Shown here piece by piece: positions 1 to 64,000 of a stretch of DNA of 64,000 nt. Location: NCBI GenBank assembly GCA_020353195.1, contig CP070691.1:2163344-2227343 (forward strand), read 5' to 3'. Position numbers and translations under genes: made by a program. The stretch's first letter is position 1, and each line of letters begins with the position of its first letter. The stretch is from Phycisphaerales bacterium (lineage in GTDB: Bacteria; Planctomycetota; Phycisphaerae; UBA1845). Under the pieces are notes generated by a model that was given only the letters and a program-made list of their open reading frames with translations, was not told the origin of the DNA and made no database searches.

Positions 1-759
1 AAACCGAAGGAACCGATTGATCCTCGCCAGGCACTGGACCTGGAGCCCGAGCAACTCCCCCGCCACATCGCCATCATCATGGACGGCAACGGGCGGTGGG
101 CGAAGCAGCGAAACCTGCCCCGGATTCGCGGACACGAGCAAGGCGTGCAGGCGGTTCGGGCGGCGACCACCGACTGCGCCCGCCTGGGGCTGGAGGCCCT
201 GACGCTGTTCAGCTTCAGCGCCGAGAACTGGAAGCGGCCCAAGCAGGAAGTCGACTTCCTGATGCAGATGTGCCGGCGGTACCTAGTCGCCGAGCGGGAC
301 GAGCTCATGGAGAATAACATCCGCCTGATCCATGTCGGGCGACGAGAGGGGCTCCCCGACGCCGTTCTCCACGAGCTGGACATCACGGTTGAGCTGTCGC
401 AACGCAACACCGGCCTGAAGGTCGGCCTGGCTTTGAACTACGGATCGCGCTCCGAACTCGTGGACGCGGTCAGGAAGATCGTCCGCCGCGCCCAGGACGG
501 AGAACTCTCGGTCGACCGGATCGATGAGGGCACGATCACCGATGCCCTGTACACTGCCGGGCTGCCGGACCCGGATCTATTGATTCGGACTGCGTCGGAA
601 TACCGAATCAGCAACTTCTTGCTCTGGCAGATCAGTTACGCCGAGTTGTATGTCACCGACGTGCTGTGGCCAGACTTTCGCACGGAGCATCTTCTCGCGG
701 CGATCAAGGAGTACGCCCGCCGCGAACGCCGCTTCGGCGACGTGGGCGAGTCAGGTTGA
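1..759 (+). CDS. uppS: Isoprenyl transferase (undecaprenyl diphosphate synthase), 5' end missing
   Basis: The reading frame is open from base 1, so the gene begins outside the window and 252 codons are seen. It would condense isopentenyl diphosphate onto farnesyl diphosphate to make the C55 lipid carrier for peptidoglycan and O-antigen assembly. The family signature MDGNGRWAK lies near visible residue 27, with the catalytic Asp in it. The substrate-binding motif NYGSRSE and the C-terminal block RISNFLLWQ are present. The usual RTSGE part of that block reads RTASE here. An internal ATG at base 79 lies inside the conserved motif and cannot be the true start, because the residues PRHIAII before it also belong to the family. 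The downstream neighbour is unrelated, an ECF sigma factor after about 350 bp. Confidence 0.95.
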   Translation, partial: KPKEPIDPRQALDLEPEQLPRHIAIIMDGNGRWAKQRNLPRIRGHEQGVQAVRAATTDCARLGLEALTLFSFSAENWKRPKQEVDFLMQMCRRYLVAERDELMENNIRLIHVGRREGLPDAVLHELDITVELSQRNTGLKVGLALNYGSRSELVDAVRKIVRRAQDGELSVDRIDEGTITDALYTAGLPDPDLLIRTASEYRISNFLLWQISYAELYVTDVLWPDFRTEHLLAAIKEYARRERRFGDVGESG

Positions 760-1107
760 TGCATCGCATCCAGCCGTTCGGCGACACACCGTTACCGGTA
801 GAGTAAGCCGGCGCAGCCCCGGGCCGGCACGCTTGGCAGACGAGTCAAACACACCTCACCGCCCCTTCCTCGCGTAATCGCCCCACTGCCGCCGAATCCG
901 GTACCCATTCTCGTCACTTCTTGGGCACGGCGCTGTATACAAGAAGGACATCGTGAAATCCCCGCGCCGGCGACACCGTACGGTGAGGTGGCCATCGTCC
1001 GTCCGGGTCGAGATGATCCCCGTGGCGGGAGCGCAGGGAAAGGGAATGTTCGCCTAAACGGATCGTCTGCTTCAAGCGTCTAGCAGGTGTGAACACGGGA
1101 GTTTCTG
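760..1107 (+). other. Intergenic region before the sigma factor
   Basis: No convincing gene in this 348-bp stretch: open frames on either strand are arginine-rich and match nothing I know. It probably holds the uppS 3' end signal, though I see no clear hairpin with a T-run, and the promoter of the sigma factor (see 1042-1067). Confidence 0.5.
1042..1067 (+). promoter_or_regulatory. Possible ECF-type promoter for the sigma operon
   Basis: GGGAAT at 1042-1047 and CGTC at 1064-1067 are 16 bp apart. This resembles the GGAAC-N16-CGTC pattern of ECF sigma promoters and would fit autoregulation of the sigma gene at 1108. Such short patterns occur by chance in GC-rich DNA, so it is only a candidate. 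Confidence 0.3.
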
Positions 1108-1731
1108 TTGAACGCGGTGGACGTAGTGCCATCCGATTCGGGCCCCGCGAACCCTCCCCCGTCGGACAAGGCTGGCGACCCAAGTACGGCGCAGGGGCCC
1201 CGGCTGCTGGACGAAGTCTATGCGCAACGTAACGTGCTCGTTCGACTGGCCTATCGCTTCTGCTGGAACAGGGATGATGCCGAAGACGCCGTCCAGCACG
1301 CCCTGGTTCTGGCCACACGGAAACAGCATCAGCTGGCCGACCGGAGCAAGCTGTGGTCGTGGGTGCAGTCGATCGTCGTGCGACAGTGTCATAGCCTTCT
1401 GCGGCGCCGGGCGCGCCAGCGAAAAGCGGAAACGATCGACGGAGCCAAGCTCGAAGCGTCGTCAACCAACGCTTCACCGACAACCAAGCTCCTTCGCCGC
1501 GAATTCACCGAACTTGTCAAACGGATGGTGGCCACCCTGCCCGACCGGCAGCAGACGGCCATCGTTCTCCGCCATCTGGAAGGCATGAGCTACCGTGAAA
1601 TCGCACAGTTGATGGGCCTCAGCGAAAGCACGGCCCGTGTGCAAGTACACAATGCCCGTGAGTCGCTTCGTCAAGCGATCCTCGCGGAACATCCGGAATG
1701 GGCGCTGGACGACAAGAGGGGCTCTGCGTGA
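1108..1731 (+). CDS. RNA polymerase sigma factor, ECF subfamily
   Basis: A 207-residue sigma-70 family protein. Region 2 spans about residues 36-103, with RLAYRFCWNRDDAEDAVQ as the helix that meets core polymerase and the -10 element. Region 4 spans about 133-190 and contains the HTH GMSYREIAQLMGLSESTAR that reads the -35. There is no region 1 or 3, as in ECF factors. The start is a TTG with GGGAG seven bases upstream. The N-terminal 30 residues are Pro/Ser-rich and poorly conserved. It is followed after three bases by an anti-sigma factor gene, the usual arrangement for a membrane-controlled sigma factor. The signal it answers to is unknown. The secretin-N protein downstream is a likely target or partner. 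Confidence 0.9.
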   Translation: MNAVDVVPSDSGPANPPPSDKAGDPSTAQGPRLLDEVYAQRNVLVRLAYRFCWNRDDAEDAVQHALVLATRKQHQLADRSKLWSWVQSIVVRQCHSLLRRRARQRKAETIDGAKLEASSTNASPTTKLLRREFTELVKRMVATLPDRQQTAIVLRHLEGMSYREIAQLMGLSESTARVQVHNARESLRQAILAEHPEWALDDKRGSA

Positions 1732-1734
1732 ACG

Positions 1735-2277
1735 ATGAATTGCCAAGAGGCGAAACAACGCTGGCATGACCGTTGCGACGGGTTCCTGTCGTCACGCGAC
1801 GAAGCCGCGCTGGCAGCGCACATGCAAGCCTGCGAGGCATGCCGCCGCCATCACGCACAAATGGATGAGATGAACCAGGCCCTGTCCGCCCTTCGGGCGG
1901 ATACCGAGGCGATCGGGACCCTGGACGAAGTCCCAAAAGACCGCGCTTCGGGCCGCTTTCACCCACGCCCGGCGCGGTTCGTATTCCGCCGGATCAGTCA
2001 GATGGCAGCTGCTCTGGCTCTGTTCCTCGGTGCCGGATGGTACTTGGCCCATAACGAGGAACCGACGGCTTTGCAGGAGAACGCGCCGATTCACCAACCT
2101 GGACTCGGTGTGGCGGAGGCGCCGATCGGCCCCGTCACACGTCCGCGCGTCGTTGTCTCCGAATGCAATCAGGCAGACTGCATCGCAGTGCCTCAGCATA
2201 CGTCTCAGCCCAAGGTGCATCTGTTCCGGTTGTACCGGGTGGTTCAGCCGATGGAGGAGCCACCCTCAGAGTTGTAG
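1735..2277 (+). CDS. Zinc-finger anti-sigma factor, single-pass membrane protein
   Basis: A 180-residue protein whose N-terminus carries the ZAS-type signature H-x3-C-x2-C (H29, C33, C36, in HMQACEACRRH), which binds zinc and holds ECF sigma factors. A hydrophobic segment at about residues 89-105 is the only membrane span. The remaining 75 residues would lie outside the cytoplasm and include two cysteines in a stretch reading SECNQADC, so redox sensing is possible but not shown. It begins three bases after the sigma stop codon, which suggests translational coupling. By analogy with this family it keeps the sigma factor inactive at the membrane until a signal arrives. Confidence 0.85.
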   Translation: MNCQEAKQRWHDRCDGFLSSRDEAALAAHMQACEACRRHHAQMDEMNQALSALRADTEAIGTLDEVPKDRASGRFHPRPARFVFRRISQMAAALALFLGAGWYLAHNEEPTALQENAPIHQPGLGVAEAPIGPVTRPRVVVSECNQADCIAVPQHTSQPKVHLFRLYRVVQPMEEPPSEL

Positions 2278-2318
2278 ATGCGTCGATTCGGAAAAGAACG
2301 GATACAGGAGATCATCTC

Positions 2319-3341
2319 ATGATGCACACACGCTTAAGTTGGATAGTGGGCTTACCGCTGCTTATGGCGATGGTCCACCCCCTGCGTGCGGATCAGCCAA
2401 AGGCCGGACAGCAGAAGGCTCAACCACAGGAACCGGCTCCGGCGGCTGCGCAACCTGAAGAGCAGATACAAATGAAGATCTACGCACTGGAGCATGCCGA
2501 TCCGAAGGATGTGGCGAGCCTGCTGTCTCACTCGCTGCAGCTGAAGACGGTGGCCTCAGACGAGTCAAGCCGAAGTGTCATCGTCACCGCCCCGGAGCGG
2601 ATGATTGCCAGGGTCGAGGAGTTGATTGCGGCAATCGACGTCCCACCGCGGACTCCGGCGGCCAAAGAGCTTGCGGAGGAGATGTGGACGAAGGTCTATG
2701 CATTGAAACATGCTGATTCTGACAACGTGGCGAACCTGCTGTCCCACTCGCTCCGCTTGCGGACGGTGGCCTCAGACAAGTCGTCCCGAAGCGTGGTTGT
2801 CACCGCCCCCAAGCGGTTGTCTGCCGAGGTTGAGAGACTGCTCGAGGCGCTCGACGTTCGGCCGCCGGCTCCGAAGAAGGCGCTGTCCCTGCGGCTCGAG
2901 CTCTTCTTCCTCCAGGCCCGGCTCCACGCCGGGGAGAAGGTCGCTCCGGAGCTAGCGGAGGTTCTCAAGCCCGTTGCCTCTGCCCTGGCAGAAAGCGGAA
3001 TCCAACAACCCGTGCTGCTGGCTCCACTCGTGGTTCAAGTCGGCAGCGATGAAGAGTTCACTCAGGAAGGGCTGGTCGCACAGGCGGACGGGATCATCCT
3101 CATTGATGTGAAGGGCGAGGCTGAACGCGGCGAGGCGGATGAAACCGTGAAGCTCGAACTTCGCGCCAGGATGAAAGGACCGATCCGAACCGGGAACCAG
3201 GTCCAGTATCAAAGCGTCTTCGAGCTTAACACCACCCTGACCTTTGCGCTGGGCGACTATGTCGTGCTCGCCGCGGCGCCGGGGCAAACCGATTACGGCG
3301 ACGTCATCGCGCTGGTCGTGCGGGTGACGCCGTCGCAGTAG
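2319..3341 (+). CDS. Secreted protein with two tandem secretin-N (NolW-like) repeats
   Basis: The frame extends upstream, but the ATG at 2319 has GGAG eight bases before it and starts a signal peptide (about residues 1-24, ending LRA), giving 340 residues. After a Pro/Ala/Gln linker come two copies of a secretin-N-like repeat at about 52-108 and 123-180. Each has the core YAL.HAD..(D/N)VA.LLSHSL followed by TVASD.SSRSV(I/V)VTAP. The two copies are alike at DNA level too, so the duplication is fairly recent. The C-terminal 160 residues form an unrecognised beta-rich domain. The pore-forming secretin domain is absent, so this is not itself an outer-membrane channel. In secretins the N-domains form periplasmic rings, so a scaffold or accessory role is a guess. 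It sits 41 bp after the anti-sigma gene and probably in the same operon. Confidence 0.75.
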   Translation: MMHTRLSWIVGLPLLMAMVHPLRADQPKAGQQKAQPQEPAPAAAQPEEQIQMKIYALEHADPKDVASLLSHSLQLKTVASDESSRSVIVTAPERMIARVEELIAAIDVPPRTPAAKELAEEMWTKVYALKHADSDNVANLLSHSLRLRTVASDKSSRSVVVTAPKRLSAEVERLLEALDVRPPAPKKALSLRLELFFLQARLHAGEKVAPELAEVLKPVASALAESGIQQPVLLAPLVVQVGSDEEFTQEGLVAQADGIILIDVKGEAERGEADETVKLELRARMKGPIRTGNQVQYQSVFELNTTLTFALGDYVVLAAAPGQTDYGDVIALVVRVTPSQ

Positions 3342-3400
3342 CCGTAACGTGCCGCTTCGTCGCCGGCCCGGCCTCCTTCATGCCATGCGTCGCCCATGAA

Positions 3401-3976
3401 TCAGGACGACCGCGCGAAAGTGATACTGTCAATGGGCACGTTGTTCTTGCGGCAATAGCCGAAGAGCAGGGTGACGTAACCTTCCTTGACGTGCGGGAGA
3501 TCGGCCAAATCCAGGGTCTGCTGTGCATCGGCGATCCGGCTTTCGTCGGGGCCCTCGATCTCGACGAACGTGCCAAGATACGGCACCTCGTCCAATTCCA
3601 CGCGGCAACCCAGCAGCTCCCACGTTTCGCGACGTTTCTCGATCGTAGATATCAGGATGAAGCCCAGGGCCTCGACGAGCCGGGCGGCGGCTCCGGCGTC
3701 CGAGATCTCCAACTCGACCTCGGGGCGGCACTTGAACCTGCCGGGCAGGCGCGGGCCCTTATAAGTCAGGGTGGACGCCGCCGCGGTGCCGCGATGGACG
3801 GTCAATGACCGAATCCGCAGGACCGAGTCGGCGGCGCGGAACCGCCCATCCGGAGAATCATAGTGCAGGTCGCGCTCGGCGGCTGTGCGGATGAACCTGG
3901 CGCCTGCCTGGCCGAGGCGATCTCGAACCGGGGCCAGCGACGCAACCTTGAGCTTGGCTTCGATCTCAACGGACAT
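3401..3976 (-). CDS. CYTH-domain protein (class IV adenylate cyclase / thiamine-triphosphatase fold)
   Basis: 191 residues, the full length of a single CYTH domain. The signature E-x-E-x-K is at the N-terminus (EIEAKLK), followed by the expected ladder of charged strand residues (LRIRS, LTYKGP, RPEVELEI, VELDEVPYLGTFVEIEGP). CYTH enzymes form an eight-stranded tunnel that binds triphosphates with Mg2+; members are adenylate cyclases, thiamine-triphosphatases or inorganic triphosphatases. The sequence alone does not tell which. It lies 105 bp downstream of the iron operon on the same strand, and a shared transcript is possible though the functions are unrelated. Confidence 0.85.
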   Translation of the reverse strand: MSVEIEAKLKVASLAPVRDRLGQAGARFIRTAAERDLHYDSPDGRFRAADSVLRIRSLTVHRGTAAASTLTYKGPRLPGRFKCRPEVELEISDAGAAARLVEALGFILISTIEKRRETWELLGCRVELDEVPYLGTFVEIEGPDESRIADAQQTLDLADLPHVKEGYVTLLFGYCRKNNVPIDSITFARSS

Positions 3977-4081
3977 CAGCGTTGTCCATGACGGGGCCCG
4001 CAGCCAGCACTCTGGGACGCGCTCCCCGGCCGGTCGCCAACCAGTTGGCGAAACCGGTCCCGCAATGTTCCGAGGCGCGTT

Positions 4082-4267
4082 CTAGCGTCTTTCGGACTCT
4101 GCGTCCAATTGCATTCGCACCGGCTTGGATCGCGCCAGACCGTCCGCTTCCGGGCATCCGCGGCAGGCTGCCCCGGGTCTGCCCCGAACTTGTCGATAGA
4201 CCTGGCGCGTTGCCCAGGTCAGCGCCCCGCCCACGGCCACAACCACAATCAACCACTCCCACCACAT
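4082..4267 (-). CDS. Small FeoB-associated membrane protein with C-x2-C motif
   Basis: 61 residues: one membrane helix (about 4-21, WLIVVVAVGGALTWA) followed by a basic stretch and CRGCP. This matches the FeoB-associated Cys-rich membrane protein family, encoded next to feoB in many bacteria and thought to help Fe2+ import, perhaps like FeoC. AAGGGG lies seven bases before the ATG. The gene follows feoB after 17 bp, so it is almost certainly co-transcribed with it. Only two cysteines remain in the cytoplasmic tail, fewer than in many relatives. Confidence 0.75.
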   Translation of the reverse strand: MWWEWLIVVVAVGGALTWATRQVYRQVRGRPGAACRGCPEADGLARSKPVRMQLDAESERR

Positions 4268-4284
4268 CGTTCGACCCCTTCATC

Positions 4285-6531
4285 TCAAGCCCCCCATCCC
4301 GCAGCCATGCCGATCTGATAGATCGCCACCGCCAGCACGAACGCGAGGCCAACCGTATAGCCCACGGAGAACAGTGGCCACTTCCAGTGCCCGGACTCCC
4401 GCCAGGTCATGATCTGGACAGTGATGCACGGCGCGTAGATCATGACGAAGACCATCATGGCGAAGGCTTTGAGCGGGCTCCATGCGGCATCGGCGGCGAG
4501 TCGATCCGGCAGGGATTCGGATTCGCCCGGGTCTACGTCCCCCAGGGCATACGCGACGCCCAACGTACCGACGACTACCTCCTTCGCCGCGAACCCGCCG
4601 ATGAGCGCGATGTTGTCGCGCCAGTCGAAACCAGCCCACCGAGAAGCCCCTTCCAGGGCCGAGCCTGCTCGGCCGGCCAAACTGTGTCTGAGTTGTGCGG
4701 CCCGCCGTTTGCGCGTCAGGTCGCGTTCGGCGTCCGACGTATCAACGGTGCGCGTGGCGGCTTGTCCTTCGGTAGTGGGACTTCCCGCGCCGTCGCTGCC
4801 TGTCTGCAGAGCGGCAATTCGCGCGTCGTGGGCGGTAGCATCCAACTGGGGAAAGTACATCGCCGCCCAAAGAAGGACGCTGGTGGCAAGAATGAGCGTG
4901 CCAGCCTTCTTGACGAACATCCACGTCCGGTTCCACGTGTGCCGCCACACACCACGTAGAGTGGGCACGTGGTAAGTGGGCAGCTCCATGACGAACGGCG
5001 TTGGCTCGCCCCGGACCACGAACCGACGGATGATCCAGGCCGAGCACAACGCAAGCGCCCACGACAGGATCCACAGAAGGAACATCACTCTGGCTTGAGC
5101 CCGGGGGAAGAAGGCCGCGACGAGCATCAGGTAGACCGGCAACTTCGCGCCACAGTTCATCAGCGGAGCGACCAGCATGGTGACCAGACGATCCTCGCGA
5201 TCGGCCAGGACACGCGTGGCCATCACCCCGGGTACGGCACAGCCACCGCCGCCGAGCCCGCCGGAGACGACCATCGCGATGATGCTCTTGCCCTGCAATC
5301 CGAACACTTTCAACGCCCGGTCCAGCACGAACGCCACGCGGGCCATGTAACCGGTGTCTTCCAGCACACAGATGAACGCGAACATGACGACAATCAGGGG
5401 CACAAAACTCATGATGCCGCCGACGCCGCCGATGATTCCGTCCGTCCAGAGAGAATGGACCATGGGCGACGTGCGCTCGATGCCCATAGACGCGGTGGCC
5501 AACCACGCGAAGATCGCGTCCACCACCCCCGTAGGGCTTCGCCCGAACACCCATCGCCACTCGTCCGCGATCTTGAATACCGCCAGGAATAGTGCGTAGA
5601 CCACGCTGGCCAGAATCAACGGACCGAGCAACCGGTGACACACAACGGCGTCAATCCGGTCGGTCATGCGGCGGCGCGAGAGGTCCTGGTGAGTGACGCA
5701 CTCGCGAATGACGCCCGATGCAAAGCCGTAACGGGCCTCGGCAACGACCTCCTCGGCCAGTTCGTCGAAGTGACGCTCTATGGCATTGATGGATTCTGTG
5801 GCCGATCGCTCGATCGCCCCGGCGTTCCGGGCGTGACGGCGGACGGCGGCGACGATCTCCTCGTCCTTCTCGATAAGCTTGATCGCCACCCACCGTGGAG
5901 GATATCGCGCCGCCAGGCCGGGATCGCCCGCGACCACCGCCGTCAGGGCGTCGACCTCCTCGTCAACTCCGTGCCCGTAGGTGACTCGCCGGACCGTCAC
6001 CCGCTCAGGCTGTCGGGCCACGCCGCGGCACACGTTGACCAGGTCGGTGATTCCCCGACCACGGTTGCCGATCGTTTCCGTCACGGGCACACCCAGGATC
6101 GCCGACATCTTCTCCGCATCAATGATCAGCCCGCGCCTGCGGGCCACGTCAATCATGTTCAGGGCGATGACCAGCGGAAGTTCCATCTCCATCAACTGCG
6201 TGACGAGATACAGGTTCCGCTCAAGGTTCGAGGCGTCGACAACGTCGACGACGACGTCCGGCCTTTCGTGGATCAGGACGGTGCGGGCGACCACTTCGTC
6301 GGCGGAGTGAGCAGTCAGCGAGTAGGTCCCGGGCAGATCGACCACGGTCATGTCGCCCCCGTTGCATCGGACGCGACCTTCGCGGCGCTCGACGGTGACG
6401 CCGGGGTAATTGCCGACCTTGAGGTTGGCCCCGGTCAGCGCGTTGAACAGCGACGTCTTTCCAGAGTTGGGGTTCCCGGCAATCGCCGCACGCAACACCG
6501 CGCGGCCAGGTTGTGTCTCGATGATAGCCAT
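4285..6531 (-). CDS. feoB: Ferrous iron transport protein B
   Basis: 748 residues, normal for FeoB. The N-terminal G domain shows G1 GNPNSGKTS (residues 19-27), the switch region with NYPGVTVE, G3 DLPGTYSL and G4 NMID, followed by the helical GDI-like domain. The C-terminal half has the two Gate blocks of the permease, with motifs such as GGVGGIMSFVPLIVVMF, GCAVPG and NCGAKLPVY, and the late motif FAAKEVVVGT. It imports Fe2+ across the inner membrane. A hydrophilic insert of about 70 residues, rich in Gly, Thr and Arg, precedes the last conserved block. The start lies 10 bp after the Fur-FeoA stop with no good ribosome site, which suggests translational coupling. Confidence 0.97.
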   Translation of the reverse strand: MAIIETQPGRAVLRAAIAGNPNSGKTSLFNALTGANLKVGNYPGVTVERREGRVRCNGGDMTVVDLPGTYSLTAHSADEVVARTVLIHERPDVVVDVVDASNLERNLYLVTQLMEMELPLVIALNMIDVARRRGLIIDAEKMSAILGVPVTETIGNRGRGITDLVNVCRGVARQPERVTVRRVTYGHGVDEEVDALTAVVAGDPGLAARYPPRWVAIKLIEKDEEIVAAVRRHARNAGAIERSATESINAIERHFDELAEEVVAEARYGFASGVIRECVTHQDLSRRRMTDRIDAVVCHRLLGPLILASVVYALFLAVFKIADEWRWVFGRSPTGVVDAIFAWLATASMGIERTSPMVHSLWTDGIIGGVGGIMSFVPLIVVMFAFICVLEDTGYMARVAFVLDRALKVFGLQGKSIIAMVVSGGLGGGGCAVPGVMATRVLADREDRLVTMLVAPLMNCGAKLPVYLMLVAAFFPRAQARVMFLLWILSWALALCSAWIIRRFVVRGEPTPFVMELPTYHVPTLRGVWRHTWNRTWMFVKKAGTLILATSVLLWAAMYFPQLDATAHDARIAALQTGSDGAGSPTTEGQAATRTVDTSDAERDLTRKRRAAQLRHSLAGRAGSALEGASRWAGFDWRDNIALIGGFAAKEVVVGTLGVAYALGDVDPGESESLPDRLAADAAWSPLKAFAMMVFVMIYAPCITVQIMTWRESGHWKWPLFSVGYTVGLAFVLAVAIYQIGMAAGWGA

Positions 6532-6541
6532 GGAAGTGCTA

Positions 6542-7498
6542 TTACGGCTCGACCAGGATTCGGCTGGCCTCCTCCTTGCGGATGGCCAGGTAGTAGCCCT
6601 TCACCGTCACCTCGATCGGGTCGCCCAGCGGGGCCACACGCTCAACGAACACGGTTGCGCCCCGCGTGATCCCCATCTCCAACAGCCGATGGCGCGTCGG
6701 CCCATGCCCGCAAACCCGCACGATGCGTCCGGACCGACCCACTCCCAACCCGGTCAGCGGGACCACGCCCCGGCGCCCCGCTGCCTCGGGGAGCCGCCCC
6801 GCCCGGACGGAGACGCGCTCCATGACTCCACGGTTCACCGCGATTCGAGATTGGTCCACGGCAATGATGGCCCCTGCGTCCGAGTTGACGCACAAGACCT
6901 CAACCCGCGCCCCTTTCCTCAGCCCCATGCCGGTCAACCGCTTAAGCTCCTCCCCTTCCAGTTCCATCCCGACGACATGCAGCTCCTCACCTACGCCTGC
7001 AGACGACAGCGCGAACACTGCAGGACGACCGGAGAGGCATTGCGGGCACAGACCCCGCAATTGGGTTTGGCCCTGAAGGATTCGGAACCCGGTGGTTTGC
7101 TCGACGTGGCGAGGCCATTGCCGCATCGGCAGGTCGATTTCACTGATCCGCCCGCACCGGACGCAGATCACATGGTCGTGATGACGCAGAAGATGGACGT
7201 GCTCGTAGCGCACCGGCTGATCGTCGGTCCGGATCGCCCACACCAGCCCGTAGTGCACGAACGACTCCAGCGTCTCCGAGGCAAAGCCGGACTCCATCGG
7301 GCGGCCGGCGCGCCGAAGGTCCCCGATAATCTCTTCAACAGTGAAATGCCCCTCGCGGCGAAGGACCGCTCGCAAGAGATCAATCCTGGCGTCGGTCCGG
7401 CCATACCCGTCCTGCTCGAAGATCCGCTCGTAGTCGCGCGCGATCTTGTCGTGGATGTCAACGAGGTCGAAAGAGCTGAATCCGGGTACGGAGGGCAT
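6542..7498 (-). CDS. Fur-family regulator fused to two FeoA domains
   Basis: 318 residues in three parts. Residues 13-155 are a Fur-type repressor: winged helix (DARIDLLRAVLRREGHFTVEE), the metal-site run YEHVHLLRHHDHVICVRC with C112-x2-C115, and the second zinc pair C151-x2-C154. Residues about 160-233 and 245-316 are each an FeoA (SH3-like) domain. Both carry the typical pattern of a conserved L..MG...G..V core, for example LTGMGLRKGARVEVL and LLEMGITRGATVFVERV. The ATG at 7498 has AAGGA seven bases upstream; a longer in-frame start at 7567 would overlap the upstream gene. Stand-alone FeoA normally binds FeoB and helps Fe2+ uptake. No separate feoA is present, so this protein probably supplies that role and also senses iron. 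It lies between dtxR and feoB. Confidence 0.88.
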   Translation of the reverse strand: MPSVPGFSSFDLVDIHDKIARDYERIFEQDGYGRTDARIDLLRAVLRREGHFTVEEIIGDLRRAGRPMESGFASETLESFVHYGLVWAIRTDDQPVRYEHVHLLRHHDHVICVRCGRISEIDLPMRQWPRHVEQTTGFRILQGQTQLRGLCPQCLSGRPAVFALSSAGVGEELHVVGMELEGEELKRLTGMGLRKGARVEVLCVNSDAGAIIAVDQSRIAVNRGVMERVSVRAGRLPEAAGRRGVVPLTGLGVGRSGRIVRVCGHGPTRHRLLEMGITRGATVFVERVAPLGDPIEVTVKGYYLAIRKEEASRILVEP

Positions 7499-7559
7499 GC
7501 CATCATCCTTCGAGACAGAAACCCGCGTCGGCCTGCGTGATATCGCGACCGCCCACCGC

Positions 7560-8117
7560 CTACGCATCGGGCTGCTGTTTCTCCTCGGCGCGCATCTCGC
7601 TCACGCCATCGGGATCATAGGCAGGCTGCGAATCGGGGCCGCCAGCGCGCGACGCCTTGCACTTGACCCACGCGCCCAGAAACTCCTTCGCCCGCGGATC
7701 GTCGGACTCGACGAAGTGCAGGAACCGTGCCAGCTGCCGGGAGGTGCGGGGGCCCACAAGGTGCTCGATCTTACACGTATCGACTTCCGCAGCTTCCTCC
7801 GGCACGCCGAGCACGTCACAGAAGAACTTGTGGATCAGGCGCTTCTTCCCCACAACGGCGGTGGCGATAGCCTCGCCCCTGTCCGAAAGTCGAAGGAAGC
7901 GATTCTCGTCCTCCTCGACCAACCCCTTTTCCCTGAGGGTCTTCAACGTGAGCGAGGCGCTGCCGCGGGTGATGTTCAACGTCCTGGCGACGTCCGAGAC
8001 CCGGGCGTATCCGTTACGCTCCAACAAGGTCGCGATCGCCACGATGTGGTGAGCGGCTGAGTGAGTGACCACATTCGTGTCGAACCTCTTCCAGATGTCG
8101 GGGGGTTCTGAGTCCAT
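7560..8117 (-). CDS. DtxR/MntR-family metal-dependent repressor
   Basis: 185 residues. An N-terminal winged helix (about 15-75; YARVSDVARTLNITRGSASLTLKTLREKGLV is spread over its recognition region) is followed by the dimer and metal domain with the family metal-ligand run E-x2-E-x2-D-x-C-x2-E-H (EEAAEVDTCKIEH). It would bind Fe2+ or Mn2+ and repress metal-uptake genes. The last 40 residues are a charged tail with no SH3 domain. It is the first gene of the feo operon, 61 bp before the Fur-FeoA fusion, so it most likely represses its own operon. Confidence 0.88.
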   Translation of the reverse strand: MDSEPPDIWKRFDTNVVTHSAAHHIVAIATLLERNGYARVSDVARTLNITRGSASLTLKTLREKGLVEEDENRFLRLSDRGEAIATAVVGKKRLIHKFFCDVLGVPEEAAEVDTCKIEHLVGPRTSRQLARFLHFVESDDPRAKEFLGAWVKCKASRAGGPDSQPAYDPDGVSEMRAEEKQQPDA

Positions 8118-8521
8118 GTCATCCGCATTGTATTCCCGAACTGTTGTTTAGCATACCCACCATCTGATTTTGCTGGTTGCCACGCCCTCGACACGCAATC
8201 CGGCCCTCGCTGCGATAGAACTGTAATTGCATTCTGAATAAGAGGTTAGGAGCCATTTCACCTGTGAGAATCCCACAGGGAGCCGTCCCGAGGCCGCTGC
8301 GGGCCATGACCCACGCGGCGGACCGGACCGTCCGCCCCGCCGTCCGCAACGAGCGGCTACCGCGGGCTTAGGGGAGAGCCCCGGGGCGTTCGGCGGACGC
8401 CGGCACGCCCCGGACGCGACAATCACTTCGCTCGCGTCCGCCTGGCCGGCGGGCGCAAGCCGGGGGAAAACGGTTTGCACGGCGCAGCGGCAGTGACTAG
8501 GTTCTCGGGGCGAGGGTCGTC
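8118..8521 (-). other. Divergent intergenic region upstream of the iron operon
   Basis: 404 bp between the iron operon (minus) and a methyltransferase gene (plus). The part at 8130-8260 is clearly richer in A and T than its surroundings and should hold the iron operon promoter. TATGCT and TACAAT occur there on the minus strand, but I cannot pair either with a good -35 box. I see no convincing Fur box or DtxR-type palindrome. The GC-rich part at 8280-8480 has no gene I can support. Confidence 0.4.
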
Positions 8522-9202
8522 ATGGGCCACGGCACGTGGATCGACATTTCGGAAGAGTACATCAACTGGCTGTGCTTCGCGAACGCGGGAATGCTGAGCC
8601 GGGGCAATCTGTATTGTTTCGACTACGTGATGCGCCGTTTGCCAACGGAGGACCCGGTGGTCGAGATCGGCTCCTTCATGGGTCTGTCAACCAATGTCCT
8701 GACGTTCTACATGCAACGGTACGGCCGGCGCAACCGCTTGATCACGTGTGACAAGTGGGTCTTCGAAGGGGCGGAGCCGGGCACGACGGTGGGCGACTCG
8801 TCGATCTCGCACGAGGCGTATCGTGCGTTCGCCCGCGAGACCTTCATTCGCAACGTTCGGTTCTTCAGCGGGAACCGCTTACCGCATACCGTGGAGATGC
8901 TCTCGGACGAGTTCTACAACGCATGGCGGTCCGGTCGCCGGGTGACCGACGTGTTCGGGCGGGAAGTGCAACTCGGCGGGCCGATCAGCTTCTGCTACAT
9001 CGACGGCAACCACAGCTACGAAGCCGCGAAGGCCGACTTCCAGAACACCGACGAAATGCTGGTGCGCGGGGGCTTCCTCCTGTTCGACGACTCCGCCGAC
9101 GGTTCGGAATGGGAGGTCTGCCGAGTCGTCCGGGAGATCAAGGCGGCCGGCCGACACGAAGTGGTGATCCGGAACCCGAACTACCTGTTCGTCAAGAAGT
9201 AG
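8522..9202 (+). CDS. Class I SAM-dependent methyltransferase (Methyltransf_24-like)
   Basis: 226 residues with a Rossmann methyltransferase core: the SAM-binding glycine strand VVEIGSFMGLST (about residues 45-56), an acidic residue at the end of the next strand (LITCDKW), and the typical block FCYIDGNHSYEAAKADF followed by GGFLLFDDSADGS. These fit the family that methylates small molecules or sugars, for example in cell-surface glycan clusters. The substrate is unknown. The ATG has a weak GAGGG upstream. The gene converges on the HldE-like gene, so the shared envelope theme is suggestive only. Confidence 0.75.
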   Translation: MGHGTWIDISEEYINWLCFANAGMLSRGNLYCFDYVMRRLPTEDPVVEIGSFMGLSTNVLTFYMQRYGRRNRLITCDKWVFEGAEPGTTVGDSSISHEAYRAFARETFIRNVRFFSGNRLPHTVEMLSDEFYNAWRSGRRVTDVFGREVQLGGPISFCYIDGNHSYEAAKADFQNTDEMLVRGGFLLFDDSADGSEWEVCRVVREIKAAGRHEVVIRNPNYLFVKK

Positions 9203-9249
9203 GCAGTCGGGCAACGGTGGCGGCCGGGTCTGATTGCCGCCCGCCAAAG

Positions 9250-9266
9250 GCGGTCCCTAGGACCGC
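9250..9266. terminator. Hairpin between two convergent genes
   Basis: GCGGTCC-CTA-GGACCGC forms a 7-bp stem with a 3-base loop between the convergent methyltransferase and HldE-like genes. There is no T-run on either side, so intrinsic termination is uncertain. It may simply block readthrough or act with Rho. Confidence 0.35.
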
Positions 9267-9291
9267 TCGGTCTCCAGCACTGGGGGGCTTG

Positions 9292-10896
9292 TTAAGGAAC
9301 GGAGGCGACGGTGGCCGGTTGCCTCGCGGGCGAGCCGATCGACTCCGCTTCCGTCCAGCGCGCGATCTGCTCGCGGAGCCCGGTTGGACGAATGGGGACG
9401 TTGCCCATCTGCGCGCTTTCGACTTCTGCCGCGAGGGCCCCCAACCAAGCGGATTGCATGAGGCTCAGTCCGGACGTAAGCCCCAGCGTGGCGACAGCGA
9501 GCAGCGCGTCGCCGGCGCCAAGCCGGTCCACGTGATGGCCACCGAGTAATGGAACGTGCTCGCTGAGCAGTCGGCCGGACCATTCCGGGCTCTTCGACTC
9601 CAAACTCCGGCGCTGAAAGGTGACCAGTCCCCGGTTGCCCAGTGTGACGATAAGATGCTTGGCCTGAGTGTCGCGCATCAACTCCCACGCTACGCTGGAG
9701 AGCCCGTGGTCGAAGTCATTCAGGACCGTTCGCAACTCACGCTCCGTGGGACATAACAGATCGATGTGTTGAAACTCCAGGAGGCGACCGCGCGACCCCG
9801 TGGCGTCCGCCGTCACGATGGTTTCACGTCGAGTGAACTCCGGGAGAATCTGCTGGAGCAAGCCGGTGGTGACCGTGCCGTAGCCGAAATCACACACGAT
9901 CAAGGCATCGATCTCATTCATGACATCCAGCATGACGCGGGCGGCGCGGCGCTCGGCCAGAGAATCGAGCGGTACCCGAGCCGCCTTGTCCACCTTCAGG
10001 AGCTTCGTGTGCTCCACGAGGTACCGCGTCTTCTCGACCAGGGCGGGGCGCGACGGAATCAAGTGGTGCTCGACACCCTTGCTGTCCAGGGCACGGGCGA
10101 CCCGGGCGGCAGTTTCGTCGGCCGACGTGGCGGCGAGCAGGAAAGGCCTGGCCCCCAGCGCCGCCAGGTGGCGGGCCACGATGGCCGCCCCGCCGACGAA
10201 CCGCTCCTCCCGCAGCTCCGCCAGCGACATCATCGGGGCTTCACCGGCGACATCGATGGTATCGCAGAAGACGTACCGGTCGACGACGATGTCGCCGACG
10301 ACCGCGACCCGCAACTCTCGGAAGCGATCCAGGGCGTCGAGCAGATTCTCGCGATTGACGTGGTGCCGCCGGCGGATCATCTCCAGCTTCTGGTTCTCAA
10401 GCTCGCGGTCGCTCGGCATGGCAGCGATCAGGCGCGTCGAGCTGAAGACAGTCTCGCCGCTGGAGAAGATCACCCGCCCTCCGTAAGCCTCGACAATTGC
10501 CCGCTCTCGTAAGAAGCCGGGATCGCTGGAGGTTTCGTACTCGGCCCCCTTGACGTAGATATGGGGGCGAAGAGCGTCGAGGACCGATTCGGCCGTGGGC
10601 GACGGATCGATGTACACGTAGTCCACCAGCTCGAGGACCGCCAGGTTCTCGGCCCGCAGCTCCTGAGGGATATATGGAGTCGCGGGCCCCTTGGAGATCG
10701 TGGCGTCGGCGGTGAGCGTGACGATCAACAGGTCTCCCTGCTGGCGGGCAAATTCCAGGTAGCGGACGTGCCCCGGATGCACGATGTCGAAACACCCGTG
10801 GCATTGCACGATCACCTTGGCGTTTCGCCGCGCCTCATCGGCCACTTCGAGCAGCGTGGACAGGCTGACGATCTTTCGCTGGTACCTGGGGGACAT
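9292..10896 (-). CDS. HldE-like bifunctional protein: nucleotidyltransferase then PfkB-type sugar kinase
   Basis: 534 residues. The N-terminal part (about 25-165) is a cytidylyltransferase-fold domain with HPGH (40-43) and the C-terminal FSSTRLI motif, like the adenylyltransferase half of HldE. The C-terminal part (about 195-525) is a ribokinase-fold kinase with GDIVVDRY, the Gly-rich VGGAAIVARHL and the catalytic DRLGAGDALL. HldE makes ADP-heptose for lipopolysaccharide core from heptose-7-phosphate. In the classic enzyme the kinase comes first; here the order is reversed, so the protein may be an independent fusion, and the exact sugar is not certain. The ATG at 10896 has GGGAG five bases upstream. 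Confidence 0.85.
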   Translation of the reverse strand: MSPRYQRKIVSLSTLLEVADEARRNAKVIVQCHGCFDIVHPGHVRYLEFARQQGDLLIVTLTADATISKGPATPYIPQELRAENLAVLELVDYVYIDPSPTAESVLDALRPHIYVKGAEYETSSDPGFLRERAIVEAYGGRVIFSSGETVFSSTRLIAAMPSDRELENQKLEMIRRRHHVNRENLLDALDRFRELRVAVVGDIVVDRYVFCDTIDVAGEAPMMSLAELREERFVGGAAIVARHLAALGARPFLLAATSADETAARVARALDSKGVEHHLIPSRPALVEKTRYLVEHTKLLKVDKAARVPLDSLAERRAARVMLDVMNEIDALIVCDFGYGTVTTGLLQQILPEFTRRETIVTADATGSRGRLLEFQHIDLLCPTERELRTVLNDFDHGLSSVAWELMRDTQAKHLIVTLGNRGLVTFQRRSLESKSPEWSGRLLSEHVPLLGGHHVDRLGAGDALLAVATLGLTSGLSLMQSAWLGALAAEVESAQMGNVPIRPTGLREQIARWTEAESIGSPARQPATVASVP

Positions 10897-11126
10897 CGGT
10901 TCTCCCATCACCTGTCCGCTCCGGCTTGACCGCACCCGTGCAACGGTTGCCCGCTGCGCACGCCGCTGTTCCGCCGGTTTGCCTGCTCACATCATCCGAC
11001 ACCGGAGACGCACGCCGGACCGGGTCGGCAAGCCCGCGGACCTGTGGTGGAAAGCGCTTTTCCCATAGTTATCGGTGTTTTCGGGCCCGAATATCCAAGC
11101 GGGGTCGGGGGGCGAGGGAGTTTCGG

Positions 11127-11155
11127 TTGCATTTGGCGATTATCGGACATACGCT
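11127..11155 (+). promoter_or_regulatory. Candidate promoter for lptF-lptG
   Basis: TTGCAT (11127-11132), 17 bp, TACGCT (11150-11155). It would give a leader of about 115 bases to the lptF ATG. The -10 is weak, but the -35 and spacing repeat those of other promoters in the window. The rest of the 379-bp divergent region 10897-11275 holds no gene I can support. Confidence 0.4.
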
Positions 11156-11275
11156 TTGGGGCTTGATATCGGCGCTGGCGCGGACCGATCACCCGGGTTC
11201 GGGTACCCTGGGGGCGGTTTTCTCCCGGGGGGTGGCGGAACGTACACCCGACCAGTCGAGGAAGTCGATCGAACC

Positions 11276-12916
11276 ATGCTCTGGACGTTGCAGTGGTACA
11301 TCTTCCGCGAGATGGGCAAGGCCTTCCTGCTTACCGCCGTCGCCCTGACCGGGCTGATCGGACTCGGTGGCGGTGTGATGAACATGCTTGAGGCAGAGCA
11401 GGTCACCGCTGACCAGTTACTGCGCATCATGACCATGGTACTTCCGGTGGCAGGGGCACTGACGCTTCCGGTGGCCGCCTTGTTCAGCGCTACGTTGACC
11501 TACGGGCGGCTGAGCGCGGACAACGAATGGGTGGCGTGCCGGGCCAGCGGAATCAACATTCATCATCTGTTCCTGCCTACGCTGGTGTTCAGCGTGGTTT
11601 CGGGGTTGGTGACATTCTTCTGCGTCAATTTCGTGATTCCTGGGATGATCGCGAATCTGGCCCGCCTGGTCAAAGCAGATGCCGTGCGCTTCGTGCAACA
11701 TCGCCTGCAGTCGCCCGAACGGTTGCCTCTGGGTGGGAATCGGTACTGGATCTACGCCGACCAGTCCGAAGCCGTCCAGGGGCGGACGATCGGCGAAGTC
11801 AAAACGCCGGATCGCCTGGCACTGTCCGCGGTCGCGTTCGTAGAGATGGCCAAGGGCAACTGGACACGGTACGGAACCGCCCAGAGGGTCGACATCCGGT
11901 TTGACATGGCCGCCCCGCGCCCGATGGTGGATGGGGAGATGTACGGGCTGAGTCTGTACGATCGCGGCAACCGGCAATGGACGCAGCCCGAGTACCTGGC
12001 CCTCGAGCCGTTTCCGGTCCCGCAGAGCATCCCCATGAAGCTCAAGTGGCGGAACCTGAGCGAACTGTCGAGGTTCCGCCGCCACCCCACAGAGATCCCC
12101 GACATCAAGGATCCTCTGAACACGGTAAGATCAGCCATCGCGCGCGCAGCGTACTACGACTCGATCGCAGAGGAGTGGCTGGGCACGGACGGAAGGCAAC
12201 TGCGGCTGGGAAACGACCGGGTTGCATACGAACTCTCGTCGGGCAACCTCCGACCGGACGCGGAGGACGGTCGCCCGCTCTTCGTTGACGGGGTAACCGT
12301 TCGCGAGGTGATTGACGGCGAGGTCCGGACGCTGCGATCCGGTAGGGGGACACTGGAGGTCCGGCCGGTACCGGACGGCGCCGGCGGAGAGGTGACATTG
12401 AGGTTGTATGAAGGGGTCGAGATTCCGGACCGGAAGGACCCCGGGCGCTCGATCAAGAAACAACGCGTGGACCTGGAGCCGTTCCCGCTTCCACAGGCGG
12501 CGATCGATCTGGCCGAGAGCTATTCAGACCGCTTCCTGCTCGCCGCGGACGCCGGCAGGGAGTTGCACCATGGCCCGCGCGTGCGGCAGCTTCAGGCAAA
12601 GCTTGTGGAGGAGTTTGCAGGGGCGCAGCGGAAGATCTTGGCCCTGATACACTCGCGGCTGGCGTTCAGCGCAAGCGTGCTCGTACTGGTCATCCTCGGT
12701 GCGGCGCTGGGCATCCTGTTTCGCGGCGCCCATGTGCTCGTGGCATTCGGGATCAGTTTCGTCCCGTCGCTTTTCGTGATCGCGACGGTCATCATGGGAC
12801 GGCAGCTGGCCAATAATCCCGGGACGACCGTCGTCGGCATCCTCGCGATGTGGGGCGGAATCGTCCTGGTCGGTGCGCTCGACACCGTGGTGCTGGCGAA
12901 ATTCGTGAGACGGTAG
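11276..12916 (+). CDS. lptF: LptF/LptG-family permease, long form
   Basis: 546 residues. The membrane helices of the family are visible at the N-terminus (helix 1 near 15-34; then VLPVAGALTLPVAALFSATLTYGRL; then LVFSVVSGLVTFFCVNFVIP) and at the C-terminus (LAFSASVLVLVILGAALGILFRG and two more). The conserved cytoplasmic loop with RLSADNEWVACRASGI matches the part that contacts the LptB ATPase. LptF and LptG pull lipopolysaccharide out of the inner membrane. The usual length is about 360 residues; the extra ~180 lie in the periplasmic beta-jellyroll between the helix groups. The ATG at 11276 fits the first helix. A longer open frame upstream is Gly/Pro-rich and not needed. Confidence 0.85.
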   Translation: MLWTLQWYIFREMGKAFLLTAVALTGLIGLGGGVMNMLEAEQVTADQLLRIMTMVLPVAGALTLPVAALFSATLTYGRLSADNEWVACRASGINIHHLFLPTLVFSVVSGLVTFFCVNFVIPGMIANLARLVKADAVRFVQHRLQSPERLPLGGNRYWIYADQSEAVQGRTIGEVKTPDRLALSAVAFVEMAKGNWTRYGTAQRVDIRFDMAAPRPMVDGEMYGLSLYDRGNRQWTQPEYLALEPFPVPQSIPMKLKWRNLSELSRFRRHPTEIPDIKDPLNTVRSAIARAAYYDSIAEEWLGTDGRQLRLGNDRVAYELSSGNLRPDAEDGRPLFVDGVTVREVIDGEVRTLRSGRGTLEVRPVPDGAGGEVTLRLYEGVEIPDRKDPGRSIKKQRVDLEPFPLPQAAIDLAESYSDRFLLAADAGRELHHGPRVRQLQAKLVEEFAGAQRKILALIHSRLAFSASVLVLVILGAALGILFRGAHVLVAFGISFVPSLFVIATVIMGRQLANNPGTTVVGILAMWGGIVLVGALDTVVLAKFVRR

Positions 12917-12923
12917 GGGCCGG

Positions 12924-14036
12924 GTGAGCATCATGGGAACGCTGGACCGATACATCATTCGATCCCTGGTGGTCAACTACCTGATTGCCCTGGCGGTGAT
13001 GATGAGTCTGTACATCGTGCTCGACCTGTTCTTCAACATGGACGAGTTCACGGAGGGCAGCCAATCCACCTTGGCGGTGTTCGGCGGGATCCTCAGCTAC
13101 TACGGCACAAACCTGTTCAAGTACTTCTCGCAGTTGTCGGGCGTGATCACCGTTGTGGCGGGCATGCTGACGCTGGGCCGCCTTCGGCGAACGAACGAGT
13201 TGACGGCCGTGCTGGCATCGGGCGTGAGCCTGTATCGGGTGGCTGTCCCGGTGATCGCATTCGGCATCGCCACGACGCTGCTGTGGTTCGTCGATATGGA
13301 GCTGATCATCCCGTCGATGGCCGACCGGCTCGCCCGGCGGCACGACGATCCGCGCGGCGAGCGGACCTACGCGGTGCGGTTCCTCAACGATCGCGACGGG
13401 GCGCTGCTGTCGGCCCAGCAGTTCCTGCCCTCAACGGGTCGCATGCGGCGGATGCTGGTGATGATCCGGGAGGAGACCGGAGCCGTACGCGAGGTCATCG
13501 AGGCGGAAGAGGCCCAGTGGGAACCGCAGGAAGGTCACCCCGCCGGCGGGCGCTGGAAACTGGAGCGGGCGACCCGCCGTCGCCAGGTGATGCGTGGCAC
13601 CGACACGATCGGCCCGCAGGAGCAAATGGAGGAAGAGCTGGTCCGTTACTATTCGAGCGACCTGACTCCTCGGGACATCCAGATGCGCCAGTCGTCGCAA
13701 TGGCTGCGGTTCCTCAGTTCGCGGCAACTGGGCGATCTGGCGGACCTGGGCCTGCCCGACGCACGGAACCTCGCCCGGATCAGGCACGAGCGGTTCACAA
13801 CGCCGGTGGTCAACGTGGTGATGCTCCTGCTGGGCATTCCGTTTCTGCTGAAGCGCATGCCCGGCAATCTCGTCGGCGACGCCGCGAAATGCCTGATCGT
13901 GTGCGGGTTGTGCTTCGTCGTGTCGGTCGTGGGGCGCAACCTGAGCCCCGCCACCCTGCCTGCGCTGCCGAGTTGGCTACCGATCATCATCTTCACGCCG
14001 TTGTCGGTCGTGCTGCTGGATCGAATCAAGACGTGA
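12924..14036 (+). CDS. lptG: LptF/LptG-family permease, second subunit
   Basis: 370 residues, the usual length. Three helices at each end flank a periplasmic domain. The conserved loop LGRLRRTNELTAVLASGVSLYRV and the late motif RFTTPVVNVVMLLLGIPFLL are typical. It follows lptF after 7 bp and makes the inner-membrane heterodimer that works with LptB to export lipopolysaccharide; lptB, lptC and lptA are not in the window. The start is GTG at 12924 or ATG at 12933. Which of the two genes is F and which is G is assigned by order only. Confidence 0.85.
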   Translation: MSIMGTLDRYIIRSLVVNYLIALAVMMSLYIVLDLFFNMDEFTEGSQSTLAVFGGILSYYGTNLFKYFSQLSGVITVVAGMLTLGRLRRTNELTAVLASGVSLYRVAVPVIAFGIATTLLWFVDMELIIPSMADRLARRHDDPRGERTYAVRFLNDRDGALLSAQQFLPSTGRMRRMLVMIREETGAVREVIEAEEAQWEPQEGHPAGGRWKLERATRRRQVMRGTDTIGPQEQMEEELVRYYSSDLTPRDIQMRQSSQWLRFLSSRQLGDLADLGLPDARNLARIRHERFTTPVVNVVMLLLGIPFLLKRMPGNLVGDAAKCLIVCGLCFVVSVVGRNLSPATLPALPSWLPIIIFTPLSVVLLDRIKT

Positions 14037-14119
14037 GCCCGTATCGGGTGCGCCCGCAAACGGATCGGCCCTTGTGTTACCGCGCTCACTCGTCCGCGTA
14101 TTCCATGGAGAATGGACCC

Positions 14120-15805
14120 ATGCGCAGCAGTGCTCAGCGAAAGATGGCGAGGGTGCCGAACGGCGCCCGCGTCGGCTTGGCGGCCGCGATCGTGCTCCTC
14201 GCGTACACGAATGCGCTGCCCGAAGACACGACCGGCCGGGAGAGCGGCAAACCGGGTGTCTGGATCCGCGTAAACCAGGTCGGCTATCTCCCCGATGATC
14301 CGAAGATCGCCGTTCTGTCCAGCGACAAACCGCTTGAGGGCTCCTTTTCCGTTGGAGACTTCACGGCAAACATCGGTCCCGATCAGGGGACCTGGGGGCC
14401 GTTCCGCCACAACTACCGCCTGGACTTCTCCCCGGTCAGGGCGCCCGCGACGTACCGGGTTCGATTCAGCGAGGTTGTATCCCTTCCTTTCACGGTCGGT
14501 GAAGGCGCCTACCGAGATGTCCCGGGGAATCTGCTGCGCTTCATGCAGCTTCAGCGGTGCGGTGACAACCCGGTGACGGGTGAGAAATGCCATCAGCACG
14601 ACGCGATCGATACGTCGACGGGCGAACGCGTCGATCTCGTGGGCGGCTGGCACGACGCCGGCGACCGGATCAAGCACATCATCACGACCTCGTACTGCGC
14701 GGGCGCCCTGCAACTGGCCGGCGCAACCGAGGAAGCCGAATACGGCGCGGCGTTTCTGCGCAAGGTCCATCCGAACGCGGACACCATTTACGTCCAGATC
14801 GGCGACGACCGTGACCACGCTCCGCCCGACGCCCTGTGGCACGAAGACAAGACCGACTACGGGTGGGGACCGGGCGGGCCCCGCCCCGCCTGGCCCGCGA
14901 CCGGAAGCCCCGAGGGGCCGACCCACAAGAACAAATCCTCGGGCCTGGCCAATCTCGCCGGCCGCACGAGCGCGGCCATGGTACTGGCGGGACAAGTCGC
15001 CAAGGCCCGGTCACTCTATCGTCTCGCTCGTGCCAAACCCGGGTGCGCCATGTCGGTACCCGTCAGGGCGCCGTACTACTACGGCGAGAGCACGTTCCAC
15101 GACGACCTGGAATGGGCCGCCACCGAACTGTACATCGCAACGAAGGAACCCGCTTATCTCGCGCAGGCCATCGAGCACGCTCGAAGCGCCGGCGACAGCC
15201 GATGGATGGGCAAGTCGCGCCATGGCCACTACGAGTTCTTCCCATACGTCAACCTCGCTCACTGGCGACTGTACCCCTACGCGGACGAGAAGACGCGCCG
15301 CGAGCTCGCCGCCTTCTACCGATCAGGCCTGGAGCGGGTCCGGCAGGTGGCGGTCAAAAACCCGTACCGTCTGGGCACGCCGCTGGTCTGGTGTTCCACG
15401 AACGACGTGATCGCCTTCGCCACGCAGGCTATCCTCTATGAGCGGATGACGGGCGACCGGCGATACCGAGCGCTGGCGACGGAAGCCCGAGACTGGATCT
15501 TCGGACGAAACCCCTGGGGCGTGTCCTTCGTCATCGGCGTTCCCGAAACGGGTGTGGCGGCCAGCCGCCCGCACCACCTCTTCCACAAACTCAGGAACCA
15601 CCTGCCCGTCGGCGGCCTGGTCGACGGGCCCGTGTACAAAGACATCAACGACAACCTGAAGTTCGCGCCGTTCGGCCAGGATCGCTTCGAAAGATTCCAG
15701 TCCGAGATCGGCGTCTATCACGACTGTTACCAGGACTTCTCCACGAATGAACCGATCATCGACGGCACGGTCTCGCTGTTGCTCCTGTTGAAGGTCTGGA
15801 CGTAG
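14120..15805 (+). CDS. Glycoside hydrolase family 9 (cellulase-type) with N-terminal Ig-like domain
   Basis: 561 residues from the ATG with GGAG nine bases upstream; an ATG at 14105 is the alternative. A signal peptide covers about residues 1-35. Residues 47-128 (VNQVGYLPDDPKIAV start) form the Ig-like domain found before many GH9 enzymes. The catalytic domain follows, with the base/nucleophile-water motif GGWHDAGDRIK (175-185; D179, D182) and the general-acid Glu near the end (STNEPIIDG, E544). These enzymes invert beta-1,4-glucan bonds in cellulose or related glucans. Secretion suggests use of external polysaccharide. No cellulose-binding domain or dockerin is attached. The 3' end overlaps the convergent amidohydrolase gene by 50 bp. 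Confidence 0.88.
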   Translation: MRSSAQRKMARVPNGARVGLAAAIVLLAYTNALPEDTTGRESGKPGVWIRVNQVGYLPDDPKIAVLSSDKPLEGSFSVGDFTANIGPDQGTWGPFRHNYRLDFSPVRAPATYRVRFSEVVSLPFTVGEGAYRDVPGNLLRFMQLQRCGDNPVTGEKCHQHDAIDTSTGERVDLVGGWHDAGDRIKHIITTSYCAGALQLAGATEEAEYGAAFLRKVHPNADTIYVQIGDDRDHAPPDALWHEDKTDYGWGPGGPRPAWPATGSPEGPTHKNKSSGLANLAGRTSAAMVLAGQVAKARSLYRLARAKPGCAMSVPVRAPYYYGESTFHDDLEWAATELYIATKEPAYLAQAIEHARSAGDSRWMGKSRHGHYEFFPYVNLAHWRLYPYADEKTRRELAAFYRSGLERVRQVAVKNPYRLGTPLVWCSTNDVIAFATQAILYERMTGDRRYRALATEARDWIFGRNPWGVSFVIGVPETGVAASRPHHLFHKLRNHLPVGGLVDGPVYKDINDNLKFAPFGQDRFERFQSEIGVYHDCYQDFSTNEPIIDGTVSLLLLLKVWT

Positions 15806-16913
15806 CGCTCCTGTCGGCGCTCCAGTCCGGCATGCGGAGCAGCGCGGCGGCGCGAGTGAAGACCTCGTCGGGCAGACCCAACGCTCGCTTGACGAGCATG
15901 TCGCGATCGATCCAGTTCTTCTCCCTGACGATCTCCCTGTACGCCCCGCCAAGGCGATCCCGAAACGCAAGCGGTAACGACGGGATGGGGAAATCACTGC
16001 CGTGCACGAGCTTGAACCAGAGCCCCGGCATGTCGAGGACCTTGCGAAGCCAGTGGGTCTTTGACGGTGAGGCCAGGGCCGAGATGTCCGCGTATAGCGG
16101 CGCGTCGGCAAACTCGCCCGTCAGGGCCGCCACCAACTGCCGGAAGTGCGTGCCAGGCGTGAACGGCCACACTACCGGCGTCGCCAGATGGGCCACAATG
16201 ACCGTGGGCATCGCGCCCTCACGCCGGAGCCGGCGCAACGTGTCGAACATGACCGCCGGGTCGGCCGCCTTCCGGTTGTGGGTGCCCAGCGTGTATTCCG
16301 GACCGTAATGCACCAACAGCGGCATCCGCAACTCGGCGCACCGCCGCAGAAACGCCACCGTGCGCGGATCGCCGGCATCGATGTTGTGCACCGGCGGCAG
16401 CCACTTGATGAGAACGGCCCCCGCCTCGGCCACTTCGCCCAGAAGCGCGACCGCATCTTTGCCGTTGTGCCGGCGATACGGATGCACCGAAGCGCCAAAC
16501 AGGAACCGGTCGGAGTGCCGCCGGCACAACGCGTGCACGAACCCGTTGGCCACGTACATGTCGGTCCGCAAGCCCCCTGGTCCGTCGACGGGGCCGCACG
16601 CGTAACCGGCGTCATCATGCACCTCGTCAAACGCCAACAAGACCACCCGATCGACGCGCCGAAACGTCGCCAGATGACGCATCTGAAGCTCCTCGAACCG
16701 CGCATCCAGTTCGTCGCCGCTGATGTTGCGTCCACCAAAGAAATACAACCGCGCCATCCGCGAGAGCAGACGCTTCATCTGGCGCTTCGAGGCATACGAC
16801 GCGTACGGCCGGCACGACTCCCGCTCGTAAGCGAATGGAGACGCCTCGGCCCATCGGCGCTGTGTCAGTGAGAAGTGGCAGTGGATGTCGATCGTCAGAG
16901 GATCGGCGCTCAT
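15756..16913 (-). CDS. Amidohydrolase-family (Amidohydro_2-type) metal-dependent hydrolase
   Basis: 385 residues from the ATG at 16913. The TIM-barrel metal site is readable: H-x-H at the first strand (DIHCHFS, H11 and H13), further histidines in LLVHYGPEY and VIVAHLATP, and the late Asp in LVHGSDFPIP. These match the family containing decarboxylases and lactonases. The substrate is not evident. A longer open frame upstream runs into nadC and is not needed. It follows nadC after 34 bp on the same strand, so co-transcription is likely. The last 17 codons overlap the end of the GH9 gene on the other strand. Confidence 0.8.
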   Translation of the reverse strand: MSADPLTIDIHCHFSLTQRRWAEASPFAYERESCRPYASYASKRQMKRLLSRMARLYFFGGRNISGDELDARFEELQMRHLATFRRVDRVVLLAFDEVHDDAGYACGPVDGPGGLRTDMYVANGFVHALCRRHSDRFLFGASVHPYRRHNGKDAVALLGEVAEAGAVLIKWLPPVHNIDAGDPRTVAFLRRCAELRMPLLVHYGPEYTLGTHNRKAADPAVMFDTLRRLRREGAMPTVIVAHLATPVVWPFTPGTHFRQLVAALTGEFADAPLYADISALASPSKTHWLRKVLDMPGLWFKLVHGSDFPIPSLPLAFRDRLGGAYREIVREKNWIDRDMLVKRALGLPDEVFTRAAALLRMPDWSADRSATSRPSTGATARPCRR

Positions 16914-16947
16914 GAGCGTCGGATGATCGGGCGCCCCGGATGAAAAA

Positions 16948-17859
16948 TCAAACCTGCTCCAGGGACAGATCCAGAGCAGGCGCAGAGTGCGTGATGGCCC
17001 CCACGGATATCCGCTCGACCCCGGTCTCCGCGATCGCCCGCACCGTATCGAGCGTGACGCGGCCGGACACCTCCAACTGGACCTTCCCCCGGAGGCCCCG
17101 TTTGTCGCGCAGGGCGACCGCGGCCCGCGTGTCACCGCGCGAGAAGTTGTCCAGCAGGATGACGTCAATGCCGACGACGACCAGCAACGGCTCTACCTGC
17201 TCGAGACGGTCGACTTCGACCTCGACGAACGCGGGCTTGGGGTCAAGGGCCCGGGCTTCGGTGACCATCGCAAATACGGTCTCGGCGAGCCGCTCGATGG
17301 GAACCCGCGCCAGATGGTTGTCCTTGATGAGGACCGCGTCATCCAGCCCCAGACGGTGGTTGTGCCCGCCACCACAGCGTACCGCGTACTTCTCGAGCAC
17401 CCTCCAACCGGGCGTAGTCTTCCGCGTGTCGAATATCTTCGCCCCCGTTCCCGCTACGGCGTCGACGTAAAGGCGGGTGGTTGTCGCGATGCCGCTGAGG
17501 CGCTGCAGGAAGTTCAGCAGCGTCCGCTCGGCGGAAAGGACCATCCGTTCAGGACCGGCCAGCGTCGCCAGGTGCACCGCCGGGATGTCGAGGCGGTGGC
17601 CGTCCCGTCCTGCCTCCATCCACTTGAGGCGGATGCGGCCGTCAAAAACACTAAGCACTTCGGCGGCGATCTGCCGACCCGCGAAAACCCCGGGCTCGTT
17701 ACTGACGAGGCGGAACGTGGCCTGGTCCTCACCGGGAATCAGACTGCTGGTAATGTCACCGCGTTGCCCCAGGTCCTCGTCGCGAGCCATCCGAGCCAGA
17801 CGCACCGCCTGCTGCTTGACGGCCTGCATGTCGACCACGTTCGCCTGCATCATGGTCAT
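16948..17859 (-). CDS. nadC: Nicotinate-nucleotide pyrophosphorylase (carboxylating)
   Basis: 303 residues, slightly longer than usual. It converts quinolinate and PRPP into nicotinate mononucleotide, CO2 and pyrophosphate in NAD synthesis. Family blocks are clear: DEDLGQRGDITSSLIP at the N-terminus, ERTLLNFLQRLSGIAT, the PRPP and quinolinate site FDTRKTTPGWR followed by EKYAVRCGGGHNHR, then KDNHL, and a C-terminal VSGRVTLD with SVGAITHSA. ATG codons at 17859 and two or three codons later are all possible starts. nadA and nadB are not nearby. Confidence 0.95.
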   Translation of the reverse strand: MTMMQANVVDMQAVKQQAVRLARMARDEDLGQRGDITSSLIPGEDQATFRLVSNEPGVFAGRQIAAEVLSVFDGRIRLKWMEAGRDGHRLDIPAVHLATLAGPERMVLSAERTLLNFLQRLSGIATTTRLYVDAVAGTGAKIFDTRKTTPGWRVLEKYAVRCGGGHNHRLGLDDAVLIKDNHLARVPIERLAETVFAMVTEARALDPKPAFVEVEVDRLEQVEPLLVVVGIDVILLDNFSRGDTRAAVALRDKRGLRGKVQLEVSGRVTLDTVRAIAETGVERISVGAITHSAPALDLSLEQV

Positions 17860-17987
17860 TCCAAGCCGGAAGCGGTTCGATGATTCCCCCGGCGCGACAC
17901 CTTCGGGTCACCCGGCCTTAAGCGCCCCATACCCGAAACGGCGCCAACCGCAAGCCGCTCCCGGCACCCAACACGGTTCGTTCCGGA

Positions 17988-20042
17988 TCACCGCCTCTGT
18001 CGAGACGCGCGCCCCTTCGTCCGCTTCGATCGTCCGGTTCGCTTGGGCTCCGGTTCCGCTCTCACCGGCGCCAGTTGCGGTGCCTCCTTGATCTCCCGGA
18101 TGCGGTCGCGCAGGCGGGCTGCGCGCTCAAAGTCAAGCTCCTCCGCTGCTTGCAGCATCTGGTGTTCGAGGTCAGCCAGCAACTCCGTACGGTCAAGCTC
18201 CAGTTCCGATTCGCGAACGACCTGGGCCGCCAACCGCCGGGCCGACAACTCCGACTCCAGCCCCGAGCGGATCGCCTTGATAATCGTCTGCGGCGTGACA
18301 CCGTGCTCCCGGTTGTAGGCGAGCTGGATCTGCCGCCGGCGATTCGTTTCGTCGATGGCCCGCTGCATGCTCGGCGTCGTTCGATCGGCATACAGCACAA
18401 CCCGGGCGTTGACGTTCCGCGCCGATCGGCCGATCGTCTGAATCAGCGACGTCTCACTGCGAAGGAACCCCTCCTTGTCCGCATCCATAATGGCCACCAT
18501 CGACACCTCGGGCAAGTCCAATCCCTCGCGAAGCAGGTTCACCCCGACCAGAACGTCAAAATCGCCCGTTCGAAGGGCCTTGAGAATGTCCACCCGCTCC
18601 AGCGTGTCGATTTCACTGTGCAGGTAGCGGCAGCGATACCCCTCCTGCCGGATGTACTGCGCGAGGTCCTCCGCCAGCCGCTTGGTCAACGTGGTGATCA
18701 GCACGCGATCGCCGACCGCAACCCGTTCGCTGACGCGCTGCAGCAGGTCCGCTACCTGCCCCCGGGCCGGCGATACCTCCAGCATCGGATCGACCAGCCC
18801 CGTCGGCCGGATGATCTGCTCGACCACCTCACCGCCGCACAGGTCCAGTTCATACGGGCCGGGCGTGGCCGACACGAAGATCACCTGGTTCCACATGCCC
18901 GCAAACTCGTCAAACCGCATGGGACGATTGTCCAGACACGACGGCAGGCGGAACCCGTGCTCGACCAGCACCTCCTTGCGGCTCCGGTCACCGGCGTACA
19001 TGGCCCGTAACTGAGGGATCGTCACGTGGGATTCGTCGATGATCAGTAGATAGTCCTTGGGGAAATAGTCCATCAGCGTGTAGGGCTTCGCTCCAGGCGC
19101 CGTGCCCGCCAGATGCCGCGAGTAGTTCTCGATCCCCGAGCAGTACCCGACTTCGAGCATCATCTCCATGTCGTAACGGGTACGGGCAGCCAACCGTTGC
19201 GCTTCCAGAAGCTTCCCATGGCGACGGAACTCGCTCAGCCGCTGTTCCAGCTCCTCCTCGATCGATTTGACCGCAGCCTCGATGCGGTCTTCGGGCATGA
19301 CGTAGTGAACAGCCGGGTAGATGAACAGCTTCTGCTCCGACGCAAGGCCCTCCCCGGTCAGCGGGTTGATCAGCTCGATCCGTTCGATCTCGTCGCCGAA
19401 CATCTCGATCCGGTAAGCGAACTGCTCATAGGCCGGCTGAATCTCCACCACGTCGCCCCGCACGCGAAACTTACCCCGGTCCAGGTCCAGCGGGTTCCGA
19501 GAGTACTGCAGGTCGACGAACCGCTTGAGCAGCGCGTCGCGATCGATGGTCTGGCCCACGCGAATGCCGATCACGCTGGCCTTGTAGTCTTCCGGCGAAC
19601 CCAGCCCGAAGATGCACGACACGCTGGCCACGATCACCACGTCCTTCCGCGACACCAGCGACGACGTCGCGCTGAGTCGCAGCCGGTCGAGATCGTTGTT
19701 GCGGGAAGCGTCTTTCTCGATATAGATGTCGCGCTGGGGAATGTAGGCCTCGGGCTGGTAGTAATCGTAGTAACTGACAAAGTACTCGACCGCGCTTTCC
19801 GGGAACAGCTCGCGGAATTCCTCGAAGAGCTGGGCCCCCAGTGTCTTGTTGTGCGAGATGACCAGGGTGGGCTTGTTCAGCCGCTCGATCACATGGGCCA
19901 TGGTGAACGTCTTGCCCGACCCGGTGACGCCCAGCAGGCACTGATGGTCCGCCCCCCCGCCCAGCGCCGACGCCAGCTTCTCGATCGCCTCCGGTTGATC
20001 CCCCCGCGGCTGAAGATCTGTGACCAGCTTGAACGCCTCCAC
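17988..20042 (-). CDS. uvrB: Excinuclease ABC subunit B
   Basis: 684 residues from the GTG at 20042, close to the usual UvrB length. It verifies DNA damage with UvrA and then loads UvrC in nucleotide excision repair. Visible are the Walker A LLGVTGSGKTFTM, the beta-hairpin region YYDYYQPEAYIPQRD, the helicase II motif LLIIDESHVTIPQ, motif VI QTIGRSARN and the C-terminal UVR coiled coil (HQMLQAAEELDFERAARLRD) that contacts UvrC. An open frame reaches 20375, but the residues before VEAFKLVTDL are not UvrB-like. The promoter at 20111-20139 leaves a 60-base leader for the GTG, which has GGAG seven bases upstream; the ATG at 20096 would sit only a few bases after transcription starts. Confidence 0.97.
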   Translation of the reverse strand: MEAFKLVTDLQPRGDQPEAIEKLASALGGGADHQCLLGVTGSGKTFTMAHVIERLNKPTLVISHNKTLGAQLFEEFRELFPESAVEYFVSYYDYYQPEAYIPQRDIYIEKDASRNNDLDRLRLSATSSLVSRKDVVIVASVSCIFGLGSPEDYKASVIGIRVGQTIDRDALLKRFVDLQYSRNPLDLDRGKFRVRGDVVEIQPAYEQFAYRIEMFGDEIERIELINPLTGEGLASEQKLFIYPAVHYVMPEDRIEAAVKSIEEELEQRLSEFRRHGKLLEAQRLAARTRYDMEMMLEVGYCSGIENYSRHLAGTAPGAKPYTLMDYFPKDYLLIIDESHVTIPQLRAMYAGDRSRKEVLVEHGFRLPSCLDNRPMRFDEFAGMWNQVIFVSATPGPYELDLCGGEVVEQIIRPTGLVDPMLEVSPARGQVADLLQRVSERVAVGDRVLITTLTKRLAEDLAQYIRQEGYRCRYLHSEIDTLERVDILKALRTGDFDVLVGVNLLREGLDLPEVSMVAIMDADKEGFLRSETSLIQTIGRSARNVNARVVLYADRTTPSMQRAIDETNRRRQIQLAYNREHGVTPQTIIKAIRSGLESELSARRLAAQVVRESELELDRTELLADLEHQMLQAAEELDFERAARLRDRIREIKEAPQLAPVRAEPEPKRTGRSKRTKGRASRQRR

Positions 20043-20110
20043 ACCCGGTCTCCGCTCGCGAGTCGCTTCCACGCAGGTCAGGCCGACACAACCCATTCTG
20101 GATTCCGTAA

Positions 20111-20139
20111 AGTATAAGCCGGCAAGCCCGAAACGGCAA
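20111..20139 (-). promoter_or_regulatory. Promoter of uvrB
   Basis: Read on the minus strand: TTGCCG (20139-20134), 17 bp, TATACT (20116-20111). Both boxes are close to the housekeeping consensus and the spacing is ideal. Transcription should start near 20104. I see no LexA-type palindrome overlapping it. Confidence 0.7.
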
Positions 20140-20610
20140 CGATCGCCACCGCACAAGAACACGCGTCCGAAACTCGCTGTTGCGGGGTCAGCTCCGGTTC
20201 CCGCGCGTATCGAGCACACGGCGTCGGCCGGGCTCCGCGCAGTGCCGCCCCCCTCTAGGAACTCTGAAAGCGACGGATTCGGCAAACGACCCGGCCTGCC
20301 GAACCGACACCGCGCGAAGTGAAGGTGGGCGGACACGCAGCTGACCCACCACAACGACCCCGGTGCGTCAGTCAACCGGAAACGGACCGGGAGAACTCAA
20401 CTCGTTCCCCCCAACCGAAGCGACCTGAGAGACTTAAGAGTTTCAGCTTGAGACCAGCGGCAAGACACTGGCCCGGTGGAATGCCGGCGGGCCGCCGATG
20501 CGGTCAAGAGCTCGGCGCGACACCCCATCCCCAGCGAGCCCCCGTTTCGCAGGGAGATTCGGCCCGGCAGGCGGCCCCCCGCCCCCGCCTCCCGGTCGGC
20601 CCCGACCCTC
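20140..20610. other. Intergenic region without a supported gene
   Basis: About 470 bp upstream of uvrB and downstream of the small lipoprotein gene. Open frames on both strands are Arg/Pro/Ser-rich and look like chance frames of GC-rich DNA. No hairpin with a T-run was recognised. Confidence 0.5.
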
Positions 20611-20844
20611 CTACTGGATCCCGGTGGTCAGCCCGGTCACGTCGCTCGTGCTGTCGTCGTCCTGCAGGCTGATGAAGAACGCCGTAACCAGCGTATCGGT
20701 CAGGGCGTTGGTTGTGGCTTCCAACCCCGTCAGGAACGTGTCCCGAACCAGCGGATCACAACCGCTGAGGTTGAACGCACTCCCCCCTATCGCCAACGCC
20801 GCCGCCAATCGAACGATTCGTCCCTTGTACCCACGCCTGGCCAT
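20611..20844 (-). CDS. Tiny predicted lipoprotein
   Basis: 77 residues: basic N-terminus, hydrophobic stretch (RLAAALAIGGSAFNLSGC) and a lipobox ending LSGC at C29, then about 48 residues that include a likely amphipathic helix (FLTGLEATTNALTDTLVTAF) and an acidic tail with QDDD. AGGAG lies seven bases before the ATG, which makes a real gene likely. I know no functional assignment. The plan (lipobox, short helix, Asp-rich tail) is shared with four other small genes in this window. Confidence 0.6.
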   Translation of the reverse strand: MARRGYKGRIVRLAAALAIGGSAFNLSGCDPLVRDTFLTGLEATTNALTDTLVTAFFISLQDDDSTSDVTGLTTGIQ

Positions 20845-21587
20845 CTGAACACTCCTATCGCGTCGTCGCCGTTCTCATCCGGACGGATACACCCCGCGCC
20901 ATTCGTCGACGGAACCAGAGGGTATGGCACGAACCCCCTTCCCGCAAGCCGGAGAACCGGTATCCGGAGCCCTTCCTAGCTGCCTTGTACACATCGGTCG
21001 GCGGGCGGGTGCGGTTTAACAACACCGACGCCCAGGCACGGACTGCCGGCTGGCCGGGCACAAGCAACGCCCCAGAGAGAACCACCGATACGCGGACCCA
21101 ACCCGCCACCCAACGCGCGTCGGAACCTCGTAAGCCCGCCTCGCAGATAAGACCAGCCGTCCCGTCGCAGGCAGTCACGCGGCCAAACAGGCCTCCAAAT
21201 CGATACTCGAGACACGAATCTGCCGTTCCCGCAACGGCGGCCGGACGCTTCCCAGCGCCCGATAAGCGCCGAGATGCCACGCCGCCGGCTCATCGGCTGA
21301 CGAACCCGGGTTGTCCCGGATGCGTCCCGTCGGATCTGCGCCGGGGACCGATCACCACCGCGCGCCGGCGCTGACTGATGTCCGTGCATCGAGTCGCCGC
21401 GGCGCCAGGCGAACACCGACCGCAGACACACGCGGAGCTTCAACCACCGCAATTGACGACAAGGCGCGATTCGATGCTCAGACCCGCGAGCCGATTGTCC
21501 GAAATTCAATAACGAGGATCGCGCCGGCCGGCCACCCAGAGGGCCCCCGGAAGCCGTCTTCCACGTTGCGGCCGAAGGACAAACGCG
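20845..21587. other. Long intergenic region
   Basis: 743 bp with no gene I can support. The longest open frames (minus 20976-21728, plus 20985-21374) are rich in Arg, Trp or Pro, have no ribosome site and resemble no family. It is probably non-coding or decayed sequence. Confidence 0.5.
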
Positions 21588-21857
21588 ATGACGAATCATC
21601 GCCCAGCCCCCCACACGGACCCGAAGGACGCAATTGACCTGTCGTCCTGGAAGCAGCGACTCCGCGATCTGCCGGATTTGCGCTGGGACAAGGTGGTCGC
21701 GATCCGAGACGCGCTTCGCAACCGGCAATACGAAGTGGAGACCCGGGTCGACCGCCTGATCTGCCTGATGGCAAACGAGATCGGCGTGCTATGCCGGCGC
21801 GAGAACTGGGCGGCCGACAACGACCCATTGGATCTGCCACGGGACGAATTGGATTAA
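21588..21857 (+). CDS. Small FlgM-like (anti-sigma-28) protein
   Basis: 89 residues with AAGGA eight bases upstream. The middle (residues about 29-62, with WDKVVAIRDALRNRQYEVE and then RVDRLICLM) resembles the C-terminal helical core of FlgM, which binds the flagellar sigma factor FliA; FlgM cores read like K...I...I..G.Y.V....A..L. No flagellar gene is in the window, so this rests on a short similarity. It could also be an unrelated helical protein. Confidence 0.45.
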   Translation: MTNHRPAPHTDPKDAIDLSSWKQRLRDLPDLRWDKVVAIRDALRNRQYEVETRVDRLICLMANEIGVLCRRENWAADNDPLDLPRDELD

Positions 21858-21912
21858 CCACGGCGATCGACGGAGGCGCGCCGCGCCGTAGTAGATCTCC
21901 AGACAAGCGTTC

Positions 21913-22638
21913 TCAGGTTCCGAGGTACAGCAGGCGACCGCACGCATCACAGAACTGGATATCGTCGCGGGTTTGCAGGGCGTTGACGATCTCCAACGTC
22001 ACCTTCATGTTGCATCCTCTGCAAACGTGCTCGTCGCGCTTGGGATGCAGGCGCACGATCTCCGCCAGCGCCTCACCGTCGTGGCGGTCGGACACGCGAT
22101 TGAACGTCACCAGCGCCGAGGGGGGAATCGTCTCGGCCACCGCCTCGCGTTCCCGTTCGAGAGCGGCGCGGCGGTTGGCGGTTTCGTCGAGGTACTCGTG
22201 AAGCAGTCGCTCCGCTTCGGCTAGCCGCTCGCGCTGGGCCGCTTGCTCCGCCTCGATCTTCTCGATGGCAGCGCGGACCTTCTCCATCTCCGACATGTGC
22301 TCGAGCTCGCGGGCTTCCAGCTTCGCCTTGTCGACCTCCTCCGAGTTGATGACGGTGAGAATCGACGCGTATGTCTTGTTGGTTCTGGCAGCGTTCAGCG
22401 CGGCGCGATGTTTGGCTAGCGCCTCCTCCCGCGCCTTGCGGTCCAGATCGAGGCGGTCCACCTCCATCTGGTGGTGGCGCTCGTCAGACCGCTTGCTCTC
22501 GATGAGATCGACTGATTTGGCCAGGTTGCGTTTCTGAATGCGGATTTGGCGCTTACGCTTGTCCTCTCCCCGGCGAAGTTCAGCTAACTGCTGCTCAACC
22601 TCCTGAAGACGACGCAATGCGTCCAATGTTTCGCCCAT
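21913..22638 (-). CDS. Zinc-ribbon coiled-coil protein (CT398-like, C4 zinc ribbon)
   Basis: 241 residues from the ATG at 22638. Residues about 5-180 are a continuous coiled coil rich in Glu, Arg, Lys and Ala. The C-terminus has a four-cysteine zinc ribbon: CRGCNMKVT and then FCDACGRLLYL. This layout is the C4-type zinc ribbon family, conserved in many bacteria and proposed to bind nucleic acid; its job is not settled. An upstream extension to 22707 lacks coiled-coil character and is not used. Confidence 0.8.
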   Translation of the reverse strand: MGETLDALRRLQEVEQQLAELRRGEDKRKRQIRIQKRNLAKSVDLIESKRSDERHHQMEVDRLDLDRKAREEALAKHRAALNAARTNKTYASILTVINSEEVDKAKLEARELEHMSEMEKVRAAIEKIEAEQAAQRERLAEAERLLHEYLDETANRRAALEREREAVAETIPPSALVTFNRVSDRHDGEALAEIVRLHPKRDEHVCRGCNMKVTLEIVNALQTRDDIQFCDACGRLLYLGT

Positions 22639-22942
22639 TCCGTGATGACCCGCAGTAACCGATTCCCCAACAAGCTCCCGCACGGCAGCGCGCGAGCAGC
22701 ACCCCAATTATGCCGGTTCGCGGCCCGTCTCGCAAGTCCCCCGCACCCTGCACCGGCCCTGCGACCCTGCGGACACACGATGCCCGCGCCGGGCGGTCGC
22801 CGGCAAGACCGTTTCAGACACCCAACCGGCCGTCTTGACAGGGGGATACCCCACTCGCAGCCCCAGGCTCCGGCAGAGCATGCGGTCGGGGCCAAGCTCA
22901 TCCGCACGACCCGCCCGACGCCGCGAGCCGGGGATCTGCGGC
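22639..22942. other. Intergenic region without a supported gene
   Basis: 304 bp between the zinc-ribbon gene and a tiny lipoprotein gene. Open frames are short and proline/arginine-rich. Nothing regulatory was recognised. Confidence 0.45.
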
Positions 22943-23116
22943 TCAGCCGTCTTCCAGGGAAGCGTCCACGGCCGACGTCACCACGCCGGTCACAAACGTG
23001 CCGATGCTGACGCGGAGGTTCTCGTTGATGATCTTGCGCGTGCAGCCCGCGGTCGCGGTCACCACGAGCATGCCAATCGCCAGACTCATCAACCGGATAA
23101 GGGTCGTATGCCGCAT
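22943..23116 (-). CDS. Tiny predicted lipoprotein
   Basis: 57 residues from an ATG with GGAG six bases upstream. The N-terminus (MRHTTLIRLMSLAIGMLVV) is a signal peptide ending in the lipobox TAGC at C24. The mature part has about 33 residues, with a possible amphipathic helix (SIGTFVTGVVTSAVDAS) and an acidic end. It is one of five similar very short lipoproteins in this window and has no known function. It follows the response regulator after 46 bp on the same strand. Confidence 0.5.
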   Translation of the reverse strand: MRHTTLIRLMSLAIGMLVVTATAGCTRKIINENLRVSIGTFVTGVVTSAVDASLEDG

Positions 23117-23162
23117 GGCAGTCTCCAACGGCCCACGCCCCGCCGCCGCGACCCCATGCACC

Positions 23163-23687
23163 TCACCGGGCCTGTGGAAGAGACGGAGGCGTCAGCCTTG
23201 ATGATGGGATTATCGGAGGGATACGGCACCCGGTTGATTTGAGCCCGGAGACACCGGCCTGGGCGCAACTGTCGGAGGCTGCCCCCGAGACGGGGACGCC
23301 AGCCCGCAACCGCGTGGGAACCGAACCCCGGGCCGGGGCCGACTTCTTCTGGATCACCCTGATCACCTGTTTCCTCACATCCGACATCTGGTAGGGCTTG
23401 ATGAGGTAACCGGCCGCCCCCAACTCGCGGGCACGCATCACAACACTGAGCGACTTCGTGGCGCTGACCATGATGACCGGGACCCGACGGTAGCGGGCCG
23501 TAACCCGTTCCAGGCACTGCAGCCCGCCCCTGCCCGGCATCCTGCAATCCAGGAGCACCAGATCCGTCCCCGCCTGTTCCAGGATTTTCAGCGCTGCTTC
23601 ACCACCACGGGCGACGCAGTTCCGCAGCCCCATGCCCTCCAGGTATCGCGCCAGGAGATCGCAGTCACGCGGATCGCCTTCCACCAC
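23163..23687 (-). CDS. Response regulator receiver protein with short unstructured tail
   Basis: 174 residues. A CheY-like receiver domain covers about 1-112: acidic pocket E3/D5 (VEGDP), phosphorylated Asp D47 in LVLLDCRMPG, the Ser/Thr switch in VSATKS and the Lys in IKPYQ (K97). The tail after residue 115 is low-complexity and has no output domain. The start is a problem: no ATG fits, and the first GTG (23687) trims the first strand, since the frame upstream (ALV) still looks like receiver sequence. An upstream stop lies 50 codons or fewer away. The gene may have a disturbed 5' end. Confidence 0.7.
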   Translation of the reverse strand: MVEGDPRDCDLLARYLEGMGLRNCVARGGEAALKILEQAGTDLVLLDCRMPGRGGLQCLERVTARYRRVPVIMVSATKSLSVVMRARELGAAGYLIKPYQMSDVRKQVIRVIQKKSAPARGSVPTRLRAGVPVSGAASDSCAQAGVSGLKSTGCRIPPIIPSSRLTPPSLPQAR

Positions 23688-23724
23688 CAGGGCACGAAGG
23701 CCCTCCCAGGGGTCGCACCGCGCT

Positions 23725-24277
23725 TCATCGCCCCGCTGCCCGGCGTGGCCGGCTTGAGCCTCGGTGCCGAGCCCCTGGGGTCACATCGGCTCTCAGCCCG
23801 TCGCCCACGGCGCCGTGCGAGAAAGCGGCGATGGTGACGGCTCCGTGGTCGGTACGCAGCTCCCCGGGGTCCGCAGCCCGCAGAAGCGGAACCCACGATG
23901 CCCCTTGACGAGCGCATCACGACCAGCGGTGTGATCGCGGCGCAGCCGGTGCCACATTGCGCCGCCGGTCGGGCTTCCCGGACCACCTCAGTGTAGAACT
24001 CCGGAATGACCCGGTTGACCTCCCCCGCCGAGCAATCAATAGCATCGCTGCGGCACCCCCGCCTCACCAGTTCATCGCAGACGCCTTCGGCGAGAGTGAA
24101 GATGATCAGGACCGGGGCCAAGCCATCGGGTGCTCCAATGATCACGCGGTGTCCCCGCGTCGCGCCAAACGCTTCGCCTGGCTCGCCCCTGCCGGCTGGC
24201 TCAACGTGAGTCTTGAAGCGCTGGTACAGTGGCGCCTCGTTCCGTTTGACGAGGGCTCGATACTGATGAGAGCGCAT
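23725..24277 (-). pseudogene. Unknown gene, apparently broken by a frameshift
   Basis: From the ATG at 24277 (GAGG six bases upstream) a protein-like frame with strongly GC-biased third positions runs for about 120 codons (for example HRVIIGAPDGLAPVLII and EFYTEVVREARPA). Near 23885-23917 it turns into an Arg-rich chance sequence, while the next frame takes over the coding character (VPLLRAADPGELRTDHGAV, then TIAAFSHGAVGDG) up to the stop at 23725. A one-base insertion or two-base deletion explains this. I do not recognise the family. It lies just upstream of the response regulator on the same strand. A sequencing error would give the same picture. Confidence 0.4.
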
Positions 24278-24454
24278 TGGGGCGCCTCGACTCGCCGCCA
24301 AGCTCCGTGACCCCAACCCTGAAGCGCGGCATTGTGTCGTTGCATGACGGAGAGATGAGGCCAGAGGTTTCGGCGTGAATCGCAAACAGGCGTTGCCCTG
24401 GCGCCACCCGGCAGATACGATCGCCTGTGCCTCTACCGGCGGCTATTGGGGACC

Positions 24455-27106
24455 CTACCCTTCCATCGCAGGCTGCCGCGTACCGCCGGGTGCGTCGGCC
24501 TCGGGCGTCGATTCCCGGCACGGGTTCCGCGCCAGCTTGGCCTCTAGCTCCTCGTCACTCCCCGTCGCCCCAAGGCGGCGCAGAATCTCGACCGCGGACC
24601 GCGATGCGGAGTGCTCATGCCCCGCGGCGGGCGGTAGCGGCCCAGTCGCGCGGGGGCCATCGAGGCTGCCCGGCGACTCGAGCGCGGGGGTGGGCGGATG
24701 CTGCGTGCCCCGATCCGGCCCGGTCTCGCGCCGCCTCCGCAACAGCTCCTCATGCCCGGCCAGTTGCCCCTGCAGCCGCTCGAACGCGTCAGCGATGGTC
24801 CCGACAACCTTGCTGTACTCTCGCTGCTGCGATTCCCGAGTGACCAGCGCCTGTTCGCGAGCCCGAAGGTCCTTCTCCAGGCCCGCGAGTCTCTTCTGTT
24901 GTGTGATCAGCTTGCCTCGGCGTTGCTCCGCCGACGCCAATGTGCGGGCCACCGTCCGGTCGGATGGCGTGCTCTCGGTATCCCGGGCAGCGTGGGATGA
25001 CTTCCGCTCGCGCTGCGCCAGAACCTGTTCGCGTCGATCGAGCTCCTCCTCGCGGGCGTCCGCCTCCTGCTCCTTGCGCCTGGCCTGTTCCCAGGCCGAT
25101 TTGAGTTGCGCAAGCCTCTCGCGGAGCTGCTTAGCCTGTCCTTGAACGGTCCGCTGCTCGGCCGCGACCTGTTGCTCGCACTTAGCGAGAGCTTGAGCCC
25201 GCGCGTCGAACTCCGCTTCGCGTTTGTGATGGTCCGCCCACTTGCGTCTGGCGCGGCCCAGTTCCACGTCAACCGCAGTCAGCGCCCGGGACCGGCGACC
25301 CAACTCCCGCTCCTGGGCAGCCAGCGCATCCGTCTGTTCCTTGAGCTGCCGCCGCTGCTGCGCCAACTCGCTTTCGCCTCGTTTAACCCGGCTATCTCTC
25401 TCCGCCAGGCTCCGCGTCACCTCTTCGTGGACGACCCGCTCCCTGGTGAGCTGCTCCTGCTGGCGGGCGAGCTGCTGATCGCGGGCTCGCAGCTCTGCCG
25501 CGCGGCGGTCCAGGTCGTCTTTCCGCGCGGTCAGCTGCTTCTCCGTGCCGACCAGGGCCCGCTCGCGAGCCGCGAAAGCGCTTTCCCGTTCCTCGAGCTC
25601 GCGGCGCTGCTGCGCCAGAGCCTCCGTCTCCTGCGCACGCTCATGGGTCAAACGATCAAGCTCCAAGTGACGCTGCTCCACGGATTGCTCGCGGCGCGTG
25701 AGTTCGTCCGCAGCCGCTTCCACAACCGCTTGCTTGGATTTCGCGGCTTTGACGGCCTCATGAAGTCTGCGCTTGGCTTGCTGAATCCGCTCGGCCCGCT
25801 CGCGCGCGGACCTTCGTTCACTCTCGAGTTCGGCTTCGCGTTGGGCGAAAGCAAGGGCGGTTTGCTCCCGCTCTCGGGCGAATGTCTTCTCAGCGTCGGC
25901 TTGCGCGTCGACCCGCCGATCCAGTTCGGCCTGCAATCGGACCGTCGCCTCGGCGTCCTCCTGCTGTTTGCGCCGCTGTTCGGCGAGCTCCCGTTCGGCG
26001 AGCTCGATCCGTTTCTCTCGTTTGCGCCGATCGCGACACGCCGCTTCATGGTCACGCCGCTCTCGTTCCGCTTCCTGCTCCCGGCGGCTGACCGCGCTCT
26101 CGCGCGCTTGTAGTTCGTCGGCCAGCCTGTCGACCTCGGCCTGGCGGTCAGCCAGCGTCGCTTCGCGGGCGACCGCGTCTTTCTCGCGGCGGTCGAGCGA
26201 CTGCCTGTCGAGAGCAACCGCATCGAGTTCCCGTGAGGCCTGGGACACCAGCCGGTCCAGCTCGGATTGACGCGCCTGCATGAGTTCTCGGCCGCGCTCG
26301 ATCTCGGCCAGACGCGACTCGGCTTTCTCGTCCTTGGCCTGGCCTGTCTCCAGCAGCGCCTGTGCCTGCCGCGATTTCTTCTGAATCGCGGCTTCTTCAA
26401 TCCGCAGCTGCTTTTCCTTGCGGATGATGACTTCGGCCCGGTCGTCGAGATCGGCGTTCCGCTCGGCCAACTCCTCCCGCAACTCCTCGACGCGTGCGCG
26501 TTCGCCGCTGACGCGTTTCCGGGCGGCCTCCAGGTCCTCCGCACGATGGTTCAGTTCCAACTCTCGATCAGCCAGCGCGTCGACGTCCTTCTGCAACATA
26601 TGCTGGCGTTCTGCCAGCGCAGTCTCAGCGGGCTCGATGCTCGCCTCCCGGTCGTCAAGCTCCTTCTCGCGCTCCTGCACGCGGCAGAGGCGTTTGTCGA
26701 TTTCGATTTCCAGACCTTGGATCTTCTGCTCGCGCCGCGCGAGAGTGTCGTTGGCCTGCTGCAGCACCGATCGGCGAATCTGGAGCTCAGCCTCTCGAGC
26801 GGCGATGGCTTGCTGCTGCTCCTCGATGCTCGCCTCGCGGGGCTGCAAGGACGCCTCGTGGGCCCTCAGGTCCTCGAGCCATTCGTCCACCTGGGCGTGC
26901 TTCTCGTCGAGCAGCCGCTCGCTCTCTGCCAGGGTCTGAGCCCGGACCTCCAGTTGCTCCCGATCGAATGCCAGGGTCAGCGCGAGTCGGTTCAACTCAG
27001 CGGTTTGTCTGGTCACGTGGGCATCCCCGGCATCGAGGTCCGCAGCCAGCGTCTCCGTGACGCGCTCCCCCGATCGATCCTCAAGGAATCGTGGACGACC
27101 CTTCAT
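24455..27106 (-). CDS. Very long coiled-coil protein
   Basis: 883 residues, nearly all Glu, Arg, Gln, Ala, Leu and Lys, with continuous heptad-like spacing from about residue 30 to 790. There are many near-repeats such as LADRQAEVDRL, LARREQKI, LAEREREL-like and ELDRREQ. No signal peptide or membrane helix is seen. The C-terminal ~90 residues are Gly/Pro/Thr-rich and end with a short helix (EILRRLGATGSDEELEAK). Such proteins can be cytoskeletal scaffolds or spacers, but no specific family is recognised. The ATG at 27106 is almost on top of a GGAG, so the start is not certain. The repetitive sequence invites assembly or recombination changes in length. Confidence 0.75.
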   Translation of the reverse strand: MKGRPRFLEDRSGERVTETLAADLDAGDAHVTRQTAELNRLALTLAFDREQLEVRAQTLAESERLLDEKHAQVDEWLEDLRAHEASLQPREASIEEQQQAIAAREAELQIRRSVLQQANDTLARREQKIQGLEIEIDKRLCRVQEREKELDDREASIEPAETALAERQHMLQKDVDALADRELELNHRAEDLEAARKRVSGERARVEELREELAERNADLDDRAEVIIRKEKQLRIEEAAIQKKSRQAQALLETGQAKDEKAESRLAEIERGRELMQARQSELDRLVSQASRELDAVALDRQSLDRREKDAVAREATLADRQAEVDRLADELQARESAVSRREQEAERERRDHEAACRDRRKREKRIELAERELAEQRRKQQEDAEATVRLQAELDRRVDAQADAEKTFAREREQTALAFAQREAELESERRSARERAERIQQAKRRLHEAVKAAKSKQAVVEAAADELTRREQSVEQRHLELDRLTHERAQETEALAQQRRELEERESAFAARERALVGTEKQLTARKDDLDRRAAELRARDQQLARQQEQLTRERVVHEEVTRSLAERDSRVKRGESELAQQRRQLKEQTDALAAQERELGRRSRALTAVDVELGRARRKWADHHKREAEFDARAQALAKCEQQVAAEQRTVQGQAKQLRERLAQLKSAWEQARRKEQEADAREEELDRREQVLAQRERKSSHAARDTESTPSDRTVARTLASAEQRRGKLITQQKRLAGLEKDLRAREQALVTRESQQREYSKVVGTIADAFERLQGQLAGHEELLRRRRETGPDRGTQHPPTPALESPGSLDGPRATGPLPPAAGHEHSASRSAVEILRRLGATGSDEELEAKLARNPCRESTPEADAPGGTRQPAMEG

Positions 27107-27370
27107 CTCCGCCCGTCGGGGGCCGGGCGCAACCGCAGCGGCGGCGTCGGGCTCGTGCGAATCGGCGCGTCCCCTTGGAAGCGGCGGACCGGCCGCGATC
27201 CGGTCGTCTGACTCCGCCCCGGCTTCGCATACACGAGCGCCTAGGATTATCGGCCTGTAAGAGGGGGGCGACTTCAGTTAAATCAGCGCCGGAAAGAAGG
27301 GGACGGGGGTTTCCGCGTGCCGCTATGGCGGCGCGGGCGCAGGTTTCGCCAGCAAAGCCCCAAGAATGCT

Positions 27371-28087
27371 TCAGACCAGCGGGATGACGCGTGCATGGGG
27401 CACGCAGGCCTCGATCAGCCCCCGCGCCAGATTGACCCATTGACCACAGTGATCGAGTACCCACGAGTCAGTGGAGGCTACCGGATGAGGGCACGCGGCC
27501 AAGTGGCGGTCGGGGTTCTGCTTCAACTGCGCCTCCCATGTCCACCCGCGGTCGGCCGCCACCTCAAGCAACAGTCCGCGAAGCCGTCCGCTGTTGGACA
27601 CAGGGCTGTCAAGGAACCACTCGGCACGCTCGACGCCAAGGGATGCGAGATACTCCCCGATCAGCATGATCGCGGGCAGGGTCTCGTCTACCCTGCGGTA
27701 CGTGCCGTGCAGACTGGCGAGGTCGCGATAGCAGCCGTCGCAGCCGGCCAGAATCACGCCGCCGCCCAGGGCGCTTTCCACGGTGATCAGCAGATTGTAC
27801 CCGTCAACGGCCAAGGGTCGACCTCGCAGGCTCTCAGGCGATCGCGCCCGGTCACGACGGTCGGCCAACGCGTCCCCGCCGCACGCAGACCGCCATACCG
27901 CCGTCCGCTGGCGCTGGGTGAGCCCATGGCGGTCACCAACGAGTTTCAGGCCCGATTTCCACGCGTACCCCCGGCCCAGAAGCCACGACAGGTCGGCGAC
28001 GGCGGCCTGCAGCGTGGCGTAGTGATCGGGCGAGAACAACCGGGCGTCTTGGGGATGCGGGCCTCGATGGGTTCGCGTGTCAGGCAT
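27371..28087 (-). CDS. DUF434-family protein
   Basis: 238 residues from the ATG at 28087. The N-terminal part (about 15-75: LSWLLGRGYAWKSGLKLVGDRHGLT) matches DUF434. The following part (PLAVDGYNLLITVESAL, then ILAGCDGCYRDLASLHGTYRR and EWFLDSPVSNSGRL) has the look of a PIN/NYN-type nuclease fold, with Asp residues placed as in metal sites. Function is not established. The frame continues upstream antisense to the next gene, but that part is not protein-like. Confidence 0.8.
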   Translation of the reverse strand: MPDTRTHRGPHPQDARLFSPDHYATLQAAVADLSWLLGRGYAWKSGLKLVGDRHGLTQRQRTAVWRSACGGDALADRRDRARSPESLRGRPLAVDGYNLLITVESALGGGVILAGCDGCYRDLASLHGTYRRVDETLPAIMLIGEYLASLGVERAEWFLDSPVSNSGRLRGLLLEVAADRGWTWEAQLKQNPDRHLAACPHPVASTDSWVLDHCGQWVNLARGLIEACVPHARVIPLV

Positions 28088-28355
28088 GGCGTCGGCGACC
28101 CCGGAGCGTCGGATCGGCCTCATTCTAGCGTGGCGGCCCCGCGGCGGCGAGCAGGCGGCGGGAGGCGGCTTGGCAACCGGCCCGCCCAGACCCGCCGGGC
28201 GGCGAAGCCGACCCCCGACCCTCATGGCACGTCGGGCCCCGGGGCTTGGCGGTGGTCCTGTATGACCCGCTGCCTCCGCGCTCAAAACCAACGTCCCGCG
28301 CGGTACAATCGCCCGGCAGGCGTTCGCCACCGACCGCGCTGACCGGAGGTCGCGC

Positions 28356-30290
28356 ATGAGCCGGTCCGTCGCGATGAAAGTTCTCGGTACGGCGGCGGGG
28401 CTGCTGGGTGCGGCGGCCCCGGCCCCGGCGGGGGGTCCCCAAACCCCGGCGACCACCGCCCCCGTGACCGAGCAGCCCGCCTCCACGCAGGAAAGCGCCA
28501 GACCGCTCGTCATCATCGAAGGCCAATGCTTTGACGCGCTCGGCGCAGGGGTCAAGGACGTCAAGGTCGTCGCCAAACTGCAAATCAACGGGGCCAACCT
28601 GCAATACATCAACACGGCAACCACGAACGACACCGGCGACTTTGCCATCATGTCGGCCAAGCCGATCCGCGGAAACGCCCTCGTGACCCTGACGAAATGG
28701 GGATTCAAAGACGAATCCCGGGAGGTCGAGCTCATACCCGGAGAGCTGCCGCCATTCGTCGACGTGCAGCTTGAAGGCGCGGTGATCGTCTTCGGCATCG
28801 TTACCGACGCCAGATCCGGCGCGCCGATCCCTCGGGCCACCGTGCATGTCGAGACCGGCGGTAACGAATGGACGGCGACCAGCGATCAGGACGGCAAATT
28901 CCGCGTGAGCGGGCTCCATCCAGGGCGGGGGGTCGTAGTCGTCGATGCCAAGGGGTATGGCCGGATGCGGCAGTACGTGGCCAGGTTCGAAGACTTCGGC
29001 GAGCTGATCATCCTGCTGCGTCCCGAACGAGCGGTCCAGCTCAAAACGGTCGACATCAGGGGCGATCCGGTCAGCGGCGTACGGGTGGAGTGCTTTGCCG
29101 AGAATACCGAGGACTACCTGTCCGGCACGACCGACGAAAAAGGGGAAATCCTCTTCCGCGGTGTCAACGTCGATGCAACGGAATTCCTCGTCCGCCTGGA
29201 GCACGACGAGTACATATGCTCGGTGGGGTTCGACCGGAAGATCGAGATCTCTCCCGGCGAGACGACGTCGCGTCACGAAATGATCCTGGCGCCGGCGGGC
29301 ACGGTCTCCGGCACGATCACCGAAGCGGAAAACGGCGAGCCCGTCATCGGGGCCCGCGTGGTGGTCGGCGAAGGAGTGGTCGACGCCCTGCCCAAGGCCT
29401 GGTCGGATTTCGAGGGAGCGTATCGCGTCATCGGAGTCCCACCGGGTCCCAACGTAGTCACCGTGCATCTCTCCGGTTACGCCCCTGAGCTCAAGGAAGT
29501 GGCTACCGAAGCGAGCAAGGACGTTCGCGCCGACTTCGCACTGCGCCCGGGGCACACCGTCGGTGGCGTCGTGGTAGACGGCGACGGCAAGCCGGTACCG
29601 TCGGCCTACATCGGTGCCACACGATGGCGCTCGCGCAACACCCTGTGGTTGCAGGCGCTGACGGACGAGCAGGGGCGCTTCATCCTGACAAGCGCCCCGC
29701 CAGACGAGTTCACCGTGACGGTAACATGCAGGGGCTATACGCCCTTGAAGAACGCCACCGTGCGCGGCGGCAAGACTGACTATCGATTCGAGTTGCTGGC
29801 CGCGTCTCCCGGCAAGACCCAGACCAGGATCAAGATCGGCGACGACGCGCCGCCGTTGGAACTGGTGACGCTGGACGGCAAGCCGCTCAAGCTGGCCGAC
29901 CTGAGAGGCCGCTGGGTCGTGCTGAACTTCTGGGCAACCTGGTGCGGATTCTGCCGGACGGAACTCCCCCATCTCAAGGCGGTGCACGACGCCCACGGGC
30001 AGGGCAGGAACCTCACAATCCTCGGCATCAGCCTGGACGATGACGAGAAGGCCTTCCGGAAGTTCATCGAGAAGAACTCGCTTGGCTGGACTCACGTGCT
30101 CGGCGAGAAGGGCGGAGCGCGAAAGGCGGCGAACATCTACGGCGCCGAGGTTATCCCCGCGCTCTTCGTCATCGACCCCAAAGGCAAGGTGGCGGCCGTC
30201 GACCTCCGAGGGCCGGGGATGATAGGGGCAATCGAGAAGTTGATGAACGCTGAAGCGCAGCCCGGGCCTGGAACCAGCGAGGACGAGTAG
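28356..30290 (+). CDS. Secreted TlpA-like thioredoxin with carboxypeptidase-regulatory-like repeats
   Basis: 644 residues; GGAGG lies six bases before the ATG and a signal peptide ends near residue 26. Residues about 50-500 hold four or five beta-sandwich repeats of the carboxypeptidase regulatory (CarboxypepD_reg) type. Each has a G.V.D..G.PI..A.V pattern followed by T..DG.F...GL or a variant. The last 150 residues are a TlpA/ResA-type thioredoxin domain with WCGFC (C530, C533) and the cis-Pro motif EVIPALFVID. It likely reduces disulfides, for example in cytochrome c maturation, outside the cytoplasm, while the repeats serve as spacer or binding modules. TACAAT at 28303-28308 may be its -10. 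Confidence 0.85.
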   Translation: MSRSVAMKVLGTAAGLLGAAAPAPAGGPQTPATTAPVTEQPASTQESARPLVIIEGQCFDALGAGVKDVKVVAKLQINGANLQYINTATTNDTGDFAIMSAKPIRGNALVTLTKWGFKDESREVELIPGELPPFVDVQLEGAVIVFGIVTDARSGAPIPRATVHVETGGNEWTATSDQDGKFRVSGLHPGRGVVVVDAKGYGRMRQYVARFEDFGELIILLRPERAVQLKTVDIRGDPVSGVRVECFAENTEDYLSGTTDEKGEILFRGVNVDATEFLVRLEHDEYICSVGFDRKIEISPGETTSRHEMILAPAGTVSGTITEAENGEPVIGARVVVGEGVVDALPKAWSDFEGAYRVIGVPPGPNVVTVHLSGYAPELKEVATEASKDVRADFALRPGHTVGGVVVDGDGKPVPSAYIGATRWRSRNTLWLQALTDEQGRFILTSAPPDEFTVTVTCRGYTPLKNATVRGGKTDYRFELLAASPGKTQTRIKIGDDAPPLELVTLDGKPLKLADLRGRWVVLNFWATWCGFCRTELPHLKAVHDAHGQGRNLTILGISLDDDEKAFRKFIEKNSLGWTHVLGEKGGARKAANIYGAEVIPALFVIDPKGKVAAVDLRGPGMIGAIEKLMNAEAQPGPGTSEDE

Positions 30291-30414
30291 ACCCAACGCG
30301 GCAATCCAGTAAGCCCCTTCGGTATTGAACCGAGTCACTCGCCTCCAGGCGCAAGGGATGCCGTCCGAGCCTCTACGCCCGCGGCGGAGTGGACGCCTCG
30401 CTCAGGCACGGAGC

Positions 30415-30912
30415 CTACCTCACGGGATCGTCGCCCGTGGAGGACGGCGGGGGAACCTCTTCGGCGTCGACGTCAATGAACCTGTCTTGATCGAACGGGC
30501 CTGATCCGGCCATCGGTCCACCGGGGGGACGGATCACCATGATGCGTTTCTCGAAGTAGCGCCGCAGCCACCGACGGATCCGCCGGCGGACGAACGGGAC
30601 CAGCAACGCAAACCCCAGCGTATCCGTGACGACGCCCGGCGTGATGAGCACCGCCCCGGCAATCAGGATCAACAACCCATCCACCATCGGACCGGTCGGC
30701 ATGGCACCGGCGGCCAGATCGCTTTGGATTCTCCCCAGCGTCCTGATCCCTTGATGCCTGGCCAGTGCCGCCCCCACCACGCCGGTCAGGATGATGATCC
30801 CCAGTGTCGGGCCCAGCGAAATGGCCTTGCCGATCTCGATCAGGATCGCCAGCTCGACAACCGGGAGCACCGTGAACAGGATCAACAGATGCGGAAGCAT
30901 CCGGTAAACCAC
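30415..30912 (-). CDS. fxsA: FxsA-family membrane protein
   Basis: 165 residues. Membrane segments near 7-25 and 28-48 and a longer hydrophobic stretch at about 78-110 match FxsA, with the typical early motif VVELAILIEIGKAISLGPT and the middle motif GLLILIAGAVLITPGVVTDTLGF. FxsA of E. coli interferes with phage T7 exclusion; its normal job is unknown. The C-terminus is acidic. The start is either the GTG at 30912 or the ATG at 30900; GGAGG upstream is three or fifteen bases away. Confidence 0.85.
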   Translation of the reverse strand: MVYRMLPHLLILFTVLPVVELAILIEIGKAISLGPTLGIIILTGVVGAALARHQGIRTLGRIQSDLAAGAMPTGPMVDGLLILIAGAVLITPGVVTDTLGFALLVPFVRRRIRRWLRRYFEKRIMVIRPPGGPMAGSGPFDQDRFIDVDAEEVPPPSSTGDDPVR

Positions 30913-31073
30913 CTACCTCCGGTGGCGGGCGCCAAGGAGAAGCTCACACCGCTGCCTGGCACGCCTACGCCCGACCCGCCTGCGATCCGCTTGACGGCGG
31001 GCAGGATACACGAGCAAGCCGGTCGGCCCACACCACCTGATGCACGGCAATGGCCCCAGGGATTCCACCGGCG

Positions 31074-31937
31074 TCACCCGCCGGCTCTCGGCGAGCGCAT
31101 CCACCGGTTTAACGATCGGTCGAAGGGGATCATCCCTATGTCGTAGCCGACGGCGGTGTTCAGCCAGGCCCGGCGGGCGCCGTCGGCCATCTGCAACAGC
31201 GCGCTGAGCATCGTCCCGAACCGCGAACCCGTCTGGCGGGTATGATGCTCGATGAACGCATCAACGTTCAGATAGATCGTCACCGAAACCAGGAGTTTCC
31301 GCTTCTCGTGATCGATCCGGACCTGATCGCGGTCATCCATGGCGTTGCGGGCCAACTGCCGCAACTGGCGGCTCAACGTATCGGGGCGCAAGGGCTGATC
31401 CGCCAGGGGCGGCGAACCCAAGGCAGCGTCGCACATCGCGAATTCCACACGGGCGTCGCCGTGGCTCTCCTTGCGAGCCAGGTCCCGCAGCTTGGCCAGC
31501 GTTCGCATGGCACCGTCGACCTTGATCCGATAGCCGTGATCAAACGGTTTCATCCGGGCGTCGTGGACCGTTTGCGGCACGTCCAGGTGGAGCACGGCCT
31601 TGAGCACACCCGCGTTGTATGCGTTGATGTAATACGCCAACCGGCTGCTCCGCGACGGAAACAGATCCGGGCTGATCGCCGGCCCGACCACCGAGAGCTG
31701 GCCCAGGTACCGCGTGAGCGGTTCCTGATGCGCCTTCAGATGATCGTAGTCGACCAGGCCGTCCTTGACATTCTCGCGGAGGACGGTGGCGTAGTCGCGA
31801 TCGTCATAGCTTGTTGGTGCGGGCGATGGGGCCCACGCGGGGTTGTACAGATCCACGGTCGCGAGCCCGCAGCCGGCGACATGGAAGATCCCCGAGAACG
31901 CCGCCAACAAGACGCACGACACGGTCCGCACGGACAC
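31074..31937 (-). CDS. DUF547 lipoprotein
   Basis: 287 residues from a GTG with GAGGG upstream. The signal peptide ends in the lipobox VAGC (C20 or so). The body matches DUF547: YATVLRENVKDGLVDYDHLK, the conserved AYYINAYNAGVLK with an Asn often drawn as active-site-like, FAMCDAALGSPPL in place of the usual NCASxSCPPL-like motif, and a C-terminal WLNTAVGYDIGMIPFD. The biochemical role is not known. In the usual motif the cysteine precedes Ala/Ser residues as in papain-like folds, and a cysteine is kept here. Confidence 0.8.
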   Translation of the reverse strand: MSVRTVSCVLLAAFSGIFHVAGCGLATVDLYNPAWAPSPAPTSYDDRDYATVLRENVKDGLVDYDHLKAHQEPLTRYLGQLSVVGPAISPDLFPSRSSRLAYYINAYNAGVLKAVLHLDVPQTVHDARMKPFDHGYRIKVDGAMRTLAKLRDLARKESHGDARVEFAMCDAALGSPPLADQPLRPDTLSRQLRQLARNAMDDRDQVRIDHEKRKLLVSVTIYLNVDAFIEHHTRQTGSRFGTMLSALLQMADGARRAWLNTAVGYDIGMIPFDRSLNRWMRSPRAGG

Positions 31938-32038
31938 GCCGCCCTCACGTTTGCGCGAGCATGCCCATGGCCACGCGGACGTGGCCGATTTACCCGGTGC
32001 GCCCAGCCTCAAAGCTACCCCAGTGTTGGCCACTGCTG

Positions 32039-33280
32039 TTACTCCAGCGGGTTGATGGTAAGCCCGGTCGCGAGCTTCGGATAGAAGTAGGTGCTCTTCT
32101 GGGGCATCAGGTCGCCAGCCTCACTGACGGCCCGAAGCTGCTCCATCGGAGTGGCCTTGACCAGCAGGGCCACCCCGTTCTCGTCGCGGGCGCCCGCTTT
32201 GGCGTGCGCCGTCGACTTGACGTAGCGAATGGTCGGCGGGCCGATGTCCGACTTGGCCGTCAGCTCGTCGATCAGATAACCATGAATGTAGGCTGAGTCG
32301 AGGGCCCGCCAGGCGTCACTCCGGTCCGGAGCCACAGCGGCCAGGGCGGAACGATTCGTGAACCTGACCCCTGCGGATCGGCCCGACGCACCTTCGAACA
32401 GGACGAGGTCGGCCTCCGCCGGCGGGGCGGGTGCGGTCCCGGGTCGCCAGGCCGCCAGGATCGCGTCCAGCCCGACGTTCACAAGCACACGCGGGTAGGG
32501 CAGAATCAAACAGCCCGGATCGTCCATGCTGGCCAACACCATCATCACGTAGTTGGCGGAATGCTCATCCGGCAGCGAGCCGCCGAACTGGCGGGCGAGG
32601 TAATCGCGGTACAGCAGCGCAGTGCCATATCGATGGTGCCCGTCGGCGATGAACACCCTCTTCGCCGCCATTGCCGAGCGAACACGATCAATGACGGCAC
32701 CGTCCTTGACGATCCACACGCGGTTCTCGACCTCCTCAAGCGTGGCCGTCACATCCGGCGGCTTCGCGACCGCGGCGGCGAAAGCGCTGCCGATCTCGTC
32801 GCCCGGGTCGGTGTGCAACGCGAAGACCGGCGACAGGTTGCACCTGGTGGCCTTGGTCAGGGCGAGGCGGTCTTCCTTCGGCCCGCCAAACGTCTGCTCA
32901 TGCGGCAACACGACGCCTTGCGAAAACGGCGTCAGCCGCAGCCGGGCGATGAACTTGCGCCGTGTGTACGCTTTGCCGTCGACGGTGAAGACCTGATGGT
33001 AAACGTACAACGCGGGACTGTCCTCGCGCACGAACGTGCCGTCCGCCAGCCAGTCGGCAAGCGTCCGGGCCGCTCGATCGTAACATTCAGCCGGGCCGGC
33101 GCTCTTGGGCGGAATGTGCGGCAGGTCGATGGCCACCACGTTGCGATCGCTTTTCGCCAGCAGGGCGTCTTTCTCCCCCTGGTCGAGCACGTCATAGGGC
33201 GGGGCCACCCGCGAACTCACATCCCCGCCGAGACCGGCGAAATCGTATCGTATCGCGGCAAAAGGCTCGATCTGGGCCAT
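32039..33280 (-). CDS. DUF1015-family protein
   Basis: 413 residues from the ATG at 33280, which has GAGGAG upstream. Family motifs are clear: the start AQIEPFAAIRYD, VAPPYDVL, LPHEQTFGGPKEDRLAL and the block FIADGHHRYGTALLYRDY near residue 200. Members occur widely in bacteria and archaea, often near serine or phosphoserine metabolism, but no such neighbour is seen here and the reaction is unknown. The DUF547 gene follows about 100 bp downstream on the same strand. Confidence 0.88.
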   Translation of the reverse strand: MAQIEPFAAIRYDFAGLGGDVSSRVAPPYDVLDQGEKDALLAKSDRNVVAIDLPHIPPKSAGPAECYDRAARTLADWLADGTFVREDSPALYVYHQVFTVDGKAYTRRKFIARLRLTPFSQGVVLPHEQTFGGPKEDRLALTKATRCNLSPVFALHTDPGDEIGSAFAAAVAKPPDVTATLEEVENRVWIVKDGAVIDRVRSAMAAKRVFIADGHHRYGTALLYRDYLARQFGGSLPDEHSANYVMMVLASMDDPGCLILPYPRVLVNVGLDAILAAWRPGTAPAPPAEADLVLFEGASGRSAGVRFTNRSALAAVAPDRSDAWRALDSAYIHGYLIDELTAKSDIGPPTIRYVKSTAHAKAGARDENGVALLVKATPMEQLRAVSEAGDLMPQKSTYFYPKLATGLTINPLE

Positions 33281-33442
33281 CAGGCGCTCCTCGCTCAGCC
33301 AAGGGGGCGGCGTCCGCCCGAACAGACCGGACAATAGCCGAGCCGAGCCCGACCGGCAAGGGGCGGGCACTGCGAGCAGGAGCAGCCGGCACTGCTCACG
33401 AGCAGTTGTATGCCTTGATTCTTGAGCGACGCGAATGGTGGA

Positions 33443-33844
33443 TCAACCGGCCACGCTGCGGGCCTTGCGCCAGAAGACAACGATGAGAACACCCAGTACC
33501 GTGCAGCACAGCGAATCACCGAGGAACCACAGAACGGGGATGCCAACGAGGACTCCGCTCATCCCGCAGACAACACCGACAAACACCGCCGCCAGCCCGG
33601 AGAACGGCACCAGCGGTCCGAAACTCATGGGACGCAGCGCCAACATGACGTAGAACACGCCTACCGCAGCATACGTAGCCGACGCCACACGAATCATGTA
33701 CAGGAACACCGGCGCATCCGGGAACGCCTGGTCACTGAACGCCTTGGCAAGACGCTCAAGAAGCGAGAACGGCAAGAACATTCCAAACACCGACAGCAGA
33801 CACAGAACGCCGGCGATCCACAGGCAGGTCTTTAGCGCGCGCAT
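33443..33844 (-). CDS. Four-helix membrane protein, DUF4345-like
   Basis: 133 residues from an ATG with AAGGAG six bases upstream. Four hydrophobic segments are visible at about 5-25, 46-68, 76-96 and 100-125. The second contains YMIRVASATYAAVGVFYVMLAL, whose pattern resembles DUF4345 proteins. Function is unknown. The frame upstream of the ATG is not protein-like and overlaps a likely promoter at 33967-33994. Confidence 0.65.
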   Translation of the reverse strand: MRALKTCLWIAGVLCLLSVFGMFLPFSLLERLAKAFSDQAFPDAPVFLYMIRVASATYAAVGVFYVMLALRPMSFGPLVPFSGLAAVFVGVVCGMSGVLVGIPVLWFLGDSLCCTVLGVLIVVFWRKARSVAG

Positions 33845-33966
33845 CGGTAACTCCTTGTAACACACAGCAACCGTGAAACCAGAGCCTCCGAACAATGGGC
33901 AGAACGCGAGGTGATTGATCGCCTGACGCCCGATTCTCCAGTCGATCGCCAGACGGCTGGTCGACG

Positions 33967-33994
33967 AGTTTACCCAATTCGACGTCAATCACAA
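33967..33994 (-). promoter_or_regulatory. Candidate promoter for the DUF4345-like gene
   Basis: Minus strand: TTGTGA (33994-33989), 16 bp, TAAACT (33972-33967), in a stretch richer in A and T than the surroundings. It would give a leader of about 115 bases. Confidence 0.4.
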
Positions 33995-34100
33995 GTGTCG
34001 GAGCGGATGAACAGGGCGGCCCCCGTGAAACTGAGAATTGAGAATTGAGAACAGAGAACCGAGGACGAAGGACGCAGCGGTGGGGAAGGGGTGCGCACGG

Positions 34101-37100
34101 CTATTGACGGAAACCGGTGATGCCAAGGCCTCGGGCGTCGATCGTCACGGTCACCGCACCGACGTCGGCCGTGTTGTAGAAGAGGCAGTGGTCGAGCGGG
34201 GACGCCGGTCTGGTCTGCGTAGCCTCGGTTCGCTCAAAGCTGGAGCGGATCGCGTACGTCGGGTTGACGGCCTTGATGAACGGTGCGGTGTTCGTGCGCA
34301 TGCTGCCATGGTGAGGCAGCAGAAGCACGTCGGCGGAAAGGTCAGCGTGGCCGAGCAGCCACTGCTGGGCGTCCTGCTCGATGTCGCCGGGCAGCAGGAT
34401 CGACGTGCCGGCATAGCGCACGCGCAGGACCAACGACGAGTCGTTGGATCCAAGTTCGAACGGAGGGTGCGGCGGAGGCCAGAGTGTTTCGATTGTGACA
34501 TCACCGAATTGTCGCGCGGGCTGCTCGCTGCTAATGACCGACACGGGATGCTCGCGCTTGCCAAACTCGTCCAGAAGAACATTGGACGGCTTGTCCGGTG
34601 TGCTGAGCGGCTCGAAGTACGGCGAGATCAGGATCGGCCCGGTCGAGACACGGTCCACAACCGACAGCAGGCCGGAGAAGTGGTCCATGTTCGGATGCGA
34701 GACAAAAACTTGATTGACGTGTCGAACTCCACCGTGACGAAGATAGGGTACGATCGTTCCGGCACCGGGATCGTAAACGCCCGACGCACCCGCGTCGTAG
34801 AGCAGCGTTTCCCCATCGGGCAACTCGAGCACGACTGACGTGCCACGACCGACCGACAACACCGTCATGGTCAGCCCGTCACGCGAACCCGTCGGCACAA
34901 ACCACCACATCATTCCCAGGAGAACCAGAAGCATCGTCATCACAAAGGCCGGCATCCGCTCGATCCGACGGAGATTCGGCGCCGCCGGCACCATCGTCCG
35001 TCTCACGCTCGTCCGGTCGCGAGCCAGAGCGACTTCGACGGCGGTCTGCCCGCTCGTGTCGTGGAGCTCGTGGTCGGCGGCCAGCGCAACCAGCGGCCCG
35101 TCCGAGTCGGGTCGATCGGACCGGGAGCAGACCAGATGCCGCGCGCCGGTCTCGGCCACAAGGCGCGGCGTCGACTTCGTCACCGCGCCGTGATGGGGCA
35201 GGACCACGACGTCAGTGGTAACGTCCACCTGGTGGGCCAGCCATGCCTGGGCATCGTCGCGAATGTCACCGCACAGCAGCACGGACCGGCCTTGATAACC
35301 GACGCGCACCACGAGCGACGAATCGTTCGGATCGAGAACAAACGGCGGGGTGGCCGGCGGCCACAGAAATTCCATCCGCGCGCCGCTAAGCTGAATCGGA
35401 CCGGCATCGGAAGTTACAAGCTGGATCGGGTGGTTGCGCTGACGCACACGGCGCAGCCATTCCGCACTGTACACGTCACGGGCGGCCAACGGCTCGAAAT
35501 GGGGCGTGATGCACACGGGACCCGCGTCGAGACTGTCGATTACGTTCAGCACGTCGCTGTAGTGATCACGATGGGGATGGGACACCAGAACCATGTTGAC
35601 GTGCCGGATCCCGCGGCTGCGTAGAAAGGCCATGAGCACCGAACCGCTCCGGCTGTCGTCCGAAACGCTCCCGGCGTCGTACAGCACGACACCCCCATCG
35701 GGCAGTTCCACCACGGTCGCCGCCCCGTGCCCCACCGGCAGCACGGTCACCGTCAAGGCATCCCCGCGGCGGACGTCGGGATCACGCGAACGCCCGCGCT
35801 GGATCGCCGCCGCGGCCACCTCCGCCGCCCGCCGCCACCAGCAAGGCCGATGATGCACACAAACCCAAGCGGCCAGCACACCGTAGTACAACACCACAAG
35901 CCACCAGGGAGGCGCCGCCATGTGCATGCTGACACCCGGAAGACGGCCCAGCAGATCCACCCAACCGGCTAGCACCGTAGCCGGATACTCCACCATCGGA
36001 GTCAACGGACCCGCCAGCCCGGGAAACGCGATCCCGGACAGGATCTTCAAAAACCCCGCAACCATCACCACAAACACCGGAATGGCAACCAGCACCGTGT
36101 TGAGCCAACCCCACAGCGAGACCCGCTGAAAGTAGATCAGCACGAGCGGAAGCCCCGCGAACCACGCCGCGATCGCAATCGGCACGGGCCTTATCAGATA
36201 CGTCGTCCGCGACACCCACCACCCGGCGGGCGCGACTACCAGGTGATCAAACGGATCGAGGCGACGGCGCCGTACTCGGCGATACGCCGCCACAGGAACG
36301 CATTCGATCAGCGGAGGCAGATAGACGATGCCCAGCACCGCCGCAAACGAAAGCTGAAACCCGGGGCCGAACAACGCGGTCGGCCGCCAGCAGAGAATGA
36401 TGATCGCCGCCAGGGCAATCGTGTTCAGCGTACTGCGCGGACGGTACAGAAGCAGCGAAACGCAGTAGACCGTGGTCATCGTGGCAGCCCGGAAGATCGG
36501 CGGCCGGGGCTCAACGACGACGGCGTAGGCCACGGTCACGATGATCGCCAGAACCGCGCAACCCCGACGCGTCAGGCCGACCACGCGGCCCGCCAGCCAG
36601 AAGAACGCCCCCAACATACAGACGTGCATGCCGCTGACGGCAAGGAAATGGGCGCAACCGGTCCGGACGAAGGTTTCGTTGAGGTCCCGGTCGATGGCCC
36701 CGCGCCGCCCCAGGACCATGGCGTCGAGCAGCGACATGTCCGCGCCACCGTGGTGCACCATGTCACCGAGCAGAAGACCGCGCACGTGCCGGCGAACGGA
36801 AGCCCAAGCGAACCGCAGGCCTCGCGGCCGGCCGTCTGCAAGGCGGCGAACACCCTCGTCATGGTCGCAGACGAACGCGGCGAAGACCCCACCACGCCGA
36901 TCCCGCACCGACCAGTCAAACTGACCCGGGTTCGAGGGCGGGACCGGGCGGTACAGGTAGCCGAAAAGCTCCACCCGGTCCCCTTCCCGGATCGCCAGTA
37001 CCGCCTCCTTGACAGCGACACGGACCCGGCCAGTCGCCGGGAGAAACCCCTGGGCACCCTCAATGGACTCGGCTTCGATGAAGAACGACGTGCGATAGGA

Positions 37101-37490
37101 TTCGAAGCTCCACCGCTCGAACGGCGGGTTGCCGCGTTTGTACACCCTCGGCCCCGTCAACACCGTCCCCCGCAAGCGCGCGATCGCCGGGGCGTCGGCG
37201 GTGAAGTGGAACACGTGATCGGCGGGCAGGCGGCGGAAACTCCGGTGGTGCAACAGCCCGCCGATGCACGCAGCCGCCACTACTGCCAGAGCTACCGCAT
37301 ACCGCGCCCGAGGCGCCCGCCACAGAAGCCAACCCGCCGCCACCACGAAACCGACCGCGTACCACCACACGTCCAGCGGCGCCCGGTCGTCCCAAACGAT
37401 GCCCGCCACCAGCCCGATGGCGGCGGGAACCAGCGGCGCCGGGCCGACTGCCCGATCCGCAAGTCGCGATGGTCCGTGTGTGTCCGCCAC
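34101..37490 (-). CDS. comEC: ComEC/Rec2-type DNA internalisation protein with two MBL domains
   Basis: 1,129 residues, much longer than a usual ComEC (about 750-800). Residues 20-200 contain three early helices and the DUF4131/OB-like region. Residues 235-545 are the competence channel domain with HFLAVSGMHVCML and several helices. A metallo-beta-lactamase domain at about 580-830 has the full H-x-H-x-D-H motif (SHPHRDH, H638-H643) and LPHHG. Then comes an extra hydrophobic helix (about 847-866) and a second MBL domain (870-1129) whose motif reads SHPNMDH, with the second His replaced by Asn, but keeping LPHHG. ComEC moves single-stranded DNA into the cytoplasm and its MBL domain is thought to degrade the other strand. 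The start is a GTG. Confidence 0.9.
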   Translation of the reverse strand: MADTHGPSRLADRAVGPAPLVPAAIGLVAGIVWDDRAPLDVWWYAVGFVVAAGWLLWRAPRARYAVALAVVAAACIGGLLHHRSFRRLPADHVFHFTADAPAIARLRGTVLTGPRVYKRGNPPFERWSFESYRTSFFIEAESIEGAQGFLPATGRVRVAVKEAVLAIREGDRVELFGYLYRPVPPSNPGQFDWSVRDRRGGVFAAFVCDHDEGVRRLADGRPRGLRFAWASVRRHVRGLLLGDMVHHGGADMSLLDAMVLGRRGAIDRDLNETFVRTGCAHFLAVSGMHVCMLGAFFWLAGRVVGLTRRGCAVLAIIVTVAYAVVVEPRPPIFRAATMTTVYCVSLLLYRPRSTLNTIALAAIIILCWRPTALFGPGFQLSFAAVLGIVYLPPLIECVPVAAYRRVRRRRLDPFDHLVVAPAGWWVSRTTYLIRPVPIAIAAWFAGLPLVLIYFQRVSLWGWLNTVLVAIPVFVVMVAGFLKILSGIAFPGLAGPLTPMVEYPATVLAGWVDLLGRLPGVSMHMAAPPWWLVVLYYGVLAAWVCVHHRPCWWRRAAEVAAAAIQRGRSRDPDVRRGDALTVTVLPVGHGAATVVELPDGGVVLYDAGSVSDDSRSGSVLMAFLRSRGIRHVNMVLVSHPHRDHYSDVLNVIDSLDAGPVCITPHFEPLAARDVYSAEWLRRVRQRNHPIQLVTSDAGPIQLSGARMEFLWPPATPPFVLDPNDSSLVVRVGYQGRSVLLCGDIRDDAQAWLAHQVDVTTDVVVLPHHGAVTKSTPRLVAETGARHLVCSRSDRPDSDGPLVALAADHELHDTSGQTAVEVALARDRTSVRRTMVPAAPNLRRIERMPAFVMTMLLVLLGMMWWFVPTGSRDGLTMTVLSVGRGTSVVLELPDGETLLYDAGASGVYDPGAGTIVPYLRHGGVRHVNQVFVSHPNMDHFSGLLSVVDRVSTGPILISPYFEPLSTPDKPSNVLLDEFGKREHPVSVISSEQPARQFGDVTIETLWPPPHPPFELGSNDSSLVLRVRYAGTSILLPGDIEQDAQQWLLGHADLSADVLLLPHHGSMRTNTAPFIKAVNPTYAIRSSFERTEATQTRPASPLDHCLFYNTADVGAVTVTIDARGLGITGFRQ

Positions 37491-37549
37491 TGCCGCGCCC
37501 CACGCCGCGGACGATCGCCCCTAGCCCGGCAGGCAAGGCTGCATCGCCC

Positions 37550-37578
37550 TTGCATGTCCCGTATACCGCCGGTATTAC
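37550..37578 (+). promoter_or_regulatory. Candidate promoter for the HAD hydrolase gene
   Basis: TTGCAT (37550-37555), 17 bp, TATTAC (37573-37578). It would start transcription near 37585, about 47 bases before the ATG. Confidence 0.5.
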
Positions 37579-37631
37579 AGGAACGTCAACGGGACGAGCA
37601 TCTTGCTCATCCCCCTGCCGGGGCCGCGATC

Positions 37632-38216
37632 ATGAGAAGCGCCATTATCTTCGACCTCGATGGAACGATCACGCGACCCTGTCTCGACTTCGATGCGATC
37701 CGTCGCGAAATGGGCCTGCCGCCGGGCCGGCCGATCCTCGAAGAAATGGACACGCTGAGCCCAAGGCAACGGGCCGAGGCGCTGGCGGTCCTCGATCGGC
37801 ACGAAGAGCGCGCGGCTCGCGAGTCGACGCTTCACGACGGGGCGAGCGAGACCATCGCCGAATTGCACTCCCAGGGACACGCCGTCGCCGTCCTGACCCG
37901 CAACGTCCGAAAGTGGACACGCTTCGTGCTGGAGAAGCACGGCATCGAGGTCGACGCGATTCGGTGCCGCGACGACGGGATCATCAAACCGTCGCCGCTG
38001 CCAGTGCTGGAACTCTGCCGCGAACTTGGCGCCGCCCCCGGACAAAGCTGGGTGATCGGCGACCATCGATTCGACATCGAGTCCGGCCGCCAGGCCGGCA
38101 CCCGCACCATCCTGCTGTTGAGCCGACCCGAAAGTCGGAACTGTGCGAACCTCGCCGACTACGCGGTCCGTTCGTTGCCCGAGATCGTCCCCATCGTCCT
38201 GAGCCTCAACACATAG
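37632..38216 (+). CDS. HAD-superfamily hydrolase (phosphoglycolate phosphatase-like)
   Basis: 194 residues. Motif I is FDLDGT at 7-12 (nucleophile Asp and acid Asp), motif II lies in VAVLTRN, motif III is the Lys in IIKPSP, and motif IV is GDHRFD. A helical cap lies between motifs I and II. This is the typical small HAD phosphatase for sugar phosphates or phosphoglycolate; the substrate is unknown. The reading frame is open for 460 codons upstream antisense to comEC, but that part is a shadow and the promoter at 37550 supports the ATG used here. Confidence 0.88.
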   Translation: MRSAIIFDLDGTITRPCLDFDAIRREMGLPPGRPILEEMDTLSPRQRAEALAVLDRHEERAARESTLHDGASETIAELHSQGHAVAVLTRNVRKWTRFVLEKHGIEVDAIRCRDDGIIKPSPLPVLELCRELGAAPGQSWVIGDHRFDIESGRQAGTRTILLLSRPESRNCANLADYAVRSLPEIVPIVLSLNT

Positions 38217-38284
38217 GTCGGACCGATCCCGCGAAGCCTGACGGGCTCGCCGCACTCATGTTGCTCGGGGGTAAGCAGTGGGGG

Positions 38285-39400
38285 TCACTTGGCGACAGAA
38301 GCGATGAACGCGCGGTTGTTCGGATGCTTGCCCAGCGCATCGAGGAGCTGTTCCATCGCCTGCGCGGGCGGACGGCTCGACAGCGTACGGCGAATGCGAT
38401 ACGACTGCTCCAGCGCCTCAGGTGACAGTAGAAGCTCCTCCTTGCGGGTGCCGGACTGATTCAAATCGATGGCGGGCCAGATGCGCAGGTTCGCCAGGTC
38501 ACGCGACAGCATGATCTCCATGTTGCCCGTGCCCTTGAACTCGTTGAAGATGACCTCGTCCATCCGGCTGCCGGTCTCGATCAGGGCCGACGCGATGATC
38601 GTCAACGATCCGCCGTTTTCGATCTTGCGGGCCGCTCCGAAAATCGCCTTGGGCTCCTGCAGGGCGCGGATGTCCAGCCCGCCCGACATGATCCGCCCGC
38701 TGTTGCGAACAGCCGCATTGAACGCCCGCCCCAACCGGGTCAGCGAATCGAGCAGAACAAACACGTCTTCGCCGCATTCAACGTGCCGCTTAGCCTTCTC
38801 AATCATCAGGCGTGCGATCCGCACGTGGCTGGCGACGTCGTGATCGTTGCAACTGGCAACGACTTCGCCGTGAACGGAACGCCGCATCTCCGTGACCTCT
38901 TCCGGCCTCTCGTCGATCAGCAGGACCATCATGTAGACACCGGGGTGATTGGCGGCCACCCCCGCCGCCATCTGCTGCAACAGGACGGTCTTACCGGTGC
39001 GCGGGGCCGCCACGATCAGGCCTCGCTGACCGAAACCGATCGGAGTCATCAGATCCACCACGCGCATGGAAGGCGACCCACCCTCAATCTCGAACCGAAC
39101 CGGGCTGCTCGGATCGACGGCGGTCAGATCGGCAAACGGAATACGTTCGAGGTATTCGTCGGCAGGCTTGCCGTTGATCGACTCGATCTCCGCAAGCTCG
39201 GGGGCACGTCGCTTCGTTCCCTGTCGGCCCGCACCGACAACGGTCTCCCCGCCGCAAAGGCCGTACCGCTTTACCACATCGGGGCCGACACGCGGATCAG
39301 CCGGATGGATGGCGTAGTTTCGCTGGGCCGAGCGGAGAAAGCCACCACCCTTACCGTTCGCTTCAAACGTCCCCAAGATGTCCGTGGCATCAGATGACAT
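38285..39400 (-). CDS. rho: Transcription termination factor Rho, short form without the N-terminal helix domain
   Basis: 371 residues against about 420 in E. coli. The cold-shock-like RNA-binding domain begins almost at once (ILGTFEANGKGGGFLRSAQRNY, split at residues 8-29), then the linker, and the ring ATPase with P-loop VAAPRTGKT, Walker B in DVFVLLDSLTRLGRAFN, the Q-loop and R-loop regions and the C-terminal block RIWPAIDLNQSGTRKEELL. The N-terminal helix bundle is missing. An in-frame TGA lies six codons before the ATG, so the start cannot be further upstream. Rho ends untranslated transcripts by moving along RNA as a hexamer. No riboswitch is evident in the leader. Confidence 0.96.
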   Translation of the reverse strand: MSSDATDILGTFEANGKGGGFLRSAQRNYAIHPADPRVGPDVVKRYGLCGGETVVGAGRQGTKRRAPELAEIESINGKPADEYLERIPFADLTAVDPSSPVRFEIEGGSPSMRVVDLMTPIGFGQRGLIVAAPRTGKTVLLQQMAAGVAANHPGVYMMVLLIDERPEEVTEMRRSVHGEVVASCNDHDVASHVRIARLMIEKAKRHVECGEDVFVLLDSLTRLGRAFNAAVRNSGRIMSGGLDIRALQEPKAIFGAARKIENGGSLTIIASALIETGSRMDEVIFNEFKGTGNMEIMLSRDLANLRIWPAIDLNQSGTRKEELLLSPEALEQSYRIRRTLSSRPPAQAMEQLLDALGKHPNNRAFIASVAK

Positions 39401-39575
39401 TCGATAACACCAACGTCAGACGCGATCCGGATCGCGGAGGGCCCAGGCGCGCCGTCCATCCCAAAAGCAGCAGCGCCTCAGCCGTTCGATCCTTCTGGTG
39501 TACGGGATTCGCGGGTCACCCCGTCGGGCGCGGAAGGCGTTAGACGCCCGACCAACAGCGGTACACCCATAACAT

Positions 39576-39603
39576 ATGATACCGAAACGGCGAACAGAAA
39601 CAA
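39576..39603 (-). promoter_or_regulatory. Candidate promoter for rho
   Basis: Minus strand: TTGTTT (39603-39598), 16 bp, TATCAT (39581-39576). The leader would be about 170 bases long and contains a GGCGTTAGACGCC hairpin (near 39535-39548). A long leader is usual for rho, which often limits its own transcription. Apart from this, region 39401-39790 holds no gene I can support. Confidence 0.4.
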
Positions 39604-39790
39604 GCCATCACGCGAAATCACTTCCGTCCCCTCGGACGATTCTGCAGGCCGCCCGCTAAGACTCGGGGACAGGGGGGTCTGGCGCCTTTCTCGCGGGGGG
39701 ATCTTCGCGTAGCCGCGATCGGTACCCTCTCCGAGCGTTTCCGGCGGGCGGCGGAGGGGCCCCGGCGCCCGTCGCCGTGCAGCGGCCGGC

Positions 39791-40831
39791 TCAGTTCCAG
39801 CGGAACCAGCGCAGAGCCAGGCAGAAGCATCCCGTCCCCATCACCGTCAGGTATAGCAGGGCGAACCACTGCGACGGCAGAGATTCGCCCTCCAAAATGA
39901 CCGCCCGCAGCGCGTCGTTGAGCTGGGTCAGCGGCAGAGCCTTGATGAACGGGTGCAGCCACGCTGGAAAGCGCTCGTAGGAAAAGAAGATACCCGACAA
40001 CAGCCACATCGGCAGCATGATCACGTTCATCAACCCGGTGACCGTCTCCAGACGCCGGGCCCGACACGCGACCAGCAAACCGATCCCCGAGAAACTGCAC
40101 GCCCCCAAAAGAGCAACCGCCATCACGCTCGCCACTCGACCCGTGATCATGATGTCAAACAGCAGAACGCCCGCGCCCAAGACCACCGCCACCTCGGGCA
40201 CGGTGAAGATCAAACGACCCCCGACAAGCGACAGCAAGAAATCACTCCGCCGCATGGGGCTGGCCACCAGCCGCTTCAGCAGCTTGCGGACCCGCATGTC
40301 GACCGTCACATACCCGATGCCCCACAGCCCGCCCCCCATCAGGTTCATCCCCAACAGGCCTGGCACCAAAAAGTCGATGTACCGCGACCCCGGTTCCATC
40401 ACCAGGTGATCGCTGGCGGCCACCGGGTCGGTTCGACCAGCGGCGCGCTGCAAGGCGTCGTCCACCCGCGCGCGGGCCGACACGCTTTCCGGACGCGTCG
40501 GATCGTAGCGATAGACATACCCCTCGTCGGTCACGTCCACGACGATCGAGGTCTTCCCCAGCCGAAGCCGCTCCCTGCAATCGATCCGCCGGCGGACCTC
40601 GACGTCGAACCCATCGGCGACGGGCGGGGACAGCGCGGCCATAGCGTCCGCTGACCCATCGCTCTTCACCACGTCGACGGCGATACGTTCCGCCGGGCGG
40701 TTTCTAAACGCGATCCCCAAACCGACAATCATGATCAACGGAAATACGTAGGTCCAGAACACGGCTTCGGGCTCGCGATAGAACTGTCGAACCCTACACA
40801 ACCACAGTTCCTTGAGCGCGTGATACTCCAT
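39791..40831 (-). CDS. ABC-2 type exporter permease
   Basis: 346 residues. One membrane helix near 25-42, a periplasmic region (about 45-150) with a VKSDGSADAMAAL-like stretch, then five helices from about 155 to the end, including the conserved block IDFLVPGLLGMNLMGGG and the family motif MLPMWLLSGIFF followed by RFPAWLHPFIKALPLT. These are the marks of the ABC-2 permeases of DrrB/YhhJ type. The start codon overlaps the stop of the ATPase gene by one base (TAATG), so the two are translationally coupled. The exported substrate is unknown. Confidence 0.88.
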   Translation of the reverse strand: MEYHALKELWLCRVRQFYREPEAVFWTYVFPLIMIVGLGIAFRNRPAERIAVDVVKSDGSADAMAALSPPVADGFDVEVRRRIDCRERLRLGKTSIVVDVTDEGYVYRYDPTRPESVSARARVDDALQRAAGRTDPVAASDHLVMEPGSRYIDFLVPGLLGMNLMGGGLWGIGYVTVDMRVRKLLKRLVASPMRRSDFLLSLVGGRLIFTVPEVAVVLGAGVLLFDIMITGRVASVMAVALLGACSFSGIGLLVACRARRLETVTGLMNVIMLPMWLLSGIFFSYERFPAWLHPFIKALPLTQLNDALRAVILEGESLPSQWFALLYLTVMGTGCFCLALRWFRWN

Positions 40832-41844
40832 TATTCCGTCGCAACCGCATGCCCCGCGTGGCCAGGCCCCACCGACGCGGAGTCGCCACCGTCATCCTCA
40901 ATGTGCCGGCCGGTCAGGCTAACAAACACGTCCTCCAGACTCGCGTGCCGCGTCGTCAACCGATTCAACTCGTAGTTCCATTCGTTCAGACGTTCGAGAA
41001 GCCGGGGGATAGCCAAGTGCGGAGCCGACACCGTCAAGAGGAACCCGTCGCGCTGACGGCACGCCGACTCGATCCCGGGAATGTCGCTGACCCGGCCCAA
41101 CTCCAGCGGAAGATCCTGGCGGTTCACCGCGAACTCCACGACGTGCCCGCCTCCCAACCGCGCGATCAACTCCGAGGGCGTCCCCAGCGCAATGATCTTC
41201 CCGTGATCCACTACCGCCACCCGATCGCACAGCCGTTCCGCCTCGTCCATGTAATGGGTGGTGATCAACGTGGTGCGGCCGCGGGCTTGATGACGGCGCA
41301 CGATGGCCCAGATCTCGCGCCGCGACTGCGGATCGAGCCCGGTCGTCGGCTCGTCGAGGAACAGAAGCTGTGGATCACCGACCAACGCGCAGGCCACCGC
41401 CAACCGCTGGCGCTGCCCGCCCGACAGCTTCTCCACCCGGGCCTTGCGCTTCTCCTGGAGCGAAACCGCTTCGATCACCCCCGCCGGATCGAGCCCGCGA
41501 CGGTAGAAACTGCGAAACAGCGTGACCACCTCGACCACGGTGAGCTTGTCGTTGAGCCGGGTCTCCTGCAGCGTGATGCCGATCTGTTGCCTGAGGGCGC
41601 GATCGCCCCCCGCGCCCCAGCGCATCCCCAGGACTTCGACACTGCCTGACGTCGGCGCGAGCAGACCTTCGAGAATCTCCACCGTGGTCGTCTTGCCTGC
41701 ACCGTTAGGACCCAACAGCCCAAAACACTCGCCCGAATGCACCTCCAGATCCAGACCACGCACCGCCTCCACACGATTCCTGCCCGTGTCGTATGTCTTG
41801 CACAGGCCCGAACACTTGATGATCGGCGATGATCCGTTCAACAC
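40831..41844 (-). CDS. ABC transporter ATP-binding protein
   Basis: 337 residues from the GTG at 41844, which has AAGGA six bases upstream. A promoter at 41882-41910 rules out the longer ATG start at 41925. Walker A is GPNGAGKTT, the signature is LSGGQRQRL, Walker B is LLFLDEPTTGLD, and the switch His is in LITTHYMD. The last 100 residues carry a small extra domain as in CcmA/DrrA-type exporters and end in a short disordered tail. It pairs with the permease that follows to form an ABC-2 exporter. Confidence 0.93.
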   Translation of the reverse strand: MLNGSSPIIKCSGLCKTYDTGRNRVEAVRGLDLEVHSGECFGLLGPNGAGKTTTVEILEGLLAPTSGSVEVLGMRWGAGGDRALRQQIGITLQETRLNDKLTVVEVVTLFRSFYRRGLDPAGVIEAVSLQEKRKARVEKLSGGQRQRLAVACALVGDPQLLFLDEPTTGLDPQSRREIWAIVRRHQARGRTTLITTHYMDEAERLCDRVAVVDHGKIIALGTPSELIARLGGGHVVEFAVNRQDLPLELGRVSDIPGIESACRQRDGFLLTVSAPHLAIPRLLERLNEWNYELNRLTTRHASLEDVFVSLTGRHIEDDGGDSASVGPGHAGHAVATE

Positions 41845-41881
41845 CCCGTTTCCTTCGGCTGGCCCAGGGTCGACGCGGCGA

Positions 41882-41910
41882 ATTGTAACGCGGATGGTTG
41901 GCCTCGCCAA
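41882..41910 (-). promoter_or_regulatory. Promoter of the ABC exporter operon
   Basis: Minus strand: TTGGCG (41910-41905), 17 bp, TACAAT (41887-41882). Both boxes are good and the spacing is ideal; transcription should begin near 41875, about 30 bases before the GTG. Confidence 0.65.
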
Positions 41911-42040
41911 AGCGAGCATGCGCATCGCGCCGTTCGGATTCAGGCGGCACGAAAGCGAACGCGGGCCGCAGCAACGGCGGAGGACGTGAGGACGGTGGGG
42001 GAATTCGGCCTACGGGCCCTGGGACAATTCGCGGGGCCGA

Positions 42041-42922
42041 TCAAGTTCTCTTCTTCCGCTCCCTGGCGGTCCGCCGGGCCGGTTCCGGCGACACCTGACG
42101 CTTCTGCAGGATGGTGCGGGCAAGCTCCGCACGTTCAATAAACGCCCGCATGTCGGGTAGCCGCTTGGCCGGGTCCTTCTCGCAGCAGGTCTCGATCAGT
42201 TTCGCCACCACCGTCGGTACCTCGATGTTCGTCGGCTCCACGATGTCGGTCATCCGCTTGCCCACCAGGCCCTGAGAGTGAAGCGTGATGGCCCGGTTCA
42301 TGTCCGTGGCGATCGGCTTGCCCGTGATTACCCGGTGCAGCGCGGCGGCCAACCCGAACACGTCGGTCCGACGATCCAGCAGATTCAGGGCCACCTGCTC
42401 CGGGGCCATGTAATCGATCGTACCCTGGACACGGACCTTGGAAGTCAGCATCGGGCAGGACTGCCCGAAGTCGATGAGCTTGACACTCTCCTCCGGCGTC
42501 ACCAAGAGGTTGCCCGGCTTGAGGTCGGCGTGAACGTACCCCGCCTGGTGCATCGCGTCCAACCCCTTGGCAACGATGATGAACAGCGACAGCAATTCCG
42601 GAAGGGGTCGCGAGAACTCCGAGTCGTTCATGGGGATACCGTCGACGTACTCCATGAACAGCATCGCCCCCTTGACTCGCAACCGCCGACGCACGTATCG
42701 CAGCTCGTACACCTTCCGGAGAACCGGATGGTCCATCTGACTGCCCGTCGCATACTCCGCCTTGAGCTGCTCGAGGAACTTGTGATCCTCCGGCGTGTGG
42801 ATCTTGATGCTCTTGACAGTATACAGCGTCCCCGTTCGCGTGCACCGGACCTTGAGCACGGTGCTGCTGGCTCCAGTCCCCAGCTTCGCAAGAATGCGAT
42901 AATTCGGAATATCCAGGCTCAT
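42041..42922 (-). CDS. Serine/threonine protein kinase, soluble single-domain
   Basis: 293 residues from an ATG with GGAG nine bases upstream. A complete Hanks-type kinase fold: Gly loop GTGASSTV (15-22), Lys in YTVKSIKI (K37), catalytic loop HADLKPGN (H131-N138; Ala instead of Arg in HRD), DFG at 151-153, and the APE-equivalent MAPEQ. There is no membrane helix and no extra sensor domain, only a short basic tail (RERKKR). HAD-type loops lack the Arg that reads activation-loop phosphorylation, so it may be active without it. The targets are unknown. Confidence 0.9.
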   Translation of the reverse strand: MSLDIPNYRILAKLGTGASSTVLKVRCTRTGTLYTVKSIKIHTPEDHKFLEQLKAEYATGSQMDHPVLRKVYELRYVRRRLRVKGAMLFMEYVDGIPMNDSEFSRPLPELLSLFIIVAKGLDAMHQAGYVHADLKPGNLLVTPEESVKLIDFGQSCPMLTSKVRVQGTIDYMAPEQVALNLLDRRTDVFGLAAALHRVITGKPIATDMNRAITLHSQGLVGKRMTDIVEPTNIEVPTVVAKLIETCCEKDPAKRLPDMRAFIERAELARTILQKRQVSPEPARRTARERKKRT

Positions 42923-43349
42923 GCCGCTCGTCTCCACCCCAGACCGGCAGACCGACTCGATCAGCCGGACCACCGCACCGCATTCGCGCCCCGCTCACCC
43001 GGCGCGAGCTACCCACTGAGCCCCCACGTATCCACGTCGCCGCCACCACCGACCCGATCGGTTTGCCCGGCAGCTTCGGTCCGTAACGTCGATCGCGGAC
43101 AACAGACGACTTATGTTGTGCCTTCGCCCCTGCCCAAACCACTCTGCCGATGGCCAGACACTCGTTCCAGCCCCGGGCAAGCCAACTCGCTCTGACCCTG
43201 AAATGGCGTCCGGACAGGCTGTCGGGAATGATAGGATGATAGCAATTCGCGCCGTCTCACGGCATGGACGATGTTTCGCTCAGCCTATCCCGCCACGCTT
43301 CCCGCAGTATACTCCCGGATGCAGTGTCCGTCAAACAACACCGATAGCG
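42923..43349 (-). other. Intergenic region upstream of the kinase
   Basis: 427 bp between the kinase and the metallophosphoesterase, both on the minus strand. No protein-like frame. Short A/T-rich islands near 43095-43115 and 43225-43250 could hold the kinase promoter, but I cannot pair good -35 and -10 boxes. Confidence 0.4.
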
Positions 43350-44150
43350 CTACGCCGCCACTTCAGCCAAGGCCTCATCGCCCTCACGCCGCCTCACGTC
43401 CGACACGCCGGGGGCCCGCCGCAGCGTCACTACCACGACCTCCGGCGGGCACAGGAACCGAAACCGGAGCGGCCAGCTGACGCCGATCCCCGCCGTCACG
43501 TGCAGGCTCCGCCCGTGGATTGCGTGGAGCCCCCAAGCCAACCGCCCCGGAATCCGATCGTGCGCCCATAGGCAACCGATCCCCGGAAACCGGATCTGAC
43601 CGCCGTGCGTATGCCCGCAAAGCACCACCCGGACCCGATCGTCCCGAACGCGATAAACCGCCGACGGGTAATGGGCCAACAGGACAGCCACGCAGTCCGG
43701 CGGCGCGCCCGCCAGCGCGCGATCCACATCTCCGTGATGACCGGAGGCTTGATTGAGCCCGGCGACAACAATGGACAATCCCCCCACCCGGACCGTGAGC
43801 CACTCGTCCCGCAAAAAGCGAACGGGGATCTCCTGGCAATCGGCCAGCCGTTCACTGTCATGATTGCCCAGGATTGCCAGGCACTGCGATCGGTCGGCAA
43901 GAGGATCGAAAAACAACCGGCACAGCCGGGCCGTTCTCTCAACCGGTTCCGGATAAGCCCCCAGATCACCCGTGCAGACCAGCACGTGATAGTCCAAGCG
44001 CATCAACCGCGCTTGAGCCTCAGCCACGGCGACATCGAATCCACGCAGGTGGAGGTCACTGATGTGGGCAATGCGAAGGCCGTCCGCTTCGATCGGCAGG
44101 CGGGCGACGCGTATCTCCCGGTATCGTACGTTTACCGGTCCGTTGAACAC
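43350..44150 (-). CDS. Calcineurin-like metallophosphoesterase (YkuE/LpxG-like)
   Basis: 266 residues from a GTG with GAGGGG seven bases upstream. The metal site is complete: D-x-H in HISDLHL, GDLG, GNHDSE, a later His in LLAHYPS and GHTHGGQ. This is the YkuE-type subfamily. Some members, such as chlamydial LpxG, cleave UDP-diacylglucosamine in lipid A synthesis. As lpxA is 4 kb away such a role is conceivable, but the sequence does not prove it. An open frame up to 44270 has no supporting ribosome site. There is no clear membrane anchor in the chosen form. Confidence 0.8.
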   Translation of the reverse strand: MFNGPVNVRYREIRVARLPIEADGLRIAHISDLHLRGFDVAVAEAQARLMRLDYHVLVCTGDLGAYPEPVERTARLCRLFFDPLADRSQCLAILGNHDSERLADCQEIPVRFLRDEWLTVRVGGLSIVVAGLNQASGHHGDVDRALAGAPPDCVAVLLAHYPSAVYRVRDDRVRVVLCGHTHGGQIRFPGIGCLWAHDRIPGRLAWGLHAIHGRSLHVTAGIGVSWPLRFRFLCPPEVVVVTLRRAPGVSDVRRREGDEALAEVAA

Positions 44151-44439
44151 TGTCGTTCCCCTCGGCCAGAGCACCAAGCCCGGGCCCGTGACGGTCCTAC
44201 CGGAACAATGCAGGCCGCCACTGCAACAGCCCGAGCCTGCCCCGACCGAGTCTAGAATACCCAGCCGCACCGGGCAAACCTCAGGCCGCTTCAGCCACCG
44301 CGAGCCCCCCGCACCATGCGTATCCGGACGTCCCGCCGTTGAGACGTTGGACAGAGAGTCGGCCCGCGAGGAATTGCCCGGCCACCCGGAGCCGCTTTAC
44401 GGGCCTACGAGAAGCCGGAGTCTGCCCCGGCACTGAAAA

Positions 44440-45384
44440 TCATACCCCCTCGTACAGCGGAGTGGACAGGTACCGCTCGCCGGCGCTGGCCAGCATCACG
44501 ATGATCGTCTGGCCCTTGTGTTCCGGCATGTTGGCAACCGTGTTGGCGGCGAACAGTGCGGCACCGGACGAGATGCCGCATAGAATCCCCTCCTCCAACG
44601 CCGCCCGTCGCGCCCACACGTACGCGTCCTGAGTGTCCACCTGCACGACCCCGTCGATGATATCGAGGTTCAACACGTCCGGGACGAACCCGGCCCCGAT
44701 CCCCTGGATCCCGTGCTTCCCGGGTTCGATCGGCTTGCCCTGGCGCGCCTGGGTGATGACCGGTGAGGTCTTCGGCTCGACCGCGTAACATCGGAATGAG
44801 CCCTTCCTGCTTTTGATCGCTTCGCCCACACCGGTGATCGTCCCGCCGGTCCCCACGCCCGCCACAAGCACGTCCGCCTTGCCACCGGTGTCGTTCCAGA
44901 TCTCCATCGCCGTCGTTTGCCGATGGATCTCCGGATTGGCCGGGTTGCTGAACTGCTGAGGCACAAATGAGCTGGGGATTTCCGCCGCCAGTCTGTCGGC
45001 CATCGTGATCGCCCCCATCATGCCCTGATCGCCGGGAGTCAGGACCAGTTGGGCCCCCATCGCCCGCAGCAACGTGCGCCGCTCGACGGACATCGTCTCG
45101 GGCATGGTCAGCGTCAGCTTGTACCCCTTGGCCGCACACACGAACGCCAGCGCGATGCCGGTGTTCCCGGAGGTGGGCTCGATGATCGTGCTTGCGCTGT
45201 CGATCCTGCCCTCCGCTTCCGCCGCCTCCAGCATCGACACGCCGATCCGGTCTTTCACACTGGAAAGCGGATTGAGGAATTCAAGCTTGGCATAGACTTT
45301 AGCAGGCGCCGGGATCAGGCGATTGATCCTGACCAGGGGCGTCCTGCCGACGACCCGCAGCACGCTCTCGAGTGGTCTGCCCAT
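44440..45384 (-). CDS. cysK: Cysteine synthase A (O-acetylserine sulfhydrylase)
   Basis: 314 residues from the ATG at 45384. It makes cysteine from O-acetylserine and sulfide with PLP. The PLP lysine lies in [11 protein letters not shown], the substrate loop is [12 protein letters not shown], the phosphate-binding Gly loop is VGTGGTITG, and the late serine that contacts the PLP ring is in GISSGAA. The protein is the normal length. No cysE is nearby. An open frame of 25 further codons upstream is not conserved-looking. Confidence 0.96.
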
Positions 45385-45430
45385 GGCTCCTCTCTCCGCG
45401 AAGGAAGGGACGGGGACAATCCGGCACCAC

Positions 45431-45459
45431 ACGTTACAGGCTGCAGGCAGCTTGATCAA
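45431..45459 (-). promoter_or_regulatory. Candidate promoter for cysK
   Basis: Minus strand: TTGATC (45459-45454), 17 bp, TAACGT (45436-45431). Moderate match; the leader would be about 40 bases. Confidence 0.4.
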
Positions 45460-45660
45460 GACGGACCGGTGCTTGCACAGATGCGGAGAGCGAGACTGAC
45501 AGGAGTCTCGGGGGCCTCGTTCGTCGCCTTTACGTGACCGGAATTGGAGCGTAAAAGAGGACCGTCCAGCGGGTTAAGGGCGATCCTGAAGGGGCGCGCT
45601 CCGCGCCGGTGGCATCGCGATCCGCGTTCGACGGTCGTTGCGCGATGAGAGGCCCAAGCA

Positions 45661-46083
45661 ATGATCCGAAGCCCGAATGTCCGGCGTTGTGGCCCGATGA
45701 CCCTGTGCGTTGCAGTCGTCACCACCATGACCGGCTGCGGCACGAAGCTCGTCTGGCGCCCCGACCTGGGCGGCGCCATGCAACTGGCGAGTCGCGAGAA
45801 CCGGTTCGTGGTCGTGGCCTACTGGTCGGCGCTCAACGCCGATTGCATGGAGATGGAGCGAACTGTGTTCCAGTCCCAGGACGTGGTCGACATCATGGCC
45901 GGGACCGTGCCGGTCCGCCTGAGCCCCATGCTGCACAAGGCGTGGGCCCGCGAGGCAGGTGTCAACCGCGTTCCCTCGTTCGTCGTCTACGCTCCGGATG
46001 GGCGCATCCTGCGGCGGCACGAGGGCTTCCTGGACGAGGCCGCGTTTCGCGGGTTCATCGTGGCGGCCAAGCTCTCAGTGTGA
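45661..46083 (+). CDS. Thioredoxin-fold lipoprotein lacking a C-x2-C active site
   Basis: 140 residues. A signal peptide with lipobox MTGC (C26) is followed by a short thioredoxin fold: strand FVVVAYWSALNADCMEME, helix, then VPVRLSPMLHK and the cis-Pro motif NRVPSFVVYAPDGRIL. At the position of the usual C-x2-C only one cysteine is present (NADCMEM), so it cannot work as a simple disulfide oxidoreductase. It resembles Thioredoxin_7/DUF255-type domains. Its partner is unknown. The ATG at 45661 is preceded by a weak GAGG; an ATG 12 codons later is possible. Confidence 0.65.
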   Translation: MIRSPNVRRCGPMTLCVAVVTTMTGCGTKLVWRPDLGGAMQLASRENRFVVVAYWSALNADCMEMERTVFQSQDVVDIMAGTVPVRLSPMLHKAWAREAGVNRVPSFVVYAPDGRILRRHEGFLDEAAFRGFIVAAKLSV

Positions 46084-46255
46084 ATCCAGCTCACCGGTCC
46101 GCTGCCGTTTCCCCGAAGACGTCCCCCGAATCCCCCAGTTCCCGTGTGCCCGGTCCCCACACCGCGTCCGTTTCCCGCATTCCCGAGAAGCCTGTCTCCG
46201 CCGCCGCTGCAGCCGGCTTCGATCCGCTCGGTTCCCGCCGATGACCGGACAGAAA

Positions 46256-46283
46256 CAGGGCCAGAGCGTCGGCTCCGGCCCTG
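46256..46283 (-). terminator. Strong hairpin terminator, possibly bidirectional
   Basis: CAGGGCC-A-GAGC, loop GTCG, GCTC-C-GGCCCTG: a stem of 7 + 4 bp with one internal mismatch. On the minus strand it is followed by TTTCTGT, as expected for ending the lipoprotein operon; on the plus strand by CTTATTG after the thioredoxin-fold gene. Confidence 0.6.
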
Positions 46284-46365
46284 CTTATTGCCGGTATCAG
46301 TACCGCAATACGAGCTCTCGCACGGCACCGCGTGCAAGAGTAGTGAATGCACTTTCGCAGAGTGT

Positions 46366-46644
46366 CTAGCCTCCGGCACCCAGGTTGGCGACGTTGGATC
46401 CTTCCTGCTCGCCGCGCGTCGGGGCAGCCGTGAAGCGGTCGTCATACAGAGCACCCGTCCCGAAGTCATCCTGGAACAGGTCGAACACCGCGTCGTTGTC
46501 CGTGAGGAACTCCACAGCCAGCGAAGACACAGCGCCCGTGAGCCAACTGCACGGATTACCGCCGCATGGACAGCACGGTATGCACCCGAGCACCACTCCG
46601 CCAGACACCACCAATGCAACCTTCTTCAGCAGATTGTTGCGCAT
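46366..46644 (-). CDS. Cysteine-rich tiny lipoprotein, copy 1
   Basis: 92 residues from the ATG at 46644, AAGGAG nine bases upstream. Signal peptide with lipobox VLGC (C21), then a cysteine-rich start (IPCCPCGGNPC), a helix (LTGAVSSLAVEFL), and an acidic/aromatic stretch DAVFDLFQDDFGTGALYDDRF before a flexible tail, split here at about residues 48-70. From residue 32 on, the mature protein is identical to copy 2. No known family. Several codons differ only silently between the copies, so the protein is under selection. The downstream terminator at 46256 suggests this is the last gene of a small operon. Confidence 0.7.
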   Translation of the reverse strand: MRNNLLKKVALVVSGGVVLGCIPCCPCGGNPCSWLTGAVSSLAVEFLTDNDAVFDLFQDDFGTGALYDDRFTAAPTRGEQEGSNVANLGAGG

Positions 46645-46653
46645 CACTTAGAT

Positions 46654-46704
46654 CTCCTTCTGAAAAAAGCTCGCGAACTTGCGTGCCCGAGATTTCGCCC
46701 GGGC
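46654..46704 (-). promoter_or_regulatory. Structured leader of lipoprotein copy 1
   Basis: Read on the minus strand: a 7-bp hairpin GCCCGGG-CGAAAT-CTCGGGC (46704-46685), then AAGTTCGCGAGCTT (a 5-bp stem with a CGCG loop) running into TTTT, then the AAGGAG ribosome site. The second hairpin with its T-run looks like a weak attenuator directly before the ribosome site. Confidence 0.4.
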
Positions 46705-46757
46705 TTATCCGACCTCTCGCACGGCACACCGTGCAAGAGTAGTGCACTTTGCAGAGC

Positions 46758-47039
46758 TTACTGGCCGCCGGCACCCAAGTTAGCGACGTTGGATCCCTCC
46801 TGCTCGCCGCGTGTCGGGGCAGCCGTAAAGCGGTCGTCATACAGAGCGCCCGTCCCGAAATCATCCTGGAACAGGTCGAACACCGCGTCGTTGTCCGTGA
46901 GGAACTCCACCGCCAGTGAGGACACAGCGCCTGTGAGCCAACTGCACGGATTGCCAAAACATGGACAGGAAGGTAGGCACCCGAGCACCACTCCGCCACA
47001 CGCCACCAGTGCGACCTTCCTCACCAGATTGTTACGCAT
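46758..47039 (-). CDS. Cysteine-rich tiny lipoprotein, copy 2
   Basis: 93 residues, paralogue of the copy at 46366. The signal peptide (LVRKVALVACGGVVLGC) and the first mature residues (LPSCPCFGNPC) differ, the rest is the same apart from one extra C-terminal Gln. The ATG has AAGGAG nine bases upstream. It is the upstream member of the pair in the direction of transcription. Confidence 0.7.
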   Translation of the reverse strand: MRNNLVRKVALVACGGVVLGCLPSCPCFGNPCSWLTGAVSSLAVEFLTDNDAVFDLFQDDFGTGALYDDRFTAAPTRGEQEGSNVANLGAGGQ

Positions 47040-47048
47040 AACTTAGAT

Positions 47049-47099
47049 CTCCTTCTGAAAAAAGTTCGCGAACTTGCGTGCCCGGGATTTCACCCGAGC
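47049..47099 (-). promoter_or_regulatory. Structured leader of lipoprotein copy 2
   Basis: Minus strand: GCTCGGG-TGAAAT-CCCGGGC (47099-47080), then the perfect palindrome AAGTTCGCGAACTT running into TTTT, then AAGGAG. Compared with copy 1, the changed stem bases keep the pairing: C-G becomes U-G, G-U becomes G-C, and U-G becomes U-A. Confidence 0.4.
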
Positions 47100-47277
47100 T
47101 TATCGCTCACAGCAGTTAACAGTTAACCGCTCGATCAACCAACTGTATTCCCATCCATCCACTCAACCGATTCCACCCTCAACATTCACCCCACTCTACA
47201 CTACACCCTCGCCCCACCGTTCCGCTCGCCGCGCCCTGCGCCCTCCACGAACATCCACCGACCCGGCAAAACGACAC

Positions 47278-47520
47278 CTACTTCGCGCTACCAGCCGTCT
47301 GCCCAAACCCCTCAAGTTCAACATGGGACAGCGCCGGCAAAAAGGCATCGTCGTACTCCATGCCACCACCCGCATCGTCCCCAAACACGTCGAACCCCTC
47401 GGGCAGGGCCGCATCCGTCACTACTGCGCGCCAAACGCCACCACCGAGGCACCCTCCAAACCCCAGCACCATGCCGCCGATCGCCACTGGAGCAACGACT
47501 CTCCAAATCCTCTTAGCCAT
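47278..47520 (-). CDS. Tiny lipoprotein, divergent third paralogue
   Basis: 80 residues from an ATG with GGAGG seven bases upstream. Signal peptide with lipobox FGGC (C24), then a short mature part. Its centre, VTDAALPEGFDVFGDDAGG, aligns with the neighbours' DAVFDLFQDD region, and GMEYDDAFLP aligns with ALYDDRFTA, so it is a distant member of the same family, without the cysteine cluster. It lies 240 bp upstream of copy 2 on the same strand. Function unknown. Confidence 0.6.
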   Translation of the reverse strand: MAKRIWRVVAPVAIGGMVLGFGGCLGGGVWRAVVTDAALPEGFDVFGDDAGGGMEYDDAFLPALSHVELEGFGQTAGSAK

Positions 47521-48266
47521 CGCCCGTCCTCCCCGCGGAAAACCACGCGGACTGAAGCGCTCGTCCCGCCCTCTCAGCACCCCGTGTACGCAACGGGCAG
47601 CACCCCGTTCATCCGACCACGCAAGTAGGAAACTCCGCGCTCCACCAAGCTCGCGTACGGGAACCAGTCGCTTTGAAATCCACCCGTCTTGGATTTCAGT
47701 TCAGTAGCGTCACGCCCCGCCGGCTCCGCGCTACTTGGCTTTCACCGCGCCACCAAGCTAGCCGCTAGGGCATCCGTTTATGTGCATCCCCTGTCCGCCG
47801 GATCGCCTTGGACAGGGCGAACTCCTGCTTCCTCATTTCTCGCCCGAGGGCTCCACCACGACGACCCGACTGCGGGTAACGCCTGCGCCCCGCCATATTG
47901 GGCGAAGATTATCACGAACCCCGTCTCCATGAGCAAGCACAAATTCGGCAATTTGCCAACTTTTTTGCGCGTGCCAACACCGCGTCTGCTGCGCGTGCCG
48001 ACAACTATGAATCCCTATATCGGTTCTGCCCAGCGCAGACCATTAGACGTTTTTTATCCGGACACCAAGGCTAAAGCAGCACTGGAAACGTCCGATTGAG
48101 GGTCCAACTTCCCCTATATTATCGAGCCATCCCCAAGCCACAGACGCTCGACAGCAAGGCTTGCCACCTTTCTCTCCTACCTCCCCACCATTGACTCCGC
48201 GCCTCCTCCGGGCGCGTACATCCTCCGCACATGCGAATCTCTCGCCCGGCACCAGTCACGCGGCGC
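47521..48266. other. Long intergenic region, partly A/T-rich
   Basis: 746 bp without a supported gene. The part 47900-48140 is A/T-richer than the rest. It contains a short palindrome GGCAATTTGCC (47947-47957) next to a T-run and an imperfect 14-base direct repeat (TGCGCGTGCC plus R-ACA; 47966 and 47990). Open frames here are Pro/Thr-rich and look accidental. It may hold the promoter of the lipoprotein cluster, or be decayed DNA. Confidence 0.45.
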
Positions 48267-49076
48267 CTAATAGGCCGCCTCGGACACGCCCGCGCGCCAC
48301 CTGCGGGGGCCGCCGATGATGCCCCTTTGCGACGGCTCGCGCAGGAATTCCAGGATTCGTCGGCCGGCGTCCGTGGTGACTGTGGCCGTCAGGGTCTCGG
48401 TGGCCTTGCTGAACGGCATCTTCGATCGGTACAGCACCTTGTACGCCTGCTTGACGTCGTTGCGCTGCTCCGGGCTGAAGCCGGCTCGCCGCAACCCGAC
48501 GACATTCGGGCCGACGCAATACCCCAGACGGACCGCGGCGAAGTACGGCGGCACATCCATCGTGATCGCAGCGTTTCCGCCGATCATCACCAACTCCCCG
48601 ATCCGGACGAATTGGTGGACTCCGGTTCCGCCTGCGATGAAAGCGCCGCCGCCCACGCGGACGTGACCGCCGAGCATCACGTTGTTGGCCAGCTTCACCT
48701 CATCTCCCAGGCAGCAGTTGTGCGCGACGTGCGCGTTGGCCATGATGAAGCAGCGCCTCCCGACCACGGTCTCCGAACCGGGCACCGTGCCGCGGTGAAT
48801 GGACGCCCCCTCACGGATGATGGTCTCGTCGCCGATGCGGCAGTAGGATTCGGCCCCTTGGTAAGCCAAGTCCTGCGGGAGATGGCCGACCACGGCCCCG
48901 GGATGGATCTGGCAACGTGCTCCGATCTGAGTCCAGCCGGTGATGAACGCGTGGGGATAGATGCGAGTCTGCGGGCCTATCCGTACGGGCCCCTCGATGA
49001 CTGCGTACGGGCCGATCTCCGCTGCCGGGTCCACCTCCGACTGACGGTCGACGATCGCTGTGGAGTGGATGGCCAC
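48267..49076 (-). CDS. lpxA: Acyl-ACP--UDP-N-acetylglucosamine O-acyltransferase
   Basis: 269 residues from a GTG with GGGAG six bases upstream; LpxA is usually about 262. It starts lipid A synthesis by adding a 3-hydroxyacyl chain to UDP-GlcNAc. The left-handed beta-helix hexapeptide repeats run from about residue 5 to 190 (AIVDRQSEVDPAAEIGPYAVI split over the first turns), with the catalytic His in NAHVAHNC and the motif GGHVRVGGGAFIAGGTGVHQFVRIG in the later coils. A helical C-terminus follows. The open frame upstream to 49274 has no LpxA features. It shows that the organism has an outer membrane with lipid A. Confidence 0.95.
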   Translation of the reverse strand: MAIHSTAIVDRQSEVDPAAEIGPYAVIEGPVRIGPQTRIYPHAFITGWTQIGARCQIHPGAVVGHLPQDLAYQGAESYCRIGDETIIREGASIHRGTVPGSETVVGRRCFIMANAHVAHNCCLGDEVKLANNVMLGGHVRVGGGAFIAGGTGVHQFVRIGELVMIGGNAAITMDVPPYFAAVRLGYCVGPNVVGLRRAGFSPEQRNDVKQAYKVLYRSKMPFSKATETLTATVTTDAGRRILEFLREPSQRGIIGGPRRWRAGVSEAAY

Positions 49077-49399
49077 TGCATACTCCCCGCGGGCGTGAGC
49101 CTTGTCGCTGGTCGCCACCGATGCCGGCCGCCCGCCGGGGCGGAATTGTAGCGGCTCAGCGGGTGGGGGACAAAAGGACTGCTGCGCCTGCCGGCCCGAG
49201 CGGCCCGGAAGCCGGGCCGCCCGGTGAGACAATGCCCGGGCTCCCACGTGGCCGGCGTCGGGTGACATGAACAAGCACAGGAACGGGCGGCGCCGGCAGC
49301 CTGCCTGCCCACACGATACCGGCAGATCCCTGACGTGCGTGTCGCGAGTGTTTCGAGAGGCCAGCGGTGCGCGGTGCGCCGCCGGGGACTGGGCCCGCC
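49077..49399. other. Intergenic region without a supported gene
   Basis: 323 bp between lpxA and the HDOD gene, both on the minus strand. GC-rich, no protein-like frame. The lpxA promoter should be here but I cannot point to it. Confidence 0.4.
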
Positions 49400-50323
49400 C
49401 TATGCCGGGGCGGCGGTCAGTTGCCGCTCAACGCTCTGGGCGATCAAATCGTAGGCGCTGCTGGGGATCACAGCGGTCCGCAGAATCGACGCCAATTCCT
49501 CTACATCCTTCTCGATGTCATCCAGGATGCTGAGGAGCGTCTTCAGGTCAACGCTGATGAAGGCCATCGCCTCGGCGCAGGTTATGGCGGACATCTCCGG
49601 ATCGGGGATCTCGCACAGCAGCGCGGCGATGCGGTCCGCGGCGTTCAGGATGCGCGCGATCCGGGTCGCTTCGTCCACCGGCTTGACCGTCACCGACTGC
49701 TGAAGATTGACCGCCTTGCAGATCGTCTCAGGCAGGCCCCAACCCGCTAACACCATTGCTGAGACTTCCGCGTGTGTCACCCCGACACACTCGCGTTCCT
49801 CGTCGCCCGTGAACGGCACACCGTTCGGACGATAGCGCGTCGCGATCGGGTCGTACTGCTCCCCCAGAGCATTGGACAGGATGGCGACGCCGATGTCCGC
49901 AAGCAATCCACTGACAAACGCCTCCTCCCGCGAATCGCGGGCGACCACGTCGGCCAGCCGAGCCGCCAGCACGGCCGACACCAGGGACCGGCGCCAGAAA
50001 TAGCTGGCATCCACGGTACCGGACGGGTACTTGCTCATCTGATCCACCAGACACCGCCCGAGCACCAGGGTCCGTGTCCGCTTCGGTCCCAAAAGCGTTA
50101 GCGCCTGCCGCAGTGACGTCACTCTGCCCGACAGTCCGAATAGCGCCGAGTTCGCCAGCCTGAGAATCTCGCTGACCGTGCCTGCGTCCGCAGACAGGAC
50201 CTTGACCACGTCGTCATACTCGAAGTCCGGATCCTGGATCACTTCCATGAACCGTGTCACAACCTGGGGAACTGACGGTACGGCAGCAGACTTCTTGATC
50301 GCTTCAAGAACGTGGAGATTCAT
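49400..50323 (-). CDS. HDOD-domain signalling protein
   Basis: 307 residues from the ATG at 50323 with GGGAG nine bases upstream. The HDOD domain covers about 12-215: LPxxP-like start (AAVPSVPQVVTRF), DVVKVLSADAGTVSEILRLANSALFG, SLRQALTLLGPKRTRTL and the residual HD-like region EAFVSGLLADIG and GVTHAEVSAMVLAGWGLP. The metal-binding HD pair is not intact, as normal for HDOD. Such proteins regulate second-messenger, motility or stress pathways through binding. The C-terminal 60 residues are helical. Partners are unknown. Confidence 0.88.
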   Translation of the reverse strand: MNLHVLEAIKKSAAVPSVPQVVTRFMEVIQDPDFEYDDVVKVLSADAGTVSEILRLANSALFGLSGRVTSLRQALTLLGPKRTRTLVLGRCLVDQMSKYPSGTVDASYFWRRSLVSAVLAARLADVVARDSREEAFVSGLLADIGVAILSNALGEQYDPIATRYRPNGVPFTGDEERECVGVTHAEVSAMVLAGWGLPETICKAVNLQQSVTVKPVDEATRIARILNAADRIAALLCEIPDPEMSAITCAEAMAFISVDLKTLLSILDDIEKDVEELASILRTAVIPSSAYDLIAQSVERQLTAAPA

Positions 50324-50595
50324 GATATCGGACTCCCAAGGTGAGTACGCGGCCCGGCCTGGTGGGCCCGGCCTGGCTCGCTTGCCGCTTACGCCATGGT
50401 CATCGGAGAGTTTCGCTTCCGGGGTTAGGACGTTTGCCCCCGTTCGGGTGGCGGATGGGGCGAATTCGCGGTGGCGACTTGCATCTGAGACCGGCAACCC
50501 CGCATCGTCATCGGGGGGGGCGGCGCGGCGCGCACGAAAGGCGACGGCACCAGGCTCGTCGCCTTACGCGGCAAAACCTTCGGGATGGCGTGGGG
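50324..50595. other. Intergenic region, no gene seen
   Basis: Between the ferredoxin stop and the HDOD start codon, both genes on the minus strand. It contains a G-run (GGGGGGGG near 50512) and no protein-like frame. Confidence 0.4.
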
Positions 50596-50832
50596 TCACT
50601 CTGTAGGGTAGAGCTTCTCGCCGGTCTCCCTGTCTTCGACCACAATGGCGTCGGTCGGGCAGTTTTCCGCCGCCTCGAGAATCGTCTCGCGGCTGTCGGT
50701 GGAGCTGTCTTTCACAACGGCCTTGTCCTCGTCATCCATCTCGAACGTTTCCGGGGCGTCGCTGCAGCAGGCCCCGTCGCCAATGCAGGCATCGCGGTCT
50801 ACGCTGACCTTCAGTTTGTCAATGTCCGGCAT
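50596..50832 (-). CDS. Single-cluster ferredoxin with an Asp in the second ligand position
   Basis: 78 residues, GGAG eight bases before the ATG. Cysteines C16, C22 and C58 and an Asp at 19 make the motif C-x2-D-x2-C...CP (CIGDGACC and NCPTDAI), the pattern of small monocluster ferredoxins such as that of Pyrococcus furiosus, where Asp replaces a Cys ligand. It would carry low-potential electrons. An extra Cys (C23) stands next to C22. The acidic surface is typical. The partner enzyme is not in the window; complex I is 11 kb away. Confidence 0.85.
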   Translation of the reverse strand: MPDIDKLKVSVDRDACIGDGACCSDAPETFEMDDEDKAVVKDSSTDSRETILEAAENCPTDAIVVEDRETGEKLYPTE

Positions 50833-50964
50833 GAACTGATCTCCAATGCTTAACGTGTCTTGACTCGCACCTGCTCCCCAGAGCAAACTCAGCGGTACCA
50901 ATACAGAAACGCGAGTTGTTTCGCAAGCACGGCCCACAAGGCCGCCCGAGCTGCCGGCCCGGCG

Positions 50965-50994
50965 TTGCAAGCCGGACCGACGCGCTCTTAGAAT
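50965..50994 (+). promoter_or_regulatory. Promoter upstream of the dUTPase gene
   Basis: TTGCAA (50965-50970), 18 bp, TAGAAT (50989-50994). Both boxes are good. Transcription should start near 51001, leaving a 224-base leader before the dUTPase GTG. The 392-bp gap 50833-51224 holds only this and a small open frame (51035). Confidence 0.6.
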
Positions 50995-51034
50995 CCTCCC
51001 CCGGTGGCCCGCAAGACCGCCTGGAGGAAGCACG

Positions 51035-51244
51035 TTGTTTGATACCACCAACACATGTAATATGACCCAGCCAAACGCGCCTCGCGAACCAGCGCCGCTG
51101 TCCGTCTGGCCCGCGCGGACGGGCGACAACCTCGTACGCGGAGGCGGCACCGCGGCAGGCGAACCGCCGATACCCCGGACGGCCCCGCACCGCAGGGGCG
51201 TGTTCATACTGATGGAGGGCAGCCGTGCTCACGGAACTGTTTGA
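51035..51244 (+). CDS. Possible small upstream ORF in the dUTPase leader
   Basis: 69 codons starting at a TTG with GGAGG seven bases before it, soon after the promoter. Its end overlaps the dUTPase start by 20 bases. The peptide is Pro/Arg/Thr-rich and matches nothing I know. It may be a leader peptide that couples translation, or a chance frame. Confidence 0.25.
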   Translation: MFDTTNTCNMTQPNAPREPAPLSVWPARTGDNLVRGGGTAAGEPPIPRTAPHRRGVFILMEGSRAHGTV

Positions 51245-51641
51245 ACTGCAGGCCGACTTGAACCGACGCATCGGGCTGGACACCGCGGCGCTGCGGGAGC
51301 GATTCGACCCCCTGGTGGCGGGACGCTGGCTGAACGATTACATCGCCGCCGCCAGCAACGAGCTGGAGGAGCTGCGCGACTGCACGTACTGGAAGCACTG
51401 GTGCGCCGAAGCCAGACAAGGGCGCCGATTCGAGATTCGCGACCTCCAGAACGCCCGCGTGGAGATCATCGACCTGCTGTTCTTCTGGATCAGCCTGGCG
51501 CAGTGCGTCGGTCTCAGTGCCGACGACGTCCGGCAGCTATACCTCAAGAAGCTGGACGTCAACCGTCGGCGCCAGGACACGGACTACTCGATGAAGGGCA
51601 AGGACGAGTCGGACAACAAGAACATCACCCTGGACTCGTAG
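51225..51641 (+). CDS. Dimeric (all-alpha) dUTPase
   Basis: 138 residues from a GTG with GGAGG six bases upstream. It resembles the dimeric dUTPase/dUDPase family (dUTPase_2, related to MazG). The metal-binding helix pairs are NELEELRDCTYWKHW (E-x2-E) and ARVEIIDLLFFWISLAQ (E-x2-D), followed by a late YLKKLDVNRRRQ and a basic K-rich tail with SDNKNI. It hydrolyses dUTP to dUMP and keeps uracil out of DNA. The more usual trimeric Dut is not in the window. Confidence 0.85.
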   Translation: MLTELFELQADLNRRIGLDTAALRERFDPLVAGRWLNDYIAAASNELEELRDCTYWKHWCAEARQGRRFEIRDLQNARVEIIDLLFFWISLAQCVGLSADDVRQLYLKKLDVNRRRQDTDYSMKGKDESDNKNITLDS

Positions 51642-51688
51642 TGCGCCCGCCCACCTGCCACCTTCGCCTTCAAGGGGGGCTTTCCTGA

Positions 51689-52603
51689 TCACTGTCCCTT
51701 GGCGATGGACACGACCCCCATCTGGGCTCCCAAATCCATGCTCTGCAACGCGCTGGCCGGCACGATCACCATGGACCCCTTCTCCTTCAAGCCCTCGAAC
51801 AGCATGTTCATGCCGCGAAGGTGCAGCGCCACGGGGTTGCCCTCGTAGCGTTCGGCCGCTTTGGCGAATTTCTCCGAGATTTCCGTTTCAGCCGTACCGA
51901 GGATGATCCGGGCCCGGCGTTCCCGTTCGGCCTGGGCCTCTTTCGACATCGCCTGTTCCAGCTGCTTGGGGATCTTGATGTCCCGGATCTCCACCGACTG
52001 GATCGTGATCCCCCAATCGTGCGTTTTGGCCTCGAGAATCTCCTGCAGGACCTGCCCGAGCTCCTTGCGGTTCTGCAGGATCTGTGCCAACTCGTGCTTG
52101 CCGATGATGTCTCGCAGTGCCGTTTGCGCCGAGAAGAGGATGGCGTCTTCGTATCGCTCCACCTCCAGCACGGCCTTCTCCACGTCCCAAACCACGTAGA
52201 AGAAAATCGCGTCCACGTCGACCGGCACGGTATCGCGCGTCAACGTCGTCTCCGCCGCGAACTGGCGGGCCCGAATCCGCTGGTCCACGTGATACGGGAT
52301 GTACTCGAAGATCGGAATGATGAAGAAATACCCCGGGCCCCGCAGCCCCCGGTACGCACCGAACCGCAGCACCACCGCCCGCTCCCATTGCTCGGCCACC
52401 TTGAGCGAGTGGGCCACAAGCCACGACACAAAGCAGACACCGACTATCGCCATCCAGAACAGAAACCCGCGGACCACATCGGCGCTGTGCCAAGGCCTCG
52501 TCACCAGCAGGACGGCCCCCAGCCCCACCAGCAGGACAGCCCCGCCCAGGATGGCGGCCTGCGGCGGAGTGCGCGTGTCGTTGGTCAGTAACGAAGCAGT
52601 CAT
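51689..52603 (-). CDS. Slipin / SPFH (band 7) domain membrane protein
   Basis: 304 residues. Two hydrophobic segments near 18-36 and 45-65 are followed by the SPFH domain: RAVVLRFGAYRGLRGPGYFF, VDVDAIFFYVVWDVEKAV, TALRDIIGKHELAQILQNR and a coiled part with IKIPKQLEQAMSKEAQAERERRARII, read piece by piece over residues 75-245. It ends with a hydrophobic Val/Ala-rich tail. SPFH proteins form large rings in membranes and are linked with membrane order. It follows the GntR gene after 3 bp; AGGAG precedes the ATG. No NfeD protease is next to it, unlike in many slipin operons. Confidence 0.9.
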   Translation of the reverse strand: MTASLLTNDTRTPPQAAILGGAVLLVGLGAVLLVTRPWHSADVVRGFLFWMAIVGVCFVSWLVAHSLKVAEQWERAVVLRFGAYRGLRGPGYFFIIPIFEYIPYHVDQRIRARQFAAETTLTRDTVPVDVDAIFFYVVWDVEKAVLEVERYEDAILFSAQTALRDIIGKHELAQILQNRKELGQVLQEILEAKTHDWGITIQSVEIRDIKIPKQLEQAMSKEAQAERERRARIILGTAETEISEKFAKAAERYEGNPVALHLRGMNMLFEGLKEKGSMVIVPASALQSMDLGAQMGVVSIAKGQ

Positions 52604-52606
52604 GTT

Positions 52607-53008
52607 TCATCTCCTGTCAGCAAGCCGATCATGCAACCCCTCTACCACCTCCTGCAGCGAGAACCCGAGTTTCCCTGCGTCGGCCACCACGCCGTCGCAG
52701 AACGCTTCCAAAAACTCCAGACGCCGGGCCTCGTCCCCGGCGGCGTCGGACTCGGCCGCCACGAACGTCCCGGTCCCCCGGTGCGTGTTGACCACCCGCC
52801 GAATCTCCAACTCGCGATAAGCCCGAGAAACGGTGTTGGTGTTGACCTTCAGGTCGATCGCGAGCTGCCGGACCGTCGGCAAGCGATCACCCGGTTTCAG
52901 TCGACCCGCCGCGACGGCGAGCAGGATCCGGTCGATGATCTGCCGGTAGAACGGCGCCCCGCTGCGCGGGTCGATCGCGATGATTTCGTTTGGGTGCGTA
53001 TCGCTCAT
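52607..53008 (-). CDS. GntR-family repressor, YtrA subfamily
   Basis: 133 residues from the ATG at 53008; an ATG at 53059 is also possible. The winged helix (about 13-85: PFYRQIIDRILLAVAAGRLKPGDRLPTVRQLA spread over its first helices, then NTNTVSRAYRELE) is followed by a short ~45-residue helical tail for dimerisation, as in YtrA-type regulators, which have no large ligand domain. It is the first gene of an operon with slipin and has a palindromic operator over its promoter, so it should repress itself and slipin. Confidence 0.88.
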   Translation of the reverse strand: MSDTHPNEIIAIDPRSGAPFYRQIIDRILLAVAAGRLKPGDRLPTVRQLAIDLKVNTNTVSRAYRELEIRRVVNTHRGTGTFVAAESDAAGDEARRLEFLEAFCDGVVADAGKLGFSLQEVVEGLHDRLADRR

Positions 53009-53065
53009 CCGAACCGCCCTCGAGACCGCACGTGTGCCGACCACGAACACTGATCTCATAACCTA

Positions 53066-53087
53066 TTGTACGCCTACTATAGTACAA
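53066..53087 (-). promoter_or_regulatory. Operator palindrome for the GntR regulator
   Basis: TTGTAC-N10-GTACAA, perfect 6-bp arms, 22 bp in all, covering the -10 box and the expected transcription start. This is the size and position expected for a YtrA-type repressor site. Confidence 0.65.
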
Positions 53088-53107
53088 CAGAAAAACAGCT
53101 ATGTCAA
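53079..53107 (-). promoter_or_regulatory. Promoter of the GntR-slipin operon
   Basis: Minus strand: TTGACA (53107-53102, perfect consensus), 17 bp, TACTAT (53084-53079). Transcription should begin near 53072. The best-formed promoter in the window. Confidence 0.8.
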
Positions 53108-53206
53108 GCGCTTTCCGGAAGAAAACCTTCGGAAAATCCCCTGACGCGTCGCCCAGGGGGGAGGGCTGCGGGGTCGGCTCTTTCGGTGTGGTCGGCGTCG
53201 GGGCCT

Positions 53207-53893
53207 TCAGGACGCGCTCGGGCCAAGCACACCGTCCAACTGGTCAAGCGTCGAGATCGTCGATGCGGGTCGGCCGCCGGCGGATGGGCTCTCGCCGGCG
53301 TAGACACCACCCGGGCGCTTGACGCAGACGGTCTGCCACCCCAGACGGTTCGGGGCGACGAAGTCCTTGGCCGGGTTGTCCGAAACGTACATGAGGGCCC
53401 AAGGCGCGAGCTCGAACTGATCCATCACCGCGTGAAATGCGCGGGGATGCGGCTTCCAGAACTCCGGGCCCCACTGATCGGTGAGGATGATGGCGTCGAA
53501 GCAGTCGCGAATCCCGAGGGCGTCGAGCTTGGCGTTCTGGGCGGCGAGATACCCGTCGGAGATCAGGCCCAGGCGATACCGCCGCCGGTAACGCCGTAAC
53601 GCCGCATCGGCGTCTGGAAACAGGGAGATCGCGGGGCGGTGATTGCGGTAGGCGTGAACCATCTCGGCGGCACAGGCTTCGGGGTCGGCTACGCCTGCTT
53701 CGGCACAGACGACGTTGAACACACGTCGGCGCTGCGGGGATTCGGACAACTGCCGCATCCTCCGGACCAGATCGAACGGCGGATTGAGCCGTCCGGTGAA
53801 CGCGGCGGCGACGGCATCAAACCCGCTGAGGACGTAGCTCCGCTCGGGGTACAGCGTGTCGTCGAGGTCAAAGATGATGGCGCGAGTGGCCAT
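53207..53893 (-). CDS. HAD-superfamily hydrolase
   Basis: 228 residues from the ATG at 53893 with GGAG five bases upstream. Motif I FDLDDTLY (8-15), motif II in LGLISDGY, motif III Lys in WKPHP and motif IV SDNPAKDF. The Tyr after motif I and the C-terminal WQTVCVKRPGG are typical for the YjjG/GS1-type subfamily acting on nucleotides or sugar phosphates. The substrate is unknown. It is divergent from cinA with 89 bp between them. Confidence 0.85.
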   Translation of the reverse strand: MATRAIIFDLDDTLYPERSYVLSGFDAVAAAFTGRLNPPFDLVRRMRQLSESPQRRRVFNVVCAEAGVADPEACAAEMVHAYRNHRPAISLFPDADAALRRYRRRYRLGLISDGYLAAQNAKLDALGIRDCFDAIILTDQWGPEFWKPHPRAFHAVMDQFELAPWALMYVSDNPAKDFVAPNRLGWQTVCVKRPGGVYAGESPSAGGRPASTISTLDQLDGVLGPSAS

Positions 53894-53945
53894 AGACGCT
53901 CCGCAGGCGCCTGGCGGGCCGCGCAACCCGTACGTCCGCGGCTCG

Positions 53946-53973
53946 TTGCGTCGTTCCACCAGGATGATACTCT
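53946..53973 (+). promoter_or_regulatory. Candidate promoter for cinA, implying a leaderless mRNA
   Basis: TTGCGT (53946-53951), 16 bp, TACTCT (53968-53973). Transcription would begin only a few bases before the cinA ATG at 53983, and no ribosome site precedes that ATG. Confidence 0.35.
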
Positions 53974-53982
53974 TTTTCGGTT

Positions 53983-55224
53983 ATGGATGCTGACATTCTT
54001 AGCATCGGGACCGAAGTGGCGTGCGGGGCGGTCGTCAACACGAACGCCGCCTGGCTATCGCAGAAACTCATCGAGCTCGGCGTGACGCCACGGCGCCAGG
54101 TGACGGTGGCGGATCGTCTGAGCGATGTCCGGGAGGAAATCGAGCGATCGGCGGCTTCCGTCGGCCTCCTCATGATCACGGGCGGATTGGGCCCCACGCG
54201 GGACGACCCGACCCGCGAGGCGCTGGCGGCGGCGCTGGGCCAACCGCTGGAACCGGACGAAGCTGCTGCGGAGCGCATCCGGGCGTTCTTTAGAGAAATC
54301 GGCCGGCCGATGTCGGAGTCCAATCTCCGACAAGCCCTGATCCCCCGCGGCTGCCGGGTGCTGGAAAACCTGTGGGGCACCGCGCCGGGCATCCGGGCCG
54401 AGCTGGGCCGCGCAGTGGTTTATGCGCTGCCCGGCGTGCCCCGCGAAATGCGAGAGATGTTCACGCGGTCGGTCGAGGCGGACGTGCGGGCCCGGGGGAA
54501 AGGTTCGGCGGTGGCGGTCCGGGTGCTGCGCACGTACGGCCTGGGAGAATCCGTGATCGGCGAGCGGTTGTCCAACCTGATGGCGGCGGACCGGAATCCG
54601 TCGGTCGGCACTCAGGCGTCGGAGGGGTTGATCAGCGTGCGGATCGTGGGGCGCGGGGCGTCGCCGGCAGAGGCGAAGCGTCTGGTGGACGAAGATGCGG
54701 CGCAGGTCCGGACGATGCTTGGGGACTCGGTGTTCGGCGAAGGCGACGAGGCGCTTGACGCGGCGGTCGGCCGGCTGCTGGCCGGCGTGGGCCGCACGGT
54801 TGCTGTCGCGGAGTCGTGCACCGGCGGGCTGATCGCCAAGTCACTGACGGACGTGCCCGGCAGCAGCGCATACTTCGTTCGTGGTTACGTGGTGTACTCG
54901 AACGAATCCAAAGTGGAGCTGCTGGGCGTCGGCCCAGCGCTGATCGAGTCGCACGGCGCGGTCAGCGAACAGGTGGCCGAAGCGATGGCCGTCGGATGCC
55001 GTGACCGGGCTTGCAGCGATTATGCGCTGTCGGTGACTGGGATCGCCGGGCCCAGCGGGGGCACGCCAGACAAACCGGTCGGGCTGGTCTACATCGGCCT
55101 GGCCGATGGAACCGGGTGCACAGTTCGCCGCATGACGTTTGGCGGGCATCTGGACCGCCAAGCGATTCGTGACCGGGCGTGCAAGACGGCGTTGGATCTT
55201 CTGCGGCGACGCCTTCTCTCGTAG
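53983..55224 (+). CDS. cinA: CinA: competence/damage-inducible protein with nicotinamide-nucleotide amidase domain
   Basis: 413 residues, the usual two-domain length. Residues 1-170 are the MoaB/MogA-like (COG1058) domain with SIGTEVACGAVVNTNAAWLS and ITGGLGPTRDD. Residues about 255-410 are the PncC-type amidase with VAESCTGGLIAKSL, SSAYFVRGYVVYSNESK, and TGIAGPSGGTPDKPVG. It recycles NMN and can hydrolyse ADP-ribose-type nucleotides, and in some bacteria it is co-induced with competence. comEC is also in the window, 16 kb away. No ribosome site is visible. Confidence 0.95.
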   Translation: MDADILSIGTEVACGAVVNTNAAWLSQKLIELGVTPRRQVTVADRLSDVREEIERSAASVGLLMITGGLGPTRDDPTREALAAALGQPLEPDEAAAERIRAFFREIGRPMSESNLRQALIPRGCRVLENLWGTAPGIRAELGRAVVYALPGVPREMREMFTRSVEADVRARGKGSAVAVRVLRTYGLGESVIGERLSNLMAADRNPSVGTQASEGLISVRIVGRGASPAEAKRLVDEDAAQVRTMLGDSVFGEGDEALDAAVGRLLAGVGRTVAVAESCTGGLIAKSLTDVPGSSAYFVRGYVVYSNESKVELLGVGPALIESHGAVSEQVAEAMAVGCRDRACSDYALSVTGIAGPSGGTPDKPVGLVYIGLADGTGCTVRRMTFGGHLDRQAIRDRACKTALDLLRRRLLS

Positions 55225-55317
55225 GAAGTTTCCCTGCGCGACTTGGGCGGCCAATCGTGCGCGGGCGGAGGCCGCGTCATGCAGATGCCCGCACTGCCCG
55301 AAACGTGGCTCGGTTGC

Positions 55318-58300
55318 CTAACCGCCGGTGAACACTCGCGCGAACCCGGCGAAGTCGGCCAGATCCACGTCGTCGTCCGGTTCAAAGTCGAACGCATCGA
55401 GGCAGTCCTGTTCCGTCACGCCGGGCAGTGACGGACTCGGGGGCGTGTCGGGGCCGGCCATGCAGTCGGCGAAGACCAGATAGTCGTCCAGATCCACGTC
55501 TCCGTCAGTGTCATAGTCGCCGGGCCGGACCACTGTCAGGGCGCAGACAGCTCCCTCGGGGTCGGACACGCCCGACCCGATCTCGGCTCGCACCGACCAT
55601 TCGTGGTCACCGGGACCGACGGTGGTATCGAGGTAAGCGGTCCGACTCCCACGGATACTCCGCAACTGACGACCATTCCGGTAGATGGCCAGGGAATCGT
55701 AGATCTCACTGTTCGTCCAGTCGAGCCTGACGATGGGCGGCGTGACGCCGACAATCTGTGTGCATTGCAGGTCGGTCGGTGGCAACACGCCGAGTATGAC
55801 GTCCTCGGAGTTGTTCGTGTGGTCGGTCTCTCCCTCAACCGGCTCGGCGATGACCCGCAGGTGAGTGGTTTCGACGGGTGCCATGAACGTGTAGGAGACC
55901 GTATGAATCCGGTCCGGGGCCACATTGAACGTAAACGGAACAGGGGCGGTGATCTGCTCGAACACGCCGTCAACGACGCGTCCGATGAGGAGGTCATGTG
56001 GCGCAGTGTCGTAACAGGTGCACAGCCCGCTGTTCCGCAGAACGGCGGTCAAGGTCACCATGCTGCCTGGAGGCGCATGCGGATCGGAGAGCCGGATTCG
56101 CTCGACCTCCAGGTCCGGCGTGCAGGCGATGTCCTCGAAGACGAGCCCACAGAAGCCTGACACCCCGTTGGTGGTGGAGTCGCGCACGGTGCGCATCAGG
56201 CCGTCTTGACGCACGGCCATCGCGATATCCCAATCCCGTGCCTCGTCGTCACTCGTGTCGCGAGCGGGGCTCCACTTCGCGTCGGGCTGGCTCAGGTCGA
56301 TGGTGGCCACGCCGACCTCGCCGTCACCGCCGCGGCGGCCGAAACCGTCAAAGCTGCGGAACACCACCGTCACGTTCGACGCGTCGAGGTAGCGAACCTG
56401 CGGATCGCGGCCATAGACGGGTCTCACCTCGTCCTCGTCGGGGCTCTTTATCGGGGGACGCTTCAAAGCGACCGGGTTCTGGAAGAGGCCGTCTCTCAGT
56501 TCCATGGTGTAGACGATATCCTTGTTCCCTTCGCCGAGGATCTCCCCGTTGGTGCCCACGTCCCGCACGGTGAAGGCCAGCATGCCGTCGTCGTCACTGG
56601 AAAGGGCAATGCTGGGCATCAGCACACCCGGCGAGACCGTCGGGAACGTCGCAGCCTGCGGAGCGCTCCAGCCGGCCCCGAACCACACCGAATACATCAG
56701 GTATCGATCCAGCGCCGTGTCGAAGTCACTGTCGTCATCGCGCACCCAGATAATCGCGGCCACATCGCCGCTCGGGGAGACGGCCACCGCCGGTTGAATG
56801 TCCGCGGCCGGATCGGTCTCGTCTCCGGCGGAGATTTTGATCAGCCCGCCCGACGGCGCGCCGGCCAGGATCTCGCGGGCGTAGATGGACATCCCGGAGA
56901 GGATCGCATCACCGGCTATGGGCCCGTTGGTCCCGACGTCGGCCTCGTAGATCATGTCCTCGTTGTCGGATCGTACCCAGGCCACCCACGCTGCATCAGG
57001 GTGCGCAACATTGTTGAGTATGGGCGCCACCACCGGACGACCGTCGGGAATAAGCGGGTTGGGAGTCGTATCATCGGTGAGCGCCTGGGCAGCCCCCCAA
57101 CCTCCTGCCTCGTCCCACACGGCGCAGAGAATCTCCTGGTTCTTGAAGCCGGTATTGCCCCCCTGCGGCGTCTGCGGCAGGGCAAGCTCCTCGGCATGGG
57201 TCAGCGTGCCCTCGGTCCAGACGGCCAGCGCCTTGGTGTTCGAGAGGAACACCACGTTGGAATCCCGCTGCGTGAATTCATCGGCCGGACTGTACAGTGG
57301 CGCGGGCACGGAGTAGCCGGCGCCGGTGTCGAGAGAGTAGTACAACTCGGGAAGGTGCTCACCCGGGGCACCGAGGCAGGTGTTCACGAAAACGGCCATC
57401 GTCTTGGAGCCGTCCGGCGACGTGGCAATGGAGGGGTATTTCAGGTCGGAGGGTTCGTCATCCACTTCTCGCGAAGCGGCAACGATTCGTTTGTCGCAGC
57501 CTTCGCCGAGTGATTCACTAAAGAGGGGAATCCAGCCGCTGCTGACGCATCCAAACGCGCAGGCTCTGATCTTCACGTCCAGCGCGAGGGTGAAGCACTC
57601 GCTCACACTGATGTGGAGTTCCAGGGTCTCACCAATTGCACTGGTCAGCTCGATGGGCAGCTCGATCGTGATGGACGGCCTGAGCCGCACGGATGCGGAC
57701 GCCAACCCCCAGAAGACTTCCACCCGGATTTCCCCCGCCGCCCACGCGGTGATGCTGGGGTCCGACACCACGAGGATCTCGACCACCGGCTCACCGGCTT
57801 CTTCCACCACACGCACGATCAGCTTGATGTCCGCCGAGATGTTAAGGTCCATTCCGACGTCCAGGCTCCCCTTCACCCGCACGTGAACCGGCCCGACGAA
57901 GCCCTCCCAGAGTGTCGTGTTGAAGACCTCCCAGGCCCACGAGTGCGAATAGATGGGGATGTCTTGCGGCCCGTACCTGATCTCGTAGTCGTCACACGCA
58001 TACACCACGTCGAGGTCCTGGAGATTGAGATCGAATTCCTTGGTCGGGAACAGGTCGTAGTCCAGCAGCGTGGCTTGGAGCCGTCCGTGCAGTTTCTGGG
58101 GCGTCCACCACCTGTCCTGGAGGATCTCGTTGAACTCGAGGTGCGCGTCCAGGATGTTGTCCAGCTTGGCGCCGATCACCGGGACCCGGAAGGACTCGTC
58201 GAGAATCAACACATCCGGGATTGTGGCTTTCAGGTCGTATTGCCTGGGCTCGGGTTTGTAGGTAAGCGTGGTATCGATGTTGCCGACTTCATGATCGTCG

Positions 58301-60792
58301 TAGTCGAAGATTCGGGGCAAGGGGCAGAGGGGCACGTCCCATACTTTGGTGGTCTGATGGCCATCCTCCCCTATGGCGGTCACTCGAAGCTCCACGATCT
58401 CCGCGTAGGGCAGGGCACTCATATTGAACGTCGCGAACCACCAGCATTGCCCGCTGTCCAGACAGCCACCGGAGTCGGGGCCTTCTTCCGGTGCCAGACC
58501 GTCCGGCTCGCCCGGAAGAGCCAGTTCCATTTCAACGGTGGTGGGCACGGGGCTGTCCCCACACTTCGCGGGGACAACCGTCACGGTAAAGACCTCCGGC
58601 GCGTCGACCTCGTGTTTCGCGTCAATGGCGGGAACATAGGGAACGCAGAATTCTTCGCGTTCCAGTGCCGCCGGATGAGAGAGATCCTCGATTCTCGGTC
58701 CCGTTCCACAGGGGGCGTTCGGGTACTCGTGATCGGGGATGGAAAACCTCTGGCTGACCGAGTTGGTCGCCCCGGCATCATCCGTAGCCGTAACACTGAC
58801 CGTCCAGTATGCGGCGAATGGAAACTCGTGGAGAATCGAGTTGCTCGCCCCGTCCGCCCTGTATTCGCAGTTGCCGTTCGAATTGCACGCATTCCAGTAC
58901 TGCTGATAAAGGCGCGGGTCCTCCTCAGGGGGACCTGAGTAACCGATCAGCCAGTCATACTTGACGATCCTGCCGTCAGCATCGTGGCCCTCAGCGGTGA
59001 GGGTGTAGGTGCGCGCCGGCACCGGCATTCGGCCGCCAAAGCGGTCCATATCGAGCAGATCTTCACTGCCAAGGTAAGGGTCGGTCTTCGTGATGGGCCC
59101 GATGCTCGGTGGAAGGTTGTCACAGTATGGAAAGATCTCCATGAGCGGGTAATTCGGTGACGGGCAATCCCCACCGGGGTCCTCGGGGAAGCCATCGAGC
59201 AGAAGCTCGAAGGATGACGGGTGGTCCGGGTTGAACCCTTCCGTATAGAACCCGACGATGTAGTCCCCCGCCTCCAGCTCATGCTCAAGAATCGCCAGGG
59301 TCGCCACCGGCATCGGAGAGTCGTTGGGAACCTCCCCTACAAAAATACCGTCATAGTCCTCTCCGAGGACGAGGTGGGGAGGGTCGGCCGACCGGATGCG
59401 CGCCTTGAGCACTCCCTCTGGACGGATTCGCCGCACCCGTATTCGAAAGCCGAGTCCCTCCACGTCGGTGTCTAAATGGAAGCACATCTGGGACTCGATC
59501 CCCGCGACGAGCCGTCTCGAATCGTTGGAGTGGCTTGCCCTGCCGCTGCCACCTGTGGGTAGAAACGGCAGGCAATCCTGGCGGTACGGAGCGAACATCA
59601 CGTCCGCTGGCGTGGAGGTTCGCACGCCGCTTGTGGTGATGATCTCGTATTGAATGCCCGCCGACGGCGGGTACCCCAGATCGTCGAAATACTCGGTGGC
59701 ATCGCCGGCAAGTTCGTCCAGGAACACGGTGTTCCGTTTCACGGTGATCAGATCGTTGAACGTGGGGTTCGACCATTTGAGCCGGACCCCGGTTGGGACA
59801 CGCACGGCTTCGACGTCCTCCGGAGGGGGGAGCTTCCGGACGACGTATTCCACACCGTCAGGAAGAATGGCCAGCACAGCCCCGCTGGAGGAATCCCCGA
59901 CCACCAGGTCGTAAGTGCCCACCGGGTTGGCCGGCACCAACCCGGTCATCGCGTTGGAGTTGACCCACGTCAGGTCGGCAAGGGCCGCGTCGTTAATCGT
60001 AACCTCGAGGCCCGGCGTGAAGCCGCTTCCCCGGACCACAATCTGGGTCCCGCCTTCATAATCGTGCTGAACCGGCGATACCGTGGTCACTGATACGCCG
60101 GTTGACACCAGCAGTTCACGCTGGACGTAGGTGGAGCCAATCGAAACATCGGCGAAGGCGTCACCCAAGGGGCCGTTGAAGAACCAGTTGCCGTTCTGCT
60201 GGACAGCACCACCCCCGAGCGATGAGGTGGCGATCTGGGTTCCACCGGCCGTCTCCACGGCCCACAGGGATCCCCAGCCCGGGTCGGCGATGGCCGCCGC
60301 CGGCAGGCCGTCAAACAGCTCGCCCTCAACGGGCGATATGCTCGCGTAGTCCGCGTTGCCTCCGTAGGCAAACCCGAGCGTCGCGAGGTATGGCCGGGGG
60401 GTGTTGATGCGCCAATCGCTGATCACGATCACCGCGTCGGGATTCGCCAGGGCGAAGTCGGCCAGGGGTGTCTCGAACGCGGCGGCCGCCGACGTGGCCG
60501 AGTGATTAGAAATCACGTGGGTCCACGCGCCCGACGCGATCAAGCCCGCGAAAGCAGTCGGGCTGCTTGTGGAACTGGTGCTGGGCAGCCAGCCCAGATC
60601 CGTCAGGGCCTGCTGGTAGGCCGACGGCCCTTGATCGAGTTCGCAGTAATACAAGACGTTGATCGGCCCATTGCGTGAGCCGGTTGTGGCAACCGGCTCA
60701 GCAGGGCGATCGTCGGGCCCGGCTTGTCCCCCGGCGGAGACGTTGATGCCTGCGCAGCCCACCATCAGCATGATCATCAATAGCCGTTCCAT
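55318..60792 (-). CDS. 1,824-residue secreted multidomain protein with dockerin-like C-terminus
   Basis: Signal peptide at 1-20 (MERLLMIMLMVGCAGINVSA); GGGAG lies eight bases before the ATG. Residues 43-235 are an N-terminal domain of unknown type (INVLYYCELDQGP start). About 238-315 is an IPT/TIG domain (VVRGSGFTPGLEVTIND), 317-395 an FN3-like one, and about 600-690 PKD-like (EGHDADGRIVKYDW, WTVSVTATDDAG). The middle has SATSPDGSK-type blades like a beta-propeller (about 1130-1530). About 1545-1655 is a CARDB domain (DLEVERIRLSDPHAPPGS), then FN3-like, and from about 1750 a dockerin-like repeat pair (DYDTDGDVDLDDYLVF and FEPDDDVDLADFAGF). Such tails are frequent in planctomycete surface proteins. 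It is probably an adhesive or scaffold protein, with no enzyme domain recognised. Confidence 0.85.
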   Translation of the reverse strand: MERLLMIMLMVGCAGINVSAGGQAGPDDRPAEPVATTGSRNGPINVLYYCELDQGPSAYQQALTDLGWLPSTSSTSSPTAFAGLIASGAWTHVISNHSATSAAAAFETPLADFALANPDAVIVISDWRINTPRPYLATLGFAYGGNADYASISPVEGELFDGLPAAAIADPGWGSLWAVETAGGTQIATSSLGGGAVQQNGNWFFNGPLGDAFADVSIGSTYVQRELLVSTGVSVTTVSPVQHDYEGGTQIVVRGSGFTPGLEVTINDAALADLTWVNSNAMTGLVPANPVGTYDLVVGDSSSGAVLAILPDGVEYVVRKLPPPEDVEAVRVPTGVRLKWSNPTFNDLITVKRNTVFLDELAGDATEYFDDLGYPPSAGIQYEIITTSGVRTSTPADVMFAPYRQDCLPFLPTGGSGRASHSNDSRRLVAGIESQMCFHLDTDVEGLGFRIRVRRIRPEGVLKARIRSADPPHLVLGEDYDGIFVGEVPNDSPMPVATLAILEHELEAGDYIVGFYTEGFNPDHPSSFELLLDGFPEDPGGDCPSPNYPLMEIFPYCDNLPPSIGPITKTDPYLGSEDLLDMDRFGGRMPVPARTYTLTAEGHDADGRIVKYDWLIGYSGPPEEDPRLYQQYWNACNSNGNCEYRADGASNSILHEFPFAAYWTVSVTATDDAGATNSVSQRFSIPDHEYPNAPCGTGPRIEDLSHPAALEREEFCVPYVPAIDAKHEVDAPEVFTVTVVPAKCGDSPVPTTVEMELALPGEPDGLAPEEGPDSGGCLDSGQCWWFATFNMSALPYAEIVELRVTAIGEDGHQTTKVWDVPLCPLPRIFDYDDHEVGNIDTTLTYKPEPRQYDLKATIPDVLILDESFRVPVIGAKLDNILDAHLEFNEILQDRWWTPQKLHGRLQATLLDYDLFPTKEFDLNLQDLDVVYACDDYEIRYGPQDIPIYSHSWAWEVFNTTLWEGFVGPVHVRVKGSLDVGMDLNISADIKLIVRVVEEAGEPVVEILVVSDPSITAWAAGEIRVEVFWGLASASVRLRPSITIELPIELTSAIGETLELHISVSECFTLALDVKIRACAFGCVSSGWIPLFSESLGEGCDKRIVAASREVDDEPSDLKYPSIATSPDGSKTMAVFVNTCLGAPGEHLPELYYSLDTGAGYSVPAPLYSPADEFTQRDSNVVFLSNTKALAVWTEGTLTHAEELALPQTPQGGNTGFKNQEILCAVWDEAGGWGAAQALTDDTTPNPLIPDGRPVVAPILNNVAHPDAAWVAWVRSDNEDMIYEADVGTNGPIAGDAILSGMSIYAREILAGAPSGGLIKISAGDETDPAADIQPAVAVSPSGDVAAIIWVRDDDSDFDTALDRYLMYSVWFGAGWSAPQAATFPTVSPGVLMPSIALSSDDDGMLAFTVRDVGTNGEILGEGNKDIVYTMELRDGLFQNPVALKRPPIKSPDEDEVRPVYGRDPQVRYLDASNVTVVFRSFDGFGRRGGDGEVGVATIDLSQPDAKWSPARDTSDDEARDWDIAMAVRQDGLMRTVRDSTTNGVSGFCGLVFEDIACTPDLEVERIRLSDPHAPPGSMVTLTAVLRNSGLCTCYDTAPHDLLIGRVVDGVFEQITAPVPFTFNVAPDRIHTVSYTFMAPVETTHLRVIAEPVEGETDHTNNSEDVILGVLPPTDLQCTQIVGVTPPIVRLDWTNSEIYDSLAIYRNGRQLRSIRGSRTAYLDTTVGPGDHEWSVRAEIGSGVSDPEGAVCALTVVRPGDYDTDGDVDLDDYLVFADCMAGPDTPPSPSLPGVTEQDCLDAFDFEPDDDVDLADFAGFARVFTGG

Positions 60793-60910
60793 GAGATTTG
60801 CTCCCTTGCCCTAGGCCACCCGGTCCCCGTGAAGGTGTGTGCTGGCGCCTCGCGGAGGGACCGGGCTGAAGCGTGTTGTGCGGCCCATCGACCGATGTGG
60901 ACGCCGAGAA

Positions 60911-60926
60911 GGAGTTTGGAAACTCC
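60911..60926 (-). promoter_or_regulatory. Palindrome in the leader of the dockerin-protein gene
   Basis: GGAGTTTGGAAACTCC, a self-complementary element (7-bp arms, 2-base centre) located downstream of the promoter and 120 bases before the ATG. On the minus strand it is followed by TTCTC. It may be an operator or a weak hairpin. Confidence 0.35.
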
Positions 60927-60941
60927 GTCCTCAGCCAATTC

Positions 60942-60970
60942 ACCATATCACGCGATCGCCCGTCCGGCAA
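60942..60970 (-). promoter_or_regulatory. Promoter of the dockerin-protein gene
   Basis: Minus strand: TTGCCG (60970-60965), 17 bp, TATGGT (60947-60942). The same -35 as the uvrB promoter. The leader is about 145 bases. Confidence 0.55.
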
Positions 60971-61399
60971 GCGAAAAGCGATAGATTGCAGTGTCGCTTA
61001 ACGGCAAGCGCCCCGACGGCCAGCTTGACGGGCTCGCGATCCGTAAGGTGTGGTGGGCTGAGGCCGGGCAGCGGTTCTCTGCCCCGGTTGGCGCGCCTGC
61101 CGGCGCGGTCTCGCGCGAATCGGCGCGCACGGCCGGCATCGGCTGTGCTACGTGTGGAACTTGACGCCCTGTCGTTGGTTGTGGTTCGCCCAGCGTGCAG
61201 CCCACGAAGCGTCACGAATCGTCCGTGGCTGGGGGTTTGGAGCGGTCGGTTTGCCCCAGGATTCGGGAGTTTACCGGGAGCGCCGGCGTGCGCGTCCGGT
61301 TGACCGGTGCGCAGCTGTGACGAAGGGCGGGCGCGTGAAACGCAGCCGATGGGGACCAAGCCGGTGGCGCGGCGTGTAGAAATCCACTGTTCGGCCGTA
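60971..61399. other. Divergent intergenic region before the complex I operon
   Basis: The region 60793-61522 between the dockerin-protein gene and nuoI contains the two promoters listed. The rest, about 430 bp here, has no protein-like frame; the open frames on both strands are Arg/Pro/Gly-rich. Confidence 0.45.
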
Positions 61400-61428
61400 T
61401 TGCAACCCGGTCGGAGTGTCCCTAGAAT
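61400..61428 (+). promoter_or_regulatory. Promoter of the nuo operon
   Basis: TTGCAA (61400-61405), 17 bp, TAGAAT (61423-61428). Transcription would start near 61435 with a leader of about 88 bases to nuoI. No other good promoter lies between nuoI and nuoD. Confidence 0.65.
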
Positions 61429-61522
61429 CCCCGACAATGGAGCGGCGCATTGTCGCTGTTGGCAAGGCCCGTGGCTGGCGCGCATCGGGCCCGACGCAGG
61501 GTTCACGACTTTCGCGAGGATA

Positions 61523-62203
61523 ATGAGCAACAACGCCGGCGCACGAGCCTACTTCCGCGATATCCACCTGACCCTCAAGACCATACTGATCGGCATGCGG
61601 GTCACGCTGAAGTACTGTTTCGGCAAGACGATCACCGTACAGTACCCTGACGTCCCTCCGGTGCTTCAACCCCGGTTCCGGGGATTCCACGTTCTTCGCA
61701 TCGACCAGTGCCTGGTGTGTGAAGCCTGCGCGCGGGCATGCCCGATTGACTGCATCTACATCGAGAAGACCGGTCCCCGCCGGATGGACAAGGAGGTTGG
61801 CGCGGCCCGTGGTGGAGCCGTGCTCCGCTGGGCCGTCGACTACTCGAAGTGCATGTTCTGCGGTCTGTGCGTGGAGCCCTGTCCGACGAAGTGCATCGAG
61901 ATGGGCAACATCCACGATCTGTCGGGTTATACGCGGGAGAGCATGATCGTCGAGTTCACTGAGTTGGCGCGTGCGGGGCTGCAGACGCCGCTGCCTGTGT
62001 GGATGCAGAAGGAGACGCTACCCGCGTGGGCACAGCGGACCAAGCAGGAGTGGATCGAGCGAGGTCGGCAGGCGCACAAGGAGATGCTCAACGCCCTGAT
62101 CGAGACACCGATCGCCAAGAAGAAGCCCGCTGGGCAGGAGAAGGCAGCCGCCGGGCAGTCCAAGCCCGCTGCCGCCCCGGGCAGCGCTGAGGAGGCGAAA
62201 TGA
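61523..62203 (+). CDS. nuoI: NADH-quinone oxidoreductase subunit I
   Basis: 226 residues from the ATG at 61523. Two [4Fe-4S] motifs carry the electron path of complex I: CLVCEACARACPIDCI (near 70-86) and CMFCGLCVEPCPTKCI (near 111-127). The N-terminus has the usual amphipathic stretch (YFRDIHLTLKTILIGMRVTLK) for membrane contact. The C-terminal ~55 residues are a Lys/Ala/Pro-rich extension absent from most NuoI. It overlaps nuoA by four bases (ATGA). It is the first gene of the operon, which is unusual. An open frame upstream to 61307 is not NuoI-like and starts before the promoter. Confidence 0.96.
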   Translation: MSNNAGARAYFRDIHLTLKTILIGMRVTLKYCFGKTITVQYPDVPPVLQPRFRGFHVLRIDQCLVCEACARACPIDCIYIEKTGPRRMDKEVGAARGGAVLRWAVDYSKCMFCGLCVEPCPTKCIEMGNIHDLSGYTRESMIVEFTELARAGLQTPLPVWMQKETLPAWAQRTKQEWIERGRQAHKEMLNALIETPIAKKKPAGQEKAAAGQSKPAAAPGSAEEAK

Positions 62204-62709
62204 TCGCCGAACTACTGACCGCACCAGCCATCGTCCTACGCGACGACACGAGCAGCAAACTGATCATCGGGATGCTGTTGTTCGCGGCATCAGCGTTCGC
62301 GATGGCATTCGGCGCCCTACTGTTGGGGCGCTTCCTGCGTCCGACGGCGGCGAACCCGGAGAAGGCGTCGATCTACGAGTGCGGTGAGCCCACGATCGGA
62401 ACGGGTTGGGTGCAGTTCGACCTGCGGTTCTACGTGGTGGCGCTGGTATTCATCGTGTTCGACGTGGAGATCGCGCTGTTCTGGCCCTGGGCCGTGGTGT
62501 TCGGTGGAGGCACGGGGGCGGAGGACCTGCACCAGGTGAAGACGGCCGCTCTGTTCGACATGCTGTTCTTCTTCGGAGTGATCGTGGTGGGGTTCGTGTA
62601 TCTGTGGCGGTACGGATACCTGGATTGGGTACGGGCGACGCAGAGTGAGCCGCCGTCGCCGCTGCCAGCGGGTCGGAGCACGGGAAACGTCTCGCATGAG
62701 CTGGATTGA
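62200..62709 (+). CDS. nuoA: NADH-quinone oxidoreductase subunit A
   Basis: 169 residues, longer than the usual ~120-147. Three membrane helices (about 22-44, 78-100 and 115-137) with the conserved loop [43 protein letters not shown] seen piecewise at 55-97, the conserved Glu and Asp included. It is part of the membrane arm at the quinone site. Overlaps nuoI at the start and nuoB at the end (14 bp). The C-terminal tail after residue 145 is a Pro/Ser-rich extension. Confidence 0.96.
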
Positions 62710-63226
62710 CAATCGAATCGAAGACGGAGTGATCATCACGTCGCTCGACTGGGCGATCAACTGGGCCCGGACGAGCAGCCTCTGGCCGGTGACGTTCGGG
62801 CTGGCGTGCTGCGCGATCGAGATGATGGCGACGGGAGCGTCCCGGTTCGACATCGACCGTTTCGGCGCGGGGGCGTTTCGCCCCACGCCGCGGCAGGCGG
62901 ACCTGATGATCGTGGCGGGCACGGTGACGTACAAGATGGCCAGTCGGCTGAAGCGACTGTACAACCAGATGCCCGACCCCAAGTACGTAATGGCGATGGG
63001 GGCGTGCACGGTGGGCGGCGGTCCCTACTTCAAGCACGGGTATCACGTGGTCAAGGGTGTCGACCTGGTGGTTCCGGTGGACGTGTACATCCCGGGCTGC
63101 CCGCCGCGGCCCGAGTCGTTGCTGGAAGGGCTGATGCGGCTGCAGGACAAGATCCGCCATCAGACCCGGGCCAAGGACAAGGTGGCTCTGGCGAATCGCG
63201 ACAAGCTGGCGCCATTGACGGTGTAG
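62696..63226 (+). CDS. nuoB: NADH-quinone oxidoreductase subunit B
   Basis: 176 residues from the ATG at 62696. The ligands of the N2 iron-sulfur cluster are visible: the tandem cysteines in LACCAIEM, the Cys in GACTVGGG and the Cys in PGCPPRPE. The motif [13 protein letters not shown] is typical. N2 hands electrons to quinone. It overlaps the end of nuoA by 14 bases, which suggests tight coupling. Confidence 0.97.
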
Positions 63227-63279
63227 AGCCGGTTTCCAGGCCGGTTTCGCAAAGGCGACGCGCGACCGTGAGTATTGGC

Positions 63280-63813
63280 ATGACGCCGGAAGAGATCAGT
63301 AACCTGCTTCGACGGACGTTCGGCGACGCGATCGAGGAAGTCGTCCTGGCGGGGGCCCATCCGTACGTGGTGGTGCAGGCTGACCGGTGGCCCGAGGTGG
63401 CGCAGTTCCTCCGCCGTGATCGGCGGCTGAAGTTCAACCTGCTCCGTTGCATCTCGTCGCTCGATCTGCTGCCGGACGACAAACTCGCGGCGGTTTATGA
63501 CCTATGCGCGGTCCCGGAAGCGACGGACGACAAGCCGCTGGTCTGCCCGCACGAGTTTGCGGTGCGGGTCGTGACGAACCGGGGCAATCCCCACATTCCG
63601 AGTGTGGCCGACGTGTGGGAAACGGCGAACTGGCACGAGCGGGAGGCCTACGACCTGATGGGGATCGTGTTCGACAACCATCCGGACCTGCGGCGGATTC
63701 TCTGCCCGGACGACTGGCAGGGTCATCCGCTGCGGAAGGACTACGTGTTTCCGAAGGAGTATCACGGAATTCCGGGAACCACGGAGCACGAACTGCCGAG
63801 CCCGCGGCATTGA
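63280..63813 (+). CDS. nuoC: NADH-quinone oxidoreductase subunit C
   Basis: 177 residues from the ATG at 63280; a GTG at 63268 is the alternative and neither has a strong ribosome site. The 30-kDa subunit signature is [25 protein letters not shown], read in two parts near 117-141, followed by GHPLRKDY. It is a separate gene here, not fused to nuoD as in some bacteria. It belongs to the peripheral arm that connects to the quinone site. Confidence 0.95.
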
Positions 63814-63874
63814 TGCCGAAGCGCCAAGAGGCCAGGGCGAATCGTGTAGTGCGAAGTAACGAACGCCGAGCGCA

Positions 63875-64000
63875 ATGACTGATACGATTCTTGAATCCAA
63901 GCCCGATCTTCTGGTCGATTACGATCGCGCCGAACAGGGCGATCTGGACACGGAGGAGCTGCTGATCAACATGGGGCCGCAGCACCCGGCCACGCACGGA
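63875..64000 (+). CDS. nuoD: NADH-quinone oxidoreductase subunit D, cut by the window end
   Basis: 42 codons from the ATG at 63875 to the last base. The final residues NMGPQHPATHG are the conserved start of the 49-kDa (NuoD) subunit, which carries the quinone-binding cavity. It begins 61 bp after nuoC. The rest of the operon lies outside. Confidence 0.93.
   Translation, partial: MTDTILESKPDLLVDYDRAEQGDLDTEELLINMGPQHPATHG

Follow-up and report, generated by a model that had tools for sequence, protein, structure and literature searches.

A Fur-derived protein without DNA-reading residues, fused to FeoA domains, as a possible metal-sensing subunit of the Feo iron transporter

What is a Fur-type regulator doing in one chain with two FeoA domains, directly ahead of the gene for the ferrous iron transporter FeoB? 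The question is raised by an operon within the window, the 64,000-nucleotide stretch of a Phycisphaerales genome that was analysed here. The operon runs dtxR, fur-feoA-feoA, feoB on the minus strand, its genes lying 61 and 10 nt apart (Table 1). The original prediction had described a 318-residue protein with a complete Fur domain, two FeoA domains and the structural cysteine pairs CVRC (112-115) and CPQC (151-154); these coordinates are right, and Pfam, PDB and Foldseek searches bear out the domains. An alternative start at 7567 gives a longer 341-residue frame, and similarity to the orthologues starts only past residue 10 of the 318-residue form. The claim that the region has no stand-alone feoA holds over the whole 3.79 Mb contig (estimated completeness 78%), in which profile searches found one FUR match and two FeoA matches, all inside the fusion frame. 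Since the genome is estimated to be 78% complete, a further FeoA copy outside the sequenced part is possible. The neighbouring FeoB is the sole strong FeoB of this genome (215.9 bits, against 44.3 for the next match).

Table 1. Coordinates of the operon, its protein domains and the candidate control region
Feature	Coordinates	Strand	Remarks
Fur-FeoA-FeoA fusion, 318 aa	6542..7498	minus	ATG at 7498, AAGGA upstream, stop 6544-6542; intact same-genus orthologue
Fur-like domain, residues 10-156: winged helix and metal-binding/dimerisation half	7031..7471	minus	Pfam FUR, phmmer, Foldseek
Former DNA recognition helix, residues 70-82: F72-A73-S74-E75 where the canonical form is T-V-Y-R	7253..7291	minus	
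Metal motif YEHVHLLRHHDHVICVRCGRISEI, residues 98-121: E99, H107, D108, H109, E120, C112, C115	7136..7207	minus	
FeoA domain 1, about residues 162-235, divergent type	6794..7015	minus	Pfam FeoA, 46 bits (genome search)
FeoA domain 2, residues 246-318, classical type (PLGDPIEVTVKGYYLAIRKEEA)	6545..6763	minus	82 bits (genome search); Foldseek
DtxR/MntR-type regulator, no SH3 tail, operon gene 1	7560..8117	minus	Pfam Fe_dep_repr_C 3.4e-14, Fe_dep_repress 2.5e-6
FeoB ferrous iron transporter	4285..6531	minus	NCBIfam feoB 1e-164; ATG 10 nt past the fusion stop
Candidate promoter/operator GGTATGCTAAACAACAGTTCGGGAATACAAT	8127..8157	minus	TGC[CT]AAACA also found upstream of dtxR in two orthologous operons

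Both parts of the protein can be recognised by sequence and by fold. Pfam assigns FUR to residues 32-142 (1.3e-13; 51.6 bits, cut-off 23.1) and FeoA to two stretches (1.9e-34; 118 bits, above the cut-off); an NCBIfam scan of the fusion returned no model at its cut-off. The N-terminal part matches Campylobacter jejuni Fur in phmmer (8.7e-12), and PDB sequence and fold searches assign it to Fur and the C-terminal domain to FeoA. Foldseek places the Fur part among Fur/PerR/Zur structures (E about 1e-6) and the second FeoA domain among FeoA structures (rmsd 1.1-1.9 Å). Pfam, the PDB sequence search and Foldseek thus all give FeoA for the C-terminal domains, which leaves no room for a different identity. 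The fusion has no Pfam match to the FeoC family (PF09012, E up to 1), and none to the DtxR N-terminal helix-turn-helix and Fe_dep_repr domains, which are found in the separate upstream gene. AlphaFold2, run on the family alignment, gave a mean pLDDT of 83 and a pTM of 0.57, the relative placement of the domains being uncertain; it predicts the winged helix with confidence, including recognition helix 70-82.

The Fur-FeoA core recurs in other lineages; the original prediction had proposed counting lineages with the Fur-FeoA-FeoA architecture. A scan of GTDB genomes with an alignment of Fur and the first FeoA domain gave 41 loci: two in Phycisphaerae, and 39 whose records bear the names Deltaproteobacteria, Desulfobacterales/-aceae or Thermodesulfobacteriota. 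We then surveyed, under the name Desulfobacterota, the phylum to which one of the 39 belongs: 74 of its 395 genomes match, 68 with the Fur-FeoA form and six with ordinary Furs. Matches in Planctomycetota are scattered (5/392 genomes, one of them unfused), and Fur-FeoA occurs in 3/114 genomes of the window's order and 7/397 of its class. Most surveyed genomes are metagenome assemblies. The family tree would allow a single origin (SH-aLRT 82-84) without deciding the matter, being built on 143 columns and weakly resolved, with many open forks and with three canonical Furs in the same unresolved fork as the family.

The residues that read DNA bear on whether this Fur domain still works as a repressor. 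In the Fur of Magnetospirillum gryphiswaldense, whose numbering is used for family positions, readout involves Lys15, Tyr56 and Arg57; the R57A exchange abolishes DNA binding, Y56A nearly abolishes it and K15A weakens it (PMC4506495). A first alignment set 42 family members against 32 canonical Furs; a second took 65 members found in the two phylum surveys, together with 25 canonical Furs encoded at the same loci. The pooled set holds 103 distinct members and 54 canonical Furs; removal of three duplicate contig pairs left the counts substantially unchanged. Tyr56 is found in none of the 103 members and Arg57 in five, whereas all 54 canonical Furs have both. Position 15 is Lys in two members and Asp in 57, compared with Lys or Arg in 54/54 canonical Furs, and Thr54 is mostly Phe across the family. 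The window protein carries G33, S74 and E75 at the three readout positions. A gap-independent check looked for a Tyr-Arg or Tyr-Lys dipeptide no more than 6 residues from the site: every canonical Fur has one and no member does; together with a His33-Glu81 spacing of 48 in most members, this rules out misalignment as the cause of the missing residues. The mean net charge of the winged-helix, DNA-binding domain is -4.2 in the family as opposed to +3.0 in canonical Furs, and that of the recognition helix -1.1 as opposed to +2.1 (Mann-Whitney p about 3e-23, only indicative as the sequences are related). The "complete Fur domain" of the original prediction is therefore complete as a fold and not in function, because its DNA-reading residues are missing. 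Most genomes checked also contain a canonical Fur. In the window genome, strain NaphS2 and two metagenome-assembled genomes, however, the DNA-blind Fur-FeoA is the sole FUR-family match, so that these four may be without any DNA-binding Fur.

The metal ligands, by contrast, are kept. His33, Glu81, His88, Asp89 and His90 are invariant in the 103 members, Glu101 is present in 102, and both structural cysteine pairs are retained (C112/C115 and C151/C154 in the window). Regulatory site 1 (His33, Glu81, His90, Glu101) persists in the window protein as H51, E99, H109 and E120, H51 and the residues of YEHVHLLRHHDHVICVRCGRISEI forming a complete site. The second metal site is lost in the window's genus, where Glu108 has become Arg126 and His125 has become Gly143, although most of the wider family retains both ligands. 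Position 84, mostly Tyr in canonical Furs, is a near-invariant His (97/103; H102 in the window, 7193-7195) within the motif YEHxHLGxHHDH, and possibly contributes an extra metal ligand.

From these sequence comparisons we propose, with a probability of roughly one half, that the Fur-FeoA-FeoA protein serves the Feo transporter as a metal-sensing subunit, comparable to FeoC, and that transcription falls to the DtxR or Fur encoded next to it. Since the DNA-reading residues have been lost, the metal sites have been kept and FeoA has been fused, the Fur sensor probably signals iron to the pump and not to genes. The Fur-like half, derived from a Fur repressor, would still fold, dimerise and bind a regulatory metal, presumably Fe(II), as well as structural zinc, and would no longer read DNA. 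The FeoA domains would dock on FeoB, most likely on the G-protein/GDI part in the cytosol. Once the Fur half is loaded with metal, its winged-helix part might shift relative to the FeoA parts, and this shift could alter the GTPase cycle or the stability of FeoB, so that cytosolic iron would feed back quickly on import; the operon itself would be transcribed under the control of the neighbouring DtxR (window) or Fur (Desulfobacterota). The sequences themselves establish the architecture and how it recurs, the loss of the DNA-reading residues beside kept metal ligands, the operon setting and the fusion as the genome's sole source of FeoA; from these we infer dimerisation, the identity of the metal, FeoB binding, the effect on transport and the absence of DNA binding. 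The more specific version, that a DNA-blind Fur gates FeoB directly via FeoA, a member of a transcription-factor family having become a transporter subunit and a cytosolic iron sensor built into Feo, we hold at slightly less than even odds.

The link between the Fur sensor and FeoB through FeoA, which the original prediction had envisaged, gains support from the genomic neighbourhood. In 34 of the 65 surveyed members feoB lies downstream on the same strand, directly or, more usually, after a classical feoA; it is likewise downstream in the window operon, whose fusion holds the genome's only FeoA domains, and in two orthologous operons. One locus reads DtxR, Fur-FeoA, FeoB with no feoA between, another FeoA being encoded elsewhere in that genome; in a further genome Fur-FeoA holds the sole FeoA match and stands beside the sole strong FeoB. 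Classical FeoA has moreover been fused on several separate branches, and FeoC, a winged-helix protein that binds FeoB (PMC5519574), offers a precedent by analogy. Against the subunit reading, 31/65 members are not next to feoB, and the window's genus has lost the two site-2 ligands. Four loci, L042, L043, L047 and L054, were inspected in a nested clade that comprises 34 rows and has 99% support; all four are away from feoB. In three of these Desulfobacterota loci (all except L054) an MBL-fold hydrolase gene precedes Fur-FeoA, and in three (all except L047) Fur-FeoA is convergent to the hydrogenase-maturation genes hypDFBA. No common partner was found among the members not beside feoB, hyp genes adjoining one large clade and unrelated housekeeping-type genes others; such members may serve another partner.

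The main rival explanation shifts the output back to transcription. Fur-FeoA would be a metal-sensing co-regulator that acts on the adjacent regulator, by binding DtxR or by forming a heterodimer with canonical Fur, and changes its repressor activity, possibly depending on whether FeoB engages FeoA. This comes closest to the original prediction, in which FeoB would talk to a DNA-binding regulator inside the fusion. That part of the idea finds no support, given the loss of Lys15, Tyr56 and Arg57 and a net negative DNA-binding domain; with DtxR as the DNA binder, contact with a regulator is possible, because DtxR is fused to Fur-FeoA in five related genera. These genera, from another Phycisphaerae family, encode a chain of about 440 residues that consists of a DtxR helix-turn-helix, a DtxR metal domain, a DNA-blind Fur (metal ligands kept, Tyr56 absent) and FeoA, followed in 5/5 loci by feoA and feoB. 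The arrangement is that of the window operon with dtxR joined on. Judged by their sequences, these chains clearly do not need the Fur half for binding DNA, and they show that DtxR and Fur-FeoA are able to function together; the chains fit a transcriptional co-regulator as well as they fit a transporter subunit. It is mainly on their account that we keep co-regulation in consideration, as an unlikely reading that is nevertheless the strongest of the alternatives.

Separate regulator genes bear on the same question. A same-strand DtxR or canonical Fur stands just upstream in 10/65 members, all of them among the 34 with feoB downstream (canonical Fur in eight, DtxR in two), and in the window; nine further surveyed members have a divergent canonical Fur beside Fur-FeoA. 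Because such a gene is often just upstream, the DNA-binding job appears to be filled. The window DtxR is the likely true DNA-binding regulator of its operon, and binding upstream of 8118, for which the original prediction had proposed testing the fusion, is more likely the task of this DtxR. The stretch at 8127-8157 agrees with its counterpart in the same-genus orthologue at 23 of 31 positions, whereas the best among 30 shuffles reached 20. Promoter-like and containing TGCTAAACA, which is shared with two orthologous operons, it is a candidate DtxR operator, but only suggestively so. Co-regulation, on the other hand, would require a regulator partner of two unrelated folds that is often absent, while FeoA/FeoB recurs, and the DtxR fusion could be the mere joining of two adjacent operon genes.

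It is also conceivable that the protein continues to repress by binding DNA, at an altered recognition sequence, with its FeoA domains playing the part of DtxR's SH3 tail. Because the winged-helix fold is intact, the protein may have kept a residual or altered ability to bind DNA, and the high confidence of the fold prediction speaks for this view. One clade conserves the helix as FVRQCM/FVKHCM, with Arg or Lys at position 56, and DtxR regulators with SH3/FeoA tails exist (PMC4805248). We regard an altered repressor as improbable all the same, and as less probable than co-regulation: three separate DNA-contact elements have been lost together, the charge of the domain is inverted, the exposed helix positions are highly variable, and the DtxR-fused members already own a DNA-binding domain. 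Less plausible again is a metal buffer or chaperone, in which the Fur half would store or pass on Fe2+ entering via FeoB and FeoA would merely act as a tether. Retained metal ligands, lost DNA contacts and the additional conserved His84 would suit such a role, but a pure buffer has no use for an intact winged helix, and the interdomain ligand His33 is kept, as a conformational sensor needs.

That a sequencing or assembly error joined separate genes, for instance by a wrong base between residues 155 and 165, can be dismissed: the second FeoA is indeed a gene of its own in one relative, but a same-genus genome (Phycisphaerae Zod_Metabat.286) encodes the uninterrupted three-domain protein, 64% identical and in the same operon, and many distant, independent genomes carry the Fur-FeoA junction. 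The relative with a separate gene, from the same order, reads Fur-FeoA1, stop, and then a classical FeoA and FeoB, and a family relative reads DtxR-FeoA-FeoB with no Fur between. These two arrangements show the second FeoA to be the fused form of an ordinary feoA gene; it is also fused at four other loci, on separate branches of the tree. An unfused arrangement is seen in a planctomycete genome (L191:5926-6681), where a canonical Fur with TVYR is followed by one in-frame TGA, an FeoA gene and then feoB, which is how a Fur-FeoA fusion could arise.

Altogether, the preferred reading, a Fur-derived sensor subunit of Feo, touches on two open questions, the role of FeoA, whose function has been called enigmatic or little known (PMC8749426; PMC8980893), and the sensing of cytosolic iron by FeoB. 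A natural iron sensor-FeoA protein makes both testable, with metal, FeoA and FeoB variable within one construct. The family also illustrates that a FUR annotation does not imply DNA binding; the automatic label "Fur repressor" is probably wrong for Fur-FeoA, with consequences for regulon predictions in Desulfobacterota and Planctomycetota. In some Phycisphaerae, where DtxR, Fur-type sensor and FeoA form one polypeptide, iron transcription and transport would, if this is true, be tied to one molecule.

Fur, FeoA, FeoAB fusions and DtxR proteins with one or two FeoA tails are already known, and a survey of Feo systems mentions FeoA with "an additional domain", giving no details (PMC8749426); our searches of the open-access literature turned up no account of Fur-FeoA or DtxR-Fur-FeoA, and none of the missing DNA-reading residues. 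With Fur (PF01475) the window protein shares the fold, the structural cysteine pairs and the site-1 ligands H33/E81/H90/E101; it differs in its lack of Lys15, Tyr56 and Arg57, in its net negative DNA-binding domain and in the attached FeoA. Its two FeoA domains (PF04023), the second classical with the signature PLGDPIE..GY..LR..EA, lie within a 318-residue Fur-derived protein, and the genome, at its estimated 78% completeness, has no free FeoA. The FeoC of gammaproteobacterial feoABC operons is likewise a winged-helix protein encoded with feo genes; early predictions made it a regulator, and it binds FeoB and contains a metal centre (PMC5519574). The fusion has no FeoC Pfam match, however, has mononuclear sites of the Fur type where FeoC has a 4Fe-4S cluster, and is joined to FeoA. 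PgMntR of Porphyromonas gingivalis, a member of the DtxR family, also combines a metal-responsive regulator part with two FeoA domains, the second of which is essential for function (PMC4805248), but PgMntR is DtxR-type and binds DNA, while the regulator part in the window is Fur-type and DNA-blind. In the natural FeoAB fusion of Bacteroides, FeoA is reported to stabilise GTP-bound FeoB and affects the nucleotide cycle (PMC8980893); there too FeoA is covalently joined to a partner in the feo operon, that partner being FeoB itself, whereas in the window it is a Fur-derived sensor.
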